From NCBI GenBank assembly GCA_947453625.1, contig CANGHK010000004.1, positions 1 to 64,000 on the forward strand: a stretch of DNA of 64,000 nucleotides. Reading direction: 5' to 3'. Positions 1-64,000 of this stretch are shown here, one piece after another (the first letter of the stretch is position 1; every line of letters starts with the position of its first letter). The stretch is from Burkholderiales bacterium. GTDB lineage: Bacteria; Pseudomonadota; Gammaproteobacteria; Burkholderiales; Burkholderiaceae_C. The position numbers and the translations under genes are program-made. The notes beneath the pieces were generated by a model. The model was not told the origin of the DNA. It worked only from the letters and a program-made list of their open reading frames with translations, and did no database searches.

Positions 1-147
1 CTCTCGTGGACATGGACATCGGGACGTTCAGCCTCGGCTCTTGGCATCGTAGAAGTTAGAATTCTACCTATAAATAGGTTTTAATAGTTTTACGACTTTT
101 TCAGTGCGTTATACCTTTCAAGCAATGAAAACTAGCCAGGCAGGCCC
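1..147 (+). promoter_or_regulatory. AT-rich leader before the glycan locus
   Basis: This stretch is distinctly AT-rich compared with the rest of the window. At 67-78 it contains two 5-bp inverted arms (CCTAT and ATAGG) separated by AA. No coding sequence is evident, although a gene ending left of the window cannot be excluded. A promoter for the rightward glycan genes is expected here, but no confident -35/-10 pair can be named. Confidence 0.35.
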
Positions 148-1338
148 ATGACGCAGGTCCACTTCAGCAAGGTTGGTGTCTTGGCAATGCGCTCTTCGCC
201 CGATCCTGTCCCCGCCAACACCCGCTCGCCTGGCAAGCTGAAACTCGAGGTGGAGGCGAAGGCGGTCGCCGTCCTGTCGATCGTCATGCCCACGATTTCA
301 TGGACCGGCATGTTCGATCGCTGTGGCCGACGGGCACTCGCGCTGTGTGACAGCCTGTGCGCCGAGGTCGCCGGCAGCGCCGAGTTGGTCGTCGCCTTCG
401 ACGGCGCAGCACCTCCCACGCCAGCCTGGCTGGAGCATCCTCAGGTCAAGGTCGTCGAGACCGGACGGCAGTCCGGGCCCGCCACCGCCCGCAATGCGGG
501 CGCGCGTCTGGCCCGAGGGCAGGTTCTGCTGTTCGTCGATGCCGATGTCGAGTTGGCGGCTGACGCGCTGCGTCGGGTCATCACGGCCTTCGACGCTGAC
601 CCGGGCCTGGCGGGCCTGTTCGGCGCCTACGACGACGAGCCGGCAGCCGAGGGCACAGTGAGCCAATTTCGCAACCTGCTCCACCACCACACCCATGTGA
701 CCCACCCGGGCAACGCGGGAACGTTCTGGTCGGGCTGTGGTGCGGTTCGCGCGGCGACATTCCTGGAGGTCGGCGGCTTTGACGAAAGCTTCCGCACACC
801 CAGCATCGAGGACATCGAGATGGGCATGCGCATCGCGGCCCGAGGCGGCCGTATCGTTCTCGACCCGGAACTGCGTTGCAAGCACCTGAAGCGGTGGACA
901 CTCGCCTCGATGGTGATCACCGACATCTTTTCCCGAGCCAGGCCCTGGACCCAACTGCTCATGGCCTCGGTCAGCATGCCAAGAATCCTCAACATCGACT
1001 GGAAGGGCCGTGCCAGCGGCGTCCTGGCACTGGCCCTCGTGATGACGTTGTCGGCTGCAGTGTTCTGGCCCCAAGCCTCGATCTTGGTTCCGGCGTGCGC
1101 CGCGCCGCTGTTGTTCATCAACCGAGCCTTCTATAAATTCTGCCTGAACCGGCGGGGCTTGCGGTTTGCGCTGGCCTCTTTTGCGCTCCATACGCTGTAT
1201 TTTTGCTATGCCTCTATCACCTTTGGCTGGGTGGCTCTTGAAACCCTGGGACAGGGCGTCCTGAACCCGCGCAAACGGGGTGAAATTCAACATAATGATC
1301 GCCCAACTCATACGCCCCAGAAAAATTTCACGCGATGA
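148..1338 (+). CDS. Glycosyltransferase family 2 with C-terminal membrane segments
   Basis: The protein is probably an inner-membrane GT-A fold enzyme that adds a sugar to a lipid-linked glycan. The first ~45 residues precede the GT2 start, which reads LSIVMPT. A GPATARNAGA stretch near residue 112 and the metal-binding FVDADVE near residue 130 follow. Downstream, GGFDESF and EDIEMGMRIA match the acceptor and ED motifs of GT2 enzymes. Residues ~290-370 hold two or three hydrophobic spans. The ATG follows an AGGCAGG-like ribosome site, but the long N-terminal extension means a later start is possible. The next gene overlaps its 3' end. Family membership is secure; donor and acceptor are unknown. 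Confidence 0.85.
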   Translation: MTQVHFSKVGVLAMRSSPDPVPANTRSPGKLKLEVEAKAVAVLSIVMPTISWTGMFDRCGRRALALCDSLCAEVAGSAELVVAFDGAAPPTPAWLEHPQVKVVETGRQSGPATARNAGARLARGQVLLFVDADVELAADALRRVITAFDADPGLAGLFGAYDDEPAAEGTVSQFRNLLHHHTHVTHPGNAGTFWSGCGAVRAATFLEVGGFDESFRTPSIEDIEMGMRIAARGGRIVLDPELRCKHLKRWTLASMVITDIFSRARPWTQLLMASVSMPRILNIDWKGRASGVLALALVMTLSAAVFWPQASILVPACAAPLLFINRAFYKFCLNRRGLRFALASFALHTLYFCYASITFGWVALETLGQGVLNPRKRGEIQHNDRPTHTPQKNFTR

Positions 1339-2218
1339 TTTCATCGCATTTCTGAGTGCCCGAAAAAATCGCTCCATTTATCTCCAGCCCTACCCTGGGA
1401 ACGCGGGAGATGACCTCATCCGCCAGGGCAGCGAAATTCTGCTGCAGGTGCTGGGGATCAAACAGGTCGCGGATCCCGAGCGGGCGGACATCATTTTGAT
1501 CCCGTGCGGGAATCAAACAATGTGGCGCTCCAATCTCAGGATCTGGGAGGCCTGCTGGCAGCGCTGGCCCAAGACGGAATTTGTCATCGGACCCGCCACT
1601 TTTCAGGGCGAACAATATCCTTGGCGCGCCATGCTGGCGCAGTCGTCAGCAAATATAGCAGGGCTTTTTGCGCGCGATCCGGTCAGCCATTAAAATCTGC
1701 GCGCATTGAAACTTTCACCCCTTGTCGAGGTCGTTCTTGGCCACGATCCTGCGTTGCACTTGAGAAACTCTCGCTGGCTCCATGAAATAGGCCTGAATTG
1801 CACGCTGGACCATGTCCTGATCGCATTCCGGCGCGATCATGAAGCCGCTGGCGCAGCGCAGTCACGGCAGCGCTGGCTCGCAACATCGCCGCTATCCAGC
1901 CTCTGGGTACGCTATTACCGGCACATCCACCGGAGCGCCAATCACAAGCAGGCAATCGCCATCAGAGAAGCCACTGGATCACGATTTCAGATCTTGGAAA
2001 ATGACATGGCGGCATGTCCGTTCGAGGAATTTGTGTCCATCATTGCCGGCGCAGCCGAAGTCCACACCGACCGCTTGCACGTCATGATCATGGACTCGTT
2101 GCTGGGGAAAAAAATATTCGCCTACGGTACCGCTTATTCAAAGCTGGAGCAGATATATCATCACAGCATCCAGAGTTGGGCCGAGGTCACATTTGTGGCG
2201 CAGCAAAACCACCCCTGA
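1280..2218 (+). pseudogene. Polysaccharide pyruvyl transferase, split by an in-frame TAA
   Basis: The family (PF04230) transfers pyruvate ketals from phosphoenolpyruvate to surface sugars. The first part, from the GTG at 1280 or the ATG at 1295, carries the family's N-terminal pattern PGNAGDDLI and a PCGNQTMW stretch. It ends in LFARDPVSH at a TAA at 1691-1693. The same reading frame resumes at once with NLRALKLSP and runs to 2218, including the typical C-terminal DRLHVMIM stretch. No base is gained or lost, so a single nonsense change divides a ~312-codon gene after codon 137. The remnant from TTG 1706 could be translated separately, but neither half should be active alone. It overlaps the GT2 gene by 59 bp and the flippase frame follows closely, so it was part of an operon. 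A sequencing error is the alternative explanation. Confidence 0.8.
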
Positions 2219-2240
2219 TGCAGCCGGAAAAATCCTTGCC

Positions 2241-3707
2241 ATGACGAGGAATATGTCCCCTTCTGAACCGCCGCTCTCCGCGGCGTCACTGGCTGCAGTT
2301 GGCAGCCTGCTCAGAATGGCCGGCCAATTCGCGGCCCTCGGATGTGGTGTCTTGATCATGGGCTACCTGACGCGCCAGCTTGGGCTGCGTGACTATGGGC
2401 GCTACGCGTTGACCATCCTGCTGTCCAGTTGGATTGGCATCGCGATTGGCGCCATGAGCGGCGGTGCCACAATCCGCCTGGTGGCCGGAAGTTTGAACGG
2501 CCGGCGCTACGCGGTGACCACCATTCAGCTGGTCACTATTTATGCTGTCACGGCGGGGGCATTGCTCGGCCTCGGCGCCGATCGGCTGGCCCACTGGGTG
2601 GAGGAACCGCAGATCGCACCCATTCTCCGGATAATGGCCCTGAATGTCCCGGTCGCGGCGCTGACAGGTATCTATACGGCCCTGCTTACGGCGCAGGGAC
2701 GATCTGGCATGCTCGCTTTCTATGCGGCAACCGGATTGCCGGTGCAGTTGGCGATGGTATTGTTATTGGTGGGACGCGGCTGGGGTATTTATGGCGCGGC
2801 GTATGCCATCTTGATTTCCAGTTCGGTCCAGCTGGTGCTGGGTTTCGGTCTGACCGGAATATCCCCATTCACCAGCCAGCGCGTGAGTTTTAGACAATTG
2901 TGGTCTGAGACGCGGTTGCAGGCCGGAACACAGTTTGTCATTCGGATCATTGAAGGAATTGACCTGATTTTGGTGAAGATTTTTCTGACATCCCCTTCAA
3001 TCGCCGGACTCTATGCCGGCGCCCAGAACATCGGCTTGGCCTCGGTGATGCTGTTCAACCCCAGCTCAGGCATAGTGATTCAATCGCTTTCCAAATCTAT
3101 TTTGCACGAGCGCCCGCAGGAGCGTAATCACACCGCCACCGCCTACCTGCGCGTCGCCCTGATCTATGGCGGACTCTTGGTGGCATTTTCCGGACTAGCG
3201 GACCGCATCGTTCTATTCCTGTTGGGCGAGGGTTTTCAGTCTTCTTCTGAAGTGGTGATGATCCTGCTCTGGGCTGGCGCATTTCGCATCGCTTCAGTCG
3301 CGGGCAGGACTCTGGTATTTAGCGCCGGGAAGAAACTTTCCGCTCTGCCGTCGCTGCTGAGCTTGCTGGTGGCAGGAATTCTCGCCTACGCCATCGTGCT
3401 GCCCCGTTACGGGGCAACGGGAGGCGCCATGGTGACGGCAGCCGTCTCCCTGGTGCTCGCTGTGATGACGCTACGCGACGGGACGATACTCACAGGCATA
3501 AATTTCCCTTGGCTGACGCTTCTTCGGGTATTGATTGCAACCGCAGCGACGACACTGCTGGCACTCTACCTGCGCAACTTTGGTATTTCAGTGCTGTGGC
3601 TGTTGACATTTACCGCGGCCGCCTACGCTGCTATTCTGATAATTTTCAGGGAGTGGACGCCGAAGCGAGGAAATTTCAAGATATTTTTGACGGCTTGTCG
3701 CAGTTGA
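2241..3707 (+). CDS. Polysaccharide flippase, Wzx/MATE-like
   Basis: This polytopic inner-membrane protein of about 488 residues has 12 or more hydrophobic helices distributed along its length. It fits the polysaccharide export family (PF01943/PF13440) that flips undecaprenyl-linked repeat units to the periplasm. The N-terminus has the usual LGLRDYGRYAL stretch after the first helix, and a mid-protein SIAGLYAGAQN segment is typical of the family. The ATG at 2241 places the start just after the pyruvyl transferase stop. An in-frame upstream start at 2193 would overlap that gene. The surrounding glycosyltransferases support a role in assembly of this locus's glycan. The exported repeat unit cannot be named. 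Confidence 0.85.
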   Translation: MTRNMSPSEPPLSAASLAAVGSLLRMAGQFAALGCGVLIMGYLTRQLGLRDYGRYALTILLSSWIGIAIGAMSGGATIRLVAGSLNGRRYAVTTIQLVTIYAVTAGALLGLGADRLAHWVEEPQIAPILRIMALNVPVAALTGIYTALLTAQGRSGMLAFYAATGLPVQLAMVLLLVGRGWGIYGAAYAILISSSVQLVLGFGLTGISPFTSQRVSFRQLWSETRLQAGTQFVIRIIEGIDLILVKIFLTSPSIAGLYAGAQNIGLASVMLFNPSSGIVIQSLSKSILHERPQERNHTATAYLRVALIYGGLLVAFSGLADRIVLFLLGEGFQSSSEVVMILLWAGAFRIASVAGRTLVFSAGKKLSALPSLLSLLVAGILAYAIVLPRYGATGGAMVTAAVSLVLAVMTLRDGTILTGINFPWLTLLRVLIATAATTLLALYLRNFGISVLWLLTFTAAAYAAILIIFREWTPKRGNFKIFLTACRS

Positions 3708-4133
3708 TGCGGCGCAGGCAGCGCCACAACAATTGATGACTGGCATTTCAATGGTTGTCGGCGCGGCGGGCAATCAATATTGCCTTCGCCGATGAGCATC
3801 GATTGCGAATTATTTACCTGCCTCCGCGTCTCGCGGCACCGGAAAAGTCAGGCATATTGTGTCCAGATTCACTATCCGGCGGTAGGTTTTTTCAGGCGAA
3901 GGACCACCAGCCTGAACCGGCGCGAACCAGACCCCGAAGGCCGTCGACCGCAACCCGACGCAATGCCCACCTCAATCTGGATCAACCCACCATCATCGGA
4001 AGCCGTCACTGAAAAAGCGCCCGCCACTTGCGCAGCAAACTAATCGCGAAGGGTGCAGAAAAGTCATTGACACGTTACGCCGAATTTCCAGCTACACCGT
4101 CATCCACAAAATTCCTGATGGACCAAAAATTTC
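3708..4133. other. Intergenic region without a convincing gene
   Basis: About 425 bp separate the flippase from the next glycan gene. Short open frames exist on both strands, but none has a recognisable family motif, a good ribosome site or neighbour-like composition. An AT-rich tract just before 4134 could carry a promoter for the downstream gene. Confidence 0.5.
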
Positions 4134-5981
4134 ATGTCAAAGCCCTCTAATTCTTCTCAGACTACTGAGCGAGTCTTAGCCAGTTCACATGGATTTTTCG
4201 GTTTTTTCAAGGAGCAGTTGCAACAACCCGCATCGCAGTCAGCCATTCTTCGTCTATTGCGTAGCACATCCCAGTCGCTCACTCCGTTGGTTTCGCTTTG
4301 GAATACCCGAATCATGTCGATGGATGAGCGGGCCTGCGATGAACCCGAGAACCAGGTTCTACCGGGCATTGGCGCGCCCCAGATTGTTTGCTTCAGTCCT
4401 TACTCGATGTGGCGACTCCACTCTACATGGGAGTTCACGGTCTTGCGAGCCCTTGCCATGCGAGGGGCAAAAATTTCGCTGATCCTTTGCGATGGTATAT
4501 CGTCCTCATGCGATCTCTACTGGCAAGATAAAACACTCCCCTGGGACCGATGCGTAGTTTGTCAGGCCAGGACAACCCAGCAGGCACGTTATTTACGAAC
4601 CCCATTTCAGTGGATCTCAAGCTATATCGATCGGGCAGAGCGAGCACGCGTTCAAGACTGGGTGGCGTCATTAAGCGATGAGGAACTGAGGCACGCGAGG
4701 TTCGAGGGGCAACCGCTCGGAGATTGGGTCCTGGGGTCTGTGCACAGCCATTTCCGCCTTTCCCGTCTGGAACTGAATCGGCCGCAACTCCTGATCTACC
4801 GCAACTACCTTGAGGGAGCGGCGCTCACCTTCACCGGAATGCGCTCGGCGATCAAGCAACTCAAGCCGGATAGTCTCTTGCTCTTCAACGGACGAATGTC
4901 GCTGACACGTGCCGCGATGGAAGCAGCCAAGCTCGATGAACTGCGCACCTTCTGCCATGAACGTGGCATGGTCTACAATACGCTTGCTCTCTGGGAGAAT
5001 GAACGCTGCAGTCAGTATACACAGCGTCGTGAGGCGGCCCGCTCATGCAACATTATTCCACTGACCATACCACAGCTTCGGGCTTCTTTTAACTGGGTGA
5101 GTGACCGGCGTCGCGGTAAAAACCTCAACTGGCGGCCGTTCATGAAGCAGCAGCGAAACTCTGCCGCGACACTTGCCCAGGCTGGAATAAAAATGGGAGA
5201 TGCATTCAAACTGGTGCTTACCAGTTCAGACGATGAGTTTGTGGCCGAACCTGATCGCAACCGCGTTTTTTCCGAGCAATACCTCTGGCTCCGTGCGATT
5301 CTGGACTGGTGCCAGGTCCATTTTACGCAAAAAATCGTTTTTCGGTTCCATCCCAATACCAGTTCCGAATCCTGGAAGTTTCTTCTGAAACAGCTTCCTG
5401 AGCTCTGTGAAGAGTCGCACAACCGGCAAGCCGAACCTCATATCAATTTCAAAATTATACCACCATCCAGTTCGCTTGATACCTATGCATTTATGGATGC
5501 CGCCTCGGCGGTACTGACCTACGGAACCACCGGGGGTGTTGAAGCTGCAGCGCTCGGGAAAACCGTGATCCTTGCAGATGACTGCTGGTACTACGGACTC
5601 CCGTTTGTGCAATCAGCAACCAGTCCAGAACACTTTCGCTCTCTCATCGATGCTGCGCCCAGAGCCAGAGTTGCTCCCGATCTATATATCTCACAGCGGG
5701 CGATCCGGTTTATCTGGGATTACAATTTATCCCACAACATCAGCAGTCGCCTGATTCGCCAGAAAAGTCTCCATGAGGCAGTCCCTCGCTATCGTACGGA
5801 TGAGCCCTCCAGTCTTGCGTATGGCCAGGATGCTGGGTTGGACCATATCACGGACATCATCCTGCAAAAGCGGCCCATCTATGAGGTTCGTCCCCCAGTC
5901 CCTGTGGCTGTGGAAGCCGAAGAGGCCCGGCAAGTGCAAGATTTTCTCGGCACGATTCGTGCTTCCCGAGTGTTGGACTGA
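4134..5981 (+). CDS. Large capsule-type glycosyltransferase-like protein
   Basis: The predicted 615-residue soluble protein has no signal peptide. Its second half resembles the GT-B fold of capsule polysaccharide and CDP-glycerol transferases. An FRFHPN stretch near residue 405 and a TYGTTGGVEAAALGK stretch near residue 465 match the nucleotide-sugar binding signature of these enzymes. The N-terminal ~200 residues are not recognised. The GC content is low relative to housekeeping genes in the window, which suggests acquisition with the locus. It is the last rightward gene before the convergent pse operon. A role in building or modifying the surface glycan is inferred from the fold and the neighbours. 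The substrate is unknown. Confidence 0.6.
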   Translation: MSKPSNSSQTTERVLASSHGFFGFFKEQLQQPASQSAILRLLRSTSQSLTPLVSLWNTRIMSMDERACDEPENQVLPGIGAPQIVCFSPYSMWRLHSTWEFTVLRALAMRGAKISLILCDGISSSCDLYWQDKTLPWDRCVVCQARTTQQARYLRTPFQWISSYIDRAERARVQDWVASLSDEELRHARFEGQPLGDWVLGSVHSHFRLSRLELNRPQLLIYRNYLEGAALTFTGMRSAIKQLKPDSLLLFNGRMSLTRAAMEAAKLDELRTFCHERGMVYNTLALWENERCSQYTQRREAARSCNIIPLTIPQLRASFNWVSDRRRGKNLNWRPFMKQQRNSAATLAQAGIKMGDAFKLVLTSSDDEFVAEPDRNRVFSEQYLWLRAILDWCQVHFTQKIVFRFHPNTSSESWKFLLKQLPELCEESHNRQAEPHINFKIIPPSSSLDTYAFMDAASAVLTYGTTGGVEAAALGKTVILADDCWYYGLPFVQSATSPEHFRSLIDAAPRARVAPDLYISQRAIRFIWDYNLSHNISSRLIRQKSLHEAVPRYRTDEPSSLAYGQDAGLDHITDIILQKRPIYEVRPPVPVAVEAEEARQVQDFLGTIRASRVLD

Positions 5982-6225
5982 ACTCGCGCATCGCTCTCTA
6001 AGCCCATCGCATTACGCAGGCAGGACTGTTCACTGAGATTGTTGCCACCACTTTGTATGCAAAACGAGTTTTTATTTAAAAAATAGAATAGTAATCTGAC
6101 TCGCCATTTTGGTGCATTTTTTGCTGACCTCGACGATTTCGCCCATGTCAGACAGTTTCAGCACTCGTCACAAGCGGCCTGATCAGCCGAAATCCGCGGC
6201 GCCACGGCTTCATGAACAGCCCTGA

Positions 6226-6420
6226 TTACAGATGAGTCTGAGTCCCCAGTTCTCTGGAGAACCTGATGCCTTGGACGAAACTGGCAAGCTCACGCAGACC
6301 CAGCCAGAGGGTCTTGGCGTTGGCTTCGCCCTTGCGCCCGAGGAAGCCGCCGAGCTGGGCCGCCAGGCGCACCACGGTGTTGAGCGGCCGCGCCTCCTTG
6401 GCCGGCTTCTTTCGGAAGAG
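6226..6420 (-). pseudogene. IS4-family transposase, C-terminal remnant
   Basis: On the minus strand 64 codons read RPLNTVVRLAAQLGGFLGRK and then AKTLWLGLRELASFVQGIR before a TAA at 6226-6228. This is the characteristic end of IS4/Tn5-type transposases (dimerisation domain), where GGFLGRK and KTLW.G are conserved. A TGA lies immediately upstream in the same frame, so only the tail survives. The DDE core is absent. The fragment sits between the convergent rightward glycan genes and pseI. The 244 bp to its left (5982-6225) are AT-rich and show no gene. Confidence 0.75.
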
Positions 6421-6539
6421 TCACGTCGACTCATGCCAAGCGCTCACCGTGCCCCGCCAGACCTGCCCACGAGCCTCATTCGACTGGTTGCCCGACAGGA
6501 AGCGGCGGCGATTCCGCGAAGGGCAGATGCATCACCGTT

Positions 6540-7583
6540 CTACGCGAGCAGATCCCAGCTCAACGGCGTGCCCGCGGACAGTGCGAACCTGGCCGTTCGG
6601 CCGAGTACGGTTTCTAGGTGCTTCGGTGCCAGCCCATGCCCGGGCCGCACGCAGCGCACGTTATCCACAGTCAGCACGTCACCGGCCAGCATGTCGCGCG
6701 CGATGTAGAGCGAGCGGCGGAACACCAGTGACTTCATCTCTGAACGTGTCGGCCCGTAGCTGACGCGGCCGACAGCCTGCACCGCGCGCCCAGTCTCCTC
6801 GCGCAACTGGCGCAGTTCGTGCGGCTCCATCGAGAAGGCCGAATCCACGCCGCCGTCAGTGCGGCGCAGCGTGAAGTGCTTCTCGATGACCGTGGCACCC
6901 AACACCACGGCGGCCACAGCCACGCCGCAGCCCATCGTGTGGTCAGACAGGCCCACCTCGCAGCCGAACATCTCGCGCATGTGGGAGATAGTCGCGATGT
7001 TGGTGTGCTCGGGCGAGGCGGGGTAGCTGCTGGTGCACTTCAGCAGCACCAGATCGCGGCAGCCGGCCTCGCGCGCGGCACGAACGGTCTCCTCGATCTC
7101 ACCGGCCGTGGCCATGCCGGTGGAGACGATCATCGGCTTGCCGGTGGCGGCCACGCGGCGCACAAGTGGCAGGTCGGTCAACTCGAACGAGGCGATCTTG
7201 TACGCCGGCACATCCAGCGATTCGAGGAAGTCGACCGCGGTCGCGTCGAAGGGCGTGCTGAAACACGCCATGCCGTGCGCCGCCGCGCGCTCCATGATCG
7301 GGCGGTGCCAGTCCCAGGGCGTGTGCGCTTCCTGGTAAAGCTCGTAGAGTTGGCGGCCCGCCCAAAGGCTCTCGGGATCGTCAATCACGAAACCGGGCAT
7401 GCGCACGTCAAGCGTCATCGTGTCGGCGGTATAGGTCTGCAGTTTGACCGCGTCGGCACCGGCCAGCGCGGCCGCATCAACGATTTTCAGCGCGCGTTCG
7501 AGCGACTGGTTGTGGTTGCCCGACATCTCGGCTATGAGGAAGGGGCGCTGCCCGAGGACGATCTCTCGGTCTTGGATCTTCAC
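6540..7583 (-). CDS. pseI: Pseudaminic acid synthase
   Basis: PseI condenses 6-deoxy-AltdiNAc with phosphoenolpyruvate to make pseudaminic acid in the cytosol. The protein is NeuB-like: a TIM barrel opens with RPFLIAEMSGNHN and contains DAVKLQTYTADTMTL, FSTPFD, YKIASFE and LLKCTSSYP. A C-terminal antifreeze/SAF domain includes FRRSLYIARDMLAGD and RPGHGL. The ETLD-like residue pattern after TYTAD fits pseudaminic rather than sialic acid synthases. I prefer the GTG at 7583, preceded by GGAG eight bases upstream. A TTG at 7613 would add ten residues. The resulting 347 residues match the family. It is the last gene of the leftward operon, 36 bp after a methyltransferase gene. A decayed earlier copy lies at 8550-8914. 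Confidence 0.92.
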   Translation of the reverse strand: MKIQDREIVLGQRPFLIAEMSGNHNQSLERALKIVDAAALAGADAVKLQTYTADTMTLDVRMPGFVIDDPESLWAGRQLYELYQEAHTPWDWHRPIMERAAAHGMACFSTPFDATAVDFLESLDVPAYKIASFELTDLPLVRRVAATGKPMIVSTGMATAGEIEETVRAAREAGCRDLVLLKCTSSYPASPEHTNIATISHMREMFGCEVGLSDHTMGCGVAVAAVVLGATVIEKHFTLRRTDGGVDSAFSMEPHELRQLREETGRAVQAVGRVSYGPTRSEMKSLVFRRSLYIARDMLAGDVLTVDNVRCVRPGHGLAPKHLETVLGRTARFALSAGTPLSWDLLA

Positions 7584-7619
7584 TTCATTGACTCCGATTC
7601 GTGCCAGACTCAACTGTTG

Positions 7620-8522
7620 CTACGCAAACATGTCAAGGTACTTGCTGGCGAGGATGCCGTTTTCCGCTCGCAGGCATGCGATACCGCCTATCCCGGGATA
7701 GACAGTCAGCGCCTCGGCACTGAAAAGCGCACCTCCCAGGTCATCAAGCGGGGACTTTGTCTTGGGACATGCCAAAACGAAAGAGGATTGGCGAGAGCCT
7801 GCCGATTGCGACTTCGCGATGATCGCAATTGCCGTCGGATTCAGCGGATTGGCGATGTGAGGGAAAGGCTCATGTGCCAACACACTGTCGCCTAGGGACT
7901 CCGCCACTCCTTTCAGATTGCGACAATACCCGTGGTGATCCATGCGCTGCCTTGCTTCAGGGCCTGAGAGTTCGTATCCCGGTTCAAGCAGCACCAGAAA
8001 CCGCCGTGTGACCCGGAAAAGCTCAAGAAGAATCGATGCTTCGTTTCCGCCATTCGGCTCGATCGAGTGCGAGGTGTAGACGACGTCAATCGAGTCGTCC
8101 GCAAAAGGGATCTGTAGCAGGCTGCCTGTGCACAACGTCGCCTGCTCCACCTGTTCGGCGGCAAGCCAGCGCACGGCCCATGCCACGCGCGACCAACTGA
8201 TATCGAAGCCAAATGCCTGTATATCCCGTCCCATTGCCGCGAGTACCCCAGATGGCGTCGTGGCCTCGCCACAGCCCGCCTCCAGAACCGAGCGCGGATC
8301 GCAGAGCGAAAGGATCACGCGCGCGATCTCAGTTGCGTAGAGCCGTTTGTGCTCCCGCATGGCCGGATCCTGCATTGCGAGGATGTAGCTGCCAGTCTGC
8401 AAGTCGTACGACAGCTCGATGATCTCCGGTGTATTGCGGGTCTCGCCGCGCACCTTGCGCAACAGTTCGCCGATGTTTTCGCCCGCCGCGTAGCGGTCTT
8501 TCAGTTCACGAGCAGTTAACAC
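7620..8522 (-). CDS. SAM-dependent methyltransferase of the pse operon
   Basis: The 300-residue protein carries a class I methyltransferase core. Motif I reads VLEAGCGEA near residue 100, an acidic GFDIS follows, and IPFADDSIDVVYTSHSIEP marks the substrate-binding end of the fold. The C-terminal ~70 residues are not recognised. The start is a GTG at 8522 with GGGAG eight bases upstream. It lies between the pseI relic and the intact pseI and is read in the same direction. Methyltransferases of this type often accompany nonulosonic acid genes, so O- or N-methylation of the sugar or its precursor is a reasonable inference, but nothing in the sequence proves the substrate. Confidence 0.75.
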   Translation of the reverse strand: MLTARELKDRYAAGENIGELLRKVRGETRNTPEIIELSYDLQTGSYILAMQDPAMREHKRLYATEIARVILSLCDPRSVLEAGCGEATTPSGVLAAMGRDIQAFGFDISWSRVAWAVRWLAAEQVEQATLCTGSLLQIPFADDSIDVVYTSHSIEPNGGNEASILLELFRVTRRFLVLLEPGYELSGPEARQRMDHHGYCRNLKGVAESLGDSVLAHEPFPHIANPLNPTAIAIIAKSQSAGSRQSSFVLACPKTKSPLDDLGGALFSAEALTVYPGIGGIACLRAENGILASKYLDMFA

Positions 8523-8549
8523 TTGAATGCTCCCATTTCAGGTCGATGA

Positions 8550-8914
8550 CTCTGAGTGCTTCGATGATGTGTCGCAGAATCCCACCGCTCCGTTGGCGAG
8601 CGGTGTGCTGAAGCGGTGTACACTGCGCCACTGCCTGGTCCATGATTGGCCGGTGCCATTCCCAGCGCTCGTGCGCGTCCTGGTACAAGCCACAGACCTA
8701 GTGCCCGGCCGGCGGGCGGGCCTTTCCGGTAATCGATCACGAAGCCGGTTAAACGCACGTTCAGCGGCATCTTGTCAGCAGTGTGGATCAGCAAAATTGA
8801 TAGCGGCCTCGACGTTCCCCAGCGCCCGTTCCAGCGACGGGTTGTGTTGATGGATATTTCGGCGATCAGTTGGGGTCGGTGCGCCAGGCCAACTACGCGA
8901 TCGAGGACTCTCAT
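8550..8914 (-). pseudogene. Decayed N-terminal fragment of a second pseI
   Basis: The fragment begins with an ATG at 8914 that overlaps the pseG stop codon as ATGA, the same coupling seen elsewhere in this operon. Its pieces align with intact pseI but in different frames: HRPQLIAEIS, then NPSLERALGNVEAA, then TADKMPLNVRLTGFVID, then WHRPIMDQAVA and finally FSTPLANGAVGF. At least three frameshifts are needed. Only about the first 120 of 347 codons remain, and the rest is deleted up to the methyltransferase start. It looks like the original operon copy, now replaced functionally by the pseI at 6540-7583. Confidence 0.85.
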
Positions 8915-10500
8915 GGTGCAGACTTCGGCGCTTGCCGATGGCTCGAGACTGTCTTGGTATAGCTGGTGGGACCACCCTGATACTCGCAAGACTTGAAGAG
9001 CCGGCTGGACGCCAGGTTGCCCGGTGTCACGACGGCATGGATCGACAGTTCGTTTCCAAGCAGCCTGGACATATAGTCCTCACCCTGCAACAGAAGCTCC
9101 CGCCCCAAGCCCAACCCCTGCAGGCCGGGGTCGAGGTACAGGGAAACTTCGAGCGTACGGTCGTCCAGGCGGTCGAAGCGAACGCTTCCGACGGCGAGTT
9201 CTCCGACCTGCGCCACGAGCAGCCAGCGGTCAGCGGCACGCAGCACGCGCTCAATCCAGACGAGGTGGTCGGCGAAGCGAATCGGCGCGGGGTTGAGCGA
9301 AACCTCACGCACCGCAGGATGATTTCGCCATTCGTGCAGCAGCGGCGCATCTTGCCCCGTGGCCGGCCGCAGCCGCAATGCACCACGCATCAGCTGAAGG
9401 GCTACGCGTTGCGCGCCCCGGCCATCGACCAGGGCCGCTGCCGCTTCACCGATGCCACGACGTGCTTTCGCATCTTCGAGGACTTGGCGCATCACTTCGG
9501 CGAGTGGCGGCGCTTGCGGCGCGAAGTCAGTCATGGAAACGTTGGTCAGCCGGGCTGCACGAAGCGCGCCCTGGCGATGCAGCGCTGACAAGCCCTGTGC
9601 CTGGTTGTCCGCCACAACAAGCGCGATGGCGGGCACGCCGATGCAGCAACGCTCCCAGGTCGCCCCGCCGCCGGCGCCGACGTGCAGATCGTGCCGGGCG
9701 AAGAATGCAGCCAGGTCGGGTTCGTCGAGCGTCAGCACAGTGTCCGGGCAGGCCTCGCAAGCGGCCCGCAGCGCACCCAAGTGCGGGTTGGCCGACGTGC
9801 TCGCCACCTCCACCGGACCGGTGTAGCCGGCCTCGTTTCGAACGCAGTCCAGCACCCTGGCGGTGATGCCGCCCGGATCGGTGCCGCCCATGAAGATGCC
9901 CAGGCTTCGCACCTCTGACTTGAAGCGATAGCGCGGCGCGGAACGGTAGGCGGGCGACAGCAGCGCGAAACGCGGTCCCGTCAGCCAGACAGGTTCCCTC
10001 ATGAGGCAGCCGCTGTACTTCTCTCGATGGTCCGGCGCCCAGTTGTGGTCGAGCAGGACATCGGCCGACAGCGGCCGATCGGCCATATCGTCGATCACCA
10101 TCACGCGACATTGCAGGCCCCGCCGCACGGCATCGTGCCATCTGGCGTCGAAGGCGTAGTGATCGACGACCATCCACTCCGGCGGCGCAGCGCGCAGGGC
10201 GGCGCAACTGTCGTTGGCATCCTGCTGCCAGGGCATCTGGGCCCAGGCGTGGTGAGGCGGCAGGCCATCGGCGGGGGACTCGCCAGCCCCGTCGGCCTCG
10301 GCCGGTGGCAGCCAGACCACCGCGTGGTTCGTTTGGTGCAGCACCAACCGCACCACGTCGTCGAGCGGGCGTACCACCAGCACCGCGTCGGCCCCTTGCT
10401 CGGCCAGAGCCTGCGCCAGCGACAGGCAGCGCCGCAGGTGGCCGGTGCCCATGGCCGACGAAGCATCCACGCGCAGTGCAATACGCATGCCGCGTTTCAC
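8911..10500 (-). CDS. pseG: PseG UDP-sugar hydrolase fused to a GNAT acetyltransferase (PseH-like)
   Basis: Residues 1-~345 form a GT28-like PseG. They contain RVDASSAMGTGHLRRCLSLA, the VVDHYAFDARW region, VIDDMADRP, LLDHNWAP and a GAGGGATWERC donor loop. PseG removes UDP from UDP-2,4-diacetamido-2,4,6-trideoxy-L-altrose. Residues ~365-529 form a GNAT domain with LRPATGQDAPLLHEWRNHP, then YLDPGLQGLGLGRELL as the acetyl-CoA loop. This matches PseH, the 4-amino N-acetyltransferase of the same pathway. No separate pseH is seen, so the fusion probably supplies both steps. The start ATG overlaps the pseF stop by four bases, and the stop overlaps the ATG of the pseI relic. Confidence 0.88.
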   Translation of the reverse strand: MKRGMRIALRVDASSAMGTGHLRRCLSLAQALAEQGADAVLVVRPLDDVVRLVLHQTNHAVVWLPPAEADGAGESPADGLPPHHAWAQMPWQQDANDSCAALRAAPPEWMVVDHYAFDARWHDAVRRGLQCRVMVIDDMADRPLSADVLLDHNWAPDHREKYSGCLMREPVWLTGPRFALLSPAYRSAPRYRFKSEVRSLGIFMGGTDPGGITARVLDCVRNEAGYTGPVEVASTSANPHLGALRAACEACPDTVLTLDEPDLAAFFARHDLHVGAGGGATWERCCIGVPAIALVVADNQAQGLSALHRQGALRAARLTNVSMTDFAPQAPPLAEVMRQVLEDAKARRGIGEAAAALVDGRGAQRVALQLMRGALRLRPATGQDAPLLHEWRNHPAVREVSLNPAPIRFADHLVWIERVLRAADRWLLVAQVGELAVGSVRFDRLDDRTLEVSLYLDPGLQGLGLGRELLLQGEDYMSRLLGNELSIHAVVTPGNLASSRLFKSCEYQGGPTSYTKTVSSHRQAPKSAP

Positions 10501-11198
10501 CGGAGCTCGCGCCGGCGCGAAATGGCGTCGAGCATCAGTTCGGCGCGCAGCCAGTCCTCGGGCGTGTCGATGTCCTGCACGCGGTGGCGGGGCAGGATGA
10601 TGGACGCCGAGTCGCAGGAAAAGATGGGCTTGCCGGCCAGCCAGGCCTGCGGGCGACCCCAGTAGAACTGTGCGGCGTCGTGATACGCCGGGTCCAGGTC
10701 CTGCGAGCGGGTGTTGAATTGCTCGGGCCAGAGCATTTCCACGCGGCTCTCGGCGGTGATGCGCACCGCACGCTGGATCGGCGAGGCGTAGGGCGTGACC
10801 GAGAACGCGTAATCGCAGCCCGACTGCTCCAGCAGGTCGTGCCCGCGCAACAGGTCCTCGCTACGCACGAAAGGCGCTGTGGCATAGATGCAGCACACTG
10901 CGGTGGTGTCGTGGCCCTGTTGCCGTTCGGCGCAGATCGCATGTGCGATCACGGGGATGGTGCCGGTGTGGTCGTCGGAAAGCTCGGGCGGGCGCATGAA
11001 CGGGACCTGGGCACCGCATCGCCGGGCCACGGTGGCAATTTCTTCGTCGTCGGTGGAGACGATCACGCGGTCGAAGCAGCCGCTGGCCAGGGCAACCTCG
11101 ATTGACCAAGCGATCATCGGCTTGCCGCCGAAGGGCCGGATGTTCTTTCGCGGGATGCGCTTGCTGCCGCCGCGAGCGGGGATGACCGCCAGCTTCAT
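10497..11198 (-). CDS. pseF: Pseudaminic acid cytidylyltransferase
   Basis: PseF activates pseudaminic acid with CTP to CMP-Pse. The 233-residue protein has the N-terminal nucleotide loop PARGGSKRIPRKN and the following GKPMIAWSIE. STDDEEIA, IYATAPF and VQDIDTPEDW are further motifs of the CMP-sialate synthetase family, and the length matches PseF. The start ATG overlaps the pseC stop by four bases and its stop overlaps the next gene by four bases, so translation is coupled across pseC-pseF-pseG. Confidence 0.92.
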   Translation of the reverse strand: MKLAVIPARGGSKRIPRKNIRPFGGKPMIAWSIEVALASGCFDRVIVSTDDEEIATVARRCGAQVPFMRPPELSDDHTGTIPVIAHAICAERQQGHDTTAVCCIYATAPFVRSEDLLRGHDLLEQSGCDYAFSVTPYASPIQRAVRITAESRVEMLWPEQFNTRSQDLDPAYHDAAQFYWGRPQAWLAGKPIFSCDSASIILPRHRVQDIDTPEDWLRAELMLDAISRRRELR

Positions 11199-12358
11199 TC
11201 GGTGAGCGCGTCCCGCAGCACCGCCACCACCTCGTCCTGCTGGGCTTCGGTGAGCGTGGCGTACATCGGCAGGCTGATGGCTTCCTCGTAGTAGCGCTCG
11301 GCCTGCGGAAAGTCGCCCGGCCGAAAACCCAAACGCTGGTAATACGGCTGCGTGTGTACGGGGATGTAGTGCACGTTGACGCCGATGCCGCGCGCATGCA
11401 GGGCGGCGAAGACCTGGCCACGCGTGCGGCCTGATGCGGCCGTGTCGACGCGCACCACGTAGAGGTGCAAGCCCGAATACTGGTCAGGGTGCTGCCAGGG
11501 GGTTGTAACCGGCAGTGGCGCCAGCAGCACGTCGTAGCGCCTGGCCAACTGATGCCTGCGGGCCACGTATTCGTCCAGGCGGTTCAACTGGCTCAGGCCC
11601 AGCGCGGTCTGCAGTTCGGTGAGTCGGTAGTTGAAGCCCAGCTCGGTCTGCTGGTAGTACCAGGGGCCCTCGGGCGCGTGCGACATCTGCGCCGGCTCGC
11701 GCGTGATGCCGTGGCTGCGCAGCAGCGCCATGCGATCCACCAGCCCGGCGTCGTTGGTCATGGCCATGCCGCCTTCGGCGGTGGTGATGATCTTCACCGG
11801 GTGGAAGCTGAAGACGGTGATGTCGCTGTAGCGGCCGTCACCCACGTAGCCGCCCTGGTACTTGCCGCCGATGGCGTGCGACGCATCTTCCAGTACCCTG
11901 AATCCGTAGCGCTGCGCGAGGGCATGGATCGCCGCCATGTCACACGCTTGCCCGCACAGGTGTACCGGCACCACCACCTTAGGCAGGCAGCCTTCGCGCT
12001 GGGCCTGTTGCAACTTGCGCTCCAGCGCCTGCGGGCACAGGTTGCAGGTGCGCGGGTCGATGTCGACGAAGTCGACACGGGCGCCACAGTACAACGCGCA
12101 ATTGGCGGAGGCGACGAAGGTGATGGGGCTGGTCCACAGCCAGTCGCCGGGGCCCAGGCCCAGCGCCAGGCAGGCGATGTGCAGCGCCGACGTAGCGCTG
12201 TTGACGGCCACTGCATGCGCTGCGCCCACATGCACGGCCACCGCTCGCTCGAAGTCAGGGACGCGCGGCCCCTGGGTCAGGTAGTCCGACTGCAGCGTGG
12301 CCACCACCGCGTCGATATCGGTCTGGGTGATGTCCTGGCGGCCGTAGGGAATCGTCAT
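11195..12358 (-). CDS. pseC: UDP-4-amino-4,6-dideoxy-N-acetyl-L-altrosamine transaminase
   Basis: PseC is a PLP-dependent DegT/DnrJ/EryC1-type aminotransferase that aminates the 4-keto product of PseB. The start ATG at 12358 gives MTIPYGRQDITQTDIDAV and 387 residues, the usual length. It lies two bases after the pseB stop. A longer in-frame opening upstream is inside pseB and is not needed. Motifs include QGPRVPDFERA, NSATSALHIACLALG, EDASHAIGGKY and the PLP lysine in SFHPVKIITTAEGG. The pathway context is complete on both sides. Confidence 0.93.
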   Translation of the reverse strand: MTIPYGRQDITQTDIDAVVATLQSDYLTQGPRVPDFERAVAVHVGAAHAVAVNSATSALHIACLALGLGPGDWLWTSPITFVASANCALYCGARVDFVDIDPRTCNLCPQALERKLQQAQREGCLPKVVVPVHLCGQACDMAAIHALAQRYGFRVLEDASHAIGGKYQGGYVGDGRYSDITVFSFHPVKIITTAEGGMAMTNDAGLVDRMALLRSHGITREPAQMSHAPEGPWYYQQTELGFNYRLTELQTALGLSQLNRLDEYVARRHQLARRYDVLLAPLPVTTPWQHPDQYSGLHLYVVRVDTAASGRTRGQVFAALHARGIGVNVHYIPVHTQPYYQRLGFRPGDFPQAERYYEEAISLPMYATLTEAQQDEVVAVLRDALTE

Positions 12359-12360
12359 GC

Positions 12361-13359
12361 TCAGAAGCTTCCAATCTTCTGGCGGTTGGCCGAGATCCAG
12401 GCCTGCAGTTCGGCGCACGTCATCCACTCGGGGTTGTTGTCGCTGGTGTAGCTGAAGCCCTCGACCACCTTGCGGCCATCCTTGATGCGCTCGGCGTCGC
12501 CGTCCCAGCCGTTGATGGCCGGCAGGATCTTGTAGTGCTCGGCGTATTCAAAGGTGTGGAACGAATCCTCGGTGCCGATCATCTGCTCGTGCAGTTTCTC
12601 GCCCGGGCGAATACCCACGGTCTCTTGCCGTGCCTCGGGCGCGACCACGCGTGCCAGATCAACGATCTTCATTGAAGGAAGTTTCTTGACATAGATTTCA
12701 CCGCCTTCCATGTCGGCGAGCGCGTGCCAGACGAGTTCCACGCCCTGTTCCAGCGAGATCATGAAGCGGGTCATGCGGGCGTCGGTGATGGGCAGCACAC
12801 CGCTGTCCTTGATCGACATGAAGAAGGGGATCACCGAGCCGCGCGAGCCCATCACGTTGCCGTAGCGCACCACCGCGAATCGGGTTTCGTGGCCTCCAGC
12901 GTAGGAATTGCCGGCCACGAAGAGCTTGTCGGAGGCCAGCTTGGTTGCGCCATAGAGGTTGACGGGGCTGCTGGCCTTGTCGGTAGACAGAGCCACCACA
13001 CGCTTCACGCCCTTGTCGATGCAGGCGTCAACCACATTCATGGCGCCGTTCACATTGGTCTTCACGCACTCGAACGGGTTGTATTCAGCAGCGGCCACGA
13101 TCTTGGTGGCGGCGGCATGGATGACGTAGTCGACCCCGTCGAGAGACCGGTAGAGCCGCTCGCGGTCGCGAACGTCGCCGATGAAGAAGCGAACGCGCGG
13201 GTCACCGTTGAAGAGTTTGGCCATCTCCCATTGCTTCATCTCGTCGCGGGAGAAGATGATGATCTTGCGCGGGTTGTACTTCGCCAGCGTGAGGGGAACG
13301 AAGGTATTGCCGAACGAGCCAGTGCCGCCGGTGATGAGGATGGATTTTCCGGTGAGCAT
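12361..13359 (-). CDS. pseB: UDP-GlcNAc 4,6-dehydratase (5-inverting)
   Basis: PseB starts the pseudaminic acid pathway by dehydrating and epimerising UDP-GlcNAc. The start at 13359 reads MLTGKSILITGGTGSFGN, with the NAD(P) Rossmann loop at residues 10-16. An upstream start at 13404 would add fifteen unlikely residues. The short-chain dehydrogenase signature LSTDKASSPVNLYGATK and the family motifs HAAATKIVAAAEYNP, GIRPGEKLHE and TRFMISLEQGV are intact. At 332 residues it matches PseB/FlaA1. It is the first pse gene and sits directly behind an IS66 relic, so its promoter may lie inside relic DNA. Confidence 0.93.
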   Translation of the reverse strand: MLTGKSILITGGTGSFGNTFVPLTLAKYNPRKIIIFSRDEMKQWEMAKLFNGDPRVRFFIGDVRDRERLYRSLDGVDYVIHAAATKIVAAAEYNPFECVKTNVNGAMNVVDACIDKGVKRVVALSTDKASSPVNLYGATKLASDKLFVAGNSYAGGHETRFAVVRYGNVMGSRGSVIPFFMSIKDSGVLPITDARMTRFMISLEQGVELVWHALADMEGGEIYVKKLPSMKIVDLARVVAPEARQETVGIRPGEKLHEQMIGTEDSFHTFEYAEHYKILPAINGWDGDAERIKDGRKVVEGFSYTSDNNPEWMTCAELQAWISANRQKIGSF

Positions 13360-13400
13360 GACGGGCTCTTTTTTCGCAATCGTTTCGCCCACAGGCGCCA

Positions 13401-14228
13401 TCAAGCCGCCACCAACGCGGTGTTGAACACCAAGTGCGGCGGACTCGACTTCAACCTGGGTGCGGGCAAGCCTGAGCGCGCGGCATGGATGGCGCGGGCA
13501 AGGAAAGCGGTGGCGCGTGCCCCGCGCAGGCGGCAGGTATCGATGATGCTGGCCAGCAGGGCACTGCCGTGCGAGCCCACCGGCGTGCGAGTGCCATGGC
13601 TGATGCGGCGCGGGATCACGCTGGGCCTGAGTTGCCGCTCGGCCGCATTGTTCGTCAATGGCAGTTTGGGGTCGGCCAGCGGACGCGTGATGACGTTCCA
13701 GTCATTGAGGAACTCGCGCACCACAGCCTGCAACGCCTTGTCGCTGTCGTCGCGGTGTTGTTCGCAAAGCTGGTGCAACTGCTCGACCCATTCCACATGC
13801 CGCCCGGCACGCTTGGCGAGCACAACGTCCAGTGCTTGGGTGGGTTCTGCACTCGCGCAATGCGCATCGGGCTGGGTCTGGCCCTTGGATTCGGCCGAGC
13901 CGCCATGCTGCGGCGCCGCGTCCTGGGCATCGGTGGACTTGTTTGTGCGGGCAGCCTCGCCACCCGCTACTTGACCAAACGGCGCGTCATCCGCGTGGCC
14001 ATCGCCGACAGATCCCTCGTACGCGCTGCCGCCACGGGCAACACACTGCCACGGTGGCAGCCGGCCCGATGGACGCGCATTGTTGGCCGGCATCTGGTTC
14101 AAACAATCACGCACCACCCTCAAGTCCTCGAGAGCGCGTTTGACTAAACCGCGCACAACGAGATCTGGCTGCGCACACTGCCAAGCCTCATCCATCTGCA
14201 GCAGGTCGTGGGCTGTCAAATTGGGCAT
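13401..14228 (-). pseudogene. IS66-family transposase with internal deletion
   Basis: The reading frame opens at an ATG at 14228 with NLTAHDLLQMDEAW, the usual beginning of IS66 TnpC proteins. It ends with PLTNNAAERQLRP, RRISHGTRTPVGSHGSA and CRLRGARATAFLARAI, the usual C-terminus. Only ~275 codons separate them, whereas full TnpC proteins run to about 500. The missing middle is the DDE catalytic core, so the product cannot transpose. The frame has stayed open through the deletion. It lies just upstream of pseB and downstream of the second GT2. Confidence 0.8.
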
Positions 14229-14278
14229 GTCTGGGCATGTCTGGGCATGTCTGGGCATGTCTGGGCATGTCTGGGCAT
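14222..14278. repeat. Tandem 10-bp repeat at the IS66 relic start
   Basis: Five perfect head-to-tail copies of TGGGCATGTC run from 14222 to 14271, followed by a partial sixth. On the minus strand each unit carries an ATG, and the array ends at the ATG that opens the IS66 relic. There is no spacer, so this is a simple tandem array and not CRISPR. Confidence 0.95.
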
Positions 14279-14511
14279 TCTGCAACACCACATTGGCTCC
14301 ATCACTTCGCACCACTGCTGACGAAAGGCGATGTCCTCCATCGGCGACCGCCCGGTAGCGTTGGCTCCGCGTCAGCGTGGTGCGCGGGTCCGCCAGCGTC
14401 GTTGAACCCCAACCGGACCGAAAATTGCGCGCCTCAAAAACCCGACACGGCATCGTGTCGCGCTCCGCAGTGACGCTCCAAGAACGGGTTGACGCGCGGA
14501 GGTCTAAGCGA

Positions 14512-15396
14512 TTACGTACCACGAAGCGAGTGCGCCAGCTTTGCCCGGAAAAACCCGATTGCGTTGGCGATCTGCGAGAGGAAAAAAAGTGCCGTCAGGG
14601 CCGCCGTATGGTCGCGGGTCACGGTTGAAGGATAACGAAGCAGTTTCCAGTAGTATCGTGATGGCTCAACGCGAATTCTGTCGCCGGCGAGAACAGCGCG
14701 CGCACTGTGATACCGAAACGCGCCTGTCCCGTAGTTGTAGTGCTGGCGCCAGAATCGGCGCAAAGACAACACATGGTGGTGCATCACAACGGCATTCTGG
14801 AGATAAACCAACCGGTGTCCATGGTGCCTCAATCGGTCACAAATTTCACGGTCCTCGGCCGCCGCATTCGGATATTTTATATCAAATCCTCCAATGGATA
14901 GAAAAATGGCAGCCGGCATCGCCACGTTGCAGGAAGCCAGCATGCGCGCATGTTCCGGCTCAGCGTTGAAATGCTCGTACAGGTAATCCAGCAGCAACTG
15001 GCTGGCGGCAGCGTAGATGTTCCCATCGAACGCGTTGACGATCTTCCCACCGATGACGCAATTCCCATTCGAAGCAAATCCTGCCGCGATGGTTTTCAGC
15101 CACCCGGACGACGGCCTGCAATCATCATCGGTAAAGACAAGATATCGACCGCGGGCTTCAGTTGCTCCTGCATTGCGTGCCGCAGCGGGTCCGGCATGCG
15201 GCCTGCGCAGCATCCGAACCGCCAGACGGCTGGCCGCAGCCCGCACCACCTCCTCCGCTGGAGATTCGCTGCCATCATCTACGACAATGACCTCCCAGCG
15301 GCTGCACTCATAGTCCAAACGGGATAGCGCATCAAGGCATGCCGACAACTGGACCGGCCGCTGAAAGGTTGGAATAATGATCGAAAAATCCAGCAT
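14512..15396 (-). CDS. Glycosyltransferase family 2
   Basis: The 294-residue protein begins with MLDFSIIIPTFQRP and has the GT2 acceptor stretch GPAAARNAGA. The DDD metal-binding triad follows in LVFTDDDCRP near residue 94. IGGFDIKYPNAAAEDREICDR marks the ED acceptor motif, and HHVLSLRRFWRQHYNYGTG follows. A weak hydrophobic C-terminus may give membrane association. The ATG has GAGGG six to ten bases upstream. It is likely involved in assembling the glycan of this locus, but the transferred sugar is unknown. Its 3' end abuts the region containing the IS66 relic. Confidence 0.85.
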   Translation of the reverse strand: MLDFSIIIPTFQRPVQLSACLDALSRLDYECSRWEVIVVDDGSESPAEEVVRAAASRLAVRMLRRPHAGPAAARNAGATEARGRYLVFTDDDCRPSSGWLKTIAAGFASNGNCVIGGKIVNAFDGNIYAAASQLLLDYLYEHFNAEPEHARMLASCNVAMPAAIFLSIGGFDIKYPNAAAEDREICDRLRHHGHRLVYLQNAVVMHHHVLSLRRFWRQHYNYGTGAFRYHSARAVLAGDRIRVEPSRYYWKLLRYPSTVTRDHTAALTALFFLSQIANAIGFFRAKLAHSLRGT

Positions 15397-15614
15397 TTCT
15401 GCGCCCTCAGATTTTTTTCCAGAGTATATTCTGGCAAGCTAAAATATTTTTTATTGCTCTACACCAGGCTCGACAAAATAGTATTTACGACGCCTCAATG
15501 ATCATCAAATTTGCATGTAGAATTATATATAATTTCAGCGTAACTTATTTGTTTTCATAAAGATAATCTATCTGCACGCGGACATCAGTTGCCGCCAGTG
15601 CCTTCGTGGCTTGC
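15397..15614 (-). promoter_or_regulatory. AT-rich spacer, probable promoter region for the leftward genes
   Basis: This 218-bp spacer is far more AT-rich than its surroundings and contains TATATAAT-like sequence around 15525-15535. It lies upstream of the leftward GT2 and therefore of the whole pse operon. No unambiguous -35/-10 pair was identified. Confidence 0.35.
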
Positions 15615-17111
15615 TCATGCGGTGGAGGCTCTTGAATCACCGAAAACTCCGGGGCCTGATACCGACTTCTCGTCAGGTGCGATGACCTGCTCTTCATGGT
15701 AGGAGCGCTCCGTGTTGACCTCCCAGGGGTCCAGGTCCAGGCGGCCGAGCAACCTGAGGGCGGCGTGCTGACCCGCCAGCATGGAGTGGTCTTGGTTGTT
15801 GTATCGGTGCATACCGTTGCGGCCGACACTCTGGAGGTTGGCATAGCCCTCGAGGTGATTTTTCAGGGTCAGGACATGCGCCATGTAGTCGGCGTCGTAG
15901 ACCGGGTAGGCGTTGAGTTCGCGGATGACATGGCCGGTGCCAAGATCCGAAACATCCACCAGACCCAGCGAGGCCAGTTCGCGCTTGGCCAGGGCAATCA
16001 GTTCAGCGTCAGCCATGGTCCAGAGATCGTCGCCGCGTGAGCAGAAATACTCCATGCCCAGCGTGGTGCCGTTGCCGGGCGCCACCATCTCAGCCGACCA
16101 GTTGCGAAAATTCTGGATTCGTCCAACCCTGACCTGGGAGGAATGGATGTAAATCCAGTTATCCGGGAAGATGTCTTTCACTCTGCAACTGAGGGCCACG
16201 ATGAGGAAATCTCGGTATTTCAGCCCGGCTGCGGCCTCACCTACCGTTGCAGGCACGGTGGGCGAGAGGCTTTTCACCAAGGTGGAGAGCGGCATCGTGG
16301 AGATCACCTGATCGGCCAGGACTGATTTCACACGGCCACCCTGTTCAACCTCCAGTGAAGTCACCTTGCCGTTCGCATGGTGAACCCGGGTGACGCGGGC
16401 CTGATGAACGATCTGCCCACCCATGGCCTCGATCTTGCGCGCGGCTGACTCCCACAACATGCCAGGACCGAGCCGAGGGTAATCGAAGGTCGTGATGAGC
16501 GACTTTACATTTCCGTTGTTGCGCAGGGCGTTCAGCACGGCGCTGAAAAGACTCAATCCCTGTATGCGCTGGGCTGCCCAGTCGGCACGGATTTCGGTGC
16601 AGGGAATGCCCCAGACCTTCTCGGTGTAAGTCTTGAAAAAAGTACGGTAGAGCCGATCACCGAAACGGTTGATCACCCAATCCTGCAAGGAATTTTCGGG
16701 TTTCAGGGGCCTGAGACGGGCGCGGAGATAACTGCAGAGCGTGAGGAAACTCTCATATACTCCAAGATTCCGGAGCGTATTTGAAATACGCAGCGGATAG
16801 TCATAATATTTATCGCCGTAAAATATCCGCGACATGCGCGGCACCTTCAGCATGGGCTCATCCATCATCTCCAACCAAAGCTGCTTGACCGGCTCTACCT
16901 TGGTGAAAAATCGATGCCCGCCGATGTCGATCCGGTTGCCGTCCCAGACATGGGTCCGGGAGATTCCCCCGAGGCAGGATGAAGCCTCGATCACCAGCGG
17001 GGCATGGCCCGCCTTGGCCAGTTCAAAGGCGGCAGTCAGTCCGGCGGGCCCGGCACCGATCACGACGACCGGGGATTTGGAGGGGAGTTCGTTCACGCAG
17101 AGTTGTTGCAC
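15615..17111 (-). CDS. FAD-dependent oxidoreductase (UDP-galactopyranose mutase-like / amine oxidase fold)
   Basis: The protein opens with an FAD-binding Rossmann signature, VVVIGAGPAGLTAAFELAKAG, and continues with GGISRTHVWDGNRIDIGGHRF. This arrangement is seen in the NAD_binding_8 family that includes UDP-galactopyranose mutase and protoporphyrinogen oxidase relatives. FKTYTEKVWGIPCTEI and GRNGMHRYNNQDHSM near the C-terminus are typical of the surface-polysaccharide members. The start is a GTG at 17111, and another GTG 15 bases downstream is equally plausible. Association with glycosyltransferases suggests sugar-nucleotide or lipid-sugar chemistry, but the reaction is not determined. Confidence 0.7.
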   Translation of the reverse strand: MQQLCVNELPSKSPVVVIGAGPAGLTAAFELAKAGHAPLVIEASSCLGGISRTHVWDGNRIDIGGHRFFTKVEPVKQLWLEMMDEPMLKVPRMSRIFYGDKYYDYPLRISNTLRNLGVYESFLTLCSYLRARLRPLKPENSLQDWVINRFGDRLYRTFFKTYTEKVWGIPCTEIRADWAAQRIQGLSLFSAVLNALRNNGNVKSLITTFDYPRLGPGMLWESAARKIEAMGGQIVHQARVTRVHHANGKVTSLEVEQGGRVKSVLADQVISTMPLSTLVKSLSPTVPATVGEAAAGLKYRDFLIVALSCRVKDIFPDNWIYIHSSQVRVGRIQNFRNWSAEMVAPGNGTTLGMEYFCSRGDDLWTMADAELIALAKRELASLGLVDVSDLGTGHVIRELNAYPVYDADYMAHVLTLKNHLEGYANLQSVGRNGMHRYNNQDHSMLAGQHAALRLLGRLDLDPWEVNTERSYHEEQVIAPDEKSVSGPGVFGDSRASTA

Positions 17112-17492
17112 AAGGTAGCCAATTCAAGAGAGAGGGCGCAAGGCTCGACCACCATCGGCCATGTCCACCGCCAGTTGGCACAGCGGCTAGGAGCACGATA
17201 GATATCGCCAAAATAATTTTACCAGTTATGAATGATTTATTATTATTTTTATCTATTTTAGGCGTTTTGACTGCTTTTGTCAACGCCATTGCGCCACCGC
17301 GCTCGTTGAAGATCATCGTGCGGGCTTCTCACCCAGGCACCACCGGCCTGAGACGAGGCACGTCACGCGCGGAAGACCACACCCGATGGCCTTGACGGCG
17401 GGCGCGCCAAGGCCATCGGGTGCGGGAGCGCCACCGGTCCTGGCGGCAAGGCGCACCGGGTTCCAGCGCCGGCGTCGCTACACTCGAATCCC
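17112..17492. other. Divergent intergenic region with a 15-bp perfect inverted repeat
   Basis: This region separates the glycan locus from the acyl-CoA block. Its left half is AT-rich (17200-17275). Its right half contains CACCCGATGGCCTTG at 17380-17394 and its exact reverse complement at 17408-17422, with a 13-bp loop between. No poly-T tract follows in either direction. It could be an operator or a transcript-end hairpin. No gene is evident. Confidence 0.7.
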
Positions 17493-18653
<1,161 letters not shown>

Positions 18654-18783
18654 CGCGCTGGATTGGCGACGGGTGGGTGGCGGGTTGGGCGTCGGGTAGG
18701 CAGCGCTGGCGCCTGCTTGACAGCCGGGTCGCACAGCTTCGGGCACAGTGCGGAACCAACCCACTGCCCCCGCCCGAGAACCC

Positions 18784-20871
18784 ATGCCCACCCTGCCCGA
18801 ACCCCAGATCACCCGTTACCAGCGCTGGCTGCACGACAAGCGCGGCCTGCAGTTCGACGACTACGAGTCGCTGTGGCGCTGGTCGGTGACCGATCTGACA
18901 GGCTTCTGGGGCTCGATCTGGGATTACTTCGAGATCGCCTCACCCACGCCCTACCGCCAGGTGCTGAACGCCGAGCGCATGCCGGGCGCGAAGTGGTTCG
19001 ACGGCGCCCAAGTCAACTACGCGCGCCAGGTGCTGCGCCACGGCGAGGCGTCGCACGCCGCCGGCCACCCGGCGATCGTCTTTGCCGACGAAGCCCTGCT
19101 GGCGGCCGGCGCGCTGCGCGAAATCAGCTGGCCCGAGCTGAGGCGCCAGGTGGCGGCGATGGCACTGGCGCTCAGGCGCATGGGCGTGCAGCGCGGCGAC
19201 CGGGTAGCAGCGGTGCTGGCCAACACGCCCGAGACCGCAATCGTCTTCCTGGCCTGCGCCAGCCTGGGCGCGATCTGGTCGGTCTGCTCGCCCGACATGG
19301 GCCCGGTGGCGGTGCTCGACCGCTTCCGCCAGATCGCCCCCAAGGTGTTGATCGCCGCCGACGGCTACCGCTGGGGCGGCGTCGCCTACGACCGCCGGGC
19401 GGTGCTGGTCGAACTGCTGGCCGCGCTGCCCAGCGTCGAGCAACTGGTGCTGTGGCGGCGCGAGGATGGGCCGATCCAGGCAACGGCGGCTGGGACCGAC
19501 GATGCAGCGCGGTTCAGCGCGCCGCACCGTGCCATGCACGACCTGGCCACACTGCTGGCCGCCAGCGGCCCCGCGGTCGACGCCTTCGAGCCCGAGTGGC
19601 TGGCCTTCGACCACCCGCTGTGGGTGGTCTACTCCAGCGGCACCACCGGCCTGCCCAAACCCATCGTGCATGGCCATGGCGGCGTGGTCCTCGAGGGCCT
19701 GAAACTGGGCACGCTGCACAACAACCAGGGTCCGACGCGGCTGACCGGCGACCGCTTCCACTGGTTTTCGTCGACCGGCTGGATCATGTGGAACTGCCAG
19801 GTCGCCGGCCTGCTGGGCGGCACCACGGTCTGCATCTACGACGGCAACCCCGCGGGTGCCAACCGCCCCGGTACTGACGGCAAAGTGCAGGCCGACTGGG
19901 GCACGCTGTGGCGCTTTGCCGGCGCCAGCGGCGCGACCTTTTTCGGCTCGGGCGCGGCCTTCTACGCCGCCTGCCTGAAGGCCGGGGTCGAGCCGCAGCA
20001 ACAGGCCGACCTGTCGCGGCTGCGCGCGATCGGCTCCACCGGGTCGCCGCTGGCTGACGACGCCTACCGCTGGATCTGGTCCCGGCTGCCGCAAGTCGAC
20101 GGCCACGACATCTGGCTGACGCCGATGAGCGGGGGCACCGACTTCGCGGGCGCTTTCATCGCCGGCCTGCCCACGCTGCCGGTGGTGGCCGGCGAGATGC
20201 AGTGCCGCTGCCTGGGCGCGGCGGTCGAGGCCTGGAGCGAGGACGGCCAGCCCTTGCTCGACGCGGTGGGCGAACTGGTCTGCGTCAAGCCGATGCCGTC
20301 GATGCCACTCTGCCTGTGGGGCGACACCGACGGCAGCCGGCTGCGCGACAGCTATTTCGACATGTTCCCCGGCATCTGGCGCCACGGCGACTGGCTGCGG
20401 CTGGTGCCGCGGCCCGAGGCCGGCAGCACCGGCGCGATCATCTATGGGCGGAGTGACGCCACCATCAACCGCCACGGCGTGCGCATGGGCACCTCCGAGC
20501 TGTACCGCGCGGTCGAGGCCTTGCCCGAGGTGCTGGACAGTCTGGTGGTCGACCTGGAATACCTGGGCCGCGACAGCTGGATGCCCTTGTTCGTGGTGCT
20601 GCGCGACGGCCTGACGCTGGACGACGCGCTGAGCGCCAGGATCAAGGCCGAGGTGCGGCAGGCGCTGTCGCCGCGCCATGTGCCCAACGACGTGTTCCAG
20701 GTCGCCGCGCTGCCGCGCACGCTGTCGGGCAAGAAGATGGAATTGCCGGTCAAGAAGCTGCTGATGGGCGCGGCGCCCGACAGCGTGCTCAAGCGCGACG
20801 CGATGGTCAACGCCGACAGCGTGGATTGGTTCATCGCGCTGGCCCGCCAGCGCGCCGCGGCCGGCCACTGA
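18784..20871 (+). CDS. Acetoacetyl-CoA synthetase
   Basis: The enzyme activates acetoacetate with ATP and CoA. The ATG at 18784 gives MPTLPEPQITRYQRWL and 695 residues, in the AACS range and longer than acetyl-CoA synthetase. The AMP-binding P-loop reads VVYSSGTTGLPKPIVHGHGG. SSTGWIMWNCQVAGLLGG, GSTGSPL and TPMSGGTDFAGAFIAG are AACS-type motifs. RSDATINRHGVRMG and LPRTLSGKKMELPVKKLL near the end carry the catalytic lysine region. With the CoA-transferase at 21798-23142 it gives the cell two ways to handle acetoacetate. Confidence 0.88.
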   Translation: MPTLPEPQITRYQRWLHDKRGLQFDDYESLWRWSVTDLTGFWGSIWDYFEIASPTPYRQVLNAERMPGAKWFDGAQVNYARQVLRHGEASHAAGHPAIVFADEALLAAGALREISWPELRRQVAAMALALRRMGVQRGDRVAAVLANTPETAIVFLACASLGAIWSVCSPDMGPVAVLDRFRQIAPKVLIAADGYRWGGVAYDRRAVLVELLAALPSVEQLVLWRREDGPIQATAAGTDDAARFSAPHRAMHDLATLLAASGPAVDAFEPEWLAFDHPLWVVYSSGTTGLPKPIVHGHGGVVLEGLKLGTLHNNQGPTRLTGDRFHWFSSTGWIMWNCQVAGLLGGTTVCIYDGNPAGANRPGTDGKVQADWGTLWRFAGASGATFFGSGAAFYAACLKAGVEPQQQADLSRLRAIGSTGSPLADDAYRWIWSRLPQVDGHDIWLTPMSGGTDFAGAFIAGLPTLPVVAGEMQCRCLGAAVEAWSEDGQPLLDAVGELVCVKPMPSMPLCLWGDTDGSRLRDSYFDMFPGIWRHGDWLRLVPRPEAGSTGAIIYGRSDATINRHGVRMGTSELYRAVEALPEVLDSLVVDLEYLGRDSWMPLFVVLRDGLTLDDALSARIKAEVRQALSPRHVPNDVFQVAALPRTLSGKKMELPVKKLLMGAAPDSVLKRDAMVNADSVDWFIALARQRAAAGH

Positions 20872-20897
20872 AGCGTTGGGCGGCCACGCCGGTCCGG

Positions 20898-21653
20898 CTA
20901 GACGCCGAGCATCTGCCCGCCGTCGACCGCGATCACCTGGCCGGTGACCCAGCGCGCCTGGGTCGAGGCCAGGAACAAGGCGACCTCGGCGATCTCCTCG
21001 GGCGTGCCCATGCGGCCGAACGGAATGCCCTTGAGCGTGCGGTCGTAGAGCGCATCGCCGGCCTGCTTGCGCTGGTCCCAGACGCCGCCCGGAAATTCGA
21101 CCGAGCCCGGCGCGATGCAGTTCACGCGCACGCCCTGGTGGGCCAGCATCGCGGCCTGGCTGCGGGTGTAGCTCATCATCGCCGCCTTGACCGCGGCATA
21201 GGCCGGCGCCCGGGTGGACGGCCCGAAACCCGAGATCGACGAAATGTGGACGATGGCGCTGCCCGGGCTGGCCAGCAAGGCCGGCAGCGCGGCATGCGAG
21301 GCGCGCACCATCGCCATCACGTCCACCGACAGCCCGGCGGCCCAGCCGGCTTCGTCGTCGCCCATGCCGAAGCCCGAGGCGTTGTTGACCAGCACGTCGA
21401 TGCCGCCCAGCGCGGCAGCCGCCGCGCCGACATAGCCGGCCACCGCCGACGCGTCGGCCAAGTCGCAGGGCGCCGCATGCACCCGGTGGCCATGCCGCGA
21501 CAAGGCGTCGGCAGTGGCTTCCAGCGCCTGCGCGCCGCGGGCGCAGATCGAGACGTCGGCACCCGACGCCGCAAAACCCAGTGCGATGGCCCGGCCTATG
21601 CCCCGGCTGCCACCGGCGACGACGACGCGCTTGCCCAAGAAATCGAATGCCAT
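20898..21653 (-). CDS. Short-chain dehydrogenase/reductase
   Basis: The classical 251-residue SDR carries the cofactor loop GGSRGIGRAIA near residue 15. NNASG, the catalytic serine region ISSISGFGP, and the YAAVKA tyrosine-lysine pair follow. It ends with VTGQVIAVDGGQMLGV, as FabG-like and 3-hydroxyacyl reductases do. It is transcribed against the acetoacetyl-CoA synthetase and divergently from the CoA-transferase genes. Reduction of a 3-oxoacyl-CoA or a related ketone would fit the neighbours, but the substrate is inferred. Confidence 0.8.
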   Translation of the reverse strand: MAFDFLGKRVVVAGGSRGIGRAIALGFAASGADVSICARGAQALEATADALSRHGHRVHAAPCDLADASAVAGYVGAAAAALGGIDVLVNNASGFGMGDDEAGWAAGLSVDVMAMVRASHAALPALLASPGSAIVHISSISGFGPSTRAPAYAAVKAAMMSYTRSQAAMLAHQGVRVNCIAPGSVEFPGGVWDQRKQAGDALYDRTLKGIPFGRMGTPEEIAEVALFLASTQARWVTGQVIAVDGGQMLGV

Positions 21654-21797
21654 TCAGAGGTCTCCATAAGTTCAACACCATTGTGCCGACGGCCGCGCCG
21701 CCGCGCCTGTCGCGCCCGTCGCGTCGGTCGCGCCCCCGGGCACGGGCCGGCCGTTACAGTGCCGGCACATATTCACACCATTCCCTGGAGACAACGG

Positions 21798-22499
21798 ATG
21801 ATCGACAAGATTGCGGCGTCGGTGGCCGACGCGCTGGCCGACACCCCGGACGGCGCCACCGTGATGATCGGCGGCTTCGGCACCGCGGGCATCCCCAACG
21901 AGCTGATCGACGGCCTGATCGAACAGGGCGCGACCGACCTGGTCATCGTCAACAACAACGCCGGCAACGGTGACAGCGGATTGGCAGCCTTGCTCAAGGC
22001 CGGCCGGGTGCGCAAGATCATCTGCAGCTTTCCGCGCCAAGCCGACAGCCAGGTCTTCGACGCGCTCTACCGCAGCGGCAAGCTCGAGCTGGAACTGGTG
22101 CCGCAAGGCAATCTGGCCGAGCGCATCCGCGCCGCCGGCGCGGGCATAGGCGGCTTCTTCACCCCCACCGGCTACGGCACCGAACTGGCCAGGGGCAAGG
22201 AAACCCGCCAGATCAACGGCCGCGGCCATGTGCTGGAGCAACCCATCGCCGGCGACCTGGCGCTGATCAAGGCCGAAGCCGGCGACCGCTGGGGCAACCT
22301 GACCTACCGCATGGCCGCGCGCAACTTCGGTCCGGTGATGGCCACCGCCTGCAAGAAGACCGTGGCCACGGTGCACCGCATCGCCGCACTCGGCGAGCTC
22401 GACCCCGAGCATGTCGTCACCCCGGGCGTGTTCGTCCACCAGATCGTCTTGATCGAACGCCAGGCCACCCAGGCCGGCGGACTGCAGAAAGTGGCTTGA
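21798..22499 (+). CDS. 3-oxoacid CoA-transferase subunit A
   Basis: Family I CoA-transferases move CoA from succinyl-CoA to a 3-oxoacid such as acetoacetate or 3-oxoadipate. The 233-residue alpha subunit has the CoA-binding GGFGTAGIPNELIDG at residue ~21. NNNAGNGDSGLAALL and GIGGFFTPTGYGTELARGKE follow. The ATG at 21798 has GGAG ten bases upstream. The beta subunit gene starts one base after its stop, so the two are coupled. The sequence does not separate acetoacetate from 3-oxoadipate specificity. Confidence 0.88.
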   Translation: MIDKIAASVADALADTPDGATVMIGGFGTAGIPNELIDGLIEQGATDLVIVNNNAGNGDSGLAALLKAGRVRKIICSFPRQADSQVFDALYRSGKLELELVPQGNLAERIRAAGAGIGGFFTPTGYGTELARGKETRQINGRGHVLEQPIAGDLALIKAEAGDRWGNLTYRMAARNFGPVMATACKKTVATVHRIAALGELDPEHVVTPGVFVHQIVLIERQATQAGGLQKVA

Positions 22500-22500
22500 G

Positions 22501-23142
22501 ATGGCTTTCCAGAAACTGAGCAAGGACCAGCTTGCCGCCCGCGTGGCGCGCGACATCTTCGAGGGCGCCGTCGTCAACCTCGGCATCGGCATGCCCACCG
22601 CGGTGGCCAACCACATCCCGCGCAGCCGCGAGGTCTTGCTGCAGAGCGAGAACGGCATCCTCGGCATGGGCCCGGCGCCCGCCGCGGGGCTGGAGGACTA
22701 CGACCTGATCAACGCCGGCAAGCAGCCGGTGACGCTGCTGCCCGGCGGATCGTTCTTCCACCATGCCGACAGTTTTGCGCTGATGCGCGGCGGCCACCTC
22801 GACATCTGCGTGCTGGGCGCTTTCCAGGTCTCGGCCAGCGGCGATCTGGCCAACTGGCACACCGGCGAGCCCGACGCCATCCCGGCCGTGGGCGGTGCGA
22901 TGGACCTGGCGGTCGGCGCCAAGCAGACCTGGGTGATGATGGACTTGCTGACCAAGCAGGGCCAGAGCAAGGTGGTGGCGGCCTGCAGCTACCCGCTGAC
23001 CGGCATCGCCTGCGTCAAGCGCATCTACACCGACCACGCCACGCTGGCCTGCACGCCTGACGGCCTGCAGCTGATCGACAAGGTGGACGGGCTGGACCAC
23101 GCAGCGCTGGAAGCGCTGATCGGCCTGCCGGTGCGGGCTTGA
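22501..23142 (+). CDS. 3-oxoacid CoA-transferase subunit B
   Basis: The 213-residue beta subunit carries the catalytic glutamate in the SENG motif at residues 49-52 (E50). NLGIGMPTAVANHIP and GMGPAP precede and follow it. GGHLDICVLGAFQVSASGDL and VGGAMDLAVGAKQTW are typical of ScoB/PcaJ proteins. Its gene starts one base after subunit A, confirming a two-gene unit. Acetoacetate is the favoured substrate because of the acetoacetyl-CoA synthetase nearby. This is inference from context. Confidence 0.88.
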   Translation: MAFQKLSKDQLAARVARDIFEGAVVNLGIGMPTAVANHIPRSREVLLQSENGILGMGPAPAAGLEDYDLINAGKQPVTLLPGGSFFHHADSFALMRGGHLDICVLGAFQVSASGDLANWHTGEPDAIPAVGGAMDLAVGAKQTWVMMDLLTKQGQSKVVAACSYPLTGIACVKRIYTDHATLACTPDGLQLIDKVDGLDHAALEALIGLPVRA

Positions 23143-23152
23143 GGAGGCGGGC

Positions 23153-24913
23153 TTAAGCGACGCCGGGCGCGCCGGCCGGAGCGCCGCCCGTCGGCGCGAT
23201 CCCGGCCAGCGCCGCGTCGCGGATCTGGCGCTTCAGGATCTTGCCCGACGGCGTTCGCGGCAGCGGCTCATGGGCCAGCACGATGTGGCGCGGCAGCTCG
23301 AAGCGGGCCAGGTGGCCGGCCAGGAACTCGCGCAGCGCGTCGATGTCGAGCGCCGCGCTGGCGTAGACCGTGGCGCCGACCTCCTCGCCCAGGCGCTCGT
23401 CGGGGACGGCGTAGACCGCCGCTTCCATCACCTCGGGGTGCAGCAGCAGCGCGGCCTCGACCTGGCCGCAGCCTATGTTCTCGCCGCCGCGGATGATCAA
23501 GTCCTTGATGCGGTCGACGATGTAGACGAAGCCCTCGTCGTCGAACAGCGCCACGTCGCCGGTGCGGAACCAGTCGCCGTCGAAGGCCTGGGCATTGACC
23601 TCGGGCCGGTTCCAGTAGCCGGCAAACACCGAGCTGCCGCGCACCAGCAGCTCGCCGCGCTGGCCGACGGGCAACTCGGCGCCCAGCTCGTCCACCACCT
23701 TGAGCTGCAGCACCTGCGCGCAGCGGCCCGAGCTGGCCGGGTGCGTCAGGTAGTCCTCACCACCTATGCCGGCGCCGATGGCGTTGGTCTCGGTCATGCC
23801 CCAGCCGGTGCCGGGCATCGCGTTGGCAAAGCTGGCGCCGATCTGCCGCACCTGCTCGGGCGCCCGCGGCGCACCGCCGCCGCCCAGCACCAGCAGAGTG
23901 CTCAGGTCGTGGCGGCCGGACAAGGCCACCCGCACCAGGTCACCGGTCATCGCGGCCGGCGCGATCAACGAGCCCAGCCGTTCACGGTCGATCAACGCGG
24001 CGGCGGCGTCGGCGTCCCAACGGTGCATCGCCACGAGACGGCGCTGTGCCCGGTAACACGACAGGTAGCTGGCGTGCAGGCCGGTGACATGGAACAGCGG
24101 CACCGCCAACAGGGTGCCGGGCTGCTCGTCGGGCACGGCGGGCACGATGCCGGCACAGCGCTCGGCGATGGCGCGGTCCAGCTCCCAGGACAGCAGCGCC
24201 GACAGGATGTTGCGGTGGCTGGACACCACGCCTTTCGGGTGGCCGGTCGAGCCCGAGGTGTAGAGGATGGTGGCCGGGTCGTCCTGGGCGATGGTCACCG
24301 GCGGCATCGCCACGTCGCCGACAGCCGCCACCAGGTCCGACAGCCGCCGCACGCCCGGCGACAGCGCGGCGGCCGGGCGCACCGCCAGCACCTGCAGGCC
24401 GGGCAAGGGCTCGGCCTGGGCCAACCGGTCCAGCCGCTCGGCATCGGCGAACAAAACCGTTGCGCCGCTGTCGTGCAGCGCGTAGACCATCTCCTCGGTC
24501 TGCCAATGGGCGTTCATCGCCACCGCGACCGCGCCTATCGAGGTGACTGCCGTGAAGGCCAGCACCCACTCGGGGTAGTTGCGCATCGAGATCGCCACCC
24601 GGTCGCCGGGCTGCACGCCGCAGTCATGTACCAGCAAGTGGCCGATGCGCGAGGCCGCGGCCCAGGCCTGGTTGAAGCTCAGGCGCTCGTCATGGTAGGC
24701 CAGGAAAGGCAGGTCGGTGGCCGCGGCCTCGAACATCGCGCGCAGCGATGCCGGCGCGTTGCTGAACACCCGCAGGCTGCGGCTGCCGACCTGCGCGTCC
24801 TCCAGCGCGTAGAGCTGGCCGGGGGCGGTGAGATCGCGGATGGCCTGGCTGCGCGGCATGACGATCGGTGCTGAGGTGGATGGGGTGACTGGCTCGGGGG
24901 TCATCGCGGTCAT
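23153..24913 (-). CDS. Acyl-CoA synthetase (class I adenylate-forming)
   Basis: The ~586-residue ligase activates a carboxylic acid as an acyl-adenylate and then a CoA thioester. The P-loop reads ILYTSGSTGHPKGVVSSHRN. GWGMTETNA is the A5 motif, and WFRTGDVALFDDEGFVYIVDR is the hinge region. PRTPSGKILKRQIRD contains the catalytic lysine. The ATG at 24913 is preceded by AAAGGG inside the end of the upstream gene. The gene follows an enoyl-CoA hydratase gene after only five bases, so the two are co-transcribed. A medium- or branched-chain acid is plausible, but the specific substrate is not visible. Confidence 0.83.
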   Translation of the reverse strand: MTAMTPEPVTPSTSAPIVMPRSQAIRDLTAPGQLYALEDAQVGSRSLRVFSNAPASLRAMFEAAATDLPFLAYHDERLSFNQAWAAASRIGHLLVHDCGVQPGDRVAISMRNYPEWVLAFTAVTSIGAVAVAMNAHWQTEEMVYALHDSGATVLFADAERLDRLAQAEPLPGLQVLAVRPAAALSPGVRRLSDLVAAVGDVAMPPVTIAQDDPATILYTSGSTGHPKGVVSSHRNILSALLSWELDRAIAERCAGIVPAVPDEQPGTLLAVPLFHVTGLHASYLSCYRAQRRLVAMHRWDADAAAALIDRERLGSLIAPAAMTGDLVRVALSGRHDLSTLLVLGGGGAPRAPEQVRQIGASFANAMPGTGWGMTETNAIGAGIGGEDYLTHPASSGRCAQVLQLKVVDELGAELPVGQRGELLVRGSSVFAGYWNRPEVNAQAFDGDWFRTGDVALFDDEGFVYIVDRIKDLIIRGGENIGCGQVEAALLLHPEVMEAAVYAVPDERLGEEVGATVYASAALDIDALREFLAGHLARFELPRHIVLAHEPLPRTPSGKILKRQIRDAALAGIAPTGGAPAGAPGVA

Positions 24914-24918
24914 CTTGA

Positions 24919-25746
24919 TCAGCGCCCTTTGAAGACCGGCTCGCGCTTGTCGACAAAGGCCCGGGTGGCCTCGCGGTGGTCTTCGGTCTGGCCGCAGTGG
25001 ATATGGTGGGTGGCTTCCAGGTCCAGACAATCGTCGACCTCGCCGGCCATCGCCCGGTTCAGGTTTTCCTTCATGTAGCGGTAGGCCACGGTCGGGCCAT
25101 TGGCCAGGCGCAGCGCGATCTCGCGCGTCCGGGCCGCCAGGTCTTCGGGCGCGCAGACCCAGTTGGTCAGGCCGAGGCGCAAGGCCTCGTCGGCCGCCAC
25201 CCGGTCGGACAGGAAATACAGCTCGCGCGCCTTGGCCGACCCCACCAGCTGGGTCAGGAAGTAGCTGCCGCCGTAGTCGCCCGAGAAGCCCACGCGCGCG
25301 AACGCGGTGGTCAGGATGGCGTTGCTGGCCATGATGCGCAGGTCGCAGGCCAGTGCCAGCGACAGGCCGGCGCCGGCCGCCGCACCGGGCAGCGCGGCGA
25401 CGGTCGGCTTGGCCATCTTGAACAGCTTGCCGGCGGTGGCGCGCTGGTTGGCGCGCTGGCGGGCGATGGCCTCGTCTATCGTCATCGCGCCCACCGTGCC
25501 GTCACCCGCCGCGGCCATGCCCTTGACGTCGCCGCCGGCGCAAAAGCCCTTGCCGGCGCCGGTCAGCACGATGCACTTGACCGCCGGGTCGAACTCGGCC
25601 GCCGCCAGTTGCTGCTGCAGCGCCTGGTTCATCGCCCGCGACATCGCGTTGCGGGCGTCGGGCCGGTTCAGCGTCAGCGTCAGCACGCCGGCGTCCAGGC
25701 TGGCCAGCAGGTCGGGGGTGCCGGTGTCTAGGGCGGTGGCGGTCAT
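24919..25746 (-). CDS. Enoyl-CoA hydratase/isomerase family protein
   Basis: The 275-residue crotonase-fold protein has LNRPDARNAMS early and the oxyanion-hole stretch GKGFCAGGDVKGM near residue 68. GAAAGAGLSLALACDLRI is the second conserved block. The glutamate that usually catalyses hydration in the second block region is not obvious; GFSGDYGGSYFL carries an acidic residue at the family's active-site position. It could be a hydratase, an isomerase or a related enzyme. It lies first in a two-gene unit with the acyl-CoA synthetase. Confidence 0.82.
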   Translation of the reverse strand: MTATALDTGTPDLLASLDAGVLTLTLNRPDARNAMSRAMNQALQQQLAAAEFDPAVKCIVLTGAGKGFCAGGDVKGMAAAGDGTVGAMTIDEAIARQRANQRATAGKLFKMAKPTVAALPGAAAGAGLSLALACDLRIMASNAILTTAFARVGFSGDYGGSYFLTQLVGSAKARELYFLSDRVAADEALRLGLTNWVCAPEDLAARTREIALRLANGPTVAYRYMKENLNRAMAGEVDDCLDLEATHHIHCGQTEDHREATRAFVDKREPVFKGR

Positions 25747-25817
25747 GGCGGGTGGCTCCGGGTCAATAGGCTGCGGGGGTTGGAAGACATGCCGGGTCGG
25801 TGCGCGGACCGGGCGGC

Positions 25818-26690
25818 TCAGCGGTATTCGAAGTAGGCGTTGGAGACCACGGTCTTGCCGCCGACCCTTGCCTCGAACAGCAGCCGGCCGGGGCCGTCAT
25901 GCCAGCCGAGGAGGGTCAGGGTGTCGCCAGGGAAGACCGGCGACGAGAAGCGGACCTTGAGCGCCGCGAAACGCGCCGGATCGCCGGCGCACAGCGCGCC
26001 CAGCAGCATCTGGCCGCAGTGGCCGTAAGTGCACAGCCCGTGCAGGATGGGGGCGTCGAAGCCGCCGCTGCGCGCCGCCGCTGGGTCGATGTGCAGCGGG
26101 TTGTAGTCGCCCGACAAACGGTAAAGATGGGCCTGGTGGGGCGCGATCGTGGTCTGCACCTCGACATCCGGGGCGCGCGCAGGCACCTCCAGCCGGGTCG
26201 ACCGGCTGTGGCCCCGACCGTCGAAGGGTTCGATGTCGCCCAGCTGCTCGACACCGCGGCGGAACACGCCGGTGAAGATGCGCACGCAGGCCACGCCATC
26301 GGCGTCCTGCACCTCGCTCTCGAACTCGACGAAGGCCCCGCCCTTGCCGCGCGGATGCAGCGCCAGCAGGCGCGATCGCACGGCCACCGTTCCGGCCAGC
26401 GGCAAGGGCGCCAGCAACTCGATGCAGCGCTCGGCGTCTATCGTCATCGGCCCGGGCGATGGCGGCAGCGCGGCGGCGTCCAGCACCAGCCCGGCGCCGC
26501 CCCAGCGGATCGCGAAGGTCGGAAAAACCGCGAACTGCGGGTGGCCCTCGTAGACATAGCGCAGGTCGGTGCTGCCTATGCCCACCGCATACAGCAGCAC
26601 GTCGCGCTCGGCGTAAGTGATGGCTTGGGGCACGCTCCACGGTCCGGGAGCGTGGTCGGTCATCAGGGCTTGGGGGTGGTAGGTGGCCAT
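25818..26690 (-). CDS. MaoC-family dehydratase (double hotdog)
   Basis: The 290-residue protein has two hotdog domains. The C-terminal one carries the hydratase-2 motif in YRLSGDYNPLHIDPAAA, with Asp and His in the catalytic positions, and ILHGLCTYG after it. The N-terminal half contains YAVGIGSTDLRYVYEG and FAVFPTFAI, as in fungal and actinobacterial 2-enoyl-CoA hydratase 2 proteins. It would hydrate trans-2-enoyl-CoA to (R)-3-hydroxyacyl-CoA. It completes the acyl-CoA block and adjoins the molybdenum cofactor genes, where moaE would normally be expected. Confidence 0.82.
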   Translation of the reverse strand: MATYHPQALMTDHAPGPWSVPQAITYAERDVLLYAVGIGSTDLRYVYEGHPQFAVFPTFAIRWGGAGLVLDAAALPPSPGPMTIDAERCIELLAPLPLAGTVAVRSRLLALHPRGKGGAFVEFESEVQDADGVACVRIFTGVFRRGVEQLGDIEPFDGRGHSRSTRLEVPARAPDVEVQTTIAPHQAHLYRLSGDYNPLHIDPAAARSGGFDAPILHGLCTYGHCGQMLLGALCAGDPARFAALKVRFSSPVFPGDTLTLLGWHDGPGRLLFEARVGGKTVVSNAYFEYR

Positions 26691-26774
26691 GGGCGATTGT
26701 GGCCAGGGCCCCGGCCGCCAGACTGTGCCGGGCGTGACAGGGTTAATGCCCTGACCCCGAGGCCACCAGGCCGC

Positions 26775-27047
26775 TCAGCCGCCGGTCACCGGCGGGAAGA
26801 AGGCCACCTCGGCGCCGGCCGGCACTGCGGTGGCTTCATCGGCCATCACCTGGTTGAGCGCGCAGCGCAGCGCCCGGCCGCGCGCCAGCAGTTCGGCATG
26901 GCGGCCGCCGCGGGCGATCAGCGCATCGCGCAACTGGCCCAGGGTCTGGCCGACCGGCAGCGCGACGGACTCGCTGGCGCCCAGCGCTTCACGCAGCGCG
27001 GCGAAATAGCGCACCGTCAGGGTGTGGGTCTCGGGGTTGTCGCTCAT
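26775..27047 (-). CDS. moaD: Molybdopterin synthase sulfur carrier subunit
   Basis: MoaD carries a C-terminal thiocarboxylate that provides the dithiolene sulfurs of molybdopterin. The ~90-residue ubiquitin-like protein has TVRYFAALREALG at the start and ends in FFPPVTGG, the essential Gly-Gly tail. The ATG at 27047 is preferred; a GTG at 27056 would abut the moeA stop. It directly follows moeA. The partner subunit MoaE is not encoded in this window. Confidence 0.88.
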   Translation of the reverse strand: MSDNPETHTLTVRYFAALREALGASESVALPVGQTLGQLRDALIARGGRHAELLARGRALRCALNQVMADEATAVPAGAEVAFFPPVTGG

Positions 27048-27056
27048 CGCGCTCAC

Positions 27057-28373
27057 TCAGTGGCCGATCAAGGACGACAGCAGCAGCAGGCGCACGCTGT
27101 CGCCACGCCGCACCACCTGGCCCGGCGGCAGGTCGACCAGCGCATCGGCCCAGACCGCCGAGGTCAGCACGCCCGAGCTCTGGTTGGGAAACAGCTCGAC
27201 CCCGCCCTCGGCATTGAAGCGGGCGCGCAGGAACTCGCGCCGCCGGTCGGGCTTGGGCCAGTCGAAATCGGCGCGCGCGTGCAACGCCGCCGGCTGCGTC
27301 ACCGGGCAGCCCTGGATCGCCCGCAGCAGCGGTGCGACCGCCAGCAGAAAGGTCACGAAGCTCGAGACCGGGTTGCCCGGCAAGCCCATGAACAGCGCCT
27401 CGCCGGCATCAGCGTGGGCGTCGGCACCGGGGTCAGCCTGCCGGCGCACCGCGCCCAAGACCAGCGGCTTGCCGGGCTTGATCGCCACCTGCCAGGCTTC
27501 GAGCCAACCCTCGGCCTTGACCGCCGGCTTGATATGGTCTTCCTCGCCCACCGACACGCCGCCGGACGTCAGGATCAGGTCGTTGCCCTGGGCCGCCTGG
27601 CGCAGCGCGGCGCGGGTGGCGTCGAGCCGGTCGGGCACGATGCCCAGATCGGCCACCTCGCAGCCGGCAGCCTGCAGCAGGCCGCGCAAGGTGAAGCGGT
27701 TGCTGTTGTAGATCGCCCCGGGCTTGAGCGATTCGCCGGGCATCACCAGTTCGTCGCCGGTGGAAAACAACGCCACCCGCGGCCGGCGCCGCAGCGTCAG
27801 ACGCGACGCTCCGACCGAGGCGGCCAGGCCCAGCGCCTGCGGCGTGAGCCGGGTGCCGGCGGCCAGCACCTCGGCGCCCTGCGCCACGTCCTCGCCGCGC
27901 CGCCGCACCCACTGGCCGGCCTGCGGCAGCGCGTCGCAGCGCACGGCGCCCAGACCGTCAAGCGCGGGCAGCGCCTCGCACTGCTCCTGCATCAGCACCG
28001 CATCGGCGCCCGGCGGCAACTGGGCCCCGGTGAAGATGCGCACCGCCGTGCCGGGCTGCAGCGGTTGGCCGACCACGCCGGCGGGGATGCGCTGGCTGAC
28101 CGGCAGCACCTGGCCCGCGGCCGGCACATCGGCGGCGCGCATCGCGTAGCCGTCCATCGAACTGTTGTCGGCCGGCGGCACGTCCAGCGCCGACACCACC
28201 GGACGCGCCAGCACCCGGCCCAGCGCGTCGATGGTGGCGAGCTTCTCGACCTCGGGGATCACCCGTTCGCGCGCCACCGCCAGCAAGCGGTTCAGCACTT
28301 CGTCCAGGCTCAGCAGCGCGGGCAGGGCCGGCCTGGGGGACTTGGAAATTTGGGGGGTCAGGGCATCAGCCAT
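27057..28373 (-). CDS. moeA: Molybdopterin molybdenumtransferase
   Basis: MoeA inserts molybdate into adenylylated molybdopterin. The 438-residue protein contains PPADNSSMDGYAMR near residue 65, then IFTGAQLPPGADAV. The central domain has LFSTGDELV, YNSNRFTLRGLL and LTSGGVSVGEEDHIK. FMGLPGNPVSSFVTF is followed by the C-terminal beta domain. All domains of the family are present. It precedes moaD in a leftward run with thrC, hom and alaA. A second moeA lies at 42051. Confidence 0.92.
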   Translation of the reverse strand: MADALTPQISKSPRPALPALLSLDEVLNRLLAVARERVIPEVEKLATIDALGRVLARPVVSALDVPPADNSSMDGYAMRAADVPAAGQVLPVSQRIPAGVVGQPLQPGTAVRIFTGAQLPPGADAVLMQEQCEALPALDGLGAVRCDALPQAGQWVRRRGEDVAQGAEVLAAGTRLTPQALGLAASVGASRLTLRRRPRVALFSTGDELVMPGESLKPGAIYNSNRFTLRGLLQAAGCEVADLGIVPDRLDATRAALRQAAQGNDLILTSGGVSVGEEDHIKPAVKAEGWLEAWQVAIKPGKPLVLGAVRRQADPGADAHADAGEALFMGLPGNPVSSFVTFLLAVAPLLRAIQGCPVTQPAALHARADFDWPKPDRRREFLRARFNAEGGVELFPNQSSGVLTSAVWADALVDLPPGQVVRRGDSVRLLLLSSLIGH

Positions 28374-28444
28374 GGTTCTCGGGGCGGTAGTCGCAGCGGG
28401 CTGCAGTGTCGATCAGGGGCGAAGCCGGCGCGGCACGCCAGACA

Positions 28445-29935
28445 TCATGGCGCGCAGTGCTGTTCGACATAGGCCTTGACCTGCTGCGCGTCCACCGGCA
28501 TCACGACAAAACGCTTGGGCAGGGCTTCGATGCCCTCCAGCGCAGCCGGCCGCAGCGGCGCCCGGCCCAACGCCTCTTCGATCGTCGCGGCGAACTTGGC
28601 CGGCAGCGCGGTTTCCAGCACGATCATCGGCACGCCGGGCTGCTGCTGTTCGCGCCCGACCTTCAGGCCGTCGGCGGTGTGGGTGTCGATCATGTCCTGG
28701 TGATCGTTCCAGGTGCGGCGTATCGTCGCCAGCCGGTCGGCGTGGCTGCTCTTGCCCGAGACGAAGCCGAAGGCTTTGATGCGCGAGAACTCCTCGGGCG
28801 TGAGCTGGAAACCGCCGCCCTGCGCCAGCGCGGGACCGAACAACTGCGCCACCCGCGCGCCGTCGCGGCCCAGCAGGTCGAAGACGAAGCGCTCGAAGTT
28901 GGACGCCTTGCTGATGTCCATCGACGGGCTGCTGGTCTCGAAGGTCTCGGCGCTGGCCCGCACACGATACCGGCCGGTGCGGAAGAACTCGTCGAGCACG
29001 TCGTTCTCGTTGGTCGCCACCACCAGCTTGTCTATCGGCAGCCCCATGCTGCGCGCCACATGGCCGGCGCAGACATTGCCGAAATTGCCCGAGGGCACGG
29101 CAAAACTGACGCGCTCGGCGTTCGAGGGCGCCGCCGCCGGGCCGCCCCAAGGCGGCGCGCTCCCCACGGGGGACAGACCGGCAACGCCGGTCTCAGGGGC
29201 ACCCGATGTGACTTGAAAGTAGCCGGCGAAGTAATACACCACCTGCGCCAGCAGCCGCGCCCAGTTGATCGAGTTGACGGTGCCGATCTTGTGGCGGCGC
29301 TTGAAATCCAGGTCGTTGCTGACCGCCTTGACGATGTCCTGGCAGTCGTCGAACACGCCCTCGACCGCGATGTTGTGGATGTTGGCGTCCTGCAGGCTGA
29401 ACATCTGCGCCTGCTGGAACGGGCTCATCCGGCCCAGCGGACTGAGCATGAAGACGCGAACGCCCTGCTTGCCGCGCATCGCGTACTCGGCCGCACTGCC
29501 GGTGTCGCCCGAGGTCGCGCCCAGGATGTTGAGTTCCTCACCCCGCCGCGCCAGCTGGTACTCGAACAGGTTGCCCAGCAACTGCATCGCCATGTCCTTG
29601 AAGGCCAGCGTCGGGCCGTTGGACAGGGCTTGCAGGTAGAGGCCGTCCTCGAGCCGGCGCACCGGCACGATGGCGTCGCTGCCGTAGGTGGCGCGGGTGT
29701 AGGTCTTGTCAACCAGCGCCTTCAGGTCGGCCGGGGGAATGTCGGTGATGTAGAGCGACAGGATCTCGAACGCCAGCCCGGCGTAGGACAGGCCGCGCCA
29801 GCGCGTCAAGGTGGCGTCGTCGACCTGCGGGTAATGGGTTGGCAGGTAGAGACCGCCGTCGGGCGCCAGGCCCTCGAGCAGGATCTCGCAGAAGAGGCGC
29901 TGGGTGCGGTCACCGCGGGTGCTGATGTAGTTCAT
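28445..29935 (-). CDS. thrC: Threonine synthase with an extra internal segment
   Basis: ThrC converts O-phosphohomoserine to threonine with PLP. The protein starts MNYISTRGD at the ATG 29935. LSNGPTLAFKDMAMQ contains the PLP lysine, ILGATSGDTGSAAEYAM follows, and FAVPSGNFGNVCAGHVA binds phosphate. Its 496 residues exceed the usual ~470-480. The surplus is about 27-30 residues rich in Gly, Pro and Ala between the YFAGYFQVT and ERVSFAVP segments, encoded by a GC-rich palindromic repeat at 29140-29203. The frame is intact, so the enzyme is probably functional with an extra surface loop. It lies downstream of hom. Confidence 0.92.
   Translation of the reverse strand: MNYISTRGDRTQRLFCEILLEGLAPDGGLYLPTHYPQVDDATLTRWRGLSYAGLAFEILSLYITDIPPADLKALVDKTYTRATYGSDAIVPVRRLEDGLYLQALSNGPTLAFKDMAMQLLGNLFEYQLARRGEELNILGATSGDTGSAAEYAMRGKQGVRVFMLSPLGRMSPFQQAQMFSLQDANIHNIAVEGVFDDCQDIVKAVSNDLDFKRRHKIGTVNSINWARLLAQVVYYFAGYFQVTSGAPETGVAGLSPVGSAPPWGGPAAAPSNAERVSFAVPSGNFGNVCAGHVARSMGLPIDKLVVATNENDVLDEFFRTGRYRVRASAETFETSSPSMDISKASNFERFVFDLLGRDGARVAQLFGPALAQGGGFQLTPEEFSRIKAFGFVSGKSSHADRLATIRRTWNDHQDMIDTHTADGLKVGREQQQPGVPMIVLETALPAKFAATIEEALGRAPLRPAALEGIEALPKRFVVMPVDAQQVKAYVEQHCAP
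29140..29203. repeat. GC-rich palindromic repeat inside thrC
   Basis: Reading the plus strand, the segment contains the small hairpin CCGCC-CCAA-GGCGG and then TCCCC-ACG-GGGGA. A perfect hairpin GACCGGC-AAC-GCCGGTC follows, and the repeat ends with AGGGGC. The order, C-run/G-run, then hairpin, then terminal G-run, is the same as in the repeat at 30033-30080. It adds codons in frame to thrC. Confidence 0.7.
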
Positions 29936-30032
29936 GGACATCCCAATTCTGAAGAGAACCCATGCGCGCCCAGGGATGAAGGGCGCTGGCACACCTCAGC
30001 AGACGCCGTGGAACCGGCTCTGCCGGGCCACT

Positions 30033-30080
30033 GGCGTCGCCCCCCTGGGGGGGAGGCGCCGAAGGCGCTTCGGGGGGGGG
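30033..30080. repeat. GC-rich palindromic repeat between hom and thrC
   Basis: The plus strand shows CCCCCC-T-GGGGGG, then the hairpin GCGCC-GAA-GGCGC, then TTC and a run of eight or more Gs that ends at the hom stop codon. The architecture matches the repeat inside thrC at 29140-29203, although the base sequence differs. Such elements commonly occur between genes in Burkholderiales. It may attenuate or stabilise the hom-thrC transcript. Confidence 0.65.
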
Positions 30081-31415
30081 TCATTGCAGCTCTTCCTTGC
30101 GGAGGTTGACGATGGGCGCCAGCACCGTGGGCAGGGCTTGCATCAGCGCCAGCGCGTCGCGCATCCGGCCTTCCACCGTGTCGTGGGTCAGGATGATCAG
30201 GTCGGTCGGTTTGCCGCCCGCGGCCGATGCGGCGTCGGTGCTGCCGGGACGCTGCAGCACCGCGTCGATCGAGATGTCGTGGTCGGCCAGGATGGTGGTG
30301 ATGCGGGCCAGCACCCCCGTCTGGTCGGCCACCTGCAGGCGCAGGTAGAAGGCGGTGACGATCTCGCCGATCGGCAGGATGCGGGTGTCGGCCATCGCGC
30401 CCGGCTGGAAGGCCAGATGCGGCACGCGGTGGTCGGGGTCGGCGGTGTGCAGCCGGGTGATGTCGACCAGATCGGCCACCACGGCCGAAGCGGTGGGCTC
30501 GGCGCCCGCGCCCTTGCCGTAGTACAGCGTGGTGCCCACGGCGTCGCCCTGCACCATCACGGCGTTCATCGCGCCGTCGACGTTGGCGATCAGGCGTTTG
30601 GCCGGCACCAGCGTCGGGTGCACGCGCAACTCGATGCCACCGACGTCGTCGCGCCGCTTGGTGATGCCCAGCAGCTTGATGCGGTAGCCCAGCAACTCGG
30701 CGTAGCGGATGTCGGTGGCCTGCAACTGGGTGATGCCCTCGACATGCGCGCGGTCGAACTGCACCGGCGTGCCGAACGCGATCGCGCTCATGATCGTGGC
30801 CTTGTGCGCCGCGTCCACGCCCTCGATGTCGAAGCTGGGGTCGGTCTCGGCATAGCCCAGCGCCTGCGCCTCCTTGAGCACGACGCCGAAATCCAGCCCC
30901 TTGTCGCGCATCTCGCTGAGGATGAAGTTGGTCGTGCCGTTGATGATGCCCGCGATCCACTCGATGCGGTTGGCGGTCAGTCCCTCGCGCAGCGCCTTGA
31001 TGATGGGGATGCCGCCGGCCACTGCGGCCTCGAAGCCGACCATCACGCCCTGGGCACTGGCCGCGGCAAAGATCTCGGTGCCGTGCACCGCCAGCAGCGC
31101 CTTGTTGGCGGTGACCACATGCTTGCCGGCGGCGATCGCCTCCATCACCAGCGTGCGGGCGATGCCGTAGCCGCCGATCAGCTCGATCACGATGTCGATG
31201 TCGGGGTTGGCGATGATCGCGCGGCCATCGGCCACCACCTGCACGCCGTCGTCGACGATGGCCCTTGCCCGCGCGGTGTCGAGGTCGGCCACCATCGTGA
31301 TCTGGATGTCGCGCCCGGCGCGGCGGCGGATTTCGGACTGGTTGCGGGTCAGCACCTTGAAGGTGCCGGCGCCGACGGTGCCTATGCCGAGCAGGCCGAC
31401 CTGGATGGGTTTCAT
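30081..31415 (-). CDS. hom: Homoserine dehydrogenase
   Basis: The enzyme reduces aspartate semialdehyde to homoserine. The 444-residue monofunctional protein begins MKPIQVGLLGIGTVGAGTFK with the NAD(P) loop GIGTVGAG. VTANKALLAVHGTEIFAAA, VAGGIPIIKALREG and GIINGTTNFILSEM are the catalytic-domain signatures. A C-terminal ACT domain (LRLQVADQTGVLARIT onward) suggests feedback control by threonine. The ATG at 31415 is chosen; a TTG upstream would add seven residues. It lies between alaA and thrC. Confidence 0.93.
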   Translation of the reverse strand: MKPIQVGLLGIGTVGAGTFKVLTRNQSEIRRRAGRDIQITMVADLDTARARAIVDDGVQVVADGRAIIANPDIDIVIELIGGYGIARTLVMEAIAAGKHVVTANKALLAVHGTEIFAAASAQGVMVGFEAAVAGGIPIIKALREGLTANRIEWIAGIINGTTNFILSEMRDKGLDFGVVLKEAQALGYAETDPSFDIEGVDAAHKATIMSAIAFGTPVQFDRAHVEGITQLQATDIRYAELLGYRIKLLGITKRRDDVGGIELRVHPTLVPAKRLIANVDGAMNAVMVQGDAVGTTLYYGKGAGAEPTASAVVADLVDITRLHTADPDHRVPHLAFQPGAMADTRILPIGEIVTAFYLRLQVADQTGVLARITTILADHDISIDAVLQRPGSTDAASAAGGKPTDLIILTHDTVEGRMRDALALMQALPTVLAPIVNLRKEELQ

Positions 31416-31490
31416 GGAACAGGGTTCTTTCGTCAAGAGAGGGCTCGGGTCAGGGCCGGGGCGTCGCGAGACGGCCCGCCTTGGCGGCGT

Positions 31491-32720
31491 TCAAACCGCG
31501 TGGCGCCGGCGGTAATGCGACAGGAAGCGTTCGATCCGGGCGATGGCCTCGGCCAGGTCGTCGGAATTGGGCAGGAAGACGAGCCGGAAGTGGTCGGGCG
31601 CGGTCCAGTTGAAGCCCGTTCCCTGCACGATCAGAACCTTCTCCTCGGCCAGCAGCTCGTAGGCGAACTGCTGGTCGTCGGCGATCGGGTACATCCTCGG
31701 GTCGAGCTTGGGAAACATGTAGAGCGCGGCCTTGGGCTTGACCACGCTGACGCCCGGAATCTGCGTCAACAGGCTGTAGGCCAGGTCGCGCTGGCGGCAC
31801 AACCGGCCGCTGGGCGCGACCAGGTCCTTGATGCTCTGGTACCCGCCCAGGGCGGTCTGGATCGCCAGCTGGCCCGGCGTGTTGGCGCACAGCCGCATCG
31901 ACGACAACATGTTCAGGCCTTCGATGTAGTCCCTGGCATGGCGCTTGTCGCCCGACACGACCATCCAGCCAGCCCGGTAGCCGCAACTGCGGTAGTTCTT
32001 GCTCAGGCCGTTGAAGGTGACGAACAGCACGTCGTCGGCCAGCGAGGCCAGGCTGGTGTGGCTGTGGCCGTCGTACAGCGTCTTGTCGTAGATCTCGTCG
32101 GCAAAGACGATCAGCTGGTGCTGGCGCGCGATCTCGACGATCTCGCGCAGCACCGCGTCGGGGTAGAGCGCGCCGGTCGGGTTGTTCGGGTTGATCACCA
32201 CGATGCCGCGCGTGTTGGGCGTGATCTTGCTGCGGATGTCGGCCAGGTCGGGCGTCCAGTCGGCCTGCTCGTCGCACAGGTAGTGCACCGGCGTGCCGCC
32301 CGACAGCGCGACCGAGGCCGTCCACAGCGGGTAGTCGGGCGCGGGCACCAGGATCTCGTCGCCGGTGTTGAGCAGCGCATTCATGCTCATCGTGATCAGC
32401 TCGGATGCGCCGTTGCCGAGGTAGACATCGTCCACCGTCACGCCGGCAATCTTCTTTTCCTGGCAGTAGTGCACCACCGACTTGCGCGGGGCGAACAAGC
32501 CCTTGCTGTCGGTGTAGCCCGCCGCGTGCGGCAGGTTGCGGATCATGTCCTGCACGATCTCGTCGGGTGGCTCGAGCCCGAAAGCGGCGATGTTGCCGAT
32601 GTTGAGCTTGATGATCTTCTGGCCCTCGTCCTCCATCTGGCGGGCCTTGTCGAGCACCGGCCCGCGGATGTCGTAGCAGACGTTGGCGAGCTTCTTGGAC
32701 TTGACGATCGGCTTCAACAC
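31491..32720 (-). CDS. alaA: Alanine-synthesising aminotransferase (AlaA type)
   Basis: The PLP enzyme makes alanine from pyruvate and glutamate. The protein matches AlaA in order: NVCYDIRGPVLDKARQMEDEG, then DVYLGNGASELITMSMNALL. VPAPDYPLWTASVALSGG, INPNNPTGA and ADEIYDKTLYD come next, and FNGLSKNYRSCGYRAGW includes the PLP lysine. The start is a GTG at 32720, with AGGAG six to seven bases upstream. There is no ATG in a better position. It opens the leftward run alaA-hom-thrC-moeA-moaD, an arrangement common in Burkholderiales. Confidence 0.9.
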   Translation of the reverse strand: MLKPIVKSKKLANVCYDIRGPVLDKARQMEDEGQKIIKLNIGNIAAFGLEPPDEIVQDMIRNLPHAAGYTDSKGLFAPRKSVVHYCQEKKIAGVTVDDVYLGNGASELITMSMNALLNTGDEILVPAPDYPLWTASVALSGGTPVHYLCDEQADWTPDLADIRSKITPNTRGIVVINPNNPTGALYPDAVLREIVEIARQHQLIVFADEIYDKTLYDGHSHTSLASLADDVLFVTFNGLSKNYRSCGYRAGWMVVSGDKRHARDYIEGLNMLSSMRLCANTPGQLAIQTALGGYQSIKDLVAPSGRLCRQRDLAYSLLTQIPGVSVVKPKAALYMFPKLDPRMYPIADDQQFAYELLAEEKVLIVQGTGFNWTAPDHFRLVFLPNSDDLAEAIARIERFLSHYRRRHAV

Positions 32721-32795
32721 GGGGGGCTCCTGGTGGCGCAGCCCGGCCGGCACAGGGTTTGGCCATGCGCTCGGGGCTTGCTGCACCGCAAAACC

Positions 32796-32801
32796 TATAA
32801 T
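32796..32801 (+). promoter_or_regulatory. TATAAT -10 box before the Mth938-domain gene
   Basis: A perfect TATAAT stands about 100 bases before the ATG at 32899, within the divergent region shared with alaA. The matching -35 is weak (GGCTTG region). This is a putative sigma-70 site. Confidence 0.45.
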
Positions 32802-32898
32802 TTTAGCCTTGGGCTGAAGCACGAATCGCAGCCCCCACCGAACACCCTGCGCCCGCGGCGCGCGCCCCTCACGCCCTCCCGCCGTCAAGACCTCGCCC

Positions 32899-33279
32899 AT
32901 GAAGTTCCAACCCGATCAACTGCCCGGCACCAACGTCATCACCCGCCACGACGGTGCCGCGCTGTGGGTGGGCAAGCAGCGCTACACCCACAGCCTGCTG
33001 GTGCCCTGGCAAGGCCCGGTGCTGGCCTGGGCGCCGGCGCGCGCCGAAGACCTGGCCGAGGCGCATTTCGAGGCCTTGCTGGCACTCCAACCCGAACTGG
33101 TGATCTTCGGCTGCGGTCCGCGCCACCGCTTCGTCGCGCCAGGCCTGATGCGCGCGCTGATCGCGCGGCGCATAGGCGTCGAGACCATGGACACCGCAGC
33201 GGCCTGCCGCACCTACAACGTGCTGGTGGCCGAGGGCCGGTCGGCCGTTGCCGCGCTGCTGCTGGCACCCACCGATTGA
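32899..33279 (+). CDS. Mth938-domain (DUF498/NDUFAF3-like) protein
   Basis: The 126-residue protein belongs to the Mth938-like family. The central ELVIFGCGPRHRFVAP stretch and VETMDTAAACRTYNVLVAEGR near the C-terminus are characteristic. The mitochondrial relative NDUFAF3 assists complex I assembly, but the bacterial role is not established. It is read divergently from alaA and precedes bcp by 190 bp. No signal peptide or membrane span is seen. Confidence 0.8.
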   Translation: MKFQPDQLPGTNVITRHDGAALWVGKQRYTHSLLVPWQGPVLAWAPARAEDLAEAHFEALLALQPELVIFGCGPRHRFVAPGLMRALIARRIGVETMDTAAACRTYNVLVAEGRSAVAALLLAPTD

Positions 33280-33335
33280 GGGGTGCCCAGGAGCGGCTCG
33301 GGCTGGCTTGCGCAGGCGCGCCAGCGTCGTAACTT

Positions 33336-33341
33336 TATAAT
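33336..33341 (+). promoter_or_regulatory. TATAAT -10 box before bcp
   Basis: A perfect TATAAT followed by CGCGGG lies about 130 bases upstream of the bcp ATG. The corresponding -35 is poor. The position implies a long 5' leader of ~120 nt for bcp. Confidence 0.45.
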
Positions 33342-33469
33342 CGCGGGTTACACCCAGCCAGGGCATCAACGCCAGACACCAAGCCCGCAAGACACCCACA
33401 ACACCCCCACACCGCGCCCGCAGCACGCCCGCACCGCGTCTGCCCAACGTCTGACCAAACGGCCCGCTC

Positions 33470-33946
33470 ATGACGCCAGTCCTCAATAAATCACTGCCCG
33501 ATTTCGAAGCCCTCGCCACCAGCGGTGTGAAATTCACGCCACAGGCCTTCGCCGGTCAGACCGTGGTGCTGTATTTCTACCCCAAGGACCATACCCCCGG
33601 CTGCACCACCGAGGCGATGCAGTTTCGCGACATGCACGCCGAGTTCTTGAAGGAGGGGGCAGTGGTGTTCGGCGTCTCGCGCGACAACATGGCTTCGCAC
33701 GAGAAGTTCCGCCAGAACCTCGAACTGCCTTACGAGTTGATCGCCGACACCGAAGAAAAGCTCTGCCACATGTTCGGCGTGGTCAAGAACAAGATCATGT
33801 ACGGCAAGAAGGTCAAGGGCATAGAGCGCAGCACCTTCCTGATCGATGCGGGCGGCGTGCTGCGCGCCGAATGGCGAGGCATCAAGGTGGCCGGCCATGT
33901 CGAAGAGGTGCTCAACGCGGCCAAGGCATTCAAGAAGGCGGCCTGA
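33470..33946 (+). CDS. bcp: Peroxiredoxin, Bcp/PrxQ type
   Basis: This thiol peroxidase reduces hydroperoxides. The 158-residue protein has FYPKDHTPGCTTEAMQFRD with the peroxidatic cysteine in PGCTTE. The resolving-cysteine position five residues later, typical of alpha2-type PrxQ, is not a cysteine here. VFGVSRDNMASHEKF and RSTFLIDAGGVLRAEWR complete the fold. A regular housekeeping gene; partners for recycling are not in the window. Confidence 0.9.
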   Translation: MTPVLNKSLPDFEALATSGVKFTPQAFAGQTVVLYFYPKDHTPGCTTEAMQFRDMHAEFLKEGAVVFGVSRDNMASHEKFRQNLELPYELIADTEEKLCHMFGVVKNKIMYGKKVKGIERSTFLIDAGGVLRAEWRGIKVAGHVEEVLNAAKAFKKAA

Positions 33947-34130
33947 GCGGGCCCGGCGAACAGGGCCCGCGGCAGCCGAGCCGAAGTGAGATGTCGGCTC
34001 GCGCAGCGCCCAGGTCAGCCCGCCAGCCGCCGGAAATCCTGCGCGGTGAGGCGGCGAATTGGGCCCGCAGCGCATGTGCATAATCGCCGCATGCCTGTGA
34101 GTTGCCCCGAACGCAGCTGCCAAAAACCCT

Positions 34131-34160
34131 AAGCCGCACAGCTGTCTGTGCGGCTTTTTT
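34131..34160 (+). terminator. Rho-independent terminator between bcp and phoH
   Basis: AAGCCGCACAG at 34131-34141, a CTGT loop, then CTGTGCGGCTT forms an 11-bp stem followed by TTTT. It is the best intrinsic terminator in the window. It ends bcp transcription, or alternatively a short transcript that begins near the CATAAT at 34079-34084. Confidence 0.85.
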
Positions 34161-34204
34161 GTTGTCCGCCGCTCCCTCTTCCACTCTCTGCCCGCCACCC
34201 GCCC

Positions 34205-35959
34205 ATGCCACTGCCCAAGCCGCCCGCCACCAAAGCCGCCATCCTGTCGCAAGCCGATTTCGAGGTCCAGGCCGCGCCGCGGGCGGGACGCAAGGGCGGC
34301 AAGTCGCGCACCGAGCCGGCAACCGGTGCGGCACTTGAGTTGTTCGATGGCGGCGCAGCGGTGGCCGCGCCCACACTGGCGACCAAACCGGCCGCCAAGG
34401 GCAAAGCCGCTGGCCAGGTGCCGGCCGCCCCCGCGCCGGCAGCGCGCAGCACGGCGGGCGCACAGTCGGGCATGCCAACCAAGCAGCCCACGCTGGCCCC
34501 GGCGCCCCAGGTCATCAAGGCCAGGGTTCGCACGCCGCGCGGCACCGGTCCGTCCAAGCTGTTCGTGCTCGACACCAACGTGCTGATGCACGACCCGATG
34601 AGCCTGTTCCGCTTCGAGGAACACGACGTCTTCCTGCCGATGATCACGCTCGAAGAACTGGACGGCCACAAGAAGGGCATGAGCGAGGTCGCGCGCAACG
34701 CCCGCCAGGTCAGCCGCGAGCTCGACGCGCTGGCCTCGTCACCCAAGGACGACGTGGCCCAGGACATCAAGGAAGGCCTGGTGCTGGCCAAGACCGGCCA
34801 CAAGGACGCCGGCGGCAAGCTGTTCTTCCAGACCATGCTGATGGATGTGCAACTGCCGGCCGGCCTGCCCCAGGGCAAGGCCGACAACCAGATCCTGGGC
34901 GTGGTCAAGAGCCTGCGCGAGGCCCAGACGGGCATCTCGGCCGGGCGCGAGGTGGTGCTGGTGTCCAAGGACATCAACATGCGGGTCAAGGCCCGCGCGC
35001 TGGGCCTGACGGCCGAGGACTACTTCAACGACAAGGTGCTGGAGGACGGCGACCTGCTCTACACCGGCGTGCTGCAGCTGCCGGGCGATTTCTGGGAGCA
35101 GCATGGCAAGACGATGGAGAGCTGGCAGCAGGCCGGCAACACCTTCTACCGCATCGCCGGTCCGATGGTGCCGCAGCTGATGGTCAACCAGTTCGTCTAC
35201 CTCGAGCAGCCGGGTGCGGCCGCGCTCTACGCGCGCGTCACCGAGATCACCGGCAAGACCGCGGTGCTCAAGACGCTGAAGGATTTCGCCCATGCCAAGA
35301 ACGCGGTCTGGGGCGTCACGGCGCGCAACCGCGAGCAGAACTTCGCGCTCAACCTGCTGATGGACCCGGAGTGCGACTTCGTCAGCCTGACCGGCACCGC
35401 CGGCACCGGCAAGACGCTGATGACGCTGGCCGCCGGCCTGAGCCAGGTGCTGGACGACCGGCGCTACACCGAGATCATCGTCACCCGGGTGACGGTGCCG
35501 GTGGGCGAGGACATCGGTTTCCTGCCCGGCAACGAGGAGGAGAAGATGGGCCCGTGGATGGGCGCGCTCGACGACAACCTCGAGGTGCTGGCCAAGGGCG
35601 ACGGCAGCGCCGGTGAATGGGGCCGCGCCGCGACGCAAGACCTGGTGCGCAGCAAGATCAAGATCAAGAGCCTGAACTTCATGCGCGGGCGCACCTTCCT
35701 GAACAAGTTCGTGCTGATCGACGAGGCCCAGAACCTGACGCCCAAGCAGATGAAGACGCTGATCACCCGCGCCGGGCCGGGCACCAAGATAGTCTGCCTG
35801 GGCAACCTGGCGCAGATCGACACGCCCTACCTGACCGAGGGCAGCTCGGGCCTGACCTACGCCGTCGACCGCTTCAAGGGCTGGCCGCATTCAGGCCATG
35901 TGATGCTGGCGCGCGGCGAGCGTTCACGGCTGGCCGACTTCGCCTCCGAAGTGCTGTAG
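34205..35959 (+). CDS. PhoH family protein with N-terminal PIN domain (PhoH2 type)
   Basis: The 584-residue protein joins a PIN ribonuclease domain (LFVLDTNVLMHDP near residue 120, then ITLEELDGHKKG) to a PhoH ATPase domain. Walker A reads GTAGTGKT near residue 397, and Walker B is VLIDEAQN near residue 505. PhoH2 proteins are RNA helicases with ribonuclease activity. The first ~115 residues are low-complexity Ala/Pro/Lys and not conserved. The ATG at 34205 avoids starting inside the upstream terminator. It stands alone, convergent with the M3 peptidase gene. Confidence 0.88.
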   Translation: MPLPKPPATKAAILSQADFEVQAAPRAGRKGGKSRTEPATGAALELFDGGAAVAAPTLATKPAAKGKAAGQVPAAPAPAARSTAGAQSGMPTKQPTLAPAPQVIKARVRTPRGTGPSKLFVLDTNVLMHDPMSLFRFEEHDVFLPMITLEELDGHKKGMSEVARNARQVSRELDALASSPKDDVAQDIKEGLVLAKTGHKDAGGKLFFQTMLMDVQLPAGLPQGKADNQILGVVKSLREAQTGISAGREVVLVSKDINMRVKARALGLTAEDYFNDKVLEDGDLLYTGVLQLPGDFWEQHGKTMESWQQAGNTFYRIAGPMVPQLMVNQFVYLEQPGAAALYARVTEITGKTAVLKTLKDFAHAKNAVWGVTARNREQNFALNLLMDPECDFVSLTGTAGTGKTLMTLAAGLSQVLDDRRYTEIIVTRVTVPVGEDIGFLPGNEEEKMGPWMGALDDNLEVLAKGDGSAGEWGRAATQDLVRSKIKIKSLNFMRGRTFLNKFVLIDEAQNLTPKQMKTLITRAGPGTKIVCLGNLAQIDTPYLTEGSSGLTYAVDRFKGWPHSGHVMLARGERSRLADFASEVL

Positions 35960-36012
35960 GCCGGCCGCCCGGGCTGCCGGCCGGCCAACGGCAGCCAGCG
36001 GGCCAGGGCGCG

Positions 36013-38007
36013 TCAGCGCTTCAGGTCGTCGAAGAAGGCCTTGGCATTGAAGTCGCGGCCGAGAAATTGATGCACCAGCGCCTGCGGCGGACGCTGGCTG
36101 CCGTTGCCCAGCACGGTGTCGCGGTAGCGCCGCCCCACCGCCGCGTCGAGCCGGTCGGCGCCGAAGGCGGTGCGCATGTCCATCGCCACCACCAGGCTCC
36201 ACAGGTAACCGTAGTAGCCCGCGCTATAGCCGCCGGCGATGTGGCTGAAACCGGCCGGGAAGGTCGTGCCCGCCACATGGCCCAGCGGCGTGTCGCCCTC
36301 CATGCCGGCCCACAGCGCCATCGGGTCGGCCGGCTCGGGTCCGTACAGCGCCAGGTCGTAGCTGGCGTACAGGTGCTGGCGCGACAGGCGCACGCCCTTG
36401 CCGTAGTGGCTGGCGGCCAGCGCCTTGTCGAGCAGCGCGTCGGGCACCGGGGTGCAATCCGGGCAGACCTCGGCGAACAGCTTCTGCACCCGCTTGTCGA
36501 AGACCCAGTCTTCCAGCATCTGCGACGGCGCCTCGACGAAATCGCGCTTGACGCTGGTGCCGGCCTGCAAGGCGTGGCGGGTGGCCGACAGGTTGTTGTG
36601 CACCGCATGGCCGAGCTCATGCAGCAGAGTCTCCAGTTCGTCCAACGTCAGCCCCTTGCGGTCGAAGTTGACCACCAGTGCTGCCTGCGATGGCCGCTTC
36701 AGCGCTTTCGAGGCCGACCGCAAGCCCCAGACGGCCGCGTGGTTGTACTTGCCCTCGCGCGGGTAGAGGTCGACCCACAGCGTGGCCAGCAACTGGCCGC
36801 TGGCGGCGTCCGACACCGCATAGGTCTGCACCTCGGGATGCCAGGCCGCTGCCCCTTCGATGCGCTGGTAGCGCACGCCCATCAGGCGCTCGATCAGGCG
36901 CAGCGCGAACTGCAGGCTTTGCTGCGGCGGGAAGTAGGCCCGGAAGGCTTCCTGGTCGACCGCGTAGCGCTCGCGGCGCACCCGCTCGGTGTAGAAGCTC
37001 ACATCCCAGCGCTCGACCTTGACGCTGTCGGCCGGCTGCTGCAGGTGGGCCGCCTTGGCCTGGCGCAGTTCGGCCAGCTCGCTGCGCTCACGCGACTGCA
37101 CCGCCGTCTTGACCTCGCCCAGGAAGGCCAGGGCCTGCGCCGGGGTTTGCGCCATGCGCCGGCGCAGCACGAATTCATCCCAGCTGGCGGCGCCGAACAG
37201 ACTGGCATAGGCCTTGCGCAAGCGGGTGATCTCGGCCAGCAGCGTGAGGTTGGCTGCGCCGCCCTCGTTGGTCTTGGCGCGCCACATGCGCTCGCGGGTG
37301 GCCGCCACCTCGCCAGCCTGCAACACCGGGCCGTAGGTGGGGTAGTCCAGCCCGAGCAGCAGCCGGCCCTGATCATCGCGCGCCGCGCCCTGCCAGACCG
37401 CCTGGGGCACGCCCGCCAGCTCGGCTTCGCTGAAGGCGAGTTTCACGCCGGCGTCGCGGATGTTGCGGTCGAAGGTCTGGCCCAGCTCGCCGATGCGGTC
37501 CATCAACTGCTTGGCACGGGTCCGCTGCGCCGCAGGCAGCCCGACGCCGGCATCGTCGAAGCCCTCGATCAAGGTCTTGCGCAGTTCGCGGTCGATGGCG
37601 TCGGCCGGCCGCAGCGCCCGCACGGCCTGGTACAGCCGAGCGTTCTGGCCGAGCGAGGAGTTGAAGTCATTCCAGCGCAGCTCGCAGGCCTCGGCGGCGT
37701 CGCGCAGCGTCTTGTCGGGATGGACCGCCGACAGGAACTGAATCGGGCTGGACAGGTCTTCCAGCGCGGCGCTGAAGACATCGTAGGCCGCCAGCCAGCG
37801 GCGGTCGGCGGGACGGTGCTCCATCTGCGCCAGCCGGACGGCGGCGCTGGCCAGGCCCGAGTCGCAGGCCGAGCTCACGGCCTGGGCCGAGGCGAACTGC
37901 GGAAAGCCGGGGCCGGGCGCCTCGACGGCCAGGGAGGGCAGCGCCGCCGAGCAACCCAGGCTCAACGCGATCGCGCCCAGAAGGGCTTTGCAGGGTGTTT
38001 GCATCAT
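36013..38007 (-). CDS. M3-family metallopeptidase (oligopeptidase) with signal peptide
   Basis: The ~664-residue protein is related to thimet oligopeptidase and dipeptidyl carboxypeptidase Dcp. The zinc motif is HELGH in LLHELGHAVHNNLSA near residue 465, and the third ligand should lie in the EAPSQMLEDWVFD stretch. The N-terminus, MMQTPCKALLGAIALSLGC and more, is a signal peptide. A cysteine follows the hydrophobic core but the lipobox is imperfect. It is therefore probably periplasmic, where cytosolic relatives are more usual. A later start at 38004 is equally possible. Confidence 0.85.
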   Translation of the reverse strand: MMQTPCKALLGAIALSLGCSAALPSLAVEAPGPGFPQFASAQAVSSACDSGLASAAVRLAQMEHRPADRRWLAAYDVFSAALEDLSSPIQFLSAVHPDKTLRDAAEACELRWNDFNSSLGQNARLYQAVRALRPADAIDRELRKTLIEGFDDAGVGLPAAQRTRAKQLMDRIGELGQTFDRNIRDAGVKLAFSEAELAGVPQAVWQGAARDDQGRLLLGLDYPTYGPVLQAGEVAATRERMWRAKTNEGGAANLTLLAEITRLRKAYASLFGAASWDEFVLRRRMAQTPAQALAFLGEVKTAVQSRERSELAELRQAKAAHLQQPADSVKVERWDVSFYTERVRRERYAVDQEAFRAYFPPQQSLQFALRLIERLMGVRYQRIEGAAAWHPEVQTYAVSDAASGQLLATLWVDLYPREGKYNHAAVWGLRSASKALKRPSQAALVVNFDRKGLTLDELETLLHELGHAVHNNLSATRHALQAGTSVKRDFVEAPSQMLEDWVFDKRVQKLFAEVCPDCTPVPDALLDKALAASHYGKGVRLSRQHLYASYDLALYGPEPADPMALWAGMEGDTPLGHVAGTTFPAGFSHIAGGYSAGYYGYLWSLVVAMDMRTAFGADRLDAAVGRRYRDTVLGNGSQRPPQALVHQFLGRDFNAKAFFDDLKR

Positions 38008-38097
38008 GGGCAGAAAGTGTTGGCGCCGCCCGGTCAACGGCGGCGCCGATTCTGCCCTTGTCGGGCCACCCTGTGGCCAGCGCCGAGATCGGCCGAT

Positions 38098-39996
38098 TCA
38101 GCCCGCGTTGACCAGATCCTTGATCTGTTGCAGCGCGGTCGGATCCTCGATCGTCGTTAGGTCGCCCGGATCGCGCGCCTCGCAGACCGCCTGGATCGCC
38201 CGACGCAGCAGTTTGCCCGACCGCGTCTTGGGCAGCACCGAGACAAAGCGCACCCGCGCTGGCCTGGCGACCGCGCCAAGCTGGTTGTCGACCAGTTTCA
38301 TGATCTCGCCCTCGAGCTTGAGCGCCTCGGCCGCGGTGCCGGTACGCAAGGAATTCTTGAGCACCGCAAACGCCATCGCCACCTGGCCCTTGAGCGCGTC
38401 GGCCACGCCGACCACTGCCACCTCTGCCACGTCGGGGTGGCTGGAGATGCTCTCCTCGATCTCGCGCGTGCCCAGCCGGTGGCCGGCGACGTTGATCACG
38501 TCGTCGGTACGGCCCAGGATGTAGAAATAGCCGTCGGCGTCCTTCACGCCCCAGTCGAAGGTGTTGTACATCACCCGGTTGTGAATGGTCGACCAGTAGG
38601 TCTTGACGTAGCGCTCGTCGTCGCGCCAGAGGGTCTGCAGGCAGCCCGGCGGCAGCGGGCCATCGACCGCGATCACGCCTTTCTTGCCGGGCTCGGTGAT
38701 TTCCTCGGCGGTGATCTCGTCGATCAGCCTGACGTCGAAGCCGTAGACCGCCTTGCCGGGCGAACCGAACTTGGTCGGCGCCTGCTCGACACCGTTGCAG
38801 ATCGCCAGGATAGGCCAGCCGGTCTCGGTCTGCCAGTAGTTGTCGATGATGGGCTTGCCGATCGCATCCGAGATCCAGGTGGCAGTGGGCTCGTCCAGCG
38901 GCTCGCCGGCCAGGAACAGCGCTTTCAAGCTCGACAGGTCGTATTTCGTCAGGAAGGCCGGATCCTGCTTCTTCAACACCCGCGCGGCGGTCGGCGCGCT
39001 GAACATCACCGACACGCGGTATTTTTCGACCAGGCTCCACCAGATGCCGGCGTCGGGCCGGGTCGGCAGGCCCTCGTAAAGGATGGTGGCCATGCCGTTG
39101 ATCAGCGGGCCGTAGACGATGTAGCTGTGGCCCACCACCCAGCCGATGTCGCTGGTGGAGAAATAGGTCTCGCCGGGCTCGCCCCGGTAGATGTGCTTCA
39201 TCGACGCGGCCAGCGCCACCGCGTAGCCGCCGGTGTCGCGCTGAACGCCCTTGGGCTTGCCGGTGGTGCCGCTGGTGTAGAGCGTGTAGCTGGGGTCGCC
39301 AGACTCGACCCAGGTGCAGGGGACGACGGCATCCAGGTGCTGGGCGCGCAGCGCGGCGTAATCGGCGTCGCGGCCGGCCACGCGGGTGAACGCGACCAGA
39401 CCGCGGTCGATCATCAACACCCGCGCCGGCTTGTGCGCGGCCAGCGCGATCGCCTCGTCGAGCAACGGCTTGTAGGCCACCACCTTGCCGCTGCGGCTGC
39501 CAGCATCGGTGCTGACGATCACCACCGGTTCGGCATCGTCGATGCGGGTGGCCAGGCTGTGGCTGGCGAAACCGCCGAACACCACCGAATGGATAGCGCC
39601 TATACGGGTGCAGGCCAGCATCGCAAACACCGCCTCCGGCGTCATCGGCATGTAGATCAGCACCCGGTCGCCGGGCTTGACGCCCAGCGTCAGCAGCACA
39701 GCGGCCATGCGCATGACCTCGGACTGCAGTTGCGTGAAGCTGTAGGCGATCTCCTGATCGACCTCGGTCGAGACCCAGATCAGCGCGGCCTGGTCACCGC
39801 GCGTGGCCACATGGCGGTCGACCGCGTTGTGGCACAGGTTGGTGCGGCCGCCGACGAACCATTTGGCAAACGGTGGACGGCTGTAGTCGCAGACCTGGGT
39901 GAACGGTGTCTCCCAGTCGATCAGCGCGGCCTGTTCGCGCCAGAAGCCGTCGCGGTCTTCGATCGAACGGCGGTGAAACTCGCTGTACTTGCTCAT
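38098..39996 (-). CDS. prpE: Propionate-CoA ligase
   Basis: PrpE activates propionate to propionyl-CoA. The protein follows E. coli PrpE along its whole length of ~632 residues: DWETPFTQVCDYSRPPFAKWF, GGRTNLCHNAVDRH and SVVFGGFASHSLATRIDDA. The P-loop is LYTSGTTGKPKGVQRD. DNYWQTETGWP and INVAGHRLGTREIEESIS precede the catalytic lysine in PKTRSGKLLRR. The ATG at 39996 is preceded by AGGAGAG. No other prp genes are adjacent. Confidence 0.9.
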   Translation of the reverse strand: MSKYSEFHRRSIEDRDGFWREQAALIDWETPFTQVCDYSRPPFAKWFVGGRTNLCHNAVDRHVATRGDQAALIWVSTEVDQEIAYSFTQLQSEVMRMAAVLLTLGVKPGDRVLIYMPMTPEAVFAMLACTRIGAIHSVVFGGFASHSLATRIDDAEPVVIVSTDAGSRSGKVVAYKPLLDEAIALAAHKPARVLMIDRGLVAFTRVAGRDADYAALRAQHLDAVVPCTWVESGDPSYTLYTSGTTGKPKGVQRDTGGYAVALAASMKHIYRGEPGETYFSTSDIGWVVGHSYIVYGPLINGMATILYEGLPTRPDAGIWWSLVEKYRVSVMFSAPTAARVLKKQDPAFLTKYDLSSLKALFLAGEPLDEPTATWISDAIGKPIIDNYWQTETGWPILAICNGVEQAPTKFGSPGKAVYGFDVRLIDEITAEEITEPGKKGVIAVDGPLPPGCLQTLWRDDERYVKTYWSTIHNRVMYNTFDWGVKDADGYFYILGRTDDVINVAGHRLGTREIEESISSHPDVAEVAVVGVADALKGQVAMAFAVLKNSLRTGTAAEALKLEGEIMKLVDNQLGAVARPARVRFVSVLPKTRSGKLLRRAIQAVCEARDPGDLTTIEDPTALQQIKDLVNAG

Positions 39997-40157
39997 GGGG
40001 CTCTCTCCTGGCGGCGGTGGCCGGTTGGCGGGCATTGCAAGTCCTGGCACTGACAAGACACTGACTTTCCACCGCCACGCCCCGCCGCGGCCCACCGACC
40101 CGGCTTCGGGCATGTCCCGGGGCCGACCCTGGCGGGGGGTGGTATCCTCTCTCACCC

Positions 40158-40808
40158 ATGGTTCGGACAATCTTCTCCGCCAAGCGCCTGTTCGCCGCAC
40201 TGCTGGTTGCGGCTTGCGCATGCGTTCGAGCCGCGCCCGAGCCCGCGGCGGTCAGCACCCCGCTGCAGGCGCCTCCGGCAGCGGGCGTGGGCGGACTGGC
40301 CGATCCCATCATGAACCTGCTCGGTGAACGCGGCCTGCTGCGCCCGCTGGACTCGGCCGCGCTGGTCGAATCGGTTCGCAACTCGGTGCGCGACACCGCG
40401 TCCGACCTGGTGATGCAGGCGATGAACTTCCTGGGCGTGCCCTACCGGCGCGGCGGCAACACCGAGGAGGCCGGCTTCGACTGCAGCGGCTTCACCCGCC
40501 ACATCTTCGAGGGCAGCGTCGGCCTGGTGCTGCCGCGCCGGGCCGATGAGCAGGCCAAGGCGGCCGGGTTGCTCAACATCAACCGGCAGGAACTCAAGCC
40601 TGGCGACCTGGTGTTCTTCAACACCATGAAGCGCACCTTCTCGCATGTCGGCATCTATGTCGGCGACGACAAGTTCATTCACTCGCCGCGCACCGGCAGC
40701 GAGGTGCGTATAGAGGACATGCGCGATGCCTACTGGGCGCGCCGCTTCACCGGGGCGCGCCGCGCCGACCTGAGCGCGGCCGCCGCGCAGTTGCCCACCT
40801 CGCGCTGA
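40158..40808 (+). CDS. NlpC/P60 family peptidoglycan hydrolase
   Basis: The 216-residue secreted protein begins with a signal peptide that ends near the AAPEPAAV region. The C-terminal C40 peptidase domain starts at [12 protein letters not shown]. The catalytic cysteine is in [13 protein letters not shown] near residue 109 and the histidine in [18 protein letters not shown] near residue 162. It probably cleaves peptide cross-links in the wall. It is read divergently from prpE and precedes moaA by 86 bp. Confidence 0.88.
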
Positions 40809-40894
40809 TCCGCCGGCACGGCAATCCCGCGCCGCCGCGGGGATGCTCTCATCGCTGCGAGACCGCGCCAGTCGTCGCGGCACAATCGGGCCCC

Positions 40895-42031
40895 ATGGGC
40901 GAAACCGTCATTCCTCTGGCCGACCTGCGCTACGCCGCGCCGGTGCCTGCCATTCCACGCCAGGCCATCCCCGCCACCGGGCTGCTGTCCGATGGCCTGG
41001 GCCGGCCGCTGCGCGACCTGCGCATCTCGGTCACCGACCGCTGCAACTTCCGCTGCAGCTACTGCATGCCCAAGGAGATCTTCGACCGGGACTACCTGTT
41101 TCTGCCACAGACCTCGCTGCTGAGCTTCGAGGAGATCGCCCGGCTGGCACGGATGTTCGTCGCCCATGGGGTGCAGAAGATCCGCCTGACCGGCGGCGAG
41201 CCGCTGCTGCGCAAGGGACTGGAAGCGCTGATCGCGATGCTGGCCGAACTGCGCACGCCCGAGGGCGCGCCACTCGACATCACGCTGACGACCAACGGCT
41301 CGGTGCTGGCGCGCAAGGCGGCGGCGCTGCAGCGCGCCGGACTGCAACGCGTCACCGTCAGCCTGGACGGGCTGGACGACGCGGTGTTCCGGCGCATGAA
41401 CGACGTCGACTTCCCGGTGGCCGATGTGCTGGCCGGCATCGCCGCCGCCGCAGCCGCCGGCCTGGGGCCGATCAAGATCAACATGGTGGTCAAGCGCGGC
41501 ACCAACGAGCAGGAAATCCTGCCGATGGCGCGTCACTTCCGCGAACTGAACCGCCAGCACCCCGGCAGCCAAATCGTGCTGCGCTTCATCGAGTACATGG
41601 ACGTCGGCGCCAGCAACGGCTGGCGCATGGACGAGGTGCTGCCCTCGGCCGAGGTCTTGAGGATGCTGCAGGCTGAATGGCCGCTGCTGCCGCTGCAGGC
41701 CAGCGTGGCCGGCGAGACCGCCGAGCGCTGGCGCTACGCCGACGGCGCGGGCGAGGTCGGGCTGATCTCCAGCGTCACCCAGGCCTTCTGCCAGGACTGC
41801 AACCGGGCCCGGCTGTCGACCGAGGGCAAGCTCTTCCTCTGCCTGTTCGCCACCCAGGGCCACGACTTGCGCACACTGCTGCGCAACGGCACGCCGGATG
41901 CCGACATCAGCAGCGCCTTGGGCGCCGTCTGGGCCAGGCGCGACGACCGCTACTCCGAACTGCGGGCGGCCCAGCCGACCGATGCCGCGGGCGGCGGGCG
42001 CCGGGTTGAAATGCACTACATCGGCGGCTGA
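40895..42031 (+). CDS. moaA: GTP 3',8-cyclase (molybdenum cofactor)
   Basis: MoaA is a radical-SAM enzyme that starts molybdopterin synthesis from GTP. The N-terminal cluster motif CNFRCSYC is at residues 50-57. [14 protein letters not shown] is the SAM-binding stretch, and the C-terminal cluster uses [21 protein letters not shown]. The protein ends in GG, which is essential in MoaA. It is 378 residues with a ~40-residue N-terminal extension. The second moeA gene follows after 19 bases, so they form a transcription unit. Confidence 0.93.
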
Positions 42032-42050
42032 GAGCCGGACGACCCAAGCC

Positions 42051-43340
42051 ATGCAAAGTCTCGACCAGATCGCCGCCGCCATCCCCGGCTACGACCCCAA
42101 CGCGCTGCAGGTGGGGCAAGCCCAGGATTTCATCGCCAGACTGGTGCCGCGCATGACCGCGGTGGAAAGCCTGGCGCTGCGCAGCGCGCTGGGCCGGGTG
42201 CTGGCGCGCGACATCGCCTCGGCCATCGATGTGCCGGCCAACGACAACTCGGCGATGGACGGCTACGCCCTGCGCTCGAGCGAGCTGAGCCAAAACGCCG
42301 ACACGCTGATCAGCGTGGCCGGCACCGCCCTTGCCGGTGCCCAGTTCAGCGGCCCTGTGAGGCAGGGCCAGGGGGTGCGCATCATGACCGGCGCGGTGAT
42401 GCCGGCCGGACTCGACACCGTCGTGCCGCAGGAATTCACCCGCAGCGACGCCGACGGCCGGGTGCGCATCCCGGCTGGCGTCGTGAAAGCCGGAGACAAC
42501 CGCCGCCTGCGCGGCGAAGACCTGGCGCGCGGCGAGCCGGCGCTGCAGCGCGGTCGCCTCCTGAGCCCGGCCGACCTCGGGCTGCTGGCCTCGCTGGGCC
42601 AGGCCGAAGTGCCGGTGTTCCGGCGGCTGCGGGTGGCCTTCTTCTCCACCGGCGACGAGTTGCGCTCGATCGGCGAGGCGCTGGACGACGGCTGCGTCTA
42701 TGACAGCAACCGCTACACGATCTGGGGCATGCTGACGCGGCTGGGGGTGGACGCGATCGACCTGGGCGTGGTGCGCGACGACCCGCTAGCACTGGCCGAG
42801 GCCTTCACCCAGGCGGCAGCCTGCGCCGATGCGGTGATCACCTCGGGCGGGGTCAGCGTCGGCGAAGCCGACCACACCAAGCGCATCATGGCCGAGCTCG
42901 GCGAGGTGCTGTTCTGGAAGATAGCGATGCGCCCGGGGCGGCCGATGGCGATCGGCCGGATCGGCGCTACCGGCGACAAGGGCCACAGCGCGATGCTGTT
43001 CGGCCTGCCCGGCAACCCGGTGGCGGTGATGGTGACTTTCTACGCCTTCGTGCGCCAGGCGCTGCTGGCGATGAGCGGCGCATCGCCCCAAGCGATGCCG
43101 CTGCTGCGGGCGGTGAGCGAGGCGCCACTGCGCAAGAAGCCCGGCCGCACCGAGTACCAGCGCGGCATCGTCAGCCCGGGGCCAGACGGCCGCTGGCAGG
43201 TGCGCATCACCGGCGCCCAGGGTTCGGGCATCCTGCGCAGCATGAGCCAGGCCAACGGCATGGTGGTGCTGCACCATGGCCAGGGCGATGTCGCGGCGGG
43301 CGACCTGGTGGACGTGATTCCGTTCGACGGCCTGGTCTGA
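42051..43340 (+). CDS. moeA: Second molybdopterin molybdenumtransferase (MoeA paralog)
   Basis: The 429-residue protein has the full MoeA layout: VPANDNSAMDGYALR, IMTGAVMPAGLDTVVPQE, FFSTGDEL, DSNRYTIWGML and TSGGVSVGEADHTKR. FGLPGNPVAVMVTFYAFV is followed by the C-terminal domain. It shares an operon with moaA and differs clearly from the copy at 27057. Two MoeA paralogs may divide molybdenum insertion between enzyme classes, which is an inference. Confidence 0.9.
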   Translation: MQSLDQIAAAIPGYDPNALQVGQAQDFIARLVPRMTAVESLALRSALGRVLARDIASAIDVPANDNSAMDGYALRSSELSQNADTLISVAGTALAGAQFSGPVRQGQGVRIMTGAVMPAGLDTVVPQEFTRSDADGRVRIPAGVVKAGDNRRLRGEDLARGEPALQRGRLLSPADLGLLASLGQAEVPVFRRLRVAFFSTGDELRSIGEALDDGCVYDSNRYTIWGMLTRLGVDAIDLGVVRDDPLALAEAFTQAAACADAVITSGGVSVGEADHTKRIMAELGEVLFWKIAMRPGRPMAIGRIGATGDKGHSAMLFGLPGNPVAVMVTFYAFVRQALLAMSGASPQAMPLLRAVSEAPLRKKPGRTEYQRGIVSPGPDGRWQVRITGAQGSGILRSMSQANGMVVLHHGQGDVAAGDLVDVIPFDGLV

Positions 43341-43352
43341 GCGTCTGAGGGT

Positions 43353-43844
43353 TCAGGTCCGGCGCAGCGACGCCACGCCCTTGTTGGCCAGCGCATCGGC
43401 GCGCTCGTTGCCCGGGTCGCCGGTATGGCCGCGCACCCAGTGCCAGGCCACCTTGTGCTCGGTGGCCAGCGCATCCAGCCGCTGCCAGAGTTCGATGTTC
43501 TTGACCGGCTTGTTGTCGGCGGTGCGCCAGCCGCGCTTCTTCCAGCCATGGATCCAGCTGGTGATGCCGTTCTTCACATACTCGCTGTCGGTGTAGATCG
43601 CCACCGGCGTGCGGCGCTTGAGCAAGGCCAGCGACTCGATCACCGCGGTCAGTTCCATCCGGTTGTTGGTGGTCAGCGGCTCACCGCCGAACAATTCCTT
43701 CTCATGCCCACCCCAGCGCAGCCAGGCGCCCCAGCCGCCCGGCCCCGGGTTGCCCTTGCAGGCACCATCGGTGTAGATCACCACTTGTTCGGCGGCGCCA
43801 TCGGCCGCTTTTTCGGGGGCCTTGTCGGCCAGGGGCTCAGTCAT
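43353..43844 (-). CDS. rnhA: Ribonuclease HI
   Basis: RNase HI removes RNA from RNA-DNA hybrids. The ATG at 43844 gives 163 residues. Catalytic acids are visible in [19 protein letters not shown] (D26), [23 protein letters not shown] and [12 protein letters not shown]. The first ~18 residues are an Ala-rich extension. Its start overlaps the end of a methyltransferase gene by eight bases, and the end faces the second moeA convergently. Confidence 0.93.
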
Positions 43845-44697
43845 CGGTCTCTCGTTCCAGCATTTGAAAAATTTCGCGCGCAGCTGCAGCGCGGTTGGCC
43901 ACCACTGCGGGCGATGCCTGGGACGCGCGCAGGCGGCGCCGGTCCAGGCCCAGCAGGCGCATGCCGCGCACGCGCTTGACGGCCTCGACCATGTAGACCG
44001 CACCCAGCCTCGGCCAGACGTGCGCGCCGGCCGATTCCATCCAGGCCAGCCGCGCCAGACCGCGCTCGGAGCGCAGCGGCAGGCGCCACAACCCGAAGCG
44101 GCCGCGCTCGACCTCGAAGCCCAGCAGCCGCAACCAGTCGCGCACCCGGCCATAGCCGATGAACTCGCCCGCGCTGGGCAGGAACAGCGGCCCGGCGCCG
44201 CCCAGACGCTGGCGCAGCCGGCCAGCGCTCTGGCGCAGCCCCCACAGGCTGGCCGGGTTGAAGCCGACGATCACCACCCGGCCCTCGGGCATCAGCACCC
44301 GCTCGACTTCGCGCAGCGTGTCGTGCGGGTCGCGCGTCAGTTCAAGCGTGTGCGGCAGCACCACCAGGTCCAGGCTCTGGCTGGGAAAAGGCAAGGCGTC
44401 GAAATCACAGCGCAGGGCATGGCCGGCCGGCATGGTCAGCAGCGGGGCCAGCCTAGCGTCCAGCGGTGGCAGCGGCAAGGAACCGGACTGGTGCAGCGAG
44501 TCGCAGGCCACCCAGCGGTGCGGCATGCGGTTGGCACGCAGTGCCTCGAGTTCGGCCAGGCCGAGCTGCAGTGCGTGGAAGCCGAACAGGTCGCTGACCG
44601 CGCGGTCGATCTCGGCCTGCTCCCAGGCCAGCAGGGTGATCCCGGGCGGGCTCTGCAGCCAACAGGCCAACTCTATAATCGACGCCTTGCGCACCAT
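43837..44697 (-). CDS. Class I SAM-dependent methyltransferase next to rnhA
   Basis: The ~286-residue protein has an N-terminal segment ending in [19 protein letters not shown] and [11 protein letters not shown]. Next is a methyltransferase core with [21 protein letters not shown] and [14 protein letters not shown]. The arrangement rnhA-methyltransferase opposite gloB is usual in Burkholderiales. The start ATG (44697-44695) shares bases with the gloB ATG on the other strand. Substrate unknown. Confidence 0.82.
44674..44679 (+). promoter_or_regulatory. TATAAT -10 box of gloB
   Basis: A perfect TATAAT lies 17 bases before the gloB ATG, so the transcript would have a leader of only about 10 nt. 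The site lies within the opposite-strand methyltransferase coding region if that gene starts at 44697. Confidence 0.55.
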
Positions 44698-45472
44698 GAA
44701 ACTCGTAGCCCTCCCCGCTTTTTCCGACAACTACATCTGGATGCTGCACGATGGCCATCGAGCCATCATCGTGGATCCGGGGGACGCGGCACCCGTGCTG
44801 GCGGCGCTGGATGACCAGGGCCTGACAATGGCCGGCATTCTAGTGACGCACCACCACCCCGACCATGTCGGTGGCCTGGCGGCCTTGCGGCCGCGCCTGC
44901 AAGGCCCGGTCTTCGGACCGGCCCGCGAGGACATCCCCACCCCGTTCGAGCCGCTGCAAGACGGCGCGGTGGTCAGCCTGCTGGGCCTGGATTTCGAGGT
45001 CATGGCCGTGCCCGGGCACACCTCCGGCCACATCGCCTACTTTCACGCGTCGGCGGGTGAGGTGGAGCCGCCGGTCCTGTTCTGCGGCGACACCTTGTTC
45101 TCGGCCGGATGCGGCCGGCTGTTCGAAGGCACGCCGGCGCAGATGCACCAGTCGCTGGCCCGGCTGGCCGCGCTGCCCGCTGACACCCGGGTCTGCTGCG
45201 CCCACGAATACACCGAGTCCAACCTGCGTTTTGCCGCCGCGGTCGAACCCGACAATGCCGACATCGCCGAGGCGATCGTCACCTGCCGCGCGCTGCGCGC
45301 GCAAGGCCTGCCCACCCTGCCCTCGACGATCCTGCGCGAGCGCGCGATCAACCCCTTCATGCGCTGCGACGTCGCCGCGGTGGTCGGCAGCGCCGTCCAA
45401 CAAGGCGCCGCCGACCGCAGCGGCGCCGCGGTGCTGGGCGCATTGCGCGAATGGAAGAACAATTTTCGATGA
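44696..45472 (+). CDS. gloB: Hydroxyacylglutathione hydrolase (glyoxalase II)
   Basis: GloB hydrolyses S-D-lactoylglutathione in methylglyoxal detoxification. The 258-residue metallo-beta-lactamase-fold protein carries THHHPDH at residues 51-57. AVPGHTSGHIAYF and FCGDTLFSAGCGRLFEG hold further metal ligands, and CAHEYTESNLRFA completes the site. Its TGA overlaps the mltD ATG as ATGA. Confidence 0.93.
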   Translation: MKLVALPAFSDNYIWMLHDGHRAIIVDPGDAAPVLAALDDQGLTMAGILVTHHHPDHVGGLAALRPRLQGPVFGPAREDIPTPFEPLQDGAVVSLLGLDFEVMAVPGHTSGHIAYFHASAGEVEPPVLFCGDTLFSAGCGRLFEGTPAQMHQSLARLAALPADTRVCCAHEYTESNLRFAAAVEPDNADIAEAIVTCRALRAQGLPTLPSTILRERAINPFMRCDVAAVVGSAVQQGAADRSGAAVLGALREWKNNFR

Positions 45473-47130
45473 CACTTCCCCGCGCCCAGTTGCCCCGACA
45501 GTCCCGCCCATCCCGCCCATTCCATCCGTCAACCAAGATTGCCCCGCTGCTGTCGGGCTTGGCACTGTTGATCGCGACAGCGTCAATGGACGCCAGTGCC
45601 GCCACACCCCGCCTGCAGGATGCTGGCGCCGCGCCCACGCTACCGGTCCAGGGCGAGCTTGCAGCGCCACCGCAGACTGACTCGGCGGCAGACCCAGCGG
45701 CAGCCTTGCTGCCCGGCGCGGCGCCGGGCACGCTGACCACCGAACCCGATGTGATCGCAATCGATCCGATTCGCCCCACCGAGCGGTTGGACCTCGACGC
45801 CCCATCAGCGCAGGATGATTTGTGGGGGCGACTGCGTTCGGGCCTGGCGATGCCCGACCTGGACAACGACCTGGTGCGCAAGTGGGAGCAGTGGTACGCG
45901 GGCCGGCCCGACTATGTGCAGCGCATGGCCGAGCGCGGCGGGCGCTACCTGTTTCACATCGTCGAAGAGGTCAACAAGCGCAGCATGCCCGTCGAGCTGG
46001 CACTGCTGCCCTTCATCGAAAGCGCCTACAACCCGCAGGCCATGTCGACCGCCAAGGCTTCGGGCATGTGGCAGTTCGTGCCGGCCACCGGGCGTGATTT
46101 CTTACTCAAGCAGAACGTCTTCCGCGACGACCGGCGCGACGTGCTGGCATCCACCCGCGCCGCGCTCGACTACCTGCAAGCACTGCACGGTCTGTTCGGC
46201 GACTGGCGACTGGCGCTGGCGGCCTACAACTGGGGCCAGGGCAACGTGCAGCGCGCAATAGCCCGCAACCAGCGCGCCGGGCTGGCCACCGATTACGACA
46301 GCCTGCGCATGCCGATCGAGACCCGCAACTACCTTCCCAAGCTGCAGGCGGTGAAGAACATCGTGCTGCGGCCCGAGGCTTTCTCGCTGGCCCTGCCCGC
46401 GCTGCGGAACCACCCCTACTTCGTCTCGGTGGGCATTGCCCGCGACATCGACATCGACCTGGCCGCGAGGCTGGCCGGGCTGTCGCTGGAGGAGTTCAAG
46501 CAGCTCAACCCGCAGATGAACAAGCCGGTGATCCTGGCCGCCGGCACGCCGCAGGTGCTGCTGCCCTACGACAGCGCGAGCCAGTTCGCGCGTGCGATCA
46601 GCCAGCACCCCGGCAGCTTGGCGACCTGGACCGCCTGGGTGGCGCCCCGCACCATGAAACCGGCCGAGGTCGCCCATCTGCTGGGCATGGCCGAGCCGCT
46701 GCTGTGCGAGGTCAACAGCATCCCCAAGGGCATGCTGGTCAAGTCCGGTTCGACCCTGCTGGTGCCGCGCGGCGCCCACCGCACCGAGGACGTGACCGAG
46801 CAGGTCGCCGAAAACGCCAGGCTGACGCTGGCGCGCGACCTGCCGCCGCTGCGCCGGGTCAGTTTCAAGGCCGGCAAGAAGGGCGACAGCGTGGCCGGCG
46901 TGGCCAGGCGCTACCAGGTCAGCGCGGTCCAGGTGGCAGCCTGGAACAACACCAGCGCCAACGCGCAGTTCAAGCCCGGCCAGTTGGTGATGGTGATGGT
47001 GGCCAACCGCCCGGCCTCGGCGCAGCCCGCGCTGCGGGTGGCCACGGCCAAGGACTTGCGCAAGGGCGGCAGCGCCAAGCGCATCAGCCGGCCTGCTGCG
47101 ACGGCCAAGACCCGGGTGGCGCAAAACTGA
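45469..47130 (+). CDS. mltD: Membrane-bound lytic murein transglycosylase D
   Basis: MltD cleaves the glycan strand of peptidoglycan in the periplasm. The ATG at 45469 overlaps the gloB stop. A signal/anchor lies at ~residues 24-42. The SLT domain has the catalytic glutamate in LLPFIESAYNPQAMS, then ASGMWQFVPATGRD and AAYNWGQGNVQRAI. A C-terminal LysM-like module begins near FKAGKKGDSVAGVARRYQVS and ends NAQFKPGQLVMVMV. A preceding degenerate LysM may lie around HLLGMAEPLL. Length 553 is longer than E. coli MltD. Confidence 0.9.
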   Translation: MTLPRAQLPRQSRPSRPFHPSTKIAPLLSGLALLIATASMDASAATPRLQDAGAAPTLPVQGELAAPPQTDSAADPAAALLPGAAPGTLTTEPDVIAIDPIRPTERLDLDAPSAQDDLWGRLRSGLAMPDLDNDLVRKWEQWYAGRPDYVQRMAERGGRYLFHIVEEVNKRSMPVELALLPFIESAYNPQAMSTAKASGMWQFVPATGRDFLLKQNVFRDDRRDVLASTRAALDYLQALHGLFGDWRLALAAYNWGQGNVQRAIARNQRAGLATDYDSLRMPIETRNYLPKLQAVKNIVLRPEAFSLALPALRNHPYFVSVGIARDIDIDLAARLAGLSLEEFKQLNPQMNKPVILAAGTPQVLLPYDSASQFARAISQHPGSLATWTAWVAPRTMKPAEVAHLLGMAEPLLCEVNSIPKGMLVKSGSTLLVPRGAHRTEDVTEQVAENARLTLARDLPPLRRVSFKAGKKGDSVAGVARRYQVSAVQVAAWNNTSANAQFKPGQLVMVMVANRPASAQPALRVATAKDLRKGGSAKRISRPAATAKTRVAQN

Positions 47131-47161
47131 AACGCAGCGCCGGTCGCCAGTTTCCGGTCGA

Positions 47162-47767
47162 TCATCGCCGGTCGCTCAAGGCGTGGGCCAGGGTGGACAG
47201 GTCGACATATTCCAGTTCGCTGCCCACCGGCACGCCGCGCGCCAACCGGGTGACCGTCAAGGCTTCGCCGCTGTCGCTGCGCAGCATGCGCAGCGCCTGC
47301 CCCAGCACATGGGCGGTGGCCTCGCCTTCGGCCGAGAAGCCGGTGGCCAGGATCACCTCCTGCACCAGGCCGTCGTTGGCCCGCGCCAGCAGCGGGTGCA
47401 CGCCGATGTCGGCCACGCCAACGCCGTCCAGAGGCGACAGCCGGCCCATCAACACGAAGTACAGTCCGCGGTAACTGCCGCTACGCTCCATCGCCGCCTG
47501 GTCGGCCGGCGACTCGACCACCAGCAACAGCCGGGCGTCGCGCGCCGGGTCGCGGCAGGTGGCGCAGACCTGGGCCTCGGTGAAGGTGTGGCAGCGCTCG
47601 CAGTGCTGCACCGACAGCGTCGCCGACTGCAGCGCCTGAGCCAACCGCTGCGCGCCCTCGCGGTCGTGCTGCAGCAGGTGGTAGGCCATGCGCTGGGCCG
47701 ACTTGACGCCGACGCCAGGCAGCCGCCGCAGCGCGTCGATCAGGGCTTCGAGGCTGCGTTCACTCAC
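47162..47767 (-). CDS. recR: Recombination mediator RecR
   Basis: RecR acts with RecF/RecO to load RecA at gaps. The 201-residue protein has the helix-hairpin-helix [20 protein letters not shown]. The zinc finger is C..C with [16 protein letters not shown], and the Toprim domain reads [17 protein letters not shown]. It follows ybaB after only 4 bp. Confidence 0.93.
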
Positions 47768-47771
47768 CGGA

Positions 47772-48098
47772 TCAGAAGGGGAACTTCATGCCCGGGATCT
47801 GCGGCATGCCGGCGCTCAGCTTGCCCATCTTCTCCTGAGTGGTGGACTCGATGCGGCGCACCGCGTCATTGAAGGCGGCAGCCACCAGGTCCTCGAGCAT
47901 GTCCTTGTCCTCGGCCAGCAGGCTGGGGTCGATGGTGACGCGCTTGACGTCGTGCTTGCAGGTGATCAACACCTTGACCAGGCCTGCACCCGATTCACCG
48001 GTGACCTCGATCGTCGCCAGTTCGTCCTGGGCTTTCTTCAGGTTGTCCTGCATCGCCTGGGCCTGCTTCATCAGGCCGGCAAGTTGGTTCTTCATCAT
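47772..48098 (-). CDS. YbaB/EbfC nucleoid-associated protein
   Basis: The 108-residue protein begins [20 protein letters not shown], the typical N-terminal helix, and has [26 protein letters not shown]. These proteins form dimeric DNA-binding tweezers. The ATG overlaps the dnaX stop by four bases and recR follows after 4 bp, the classical dnaX-ybaB-recR operon. Confidence 0.93.
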
Positions 48099-50083
48099 GG
48101 TGAGGGTGTCCTGGTTTCGCGGTTGTCCGCGCAGAGGGGTTTGATCGAGCCGGGCACGATGCGCGCGGTGCTGAACTGTGCCATCAGTTCACGCACCAGA
48201 GTGTCGTCCTGGATGATCCGTTCAGCATCGCGCTGCGCGTTCTCGCGGGCCAGCGCGTCGCGCCTGGCGATGGAGTCCTGCGCCTGACCAGCTTCGACCA
48301 ACAAATCGACCGGTTCGTCCAGCGCCAGTTGCAGCGCTGCCGCGAGCTTGGCGACCAGCGCCGGCGCCCGCACCATCTCGCGCTCGACCCGCAGCCGCCA
48401 GCGCCGGCCGCCGCCCTCCAGCGGCTGCACCGCCAGCAGTTCGGCCTGCACCGCCAACTCGCGCACCATCGCGGCAATGGCGCCGGCAGCCGCCAGCGGC
48501 CGGATCATCGCTGCCCAGGTCTCGCCCAGGGCCGTGGGCTCAAGCGCGGGCAACGGCACTGGGCCGCGCGCCGACAGGGTCACCGGAGCCGGCGGCGGGG
48601 ACGACAACGGCGCCGCCGCCTGCGCCACCCCGTCCAACGGTCCGGGCGGTGCACCCGCGCTGCCACCCTCGTCGACAGGCAAATCGTCGTCGATCCAGGG
48701 CGGTGGCGCGTTCGCGGCCAGCGCAGGCGCCGCCACCGGTGGGCTGAAATGGGCCGCGGCAGCGGGGGGCTGCGGCACGGCCTGGACCGGCGGCGCGGCA
48801 GGCGGCACCGCGCGTGCGGCCGATGCAAGCACGGCAGGCGGCACCGCAGGCGGCAGCACCGGCAGCGCCGCGGGCTTGGCGGCCACCGGCAGCGGTGTGC
48901 GCACAGGCGCCGTGCTGCGCGCCTCGCGCGCCGCGGCCACCAGCGGGGCCGCACGGCCCGCGCTGGCGGCCGCGGGTGGCGCGCCGGACGGCGCAAACGC
49001 CAGCAGGCGTAGCAGCACCATCGTCAGCGCGGCGTACTCGTCGGACAGCAGGCTCAGCTCGGCACGGCCATGGACGACGATGCTGTAGAGCAGCTGGGTC
49101 TCATCAGCCGGCAACTGGCCGGACAGCGCCCGCGCGCCGGCGGTGTCGGGATCGGTCTCGTCGAGCGCACCCGGCACGGCCTGTTCCACCGCCATCTGCT
49201 GCAGCAGCGCGGCCATTTCCTCCAGCGTGCCGGCCGCCGACAGCCCGAGCTGGCGCAAGCCATCCACCGTTGCGAGCACGGCCGCGCCGTCACGCTCGGC
49301 CAGCGCCGCCACCAGCCGCAGCGCATGCGAGCGGTCGACCGTGCCCAGCATCGCTCGCACGCCCGCCTCGACCAGGCTGCCGGCGCCGTAGGCGATGGCC
49401 TGGTCGGTGAGCGACAGCGCATCGCGCATCGAGCCGCGCGCGGCCCGCGACAGCAGCCGCAGTGATCCGGCATCGGCGGCCACGCCTTCGGCCTCCAGCA
49501 CCTGCAGCAGGTGCTGCTGCACCGTGGCCGGGTCCATCGGCCGTAGGTTGAACTGCAGGCAGCGGCTCAGCACCGTGGGCAGCATCTTCTCGGGGTCGGT
49601 GGTAGCCAGCACGAACTTCAGGTAGTCCGGCGGCTCTTCCAAGGTCTTGAGCAAGGCGTTGAAGGCGTCTTTCGTCAGCTGGTGCGCCTCGTCGATCATG
49701 AAGACCTTGAAACGGCCGACGCTGGGCTTGTAGGCGGCGCGATCGATCAGGTCGCGGATCTCGTCGATGCTGCGGTTGCTGGCCGCGTCGAGCTCGATGT
49801 AGTCGATGAAGCGGTCGGCGTCGATCTCGGTGCAGGCCTGGCAGACGCCGCAGGGATGCGCCGTGACGCCGCCGCTGCCATCCGGCCCGGTGCAGTTCAG
49901 GCTCTTGGCCAGGATGCGGCTGACGGTGGTCTTGCCTATGCCGCGCGTGCCGGTGAAGAGATACGCGTGGTGCAGCCTGCCGCTGGTCAGCGCATTGCCC
50001 AGCGCCTGCACCACATGCGCCTGCCCCACCATCTGCTCGAAGCTGCGCGGCCGGTACTTGCGGGCCAGAACGACATGACTCAT
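48095..50083 (-). CDS. dnaX: DNA polymerase III subunit tau/gamma
   Basis: DnaX is the clamp-loader ATPase. Walker A is GTRGIGKT at residues 45-52. Zinc-binding cysteines follow in NCTGPDG and HPCGVCQAC, and [21 protein letters not shown] contains Walker [16 protein letters not shown] is sensor 2. Residues ~370-500 are an Ala/Pro-rich linker, and the C-terminal ~130 residues form the tau polymerase-binding region. Total length 662. No slippery A-tract for a gamma frameshift was noticed. Confidence 0.93.
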
Positions 50084-50192
50084 TACTTCATTCTACGGGC
50101 CTGCCCCGCGCCACGGCCCGGGCCCGGCCCTGCGCCAGCCCACTGGCCGCCGGGCCGGTGGCAGCCCCGGCAGCCGACCGATAATCGAGGCC

Positions 50193-51332
50193 ATGAGCCC
50201 CCCCGCATCCCCCGCCAACCCCGGCACCCTCAGCTATGAGCAGGCCGGCGTCAACTACGACCTGATCGACCCGCTGAAGGTCAGCGCCCAGCGCGCCGCC
50301 GCCGCCACCGCCGGACACCTGGCGGGGCATGGCTTCAGCGAGGTGCTGGCCTCACGTGGCGAGTCGGCTTATGTGGTCGACGTCGGGCCGTTCTACCTGG
50401 CGTCCATCGTCGAATGCCTGGGCTCCAAGGCCCTGGTGGCCGACGAGATGGCCACGCTGACCGGGCGCAGCTGGTATGCGGCGATCGCCCAGGACACCAT
50501 CGCGATGGCAGTCAACGACCTGATCACGGTCGGCGCCACGCCGCTGGTGGTGCAGGCCTACTGGGCGGCGGGCGGATCGGACTGGTTTGCCGACGCCGCG
50601 CGCTCGCAGGCGCTGGTGGCGGGCTGGAAAGCAGCCTGCGATGTCTGCAAGGTGGCCTGGGGCGGCGGCGAGACCCCGGCGCTGGCGGGCATCGTCGAGA
50701 GCGGACGCATCGACCTGGCGGCGTCTTGCACCGGGCTGATCAATCCCAAGCAGCGGCTCAGCGTGGGCGACAGCCTGGCCGTGGGCGACGCCATCGTGCT
50801 GCTCGACGCCAGTGGCATCCACGCCAACGGCCTGAGCCTGGCGCGCAAGCTGATCGAACGCCTGCCCGGTGGCTGGCTGACCGAGATCGACCCGGTGAAC
50901 CACCCGGGCTTGAGCTACGGCGAGGCGCTGCTGGCGCCCACCGTGCTTTATTCGCCGGTGACCGAGGCGCTGTGGGCCGCCGGCATCACGCCGCACTACA
51001 ACGTCAACATCACCGGCCATGGCTGGCGCAAGCTGCTGCGCCATCCGGGGGCTTTCAGCTACCGCATCCACACCGTGCCGCCGGTGCCCGCGGTGCTGCA
51101 ATTCATCCAGCACCATGCGCAACAGGACGACCGCGAGGCCTACAGCACGCTCAACATGGGGGCCGGCTTTGCGATCTTCGTTGCCGCGGCAGACGCCGAG
51201 CGCACGGTGCAGATCGCCCAGGCCCAGGGCGTGGGTGCGCGCGTGGCCGGGGTGGTCGAGGCCGGGCCCAAGCAGTTGCTGATCGAGCCGCTGGGCATAC
51301 GCTTCGGCGACGACGACCTGCAGCTGCGATGA
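50193..51332 (+). CDS. PurM-like (AIR synthase-related) protein
   Basis: The 379-residue protein opens with LSYEQAGVNYDLIDPLKVSAQ, the PurM beginning, and has MAVNDLITVGATPLVVQAYW and GGGETPALAGIV. LLDASGIHANGLSLARKLIE and GHGWRKLLRHPGAFSYRI follow, as in aminoimidazole ribotide synthetase. Several regions differ from housekeeping PurM, so it may act on another ATP-dependent ligation. It overlaps the phospholipase D gene as ATGA, which ties the two together. The true purM of the genome is presumably elsewhere. Confidence 0.75.
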   Translation: MSPPASPANPGTLSYEQAGVNYDLIDPLKVSAQRAAAATAGHLAGHGFSEVLASRGESAYVVDVGPFYLASIVECLGSKALVADEMATLTGRSWYAAIAQDTIAMAVNDLITVGATPLVVQAYWAAGGSDWFADAARSQALVAGWKAACDVCKVAWGGGETPALAGIVESGRIDLAASCTGLINPKQRLSVGDSLAVGDAIVLLDASGIHANGLSLARKLIERLPGGWLTEIDPVNHPGLSYGEALLAPTVLYSPVTEALWAAGITPHYNVNITGHGWRKLLRHPGAFSYRIHTVPPVPAVLQFIQHHAQQDDREAYSTLNMGAGFAIFVAAADAERTVQIAQAQGVGARVAGVVEAGPKQLLIEPLGIRFGDDDLQLR

Positions 51333-52978
51333 GCGCGGCCGGCGCCCCACCAGGGTCAACCTGGCGGCGGCGCCGGGCTGATGGCGCGCAGCCGCTGGCC
51401 GGGCGCTGGCACCGGCTGATAGCCCGGCTGGCGCGGTTCTGGCTGATCGCGCGGGTCGGATTGAAGGGGTTGGTGGGGCTGGTCGGACTGGGGCTGGCGG
51501 GCTGCGCCAGCCTGCCCGAGCCTCCCGCCATGCCGCCGTCCACCTTCCTGGTCGCGGCCGACGACGTCCCGCTGGCGCGACTGGCAAGTGATGCCGGCGT
51601 GCCCGACGGACGCTCGGGCTTCCGGTCGCTGCTGGTGTCGAGCATCGCGCTCAACACCCGGCTGGCTTTGATCGAGCAGGCCCGCACCGGGCTGGACGTG
51701 CAGACCTACCTGCTGGGCGACGACGCTACCGGCCACCAATTGCTGCGCGCGCTGCGCGACGCGGCGGCGCGCGGCGTGCGGGTCAGGTTGCTGCTGGACG
51801 ATTTCTACACCACCGGCCTGACCGACCTGCTGCTGGGCCTGGCCGCCCACCCCCATGTCGAGGTGCGGCTGTACAACCCGTTTCCGGTCGGTCGCGACAG
51901 CCTGCTGCTGCGCCTGGGCAGCCTGGTGGGCGATTTCGACCGCCTCAACCGGCGCATGCACAACAAGCTGTTCGTCGCCGACGGGCGGGCCGCGATCGTG
52001 GGCGGGCGCAACCTGGCAGACGCCTATTTCATGCGCAGCGAAGAGGGCAATTTCTTCGACTTCGAGCTGCTCTGCGTGGGTGCGGTGGCGCCCGAACTGG
52101 CCGGCCATTTCGATCGCTTCTGGAACAGCCGCTTCGCGCTGCCGCTGCAGGTGCTGGCCGACAACGGGCTCGATGGCGCCCAACACCAGGCCAGCTTCGA
52201 GGTCTTGACGCAGCCGGCCGCGCCGCTCAGGACGGCCCGCGACGAGGTGCGCCTGGCCGCCTATGCCGCGCTGGCCAACCAGCCACTGGTGCTGGGCGAC
52301 GCGAGCGTCTTCGCCGACAGCCCCGAGAAGACCGCCGGCGCCAAGCGCAGCGACAAGCTGATGCCGCTGCTGCAACTGCTGGACGACGCCCGCGAGCGGG
52401 TGGTGATCGTCTCGCCCTATTTCCTGCCCAGCGACGCCGGCCTGCGCCGCATGCAGGCGGCACGCGAGCGCGGCGTGACGGTGCAGGTGCTGACCAACTC
52501 GCTGCTCGACAGCGATGAGCCGCTGGTCAGCCTGGCCTACGGCCGGCGCCGGAAGGCCTTGCTGCGCGGCGGCGTGCAACTGTTCGAGCTGTCGTCGGCG
52601 CAGGTCAAGAACGAGGCCGTGCTGCGTCAGGGTCTGGGGACATCGGTGGCGCGCCTGCATGCCAAGCTGGGCTTCATCGATGAGCGCTTGCTGCTGATCG
52701 GCTCGATGAACATCGACCCCCGTTCGGCCGGCACCAACACCGAGATCGCGCTGGCCATCGACAGCCCGGACCTGATCCGCGTCGTGCTCGGCCAGTTCCA
52801 GCCCACCAGCAACGGCTCGGTGTTCGAGGTCAGGCTGACCGCCGGCGGCCAGGCGCTGGAATGGGTGGGCAGCGACGGCCGGGGCGGCGAACGCCGGGGC
52901 CCCGAGCCCACCCCGCCCTGGTGGCGCCAGTTCCGGCTGTGGCTGCTGTCGCTGGTGGTGCCCGACGACTTGCTGTGA
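51329..52978 (+). CDS. Phospholipase D-family lipoprotein (cardiolipin synthase C-like)
   Basis: The 549-residue protein has two HKD motifs: HNKLFVADGRAAIVGGRN near residue 210 and HAKLGFIDERLLLIGSMN near residue 443. This is the layout of ClsC-type cardiolipin synthases. An N-terminal hydrophobic stretch ends in LAGC, a standard lipobox, so it is probably a lipoprotein or membrane anchored. FPVGRDSLLLRLGSLVGDFDRLNRRMHNK is conserved among YmdC-like members only in part. The start overlaps the stop of the PurM-like gene. Confidence 0.83.
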   Translation: MSAAGAPPGSTWRRRRADGAQPLAGRWHRLIARLARFWLIARVGLKGLVGLVGLGLAGCASLPEPPAMPPSTFLVAADDVPLARLASDAGVPDGRSGFRSLLVSSIALNTRLALIEQARTGLDVQTYLLGDDATGHQLLRALRDAAARGVRVRLLLDDFYTTGLTDLLLGLAAHPHVEVRLYNPFPVGRDSLLLRLGSLVGDFDRLNRRMHNKLFVADGRAAIVGGRNLADAYFMRSEEGNFFDFELLCVGAVAPELAGHFDRFWNSRFALPLQVLADNGLDGAQHQASFEVLTQPAAPLRTARDEVRLAAYAALANQPLVLGDASVFADSPEKTAGAKRSDKLMPLLQLLDDARERVVIVSPYFLPSDAGLRRMQAARERGVTVQVLTNSLLDSDEPLVSLAYGRRRKALLRGGVQLFELSSAQVKNEAVLRQGLGTSVARLHAKLGFIDERLLLIGSMNIDPRSAGTNTEIALAIDSPDLIRVVLGQFQPTSNGSVFEVRLTAGGQALEWVGSDGRGGERRGPEPTPPWWRQFRLWLLSLVVPDDLL

Positions 52979-53007
52979 TCGCCGGGGCGCCACCCCTGTG
53001 AGTCATC

Positions 53008-53035
53008 GCCACCGGCGCCGCAGTTTGCCGGTGGC
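53008..53035 (+). terminator. Inverted repeat after the phospholipase D gene
   Basis: GCCACCGGC at 53008-53016 and GCCGGTGGC at 53027-53035 form a 9-bp stem with a 10-base loop. No T run follows, so it is a weak terminator candidate. The rest of 52979-53214 shows no gene. Confidence 0.45.
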
Positions 53036-53214
53036 GCCCTTGTTGGGGAGCGTCGGCTGCAGCAGTCCATTTCGTACCGTCTTTTCGCCCCGTAAGCGGG
53101 CTATCGGGCTTCAATTCCGGCACGAACCGTCCTCGCTGGGGCCACGTCTCGCTTTCGACGCCCCAGGTCCGACAGCCTCCGAGGGCCGGGGGGGAACGGC
53201 GGGTTTGCCGGCCG

Positions 53215-54135
53215 TCAGCGGACGGCGCCCACCTCGACCAGAAAGCGCGCCAACCGGGCCTGGGCGGCTTCGCGCGCGCCCGGGTGACCGCCCAGGTGCA
53301 CGCCCTGGCCGGGTTGCGCGCCGTTGGGCACCTCGCGCCACAGCCGCAGCGGCGCGGTGCCATCGAAGCCATGGTGCGCATCGGCGTACACCTCGCGCTG
53401 CGGCCGCGGCTCGGTGGCTTCGTCGGCCAGTCCCAGGCAGGGCGCTGCCGGGGTCCAGTCGTCGGCGCCGCCCAGCAGCAGCAGCAGAGGTGCGGCCGGA
53501 CGATGACCACGCCGCCGCTCGTCGTTGCAGCCGGGGTAGAACGCCACGGCGAAAGCCGGCTTCACTGCTGCGGCGGCCACCTCGGCATGGCCCAGGTTGG
53601 TGGCGCCCAGCACCGCGGTACCGCCATGCGACCAGCCGATCAGTCCGAGCCGGGCGGCGTCCACGCCCGGTTGCACGGCCAGCCATTGCAATGCGCCCAG
53701 GGCGTCGAGCCGGCGGTGCAACTGGGTGACCAGGCGCTGGCCGATAGGCTGGGTGCACAGCGAGCGCTCGCCGCGGGGGCTGAGCGAGTCGGTGACCAGC
53801 ACGCTCAGCCCAAGCGCCTGCAGCCGTGCGGCGTACTCGACCAGTCGTTCGCTCAGCGCGCTGCCGCGGCCATAGGGCCCGCCACAGCCATGCAGCAGCA
53901 GCACCGCCGCCCGCGGTCCGGGCCCGGCGTCGAACCAGAAACCGGGCTGCTGCAGCGCTGTCCCGCCCGGGGCATCCAGGCTGGGCACCTGCACGCGCAG
54001 CGGCTCGGACGCGCGGGCGCCAGCCGACAGGGCCGCCGCGGCCAGCAGGATAGACAGACCCCGGCGAAGCCTTGCCAGGGATCGGGCGCGGGCTGAGGGC
54101 GATTGAATTCGCAAGCTTGGCGGGTTTGTCACCAT
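53215..54135 (-). CDS. Secreted alpha/beta hydrolase (dienelactone hydrolase-like)
   Basis: The 306-residue protein has a signal peptide with core LSILLAAAALSAGARAS. The nucleophile elbow is GWSHGG, the oxyanion loop is LLLHGCGGPYGRGS, and the acid and histidine are in GGADDWTP and YADAHHGFDG. CNDER and LCTQPIG hold cysteines that may form a disulfide. Substrate unknown. Read leftward, divergently from the desaturase remnant. Confidence 0.82.
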   Translation of the reverse strand: MVTNPPSLRIQSPSARARSLARLRRGLSILLAAAALSAGARASEPLRVQVPSLDAPGGTALQQPGFWFDAGPGPRAAVLLLHGCGGPYGRGSALSERLVEYAARLQALGLSVLVTDSLSPRGERSLCTQPIGQRLVTQLHRRLDALGALQWLAVQPGVDAARLGLIGWSHGGTAVLGATNLGHAEVAAAAVKPAFAVAFYPGCNDERRRGHRPAAPLLLLLGGADDWTPAAPCLGLADEATEPRPQREVYADAHHGFDGTAPLRLWREVPNGAQPGQGVHLGGHPGAREAAQARLARFLVEVGAVR

Positions 54136-54200
54136 GGGGCGAGTGTGCCCTGATCTCCTAAACTCAGCCTGCGGGTCGACCGCGCACCCTGCCGCCGCCC

Positions 54201-54647
54201 ATGCTCAACCCCATCCTCTACGCCGTGCCCCTGTACCTGGCAATGATGGCCGTGGAATATACCGTCGAGCGGCGCCGCGGCCGGCCGGTGTACCGCGCGG
54301 CCGACAACCTAGCCAGCCTGTCGCTGGGCATCCTCATGCTGGCCTACGACTTCTGCTGCTGGCGGCACCGCATGGGCCTTGAAGTGCCGCCACTGTGGGC
54401 GGCCCATGGGGTGCACCACGGCAGCGAAGACCACGAGCTCAGCAGCGCGCTGCGCCAGACCGGCACCGGTTTCCTGTTCGGCTGGGTCTTCTGCCTGCCG
54501 ATGGCGCTGGTGGGCGCGGCGCTGCTGGCCGTCTCGCCGCTGCACGGCCTGCCCGCGTGGCTGCTGTGGGCGGCCGGTCTGGCCGGCGCCTGGGCGCTGA
54601 CGCGGGCCGGGCGCGCCACGCCGTCCCGGCGGCCCAGCGCGGCCTGA
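54201..54647 (+). pseudogene. Truncated sterol desaturase/fatty acid hydroxylase-like gene
   Basis: The first 45 residues, LYLAMMAVEYTVERRRGRPVY, match the N-terminus of membrane fatty acid hydroxylases of ~280-350 residues. A jump of about 45-50 residues follows, and the text resumes with YDFCCWRHRMGLEV and AAHGVHHGSEDHELSSALRQT, the first two histidine boxes in altered form. The third histidine box and the C-terminal ~90 residues are missing. The TGA stop lies inside the terminal repeat of the element at 54644-54809. Di-iron catalysis is not possible without the last box. The protein is probably non-functional. Confidence 0.75.
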
Positions 54648-54809
54648 GAGCCTGAGAGTTTTTCGATCATGCCCGCTCACCACGCCAAAACGCACCCGCT
54701 CGTCGTTGCAAATGCTCGCCACAGCCCGAGCTATGTCTGCGCTTTGCGTCTAGATCGAGCACGTTTTGGCATGTTGCTCGGTCACGCTCGAATTCCTCTC
54801 AGCCTCTGA
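54644..54809 (+). repeat. Inverted-repeat element, copy A (MITE-like)
   Basis: The 166-bp element begins CTGAGAGCCTGAG and ends CTCAGCCTCTGA, imperfect terminal inverted repeats. Its interior is nearly identical to the reverse complement of 56284-56450, with only about ten differences by eye. Both contain internal half-palindromes around CCAAAACG and CGTTTTGG. No transposase is encoded. Element A abuts the MFS gene start with six bases between, and it contains the stop codon of the truncated desaturase gene. Confidence 0.85.
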
Positions 54810-54815
54810 CGCCGC

Positions 54816-56105
54816 ATGTCCAGCAGCCTGGCCAGCGCGCCATTCCTGGCGCCCTTCGGCACCCGCAGTTTCCGCTTCCAATGGCCGGCCGACCTCTGCG
54901 TGGCCTGGGCGCTGGAGATGGAGACGCTGGTGCTGGGCTGGTTCGTGCTGGTCGAGACCGGCTCGGTGCTGATGCTCACGGTGTTCGGCGCGCTGCAGTT
55001 CGTGGGCACGCTGGCCTCGCCGTTGCTGGGCACGCTGGGCGATCGGGTCGGCCTGCGCCGGGTGCTGGCCACGATGCGCTTCGGCTATGCACTGCTGGCG
55101 GGCGTGATCCTGCTGCTGGCGGGCACGGGCGAGCTCAACGTGTTCGCAGTGCTGTGCGTGGCCGGGGTGGCCGGGGTGATCCGGCCCTCGGACATCGGCA
55201 TGCGCACCGCGCTGGTCGGCGCCACGGTGCCGCCCCGCCACCTGATGGCGGCGATCGGCATCTCGCGCACCAGCATGGACTCGGCCAAGGTGGCCGGTGC
55301 GCTGGTGGGTGCCGGCGTGGTGGCGGTGTTCGGCATGGTGGCGGCCTATGCCGCGATCGTCGCGATCCACCTGGCCGGCGCGCTGCTGACGCTGCAGGTC
55401 GATGCCGGCCGGCATGCGCCGGCTGCCGCGCCGTTGGTGCCGGGGGGCGCGGCGCTGGCACCGCCGCAGTCGCCCTGGCGCGAGCTGCGCGAGGGCCTGG
55501 CCCATGTCTGGCACCGCCCGCGCTTGCTGGCGGCGATGTGCATGGCCGCGCTGGTCAACCTCAGCGCCTATCCGTTCACCGGCGGGCTGATGCCCTACAT
55601 CGCCCGCGAGGTGTTCCACCTCGACCAGCGGGGGCTGGGCTGGCTGATCGCCAGCTTTTCCGCCGGCGCGCTGATCGGCTCGGTCCTGATGGGCGCGCTG
55701 GGCGGGCGGCTGCGGCCCGGTCGCGCGATGCTGGTCGCCAGCGTGGTCTGGTACGGCTGCCTGTTCGGCTTCGTGGCCACGCCCCCGGTGGCGGTGGCGA
55801 TGGCGCTGCTGGTGGGGGCCGGCATGGCGCAGAGCACCAGCATGCTGGCGCTGTCCATGCTGCTGCTGCGCTCGGTGGACCAGCGCTTCCGGGGCCGGAT
55901 CATGGGCGTTCGCATGCTGGCCATCTATCCATTGCCGCTGGGGCTGCTGCTCACCGGCGCGCTGATCCCGCGCATCGGCTATGCGTGGACGGCCGACCTG
56001 GTGTTGTGCTGTGGCCTGGCGCTGACGCTGGCCATCGGCATGGCCTGGCGCGATGAGCTGTGGCGCAGCGCGTCGCCCGGCAATGCGCTGGCCCCGCACG
56101 GCTGA
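54816..56105 (+). CDS. Major facilitator superfamily transporter
   Basis: The 429-residue protein has about 10-12 hydrophobic helices. GDRVGLRRVLATMRFGYAL is the cytosolic loop after helix 2 typical of MFS proteins. FRGRIMGVRMLAIYPLPLG is a late loop of enterobactin exporter-like drug or metabolite exporters (MFS_3). The start at 54816 is only six bases past the repeat element, and no clear ribosome site lies before it, so its expression signals would lie within the element. Function as an exporter is plausible; the cargo is unknown. Confidence 0.85.
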   Translation: MSSSLASAPFLAPFGTRSFRFQWPADLCVAWALEMETLVLGWFVLVETGSVLMLTVFGALQFVGTLASPLLGTLGDRVGLRRVLATMRFGYALLAGVILLLAGTGELNVFAVLCVAGVAGVIRPSDIGMRTALVGATVPPRHLMAAIGISRTSMDSAKVAGALVGAGVVAVFGMVAAYAAIVAIHLAGALLTLQVDAGRHAPAAAPLVPGGAALAPPQSPWRELREGLAHVWHRPRLLAAMCMAALVNLSAYPFTGGLMPYIAREVFHLDQRGLGWLIASFSAGALIGSVLMGALGGRLRPGRAMLVASVVWYGCLFGFVATPPVAVAMALLVGAGMAQSTSMLALSMLLLRSVDQRFRGRIMGVRMLAIYPLPLGLLLTGALIPRIGYAWTADLVLCCGLALTLAIGMAWRDELWRSASPGNALAPHG

Positions 56106-56146
56106 GGGTCTGCGCAGGCTGACCTTGAAGTCCATGCCTGCGGCCT

Positions 56147-56279
56147 TCAGGCTCGCCGGCAGACCCGACGCAGCGCGCTGCCCAGCAAGCGCAGCGCGTC
56201 GAACAGGCTCTCGACGTTCCTGATCGTCAACGGCCCGTGCTGCGGGCCAAGGTGGCCAATCGTCGGTTCCGGCAGGGTT
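56147..56279 (-). pseudogene. Orphan C-terminal coding fragment
   Basis: On the minus strand one frame reads PEPTIGHLGPQHGPLTIRN and VESLFDALRLLGSALRRVC, then ends at a TGA at 56147-56149. The sequence looks like genuine protein with a hydrophobic tail, but the family is not recognised. Its 5' part is cut off at repeat element B, which begins at 56284. It could be the tail of a transposase or a transporter. No start codon is present. Confidence 0.35.
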
Positions 56280-56283
56280 CGGC

Positions 56284-56450
56284 CTCAGAGGCTGAGAGGA
56301 ATTCGAGCGTGACCGAGCAGCGTGCCAAAACGTGCTCGATCTAGGCGCAAAGCGCAGACATAGCCCGGGCTATGGCGAGCATTTGCAACGACGAGCGGGT
56401 GCGTTTTGGCGTGATGAGCGGGCATGATCGAAAAACGCTCAGCCTCTCAG
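56284..56450 (-). repeat. Inverted-repeat element, copy B (MITE-like)
   Basis: The 167-bp element starts CTCAGAGGCTGAG and ends CTCAGCCTCTCAG. It is the inverted counterpart of copy A, and the two face each other around the MFS gene. The right terminal repeat contains the TGA stop of the solute-binding protein gene at 56447-56449. It encodes nothing. Confidence 0.85.
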
Positions 56451-57442
56451 ACCTTGGCCAGCCCGGCCTTGACCAGCAAGGGCCGCACGCTGTTGAAGTA
56501 CTGCTCGGCAAACGCCCGGTACTCGGCCGGGTTCTTGCGCCAGGGCACCTGGATGTAGCGGCCCAGCAGTTCCAGCGTGGCGGGGTCGTTGTTGGCCTCG
56601 TTGAAGGCCTCATACAGGCTCTGCGCGATGGCCGGCGGCAGGTCTCTGGGGCCGACCAGGCCGTAGGGGCTCTGGCCCACCGCGTCGATGTTGCGCTCGC
56701 GCAGCGTTGGCACGTTGGCGTACTTGGGCAGCCGCTGCTCGGTCACCATCGCCAGGATGCGGCAGCGCCCGTCGTCGACGAACGGCCCCCATTGCGACGC
56801 GTCGGCCAGGAAGTCGATCTGCCCGCCCAGCAGCGCCTGCATCCATTCAGCGCCACCCTTGTAGGGGATGTGGTTGAACTTCGAGCCGACCTTCTGCTCG
56901 ATCTCGATCATCATCAGGTGGCCCGACCCGCCGATGCCGCTGGTGCCGTAGGTGTGCTTCTCGGGGCTGGCCTTGCCGGCGGCGAACAGGTCCTCCACTG
57001 TCTTCCACGGCGAGTCGGCGCGCACCACCAGCGCGAAGGTGTACGACGACAGGCCGGTGATGAAGCTGAAGTCGCGCGTGGGGTGCCAGTTCACCGACTG
57101 GTAATGCGGGTAGCGCAGGCTGTTGATGGTGTAGCAGGCCAGCGTGTGGCCGTCGGGCTTGGCGTTCACCAGCGCTGCCGGGGCCAGCGTGCCGGCGGCG
57201 CCGGCGCGGGCTTCCACCAGGATCTGCTGGCCCAGCACCCGGCCGACCTTCTCGCCGATCAGGCGCAGGTGCAGGTCGGTGATGCCACCCACCGCGAAAG
57301 GGTTGTAGATCGTGATCGGGCGCTCGGGCTTCCAGCGCGGTGCTGCGGCGGTCTGCGCAATGGCCAGGCCGGGTGCGGCCAGCAGACTGCCTAGGCCTGC
57401 GGTCAGTGTGCGGCGGCGGGGGTCGAAGGTCGAATCGGGCAT
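56447..57442 (-). CDS. Tripartite tricarboxylate transporter substrate-binding protein (Bug family)
   Basis: The 331-residue periplasmic binding protein begins MPDSTFDPRRRTLTAGLG, a twin-arginine-like signal peptide, and the mature part starts RPITIYNPFAVGGITDLHLR. LVEARAGAAGTLAPAALVNAKPDGHTL and IPYKGGAEWMQALLGGQIDF are standard Bug motifs. The ATG at 57442 follows GGAG. No membrane subunits of the transporter are adjacent. Orphan Bug proteins are numerous in Burkholderiales. The ligand is unknown. Confidence 0.88.
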   Translation of the reverse strand: MPDSTFDPRRRTLTAGLGSLLAAPGLAIAQTAAAPRWKPERPITIYNPFAVGGITDLHLRLIGEKVGRVLGQQILVEARAGAAGTLAPAALVNAKPDGHTLACYTINSLRYPHYQSVNWHPTRDFSFITGLSSYTFALVVRADSPWKTVEDLFAAGKASPEKHTYGTSGIGGSGHLMMIEIEQKVGSKFNHIPYKGGAEWMQALLGGQIDFLADASQWGPFVDDGRCRILAMVTEQRLPKYANVPTLRERNIDAVGQSPYGLVGPRDLPPAIAQSLYEAFNEANNDPATLELLGRYIQVPWRKNPAEYRAFAEQYFNSVRPLLVKAGLAKV

Positions 57443-57603
57443 GACGGGTATCTCCAGGCTGGGGGAGCCCCGATCTGACCAGCCCGGCCCGGTCCAGGCC
57501 ATGAGGGATGACCAGCAAACCGGCGTTGCCGTGGCCCCATCAGGCGCGCCATGTCGCGCAGGCGTCAGTGCGGCGGGATGGGTCGGCATGAAACAAAGAT
57601 GCC

Positions 57604-57780
57604 TGGAAGTACCCCATCAAAGACGCCGTGATTGCGGCCGAATTACCCCTCACCACCGCCTACGCGCTACGGCACTCGCCGATCACCGACCTGATCGCTC
57701 TGCACCGACTCGACACAATGACGGTGGCCCAACGGTCAGGCACCAGCCTGTTGATGAGCGAGAAGCGTTGCGGGCGGTCA
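57604..57780 (+). pseudogene. Tyrosine recombinase (phage integrase) C-terminal fragment
   Basis: A plus-strand frame reads IKDAVIAAELPLTTAYALRH, then SPITDLIALHRLDTMTVAQR and SGTSLLMSEKRCG. This matches the integrase stretch that normally ends in IEKHYGHL. The conserved RH pair is present but the catalytic tyrosine is lost (RCG for HYG). The frame lacks the rest of the gene. It lies about 2.1 kb from tRNA-Val. Confidence 0.7.
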
Positions 57781-57972
57781 GGCGTTTTCGCCGCCGATGC
57801 ACACGCTGCTGGAGATCGACCCATCCAGTTGGACGAGCTTCTTGACCTATACCTTGTGGCGCCAGTCGCCGCCGTAGTCGCATGCGTAGACGAACATCTT
57901 CCTTGTGCCGACGAGCATCTGGCGCAGCGTCACACCTTCCTCGTCCACGATGTGATCCAAGTCCGCCATGTC
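57778..57972 (-). pseudogene. pRiA4b ORF-3-like protein fragment
   Basis: The minus strand reads DMADLDHIVDEEGVTLRQML, then FVYACDYGGDWRHKV, a TAG at 57847-57849, and CIGGENA before a TGA at 57778-57780. YDFGDDWRH and CIGGENACPPED are hallmarks of the pRiA4b ORF-3-like family (PF07929). The two in-frame stops make it a pseudogene. The fragment abuts the integrase remnant on the other strand. Confidence 0.7.
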
Positions 57973-58153
57973 CACGGGACTGGTCGGTGTCAAATGCCCT
58001 GGCCCCGGTGGGGAGGTCAGAGGGCAGTCGAGAAAAAACGCGCCTGACAGCTAATCTGGCCGTGAGCACTCGCCAGCTTGGGTTGAATCCGGGAATCGGC
58101 CAAAAAACCCAGGTGAACGACATTCGCCACCATGGCCCACGATACTTTTATGC

Positions 58154-58666
58154 TTACTCCCTGGTCAACCGCTCTGCAAAGGAAATTCCTATGGCGGCAA
58201 GTACGAAAGTGAAGTGAATGACAGCCACTATCGCCACTACCTGTATGTTCTCTAAACTCAGGTCGCCACTCAGGTAACTCTTCAACGCATGAACGCCTGA
58301 AATGGAGATGATCGCGAATGCGAGCTTCAACTTAAGGTTGTAGGTATTGACATGGTCCAGCCAGTCGGGCTTTTTTATGTCGTTCTTGTCAAAGTGTAAG
58401 GTGGTCACGAAGAGCGAAACACCCGCCAGTGCCACGACCCAAACAAGTTGCGCCACCATCGTCATGTCCACCAATTCAAGCACCTTGATTATAAGGTAGA
58501 CCTTCTCTATTTCGCCAAGCAGCAATGCGCTCATCAGCTTGTATATTTCAAGCAGGAACTTTCCCAGAATGCCAAAAATGATCGCTACCAGACCCACATA
58601 GAAGAACAGCATGGTGAATCGCATGCTGTAAAGCAGCGACCCGACCCCTGAAAGTAGTTTTTCCAT
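58154..58666 (-). CDS. YqhA-like (UPF0114) membrane protein
   Basis: The 170-residue protein has about four hydrophobic spans. MEKLLSGVGSLLYSMRFTML at the N-terminus and VYLIIKVLELVDMTMVAQLVW resemble the YqhA/UPF0114 family. KPDWLDHVNTYNLKLKLAFAI is another family stretch. Base composition is markedly AT-rich relative to neighbours, consistent with recent transfer. The start ATG at 58666 is the only one compatible with the family N-terminus. Function unknown. Confidence 0.8.
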   Translation of the reverse strand: MEKLLSGVGSLLYSMRFTMLFFYVGLVAIIFGILGKFLLEIYKLMSALLLGEIEKVYLIIKVLELVDMTMVAQLVWVVALAGVSLFVTTLHFDKNDIKKPDWLDHVNTYNLKLKLAFAIISISGVHALKSYLSGDLSLENIQVVAIVAVIHFTFVLAAIGISFAERLTRE

Positions 58667-58730
58667 TTTTGGTTACCTTGAAACAAAGCAGACGGATAGA
58701 TCAAATAGCGACTTATGAGTCATGAAAAAA

Positions 58731-59060
58731 TTACTTGGACATTATTTTTTTGGGTGCGATGACGTAATTTAATTCTTCGTGAAAACTGTCTCTGGCAATC
58801 TGGATTGTAGCGAACTCGGCGTTGGTCACCCTGACTCCCTGCCTGTATTGGGCGTCATCGATTGCGGCCTGCACCCTCAGTCCTATGCGGGCAGCGGGTG
58901 GTAGTCGCTGCGATCAAGTTGACGATGACCGCGTGACGCACCAAGGGTTGACCTCGCCAATTCATGCCGATGTGTGAAAAAAGACGATGCTCGATCTTGT
59001 TCCACTTGCTCGTGCCTGGCGGAAAGTGACTCCCTCGGATGTGCAACGACAGTTCTGAGA
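58731..59060 (-). pseudogene. ISAzo13-type transposase, C-terminal remnant
   Basis: The minus strand reads HFPPGTSKWNKIEHRLFSHI and NWRGQPLVRHAVIVNLIAAT, the conserved tail of ISAzo13-like transposases. A frameshift follows near 58890. The other frame then continues with GVRVTNAEFATIQIARDSFH and EELNYVIAP to a TAA at 58731. Only the last third survives. The 5' end gives way to an hsdR fragment on the opposite strand. Confidence 0.75.
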
Positions 59061-59560
59061 CTACGGTGGTGGTGCCCGAGATTTCCAACGGCCTGGATAT
59101 GGCCAATTTCAAGGACAAGGCCCGGCAGATCCTGAAGGCACATGGGGACCATGTCTGTCTGCAGCGGCTGCGGCACAGCCAAGCACTGACACCGGTGGAC
59201 CTGAGCGAACGGGAACAGATGCTCCGCCAGGCAGGTGGGTCAGCCGAGATGACCGGGAAGGTGGCCGCCGGCAGCCTGAACCTGGGGGTCTTCATCCGGT
59301 CGCTGGTCGGCATGGACCGCGAGGCGGTCTACCGAGCATTCAACGAGTTCGTCACCGGCACTTCCAAGCCCGACCAGATCGAGTTCGTGGAGTTGATCGT
59401 CTCGGCGCTGACCGCCAACGGAGTAGTCGAGGCCAACCGGCTGTACGAGTCGCCCTATCTGGAGGTCAGCCCCCAGGGGCCTGAAGCGCTGTTCACGTCC
59501 GCCAAGGTCGAGCGGATGCTCCAGATCCTGGAGGAGATCAAGCTGCGTGCGGCGGCATGA
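59039..59560 (+). pseudogene. Type I restriction enzyme HsdR, C-terminal remnant
   Basis: From about 59075 the frame reads GLDMANFKDKARQILKAHGD, then LQRLRHSQALTPVDL, FIRSLVGMDREAVYRAF and NQIEF-like QIEFVELIVSALTANGVVE. RLYESPYLEVSPQGPEALF ends the domain. These are motifs of the EcoEI-type HsdR C-terminal domain (PF08463). The helicase and nuclease parts, as well as hsdM and hsdS, are absent. The ATG at 59039 is incidental. The gene was probably truncated by the ISAzo13-like insertion. Confidence 0.8.
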
Positions 59561-59791
59561 GTTGGCGGGGAGGCCCCTGCCGAATCTGGCCGCCAACTTC
59601 ATTGACCGCGAAGCTGGCGCGACCGAGCCAATGGTTTGACGTTAACCGATCACGCTGCAGCCAGGGACTGCGTCCAGGCCTTGTCGGCAAGCAAGTTCAG
59701 GCAATAACTCTTGGGCGCTAAAACGGCAGCCTTGCAGCAAGGCAGCCCAAGCATGTCAGAAAGGTGCTTTGGGACCCTTTTGGGGCGCCCA

Positions 59792-59816
59792 ATAAAAACG
59801 GCGCCGTAAGGCGCCG
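59792..59816 (-). terminator. Rho-independent terminator of tRNA-Val
   Basis: CGGCGCC at 59799-59805, a GTAA loop, and GGCGCCG at 59810-59816 form a 7-bp stem. On the minus strand the stem is followed by a short U run. It stands 28 bases downstream of the tRNA gene. Confidence 0.8.
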
Positions 59817-59843
59817 CTAAGTTCTTGATTTTATTGGAACTTC

Positions 59844-59918
59844 TGGTGGGCGGTGCAGGTTTTGAACCTGCGACCCCTGCCGTGTGAAGGCAGTGCTCTA
59901 CCGCTGAGCTAACCGCCC
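59844..59918 (-). tRNA. tRNA-Val (anticodon CAC)
   Basis: The minus strand folds as a complete 75-nt tRNA including an encoded CCA end. The acceptor stem pairs GGGCGGT with ACCGCCC. The anticodon stem CTGCC/GGCAG encloses the loop TTCACAC, with anticodon CAC reading GUG valine codons. The T arm GCAGG-TTCAAAA-CCTGC is intact. Accessory debris ends just downstream of its 3' end. Confidence 0.95.
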
Positions 59919-59996
59919 GGTATTCCTGACTGTCCGGATCCCGGTGTGCCAACTGAGACGTCCATCAAACCTGAACCCCAACCGGCAAGTCCACTA

Positions 59997-60719
59997 TTAT
60001 GCCATAGTCGAAGCGCTGCTCAACGCGCGCCACACCGTCTTGCCGCCGCTGGCCTTGTCCAGTTCAGCGAGAACGGCGTCATGCGCCAACCGCTCCTCGG
60101 CTGTCGCCTCGATCACGGTCATGGTGTACTGGCTCAGGTCACGCGCCTGGAGTGCCTGCGCCATGTCCTGCGGACTGTCGTCGTCGTGGATCACCAGCGA
60201 GTCCTGGCCACGCGTCAGCCGGATGTAGACCTCGGCCAGCAACTCGGCATCGAGCAGCGCGCCGTGCAGGGTGCGGTGGGCGTTGTCTACCTCCAGGCGC
60301 CGGCACAGCGCATCCAGCGAGTTGGCCTTGCCCGGAAACATCTCGCGCGCCATCAGCAACGTGTCGGTCACCTTGGCGGCCACGGTGTGGAAGGGCTGGC
60401 GACGCAGGCGCTTGAGTTCGGCGTTGAGGAATCCGACGTCGAAGGCCGCGTTGTGGATGATGACCTCGGCCCCGGCCAGGAATTCCAGCAAGTCCTCGGC
60501 CAACTCGGCGAACTTGGGCTGTTCGGCCAGGAAAGCGTCGGTCAGGCCGTGGATCCTGGCCGCTTCCTCGCTGCACTTGCGCTCGGGGTTGAGGTAGAGA
60601 TGGCGGCGCCCGCCGGTGAGCCGGCGGTTGACCATCTCGATGCAGCCGATCTCGACGACGCGGTCGCCGCTCTCGGGGTTCAGGCCGGTGGTTTCGGTGT
60701 CGAGGAAGATCTGTCGCAT
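59997..60719 (-). CDS. dnaQ: DNA polymerase III epsilon subunit
   Basis: DnaQ is the 3'-5' proofreading exonuclease. The ATG at 60719 gives MRQIFLDTETTGLNP with the ExoI acids D and E. IHNAAFDVGFLNAEL is ExoII and HGALLDAELLAEVY is ExoIII. The 240-residue length matches. A C-terminal tail after ExoIII binds polymerase. lgt lies immediately upstream with four bases between. Confidence 0.93.
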   Translation of the reverse strand: MRQIFLDTETTGLNPESGDRVVEIGCIEMVNRRLTGGRRHLYLNPERKCSEEAARIHGLTDAFLAEQPKFAELAEDLLEFLAGAEVIIHNAAFDVGFLNAELKRLRRQPFHTVAAKVTDTLLMAREMFPGKANSLDALCRRLEVDNAHRTLHGALLDAELLAEVYIRLTRGQDSLVIHDDDSPQDMAQALQARDLSQYTMTVIEATAEERLAHDAVLAELDKASGGKTVWRALSSASTMA

Positions 60720-60723
60720 GGTC

Positions 60724-61530
60724 TTATCGCAGTCGGGGCGTCTGGCGGCCGGCCCAGGTCCACATCGCGGCACCGGCGATGATCATCGGCACGCACAGCC
60801 ACTGGCCCATGCTCAAGCCCAGCGCCAGCGGGCCCAGGAAGCTGTCGGGCTCGCGGAAATACTCGGCCGCAAAACGGAAGATGCCGTAGCCGGCCAGGAA
60901 GGCGCCCGAGACCTGGCCGGTGGCGCGTGGCCGGCGTGCATAAAGCCACAGCAGCGCGAACAGCAGCAGTCCCTCGAGCGCGAACTGGTAGAGCTGCGAA
61001 GGATGGCGCGGCAAGTTGCTGCCCGACTGCGGAAACACCATCGCCCAGGGCAACGCCGGGTCGGCGGCGCGGCCCCAGAGCTCGCCGTTGATGAAGTTGC
61101 CTATGCGCCCCGACGCCAGACCGGTGGGCACGCAGGGGGCGATCAGGTCGGTCACTTCCAGCCAGCGTCGGCCGCGGCTGCGGGCGTAGGCGGCCATCGC
61201 GAAGATCACGCCCAGCATGCCGCCGTGGAAGGACATGCCGCCCTTCCACACCGCCAGGATCTCCAACGGGTGGCCCAGGTAGTAGCCCGGCTTGTAGAAC
61301 AGCGCGTAGCCCAGCCGGCCGCCCAGCACCACGCCGAGCACGCCCCAGAACAGCAAGTCCTCGACATCGCGCCGGGTCCAGTCGGCGTTGGCGAAATGCG
61401 GCTGGCGCGCGCGGGCGTTGGCCAGCGCCATGAACAGCGCAAACGCCACCAGGTAGGTCAGGCCGTACCAGTGGATCTGCACTGGGCCCAGCGCCAGCGC
61501 CACCGGGTTGAACTGGGGATGCATGAGCAT
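60724..61530 (-). CDS. lgt: Prolipoprotein diacylglyceryl transferase
   Basis: Lgt adds diacylglycerol to the cysteine of lipoproteins in the inner membrane. The ATG at 61530 has GGAG eight bases upstream. The protein of 268 residues has seven hydrophobic spans. [33 protein letters not shown] and the signature [14 protein letters not shown] are present. It is divergent from ilvD. Confidence 0.93.
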
Positions 61531-61745
61531 CGTGGAGACTCCGTTGAATTGTTCGGCGCTGCGTTGCCGCCGACCGCCGATTGTCGCCGCTGGCCGCATG
61601 GCGCCCGGGGCCGGTTCGGCAGGCCAAGCCCGAGAAAGGCGCCGCGACGCCCACAGTAATAATCGGGCGACGGGCCAGATACCGAGCGATGACTGCGCCG
61701 GGTCAGGCTGACCGCCCTCCTCCCCAGAAACCCACGAGACCGCCA

Positions 61746-63428
61746 ATGAGCATCAACCGCCGCTCCAGGAACATCACCGAAGGCGTTGCCCGCGCGCCCA
61801 ACCGTTCGATGTACTACGCCATGGGCTATACCGAGGGCGACTTCGTCAAGCCGATGATAGGCGTGGCCAACGGTCACTCGACGATCACGCCCTGCAACTC
61901 GGGCCTGCAGAAACTGGCCGACGCCGCCGTGGAAGGCCTGAAGGCGGCCGGCGCGAATCCACAGATCTTCGGCACGCCGACCATCAGTGACGGCATGGCG
62001 ATGGGCACCGAGGGCATGAAGTACAGCCTGGTCTCGCGCGAGGTGATCAGCGACTGCGTCGAGACCTGCGTCGGCGGCCAGTGGATGGACGGCGTGCTCG
62101 TCATCGGCGGCTGCGACAAGAACATGCCCGGCGGGATGATGGGCATGCTGCGCGCCAACGTGCCGGCGATCTACGTCTACGGCGGCACCATCCTGCCCGG
62201 CAAGTACAAGGGCCAGGACCTGAACATCGTCAGCGTGTTCGAGGCGGTGGGGCAGTTCTCGGCCGGCAACATGTCGGAAGAGGACTTCTGCCAGATCGAA
62301 CGCCGCGCGATTCCCGGGTCTGGCAGTTGCGGCGGCATGTACACCGCGAACACCATGAGTTCGGCCTTCGAGGCGCTGGGCATGAGCCTGCCCTACGCCA
62401 GCACCCAGGCCAATGTGGAGGACGAGATCGTCGAGACCACCCGCCACGCCGCCGCGGTGCTGGTCGAGGCGGTGAAGAAGGACTTGAAGCCGCGCGACAT
62501 CGTCACCAAGAAGGCTATCGAGAACGCGGTGGCGGTGATCATGGCCACCGGCGGATCGACCAACGCAGTGCTGCACTTCCTGGCCATCGCCCATGCGGCC
62601 GAGGTCGAGTGGACGATCGACGACTTCGAGCGCATCCGCAAGACCGTGCCGGTGCTGTGCGACCTGAAACCCAGCGGCCAGTACCTGGCGATCGACCTGC
62701 ACCATGCCGGCGGCATCCCGCAGGTGATGAAGGTGCTGCTCAAGGCCGGCCTGCTGCACGGCGACTGCATGACCATCACCGGCAAGACGGTGGCCGAGAA
62801 CCTGGCCGACGTGCCCGATTCGCCGCGCGCCGACCAGCAGGTGATCCGCACGATAGACAAGCCGATGTACGCCCAGGGCCACCTGGCGATCCTGCGCGGC
62901 AACCTGTCGCCCGAGGGCTGCGTGGCCAAGATCACCGGCCTGAAGAGCCCTGTGATGACCGGCCCGGCACGGGTGTTCGAGGATGAGCAGTCGGCGCTGG
63001 CCGCGATCATGGCCAAGCAAATCGTCGCCGGCGACGTGATGGTGTTGCGCTACCTCGGCCCCAAGGGCGGCCCGGGCATGCCCGAGATGCTGGCGCCCAC
63101 CGGCGCGCTGATCGGCCAGGGCCTGGGCGAGAGCGTGGGCCTGGTCACCGACGGGCGCTTCTCGGGTGGCACCTGGGGCATGGTGGTCGGCCATGTGGCG
63201 CCCGAAGCCTATGCCGGCGGCAACATCGCGCTGGTGCGCGATGGTGATTCGATCACCATCGATGCCCACCGCCTGCTGCTGCAGCTCAACGTGGACGACG
63301 CCGAACTGGCGCGCCGGCGCTTGACCTGGGTCCAGCCCGCGCCGCGCTACACCCGGGGCGTGCTGGCCAAGTTTGCCCACAACGCGTCGAGCGCCAGCTT
63401 TGGCGCCGTGCTGGACAAGTTCGACTGA
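61746..63428 (+). CDS. ilvD: Dihydroxy-acid dehydratase
   Basis: IlvD is an iron-sulfur enzyme of branched-chain amino acid synthesis. The ATG at 61746 begins [39 protein letters not shown] and [14 protein letters not shown] hold the cluster cysteines. [17 protein letters not shown] and [22 protein letters not shown] are further family motifs. The 560-residue length is normal. Confidence 0.93.
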
Positions 63429-63431
63429 GCC

Positions 63432-63457
63432 CGCTCGAGTGCCCTTGCCCGAGCGGC
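63432..63457. terminator. Inverted repeat between ilvD and the convergent gene
   Basis: CCGCTCG at 63432-63438 and CGAGCGG at 63451-63457 form a 7-bp stem right after the ilvD stop. No U tract follows on either strand. It may be a bidirectional terminator between convergent genes. Confidence 0.4.
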
Positions 63458-63465
63458 CACCGGCA

Positions 63466-63831
63466 TCACTGCCGGCGCTGACCGCCTGGCTCGTCTTCGG
63501 GCGGTTTGGCGCCGGCGGGGCCGGCTACGCTCGGTGGCGCCACACCGTCCCGGCCGGCACGGGCAGTGCCTGAACCCGACTTGCCCGGCCGCAGGCCCAG
63601 CGCGGCCAGGCGCTCCTCGCGCCGCCGCGCCACGCGTCGGCCCTCGCGCTCTGCGGCCGCCCGCTGGGTGATGCCCACGCTGTCGGCGAATTGCCACCAG
63701 ATCGCCGCGGCGGCAAACGGTGCCAGCACGACCCACCACGACCAGTTCGCGACCGGGCCTGTCGCCACCAGTTTGAGCAGCAGCAGCAGTACCCCCACGA
63801 GCACAAAGCCAATCGCATTGCTCCCTGTCAT
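63466..63831 (-). CDS. Small Trp-rich protein (TIGR04438 type)
   Basis: The 121-residue protein has an N-terminal hydrophobic span GFVLVGVLLLLLKLVA, then WSWWVVLAPFAAAAIWWQFAD with five tryptophans. Charged AEREGRRVARRREERLAALG follows, and the C-terminus is a disordered tail. The pattern is that of the small Trp-rich proteins of betaproteobacteria. Function unknown. Confidence 0.8.
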   Translation of the reverse strand: MTGSNAIGFVLVGVLLLLLKLVATGPVANWSWWVVLAPFAAAAIWWQFADSVGITQRAAAEREGRRVARRREERLAALGLRPGKSGSGTARAGRDGVAPPSVAGPAGAKPPEDEPGGQRRQ

Positions 63832-63934
63832 CGACAGCCGATTGGCAATATCGCGTCAACCCGCCTGGCTAAAATTCGTTGTAGGGACTGTAGACCCGCC
63901 CATGCACGCTGTTTCACCTGTCGAAAGCAACACC

Positions 63935-64000
63935 ATGAAGAAAATCGCCTTGATCGCTGCCCTGGCCGCCGTGGTGGTCACTCCTGTCTTCGCCAATGCC
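63935..64000 (+). CDS. Start of a secreted protein, cut by the window edge
   Basis: From the ATG at 63935 the frame reads MKKIALIAALAAVVVTPVFA, a signal peptide with a standard cleavage site. An in-frame ATG at 63902 would add eleven residues. A TAAAAT -10-like sequence lies at 63870-63875. The mature protein is outside the window, so the function cannot be given. Confidence 0.6.
   Translation, partial: MKKIALIAALAAVVVTPVFANA

Follow-up and report, generated by a model that had tools for sequence, protein, structure and literature searches.

A candidate MITE-like 159-bp element flanking a transporter gene in a Burkholderiales genome

Two near-identical sequences stand in inverted orientation on either side of an MFS transporter gene in the window, by which we mean the whole stretch of 64,000 nucleotides analysed here. 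Do they form the ends of a unit that moves or flips the gene, as a sequence-only reading had proposed, or did each arrive by itself? The features on which the answer depends are as follows.

54201-54647, plus strand: upstream gene, 148 aa, with a partial FA_hydroxylase match below the Pfam cut-off; copy 1 has its left target at the stop codon of this gene
54645-54647, plus strand: left TGA of copy 1, which ends the upstream gene and is also the left one of the two 3-bp target copies (ORF end; single TGA at the empty site in relative G020)
54648-54806, plus strand: element copy 1, 159 bp, orientation set by the core strand TTGCAAAT... (repeat search and comparison with other copies)
54648-54658, plus strand: left terminal inverted repeat of copy 1, GAGCCTGAGAG (sequence, copy comparison)
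54698-54756, plus strand: conserved hairpin core of copy 1, 84.8 bits with model R1 (covariance model match)
54796-54806, plus strand: right terminal inverted repeat of copy 1, CTCTCAGCCTC (sequence, copy comparison)
54807-54809, plus strand: right TGA of copy 1, the target duplication (copy comparison, empty site)
54816-56105, plus strand: MFS transporter gene between the copies, a native neighbour of the upstream gene and not cargo (Pfam MFS_1, 2.2e-21)
56115-56248, strand not given: gene fragment, longer in relatives, the "orphan coding tail" (comparison with relatives)
56285-56287, minus strand: right flank of copy 2, TCA, which is TGA on the minus strand (sequence)
56288-56446, minus strand: element copy 2, 159 bp, opposite in orientation to copy 1 (repeat search and comparison with other copies)
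56338-56396, minus strand: hairpin core of copy 2, 89.6 bits with model R1 (covariance model match)
56447-56449, minus strand: left TGA of copy 2, which terminates the TctC-family gene (ORF 56447-57589, minus strand)
56447-57589, minus strand: TctC-family receptor gene; copy 2 has its left target at the stop codon (Pfam TctC, 6.4e-59)

Extent, copies and insertion sites of the element

The inverted pair is real, as first described. A repeat search pairs 54641-54814 with 56280-56453 over 174 nt at 94% complementarity, and in the 159-bp element proper the two copies are identical at 151 of 159 aligned positions. The resemblance is far beyond chance, since the same element recurs, whole or in part, at 12 further places in the 5.18-Mb genome, the scattered copies by which the sequence-only reading had suggested that such an element could be recognised. 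Each copy alone is an imperfect palindrome (63-nt arms at 73% and 61-nt arms at 70% in the repeat search), which bears out the internal palindromic halves noticed earlier. The terminal inverted repeats are 11 bp long, GAG[C/G]CTGAG[A/C]G on the left and CTCTCAGCCTC on the right, TGA (TCA on the other strand) stands outside both ends, and the two ends change together between subfamilies; the commonest left repeat among the copies is GAGGCTGAGAG, and copy 1 has the form GAGCCTGAGAG. The earlier description of a 13-bp repeat, CTGAGAGGCTGAG, correctly placed repeats at the ends, but its unit has to be redrawn, as those letters comprise the flanking CTGA and the first 9 bases of the repeat. A length of 159 bp leaves no room for a transposase gene.

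The genome (127 contigs) holds 10 full copies and four interrupted or shortened ones. Two of the four, on contigs C19 and C54, are short forms without the middle; the other two, on C39 and C18, each contain the remnant of an IS110-type gene, and the C18 copy is also partly deleted. Core matches with different arms are clear on C8 and C73 and weak on C33. Copy 1 was matched in 18 of the 60 genomes searched (its own and relatives), and the named genomes with the element are, by record title, mostly Burkholderiales; Massilia glaciei is one that carries many copies. No phage record carried the element, and none of the five plasmid records that matched reached 80% query coverage.

We compared 117 full copies, all oriented by the core. 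Exactly 159 letters separate the flanking triplets in 98 of them; the left triplet is TGA in 103 and the right in 108, the same 3 bp stand on both sides in 100, and C precedes the left triplet in 102. The element has an orientation, its left end coming after TGA. For the left TGA the count is partly conditioned, as 67 of the copies came from loci found by a pattern that already contained the left TGA; it is present in 42 of the 50 copies found without that pattern. Another triplet stands on both sides in only two of the 117 (TAA/TAA in L273, TCA/TCA in L315). Because the target is nearly always TGA, a true duplication can hardly be distinguished from an element that carries one TGA of its own.

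Related genomes supply empty sites. For copy 1, locus L153 of G020 reads ...GCGGCC TGA GCACCG and then the MFS start codon; at the equivalent site the window has the same TGA, then the element, then a second TGA. The copy on C9 has an exact empty site with one TGA in G013, and for that on C12 the sequence runs on unbroken, element absent, in G005, G007 and G002, although small differences where the flanks meet leave this site not base-sharp. Scattered copies with target duplications had been named at the outset as support for a MITE, and they are found, with TGA on both sides and empty sites at a single TGA. On these sequence traits (short, without a transposase of its own, bounded by terminal inverted repeats and a 3-bp repeat of the target, scattered) the element is best described as MITE-like and non-autonomous. 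We consider it probable that both repeats at the locus are copies of such an element, which would insert at CTGA, leave TGA on both sides and depend on transposase supplied in trans.

The left TGA often coincides with the stop codon of the upstream gene. Counting a left TGA (or TAA) that ends a long open frame with a genic third-position G+C pattern, this is so in 79 of 117 copies (own genome 7/10, genus and family 31/40, named genomes 41/67). For a null we considered CTGA sites that were gene stops or lay outside coding sequence, with elements masked and genes called by a crude caller, and took the share of stops: 26 of 99 sites for the window (26%), 338 of 1206 for the loci from named genomes (28%) and 58 of 158 for those from genus and family (37%). 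Binomial P values, which ignore kinship of copies and the crudeness of gene calling, are 1.5e-8 for 41/67 against 0.28 and 9.5e-9 for 38/50 against 0.36; set against one half they become 0.04 and 0.0002. By this crudely called null, the left TGA is enriched at real stop codons. Insertion at a stop leaves the gene product intact because the stop codon is duplicated. Selection could account for part of the placement, and targeting of stop codons is possible, the null being unable to separate the two. Such placement offers a mobile element a way to persist among closely packed genes and leave them intact.

The copies on C39 and C18 contain an identical IS110-type remnant with an identical right junction (C18 has lost the left one), and they share the letters TAGAACGGGC, absent from the other copies in this genome; their outer flanks are unrelated. 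The C39 remnant matches Pfam DEDD_Tnp_IS110 (6.4e-07) and Transposase_20 (9.1e-05). Since remnant, right junction and TAGAACGGGC are the same and the outer flanks differ, the interrupted element probably moved as one unit; two insertions by a site-specific IS110 are a possible but less simple reading. IS110 was also considered as the mover of the element and taken to be a passenger, as the remnant interrupts the hairpin arms and a relative of it in G333 sits in an unrelated target.

Other variants were seen among the loci. Forms of about 60 bp (L072, L073, L076, L077, L078, L080, L014, L017) keep both ends and lack the hairpin, with joints that differ; they are probably independent deletions of the palindrome. 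The left end of the copy on C35 is lengthened by a tandem run of the 8-mer CTGAGAGG (L054:2600-2670), and runs resembling it precede some left ends in the named-genome loci. Many of the matches listed for named genomes belong to one Rhizobacter MAG (JAJKJU01), and in loci L233, L236, L249, L253, L255, L261, L273 and L289 the match lies some 65 bases into the stretch, as though the contigs had been broken within the element.

Pairing, strand bias and elements with other ends

Pairing along the element is maintained by compensatory double changes. In an alignment of 23 diverse full elements (24 were picked and L312 was left out), they occur at 24 of the 47 predicted pairs, with few G-T intermediates on the plus strand. 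Mismatches were counted in 36 non-redundant elements out of 89, at 45 arm positions after nine poorly paired ones had been left out; arm pairing is 75% in register versus 26-32% when shifted by one or two bases. On the plus strand A-C mismatches number 95 and G-T mismatches 19, pyrimidine pairs 88 and purine pairs 18. A-C exceeds G-T in 26 of the 36 elements and the reverse in none, with 10 ties, and by position the split is 24 to 6 (P 0.0014). Since A-C mismatches outnumber G-T on the plus strand, it is the minus strand that holds the wobble pairs. Predicted folding agrees in showing the minus strand as the better-folded one: it is the more stable in 36 of 36 elements, by a mean of 20 kcal/mol, whichever way the genes run. 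Strand-symmetric mutation should not yield such a bias, and the minus-strand fold, as RNA or as single-stranded DNA, may be what selection preserves.

The middle of the palindrome extends well beyond elements with these ends. A covariance model of the central 59 nt (R1), built from 33 sequences and showing double changes in 6 of its 13 pairs, matches the genome itself at 14 places. With the own genome counted each time, and with E-values that are rough, it matches 24 of 100 genomes from the order (these represent 23 of 70 genera), 29 of 185 of the class and 11 of 150 of the phylum; six of the last lie outside the class, all in one family. Many of these core-bearing palindromes have other ends: CTAG followed by TGCTGCG, by TACCTCG or by TGTAGTG, CTAG or TTAA followed by GGAACCTCTGATC, and others. 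A terminal repeat pair was obtained in 19 of 24 other-end loci, the remaining five being without one, and the best pairs lie 158-161 bp apart in six of the 19 (L083, L103, L104, L106, L348, L349) and 130 to 187 bp apart in the others. Element length is common to several end types, not to all.

The strand bias recurs in these cousins. From 40 loci, 10 had no core match and L040 equals L130, which leaves 29, some of them close relatives; the minus strand is predicted to be the better folded in 25 of the 29, by a mean of 8.6 kcal/mol, and where the strands are more than 2 kcal/mol apart 18 of the 29 favour the minus strand and 3 the reverse. Avoidance of strong hairpins in the host transcript was considered as a cause and is not likely: the neighbouring gene ends are left-sense in 6 cases and right-antisense in 14, yet the bias stands at 25 of 29. 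At one place in G025 (L079:1526-1960) a TGA-type element has received, in the CTAG at the foot of its core, a core-bearing palindrome of the CTAG type; cores, to judge from this case, offer targets to their cousins.

We tentatively suggest a wider reading, in which all these palindromes would belong to an old superfamily of hairpin elements, mostly about 160 bp long, that keep the core and the folded minus strand and swap ends and targets (TGA, CTAG, TTAA) by paired changes. The folded strand would be the working part, borrowing different transposases and, here, homing to stop codons. The range would cover the class of the window's genome and one family outside it. If true, this would be a new kind of small mobile element, with a folded strand (RNA or single-stranded DNA) as its working part.

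Mechanism of movement and history of the locus

In the IS1031 and IS427 groups of the IS5 family, target duplications are TNA or TA and the ends start with GAG or GGG. The duplications found here fit TNA, being TGA, once TAA and once TCA. A DDE transposase of this type, acting in trans, would cut at the terminal repeats. As for the ends themselves, only a CTAG-type cousin resembles a transposase-bearing element: G004 has an 829-bp element with a PF01609 match, CTAG flanks and ends that read CTAG followed by GGCCTGTTAAC, which we take to be an IS5-family member, and the end of the core-bearing palindrome in L079, CTAGGGCCTGTT, matches it over the first 12 bases. No autonomous element with TGA-type ends was found among the own genome, the PF01609 loci of the genus and the fetched loci. 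The own genome has no PF13340 match, a motif scan around 30 PF01609 loci (21 genomes of the genus, among the matches listed) found no TGA-type ends, a repeat-pair scan of PF01609 loci, taking the best three pairs per locus, gave no autonomous partner, and the fetched loci contain no long element except for the IS110 interruption. A symmetric DDE system would have no need of the locked orientation seen here, which counts against the DDE explanation.

HUH enzymes of the IS200/IS605 or RAYT kind work on a hairpin substrate, with a fixed target and a cleavage site of the element's own. Were the element moved in that way, its substrate would be the minus-strand hairpin; the left CTGA would serve as a fixed target, and cleavage of the element itself would take place at the right CTGA. 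Such a mechanism would suit the strand-biased folding of all 36 elements, the TGA adjoining the left end in 103 of 117 copies and the finding that, of the 14 copies with some other left triplet, 10 still have TGA on the right. It is nonetheless unlikely: the terminal repeats lie at the very ends and covary between subfamilies, one copy is flanked by TAA on both sides, core-bearing cousins with other ends have CTAG or TTAA on both sides, and the cousin end in L079 equals the first 12 bases of the transposase-bearing element in G004.

The placement at stop codons and the compensatory changes could also be explained by a structured RNA or chromosomal hairpin site, such as a terminator or an mRNA stabiliser, kept at gene ends for the benefit of the host. 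We regard this as quite improbable, because the transcript of the upstream gene is the weaker-folding strand, terminator-like patterns are absent, presence differs between species at the three sites examined, and no Rfam family corresponds. A pattern search found no terminator or promoter in 54500-56600. Rfam gave no match at gathering score over 20 loci, and in window positions 54000-57500 its four matches all fell below that score, none over the two copies; a known RNA family, which the sequence-only reading had set against its own proposal, thus did not appear.

What the pair means for the transporter gene is best judged from relatives. In G020 the MFS gene (88% identical) follows the upstream gene in the same orientation after a gap of 6 nt (TGA GCACCG ATG), the element is absent, and the parent of the orphan coding tail lies downstream of the MFS gene. 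With upstream gene and MFS gene adjacent there and the tail's parent following, copy 1 was inserted between two old neighbours. The tail is indeed a piece of coding sequence, as had been supposed, with relatives in G020, G011, G005 and G013, in the first three of which similar coding, by eye, continues past it. The order and orientation of upstream gene, tail's parent and TctC gene also hold in G011, where about 22.5 kb separates the second from the third; between tail and TctC gene the window has only copy 2 and some decayed sequence. A deletion with the element at its joint is a fair inference, and copy 2 would possibly mark that joint, the two copies beside the MFS gene probably being independent insertions.

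Two further traces of decay were seen here. The stretch 56115-56287 is a decayed fragment of a longer gene adjoining copy 2, and the upstream ORF (54201-54647) is without two internal stretches (about 118 and 640 bp) present in its G020 relative, so that it is apparently an internally deleted gene.

Some 160 bp of inverted sequence at 95% identity could in principle recombine, which would make the pair a switch that flips the MFS gene; this is very unlikely, as gene order and orientation match those in G020, which has no element between upstream gene and MFS gene. Hardly credible at all is a composite transposon whose inverted ends brought in the MFS gene as a 1.8-kb unit: two near-identical inverted copies do surround one gene, and one copy of the family can apparently move with 1.13 kb inside it, but the enclosed gene is a native neighbour in G020, adjacent to the upstream gene in the same orientation without any element and followed by the parent of the tail. 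What stands of the first proposal is a MITE-like element lacking a transposase; its carriage of the MFS gene does not, and the reading of the locus is corrected to one in which no transposon carries the transporter gene.

Comparison with known systems

The literature search, from whose scope most subscription journals fell, returned nothing that names the sequence in a title or the start of an abstract, and core words of 14-15 letters matched no paper in full text. The nearest relatives by mechanism would be the IS1031 and IS427 groups of the IS5 family. The ends of the 829-bp PF01609 element of G004, which is flanked by CTAG, resemble those of some core-bearing palindromes; that element differs from what the element at this locus would call for, an autonomous form with TGA-type ends, which was not found among the fetched loci and the genus PF01609 loci in the matches listed.

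With bacterial MITEs such as Correia/NEMIS, RUP, ERIC, Chunjie and QMITE, the element shares short length, lack of coding sequence, terminal repeats, target duplication and scattered copies. It differs in its sequence, its placement at TGA and stop codons and a core common to elements with different ends, features not named in the available text of PMC10969869 and PMC2229807. MITEs are usually viewed as insertion sequences with a decayed interior (as put in the available portion of PMC10969869). Here conservation is highest in the interior, it is the ends that vary, and the strand folding bias persists across end types. Whether a short palindrome that moves contains a functional nucleic-acid structure itself thereby becomes a testable question.

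YPAL/RU-2 of Yersinia, as described in the part of PMC2229807 available, is a 168-bp palindrome of similar length, is likewise not A+T-rich and was likewise studied by comparing empty and filled sites; it has internal inverted repeats and target duplications of 3 to 26 bp, whereas the element here has terminal repeats and a near-fixed TGA. The ends of GTAG-tagged REPs often give a stop codon to a flanking ORF (PMC3733652, available text), a likeness to the placement seen here. REPs, however, measure 20-40 bp, against 159 bp here, and at two sites the stop codon is already present in the empty site; the ends of this element also bear no GTAG or CGTC tag, which sets it apart from REPs and BIMEs. 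Finally, QMITE2 of Coxiella, with IS1111 inserted in it (PMC10969869, available text), parallels the IS110-type remnant in the palindromes on C39 and C18 as an insertion sequence lodged in a palindromic MITE; it is a different MITE, and in the present case the interrupted element seems to have travelled whole.
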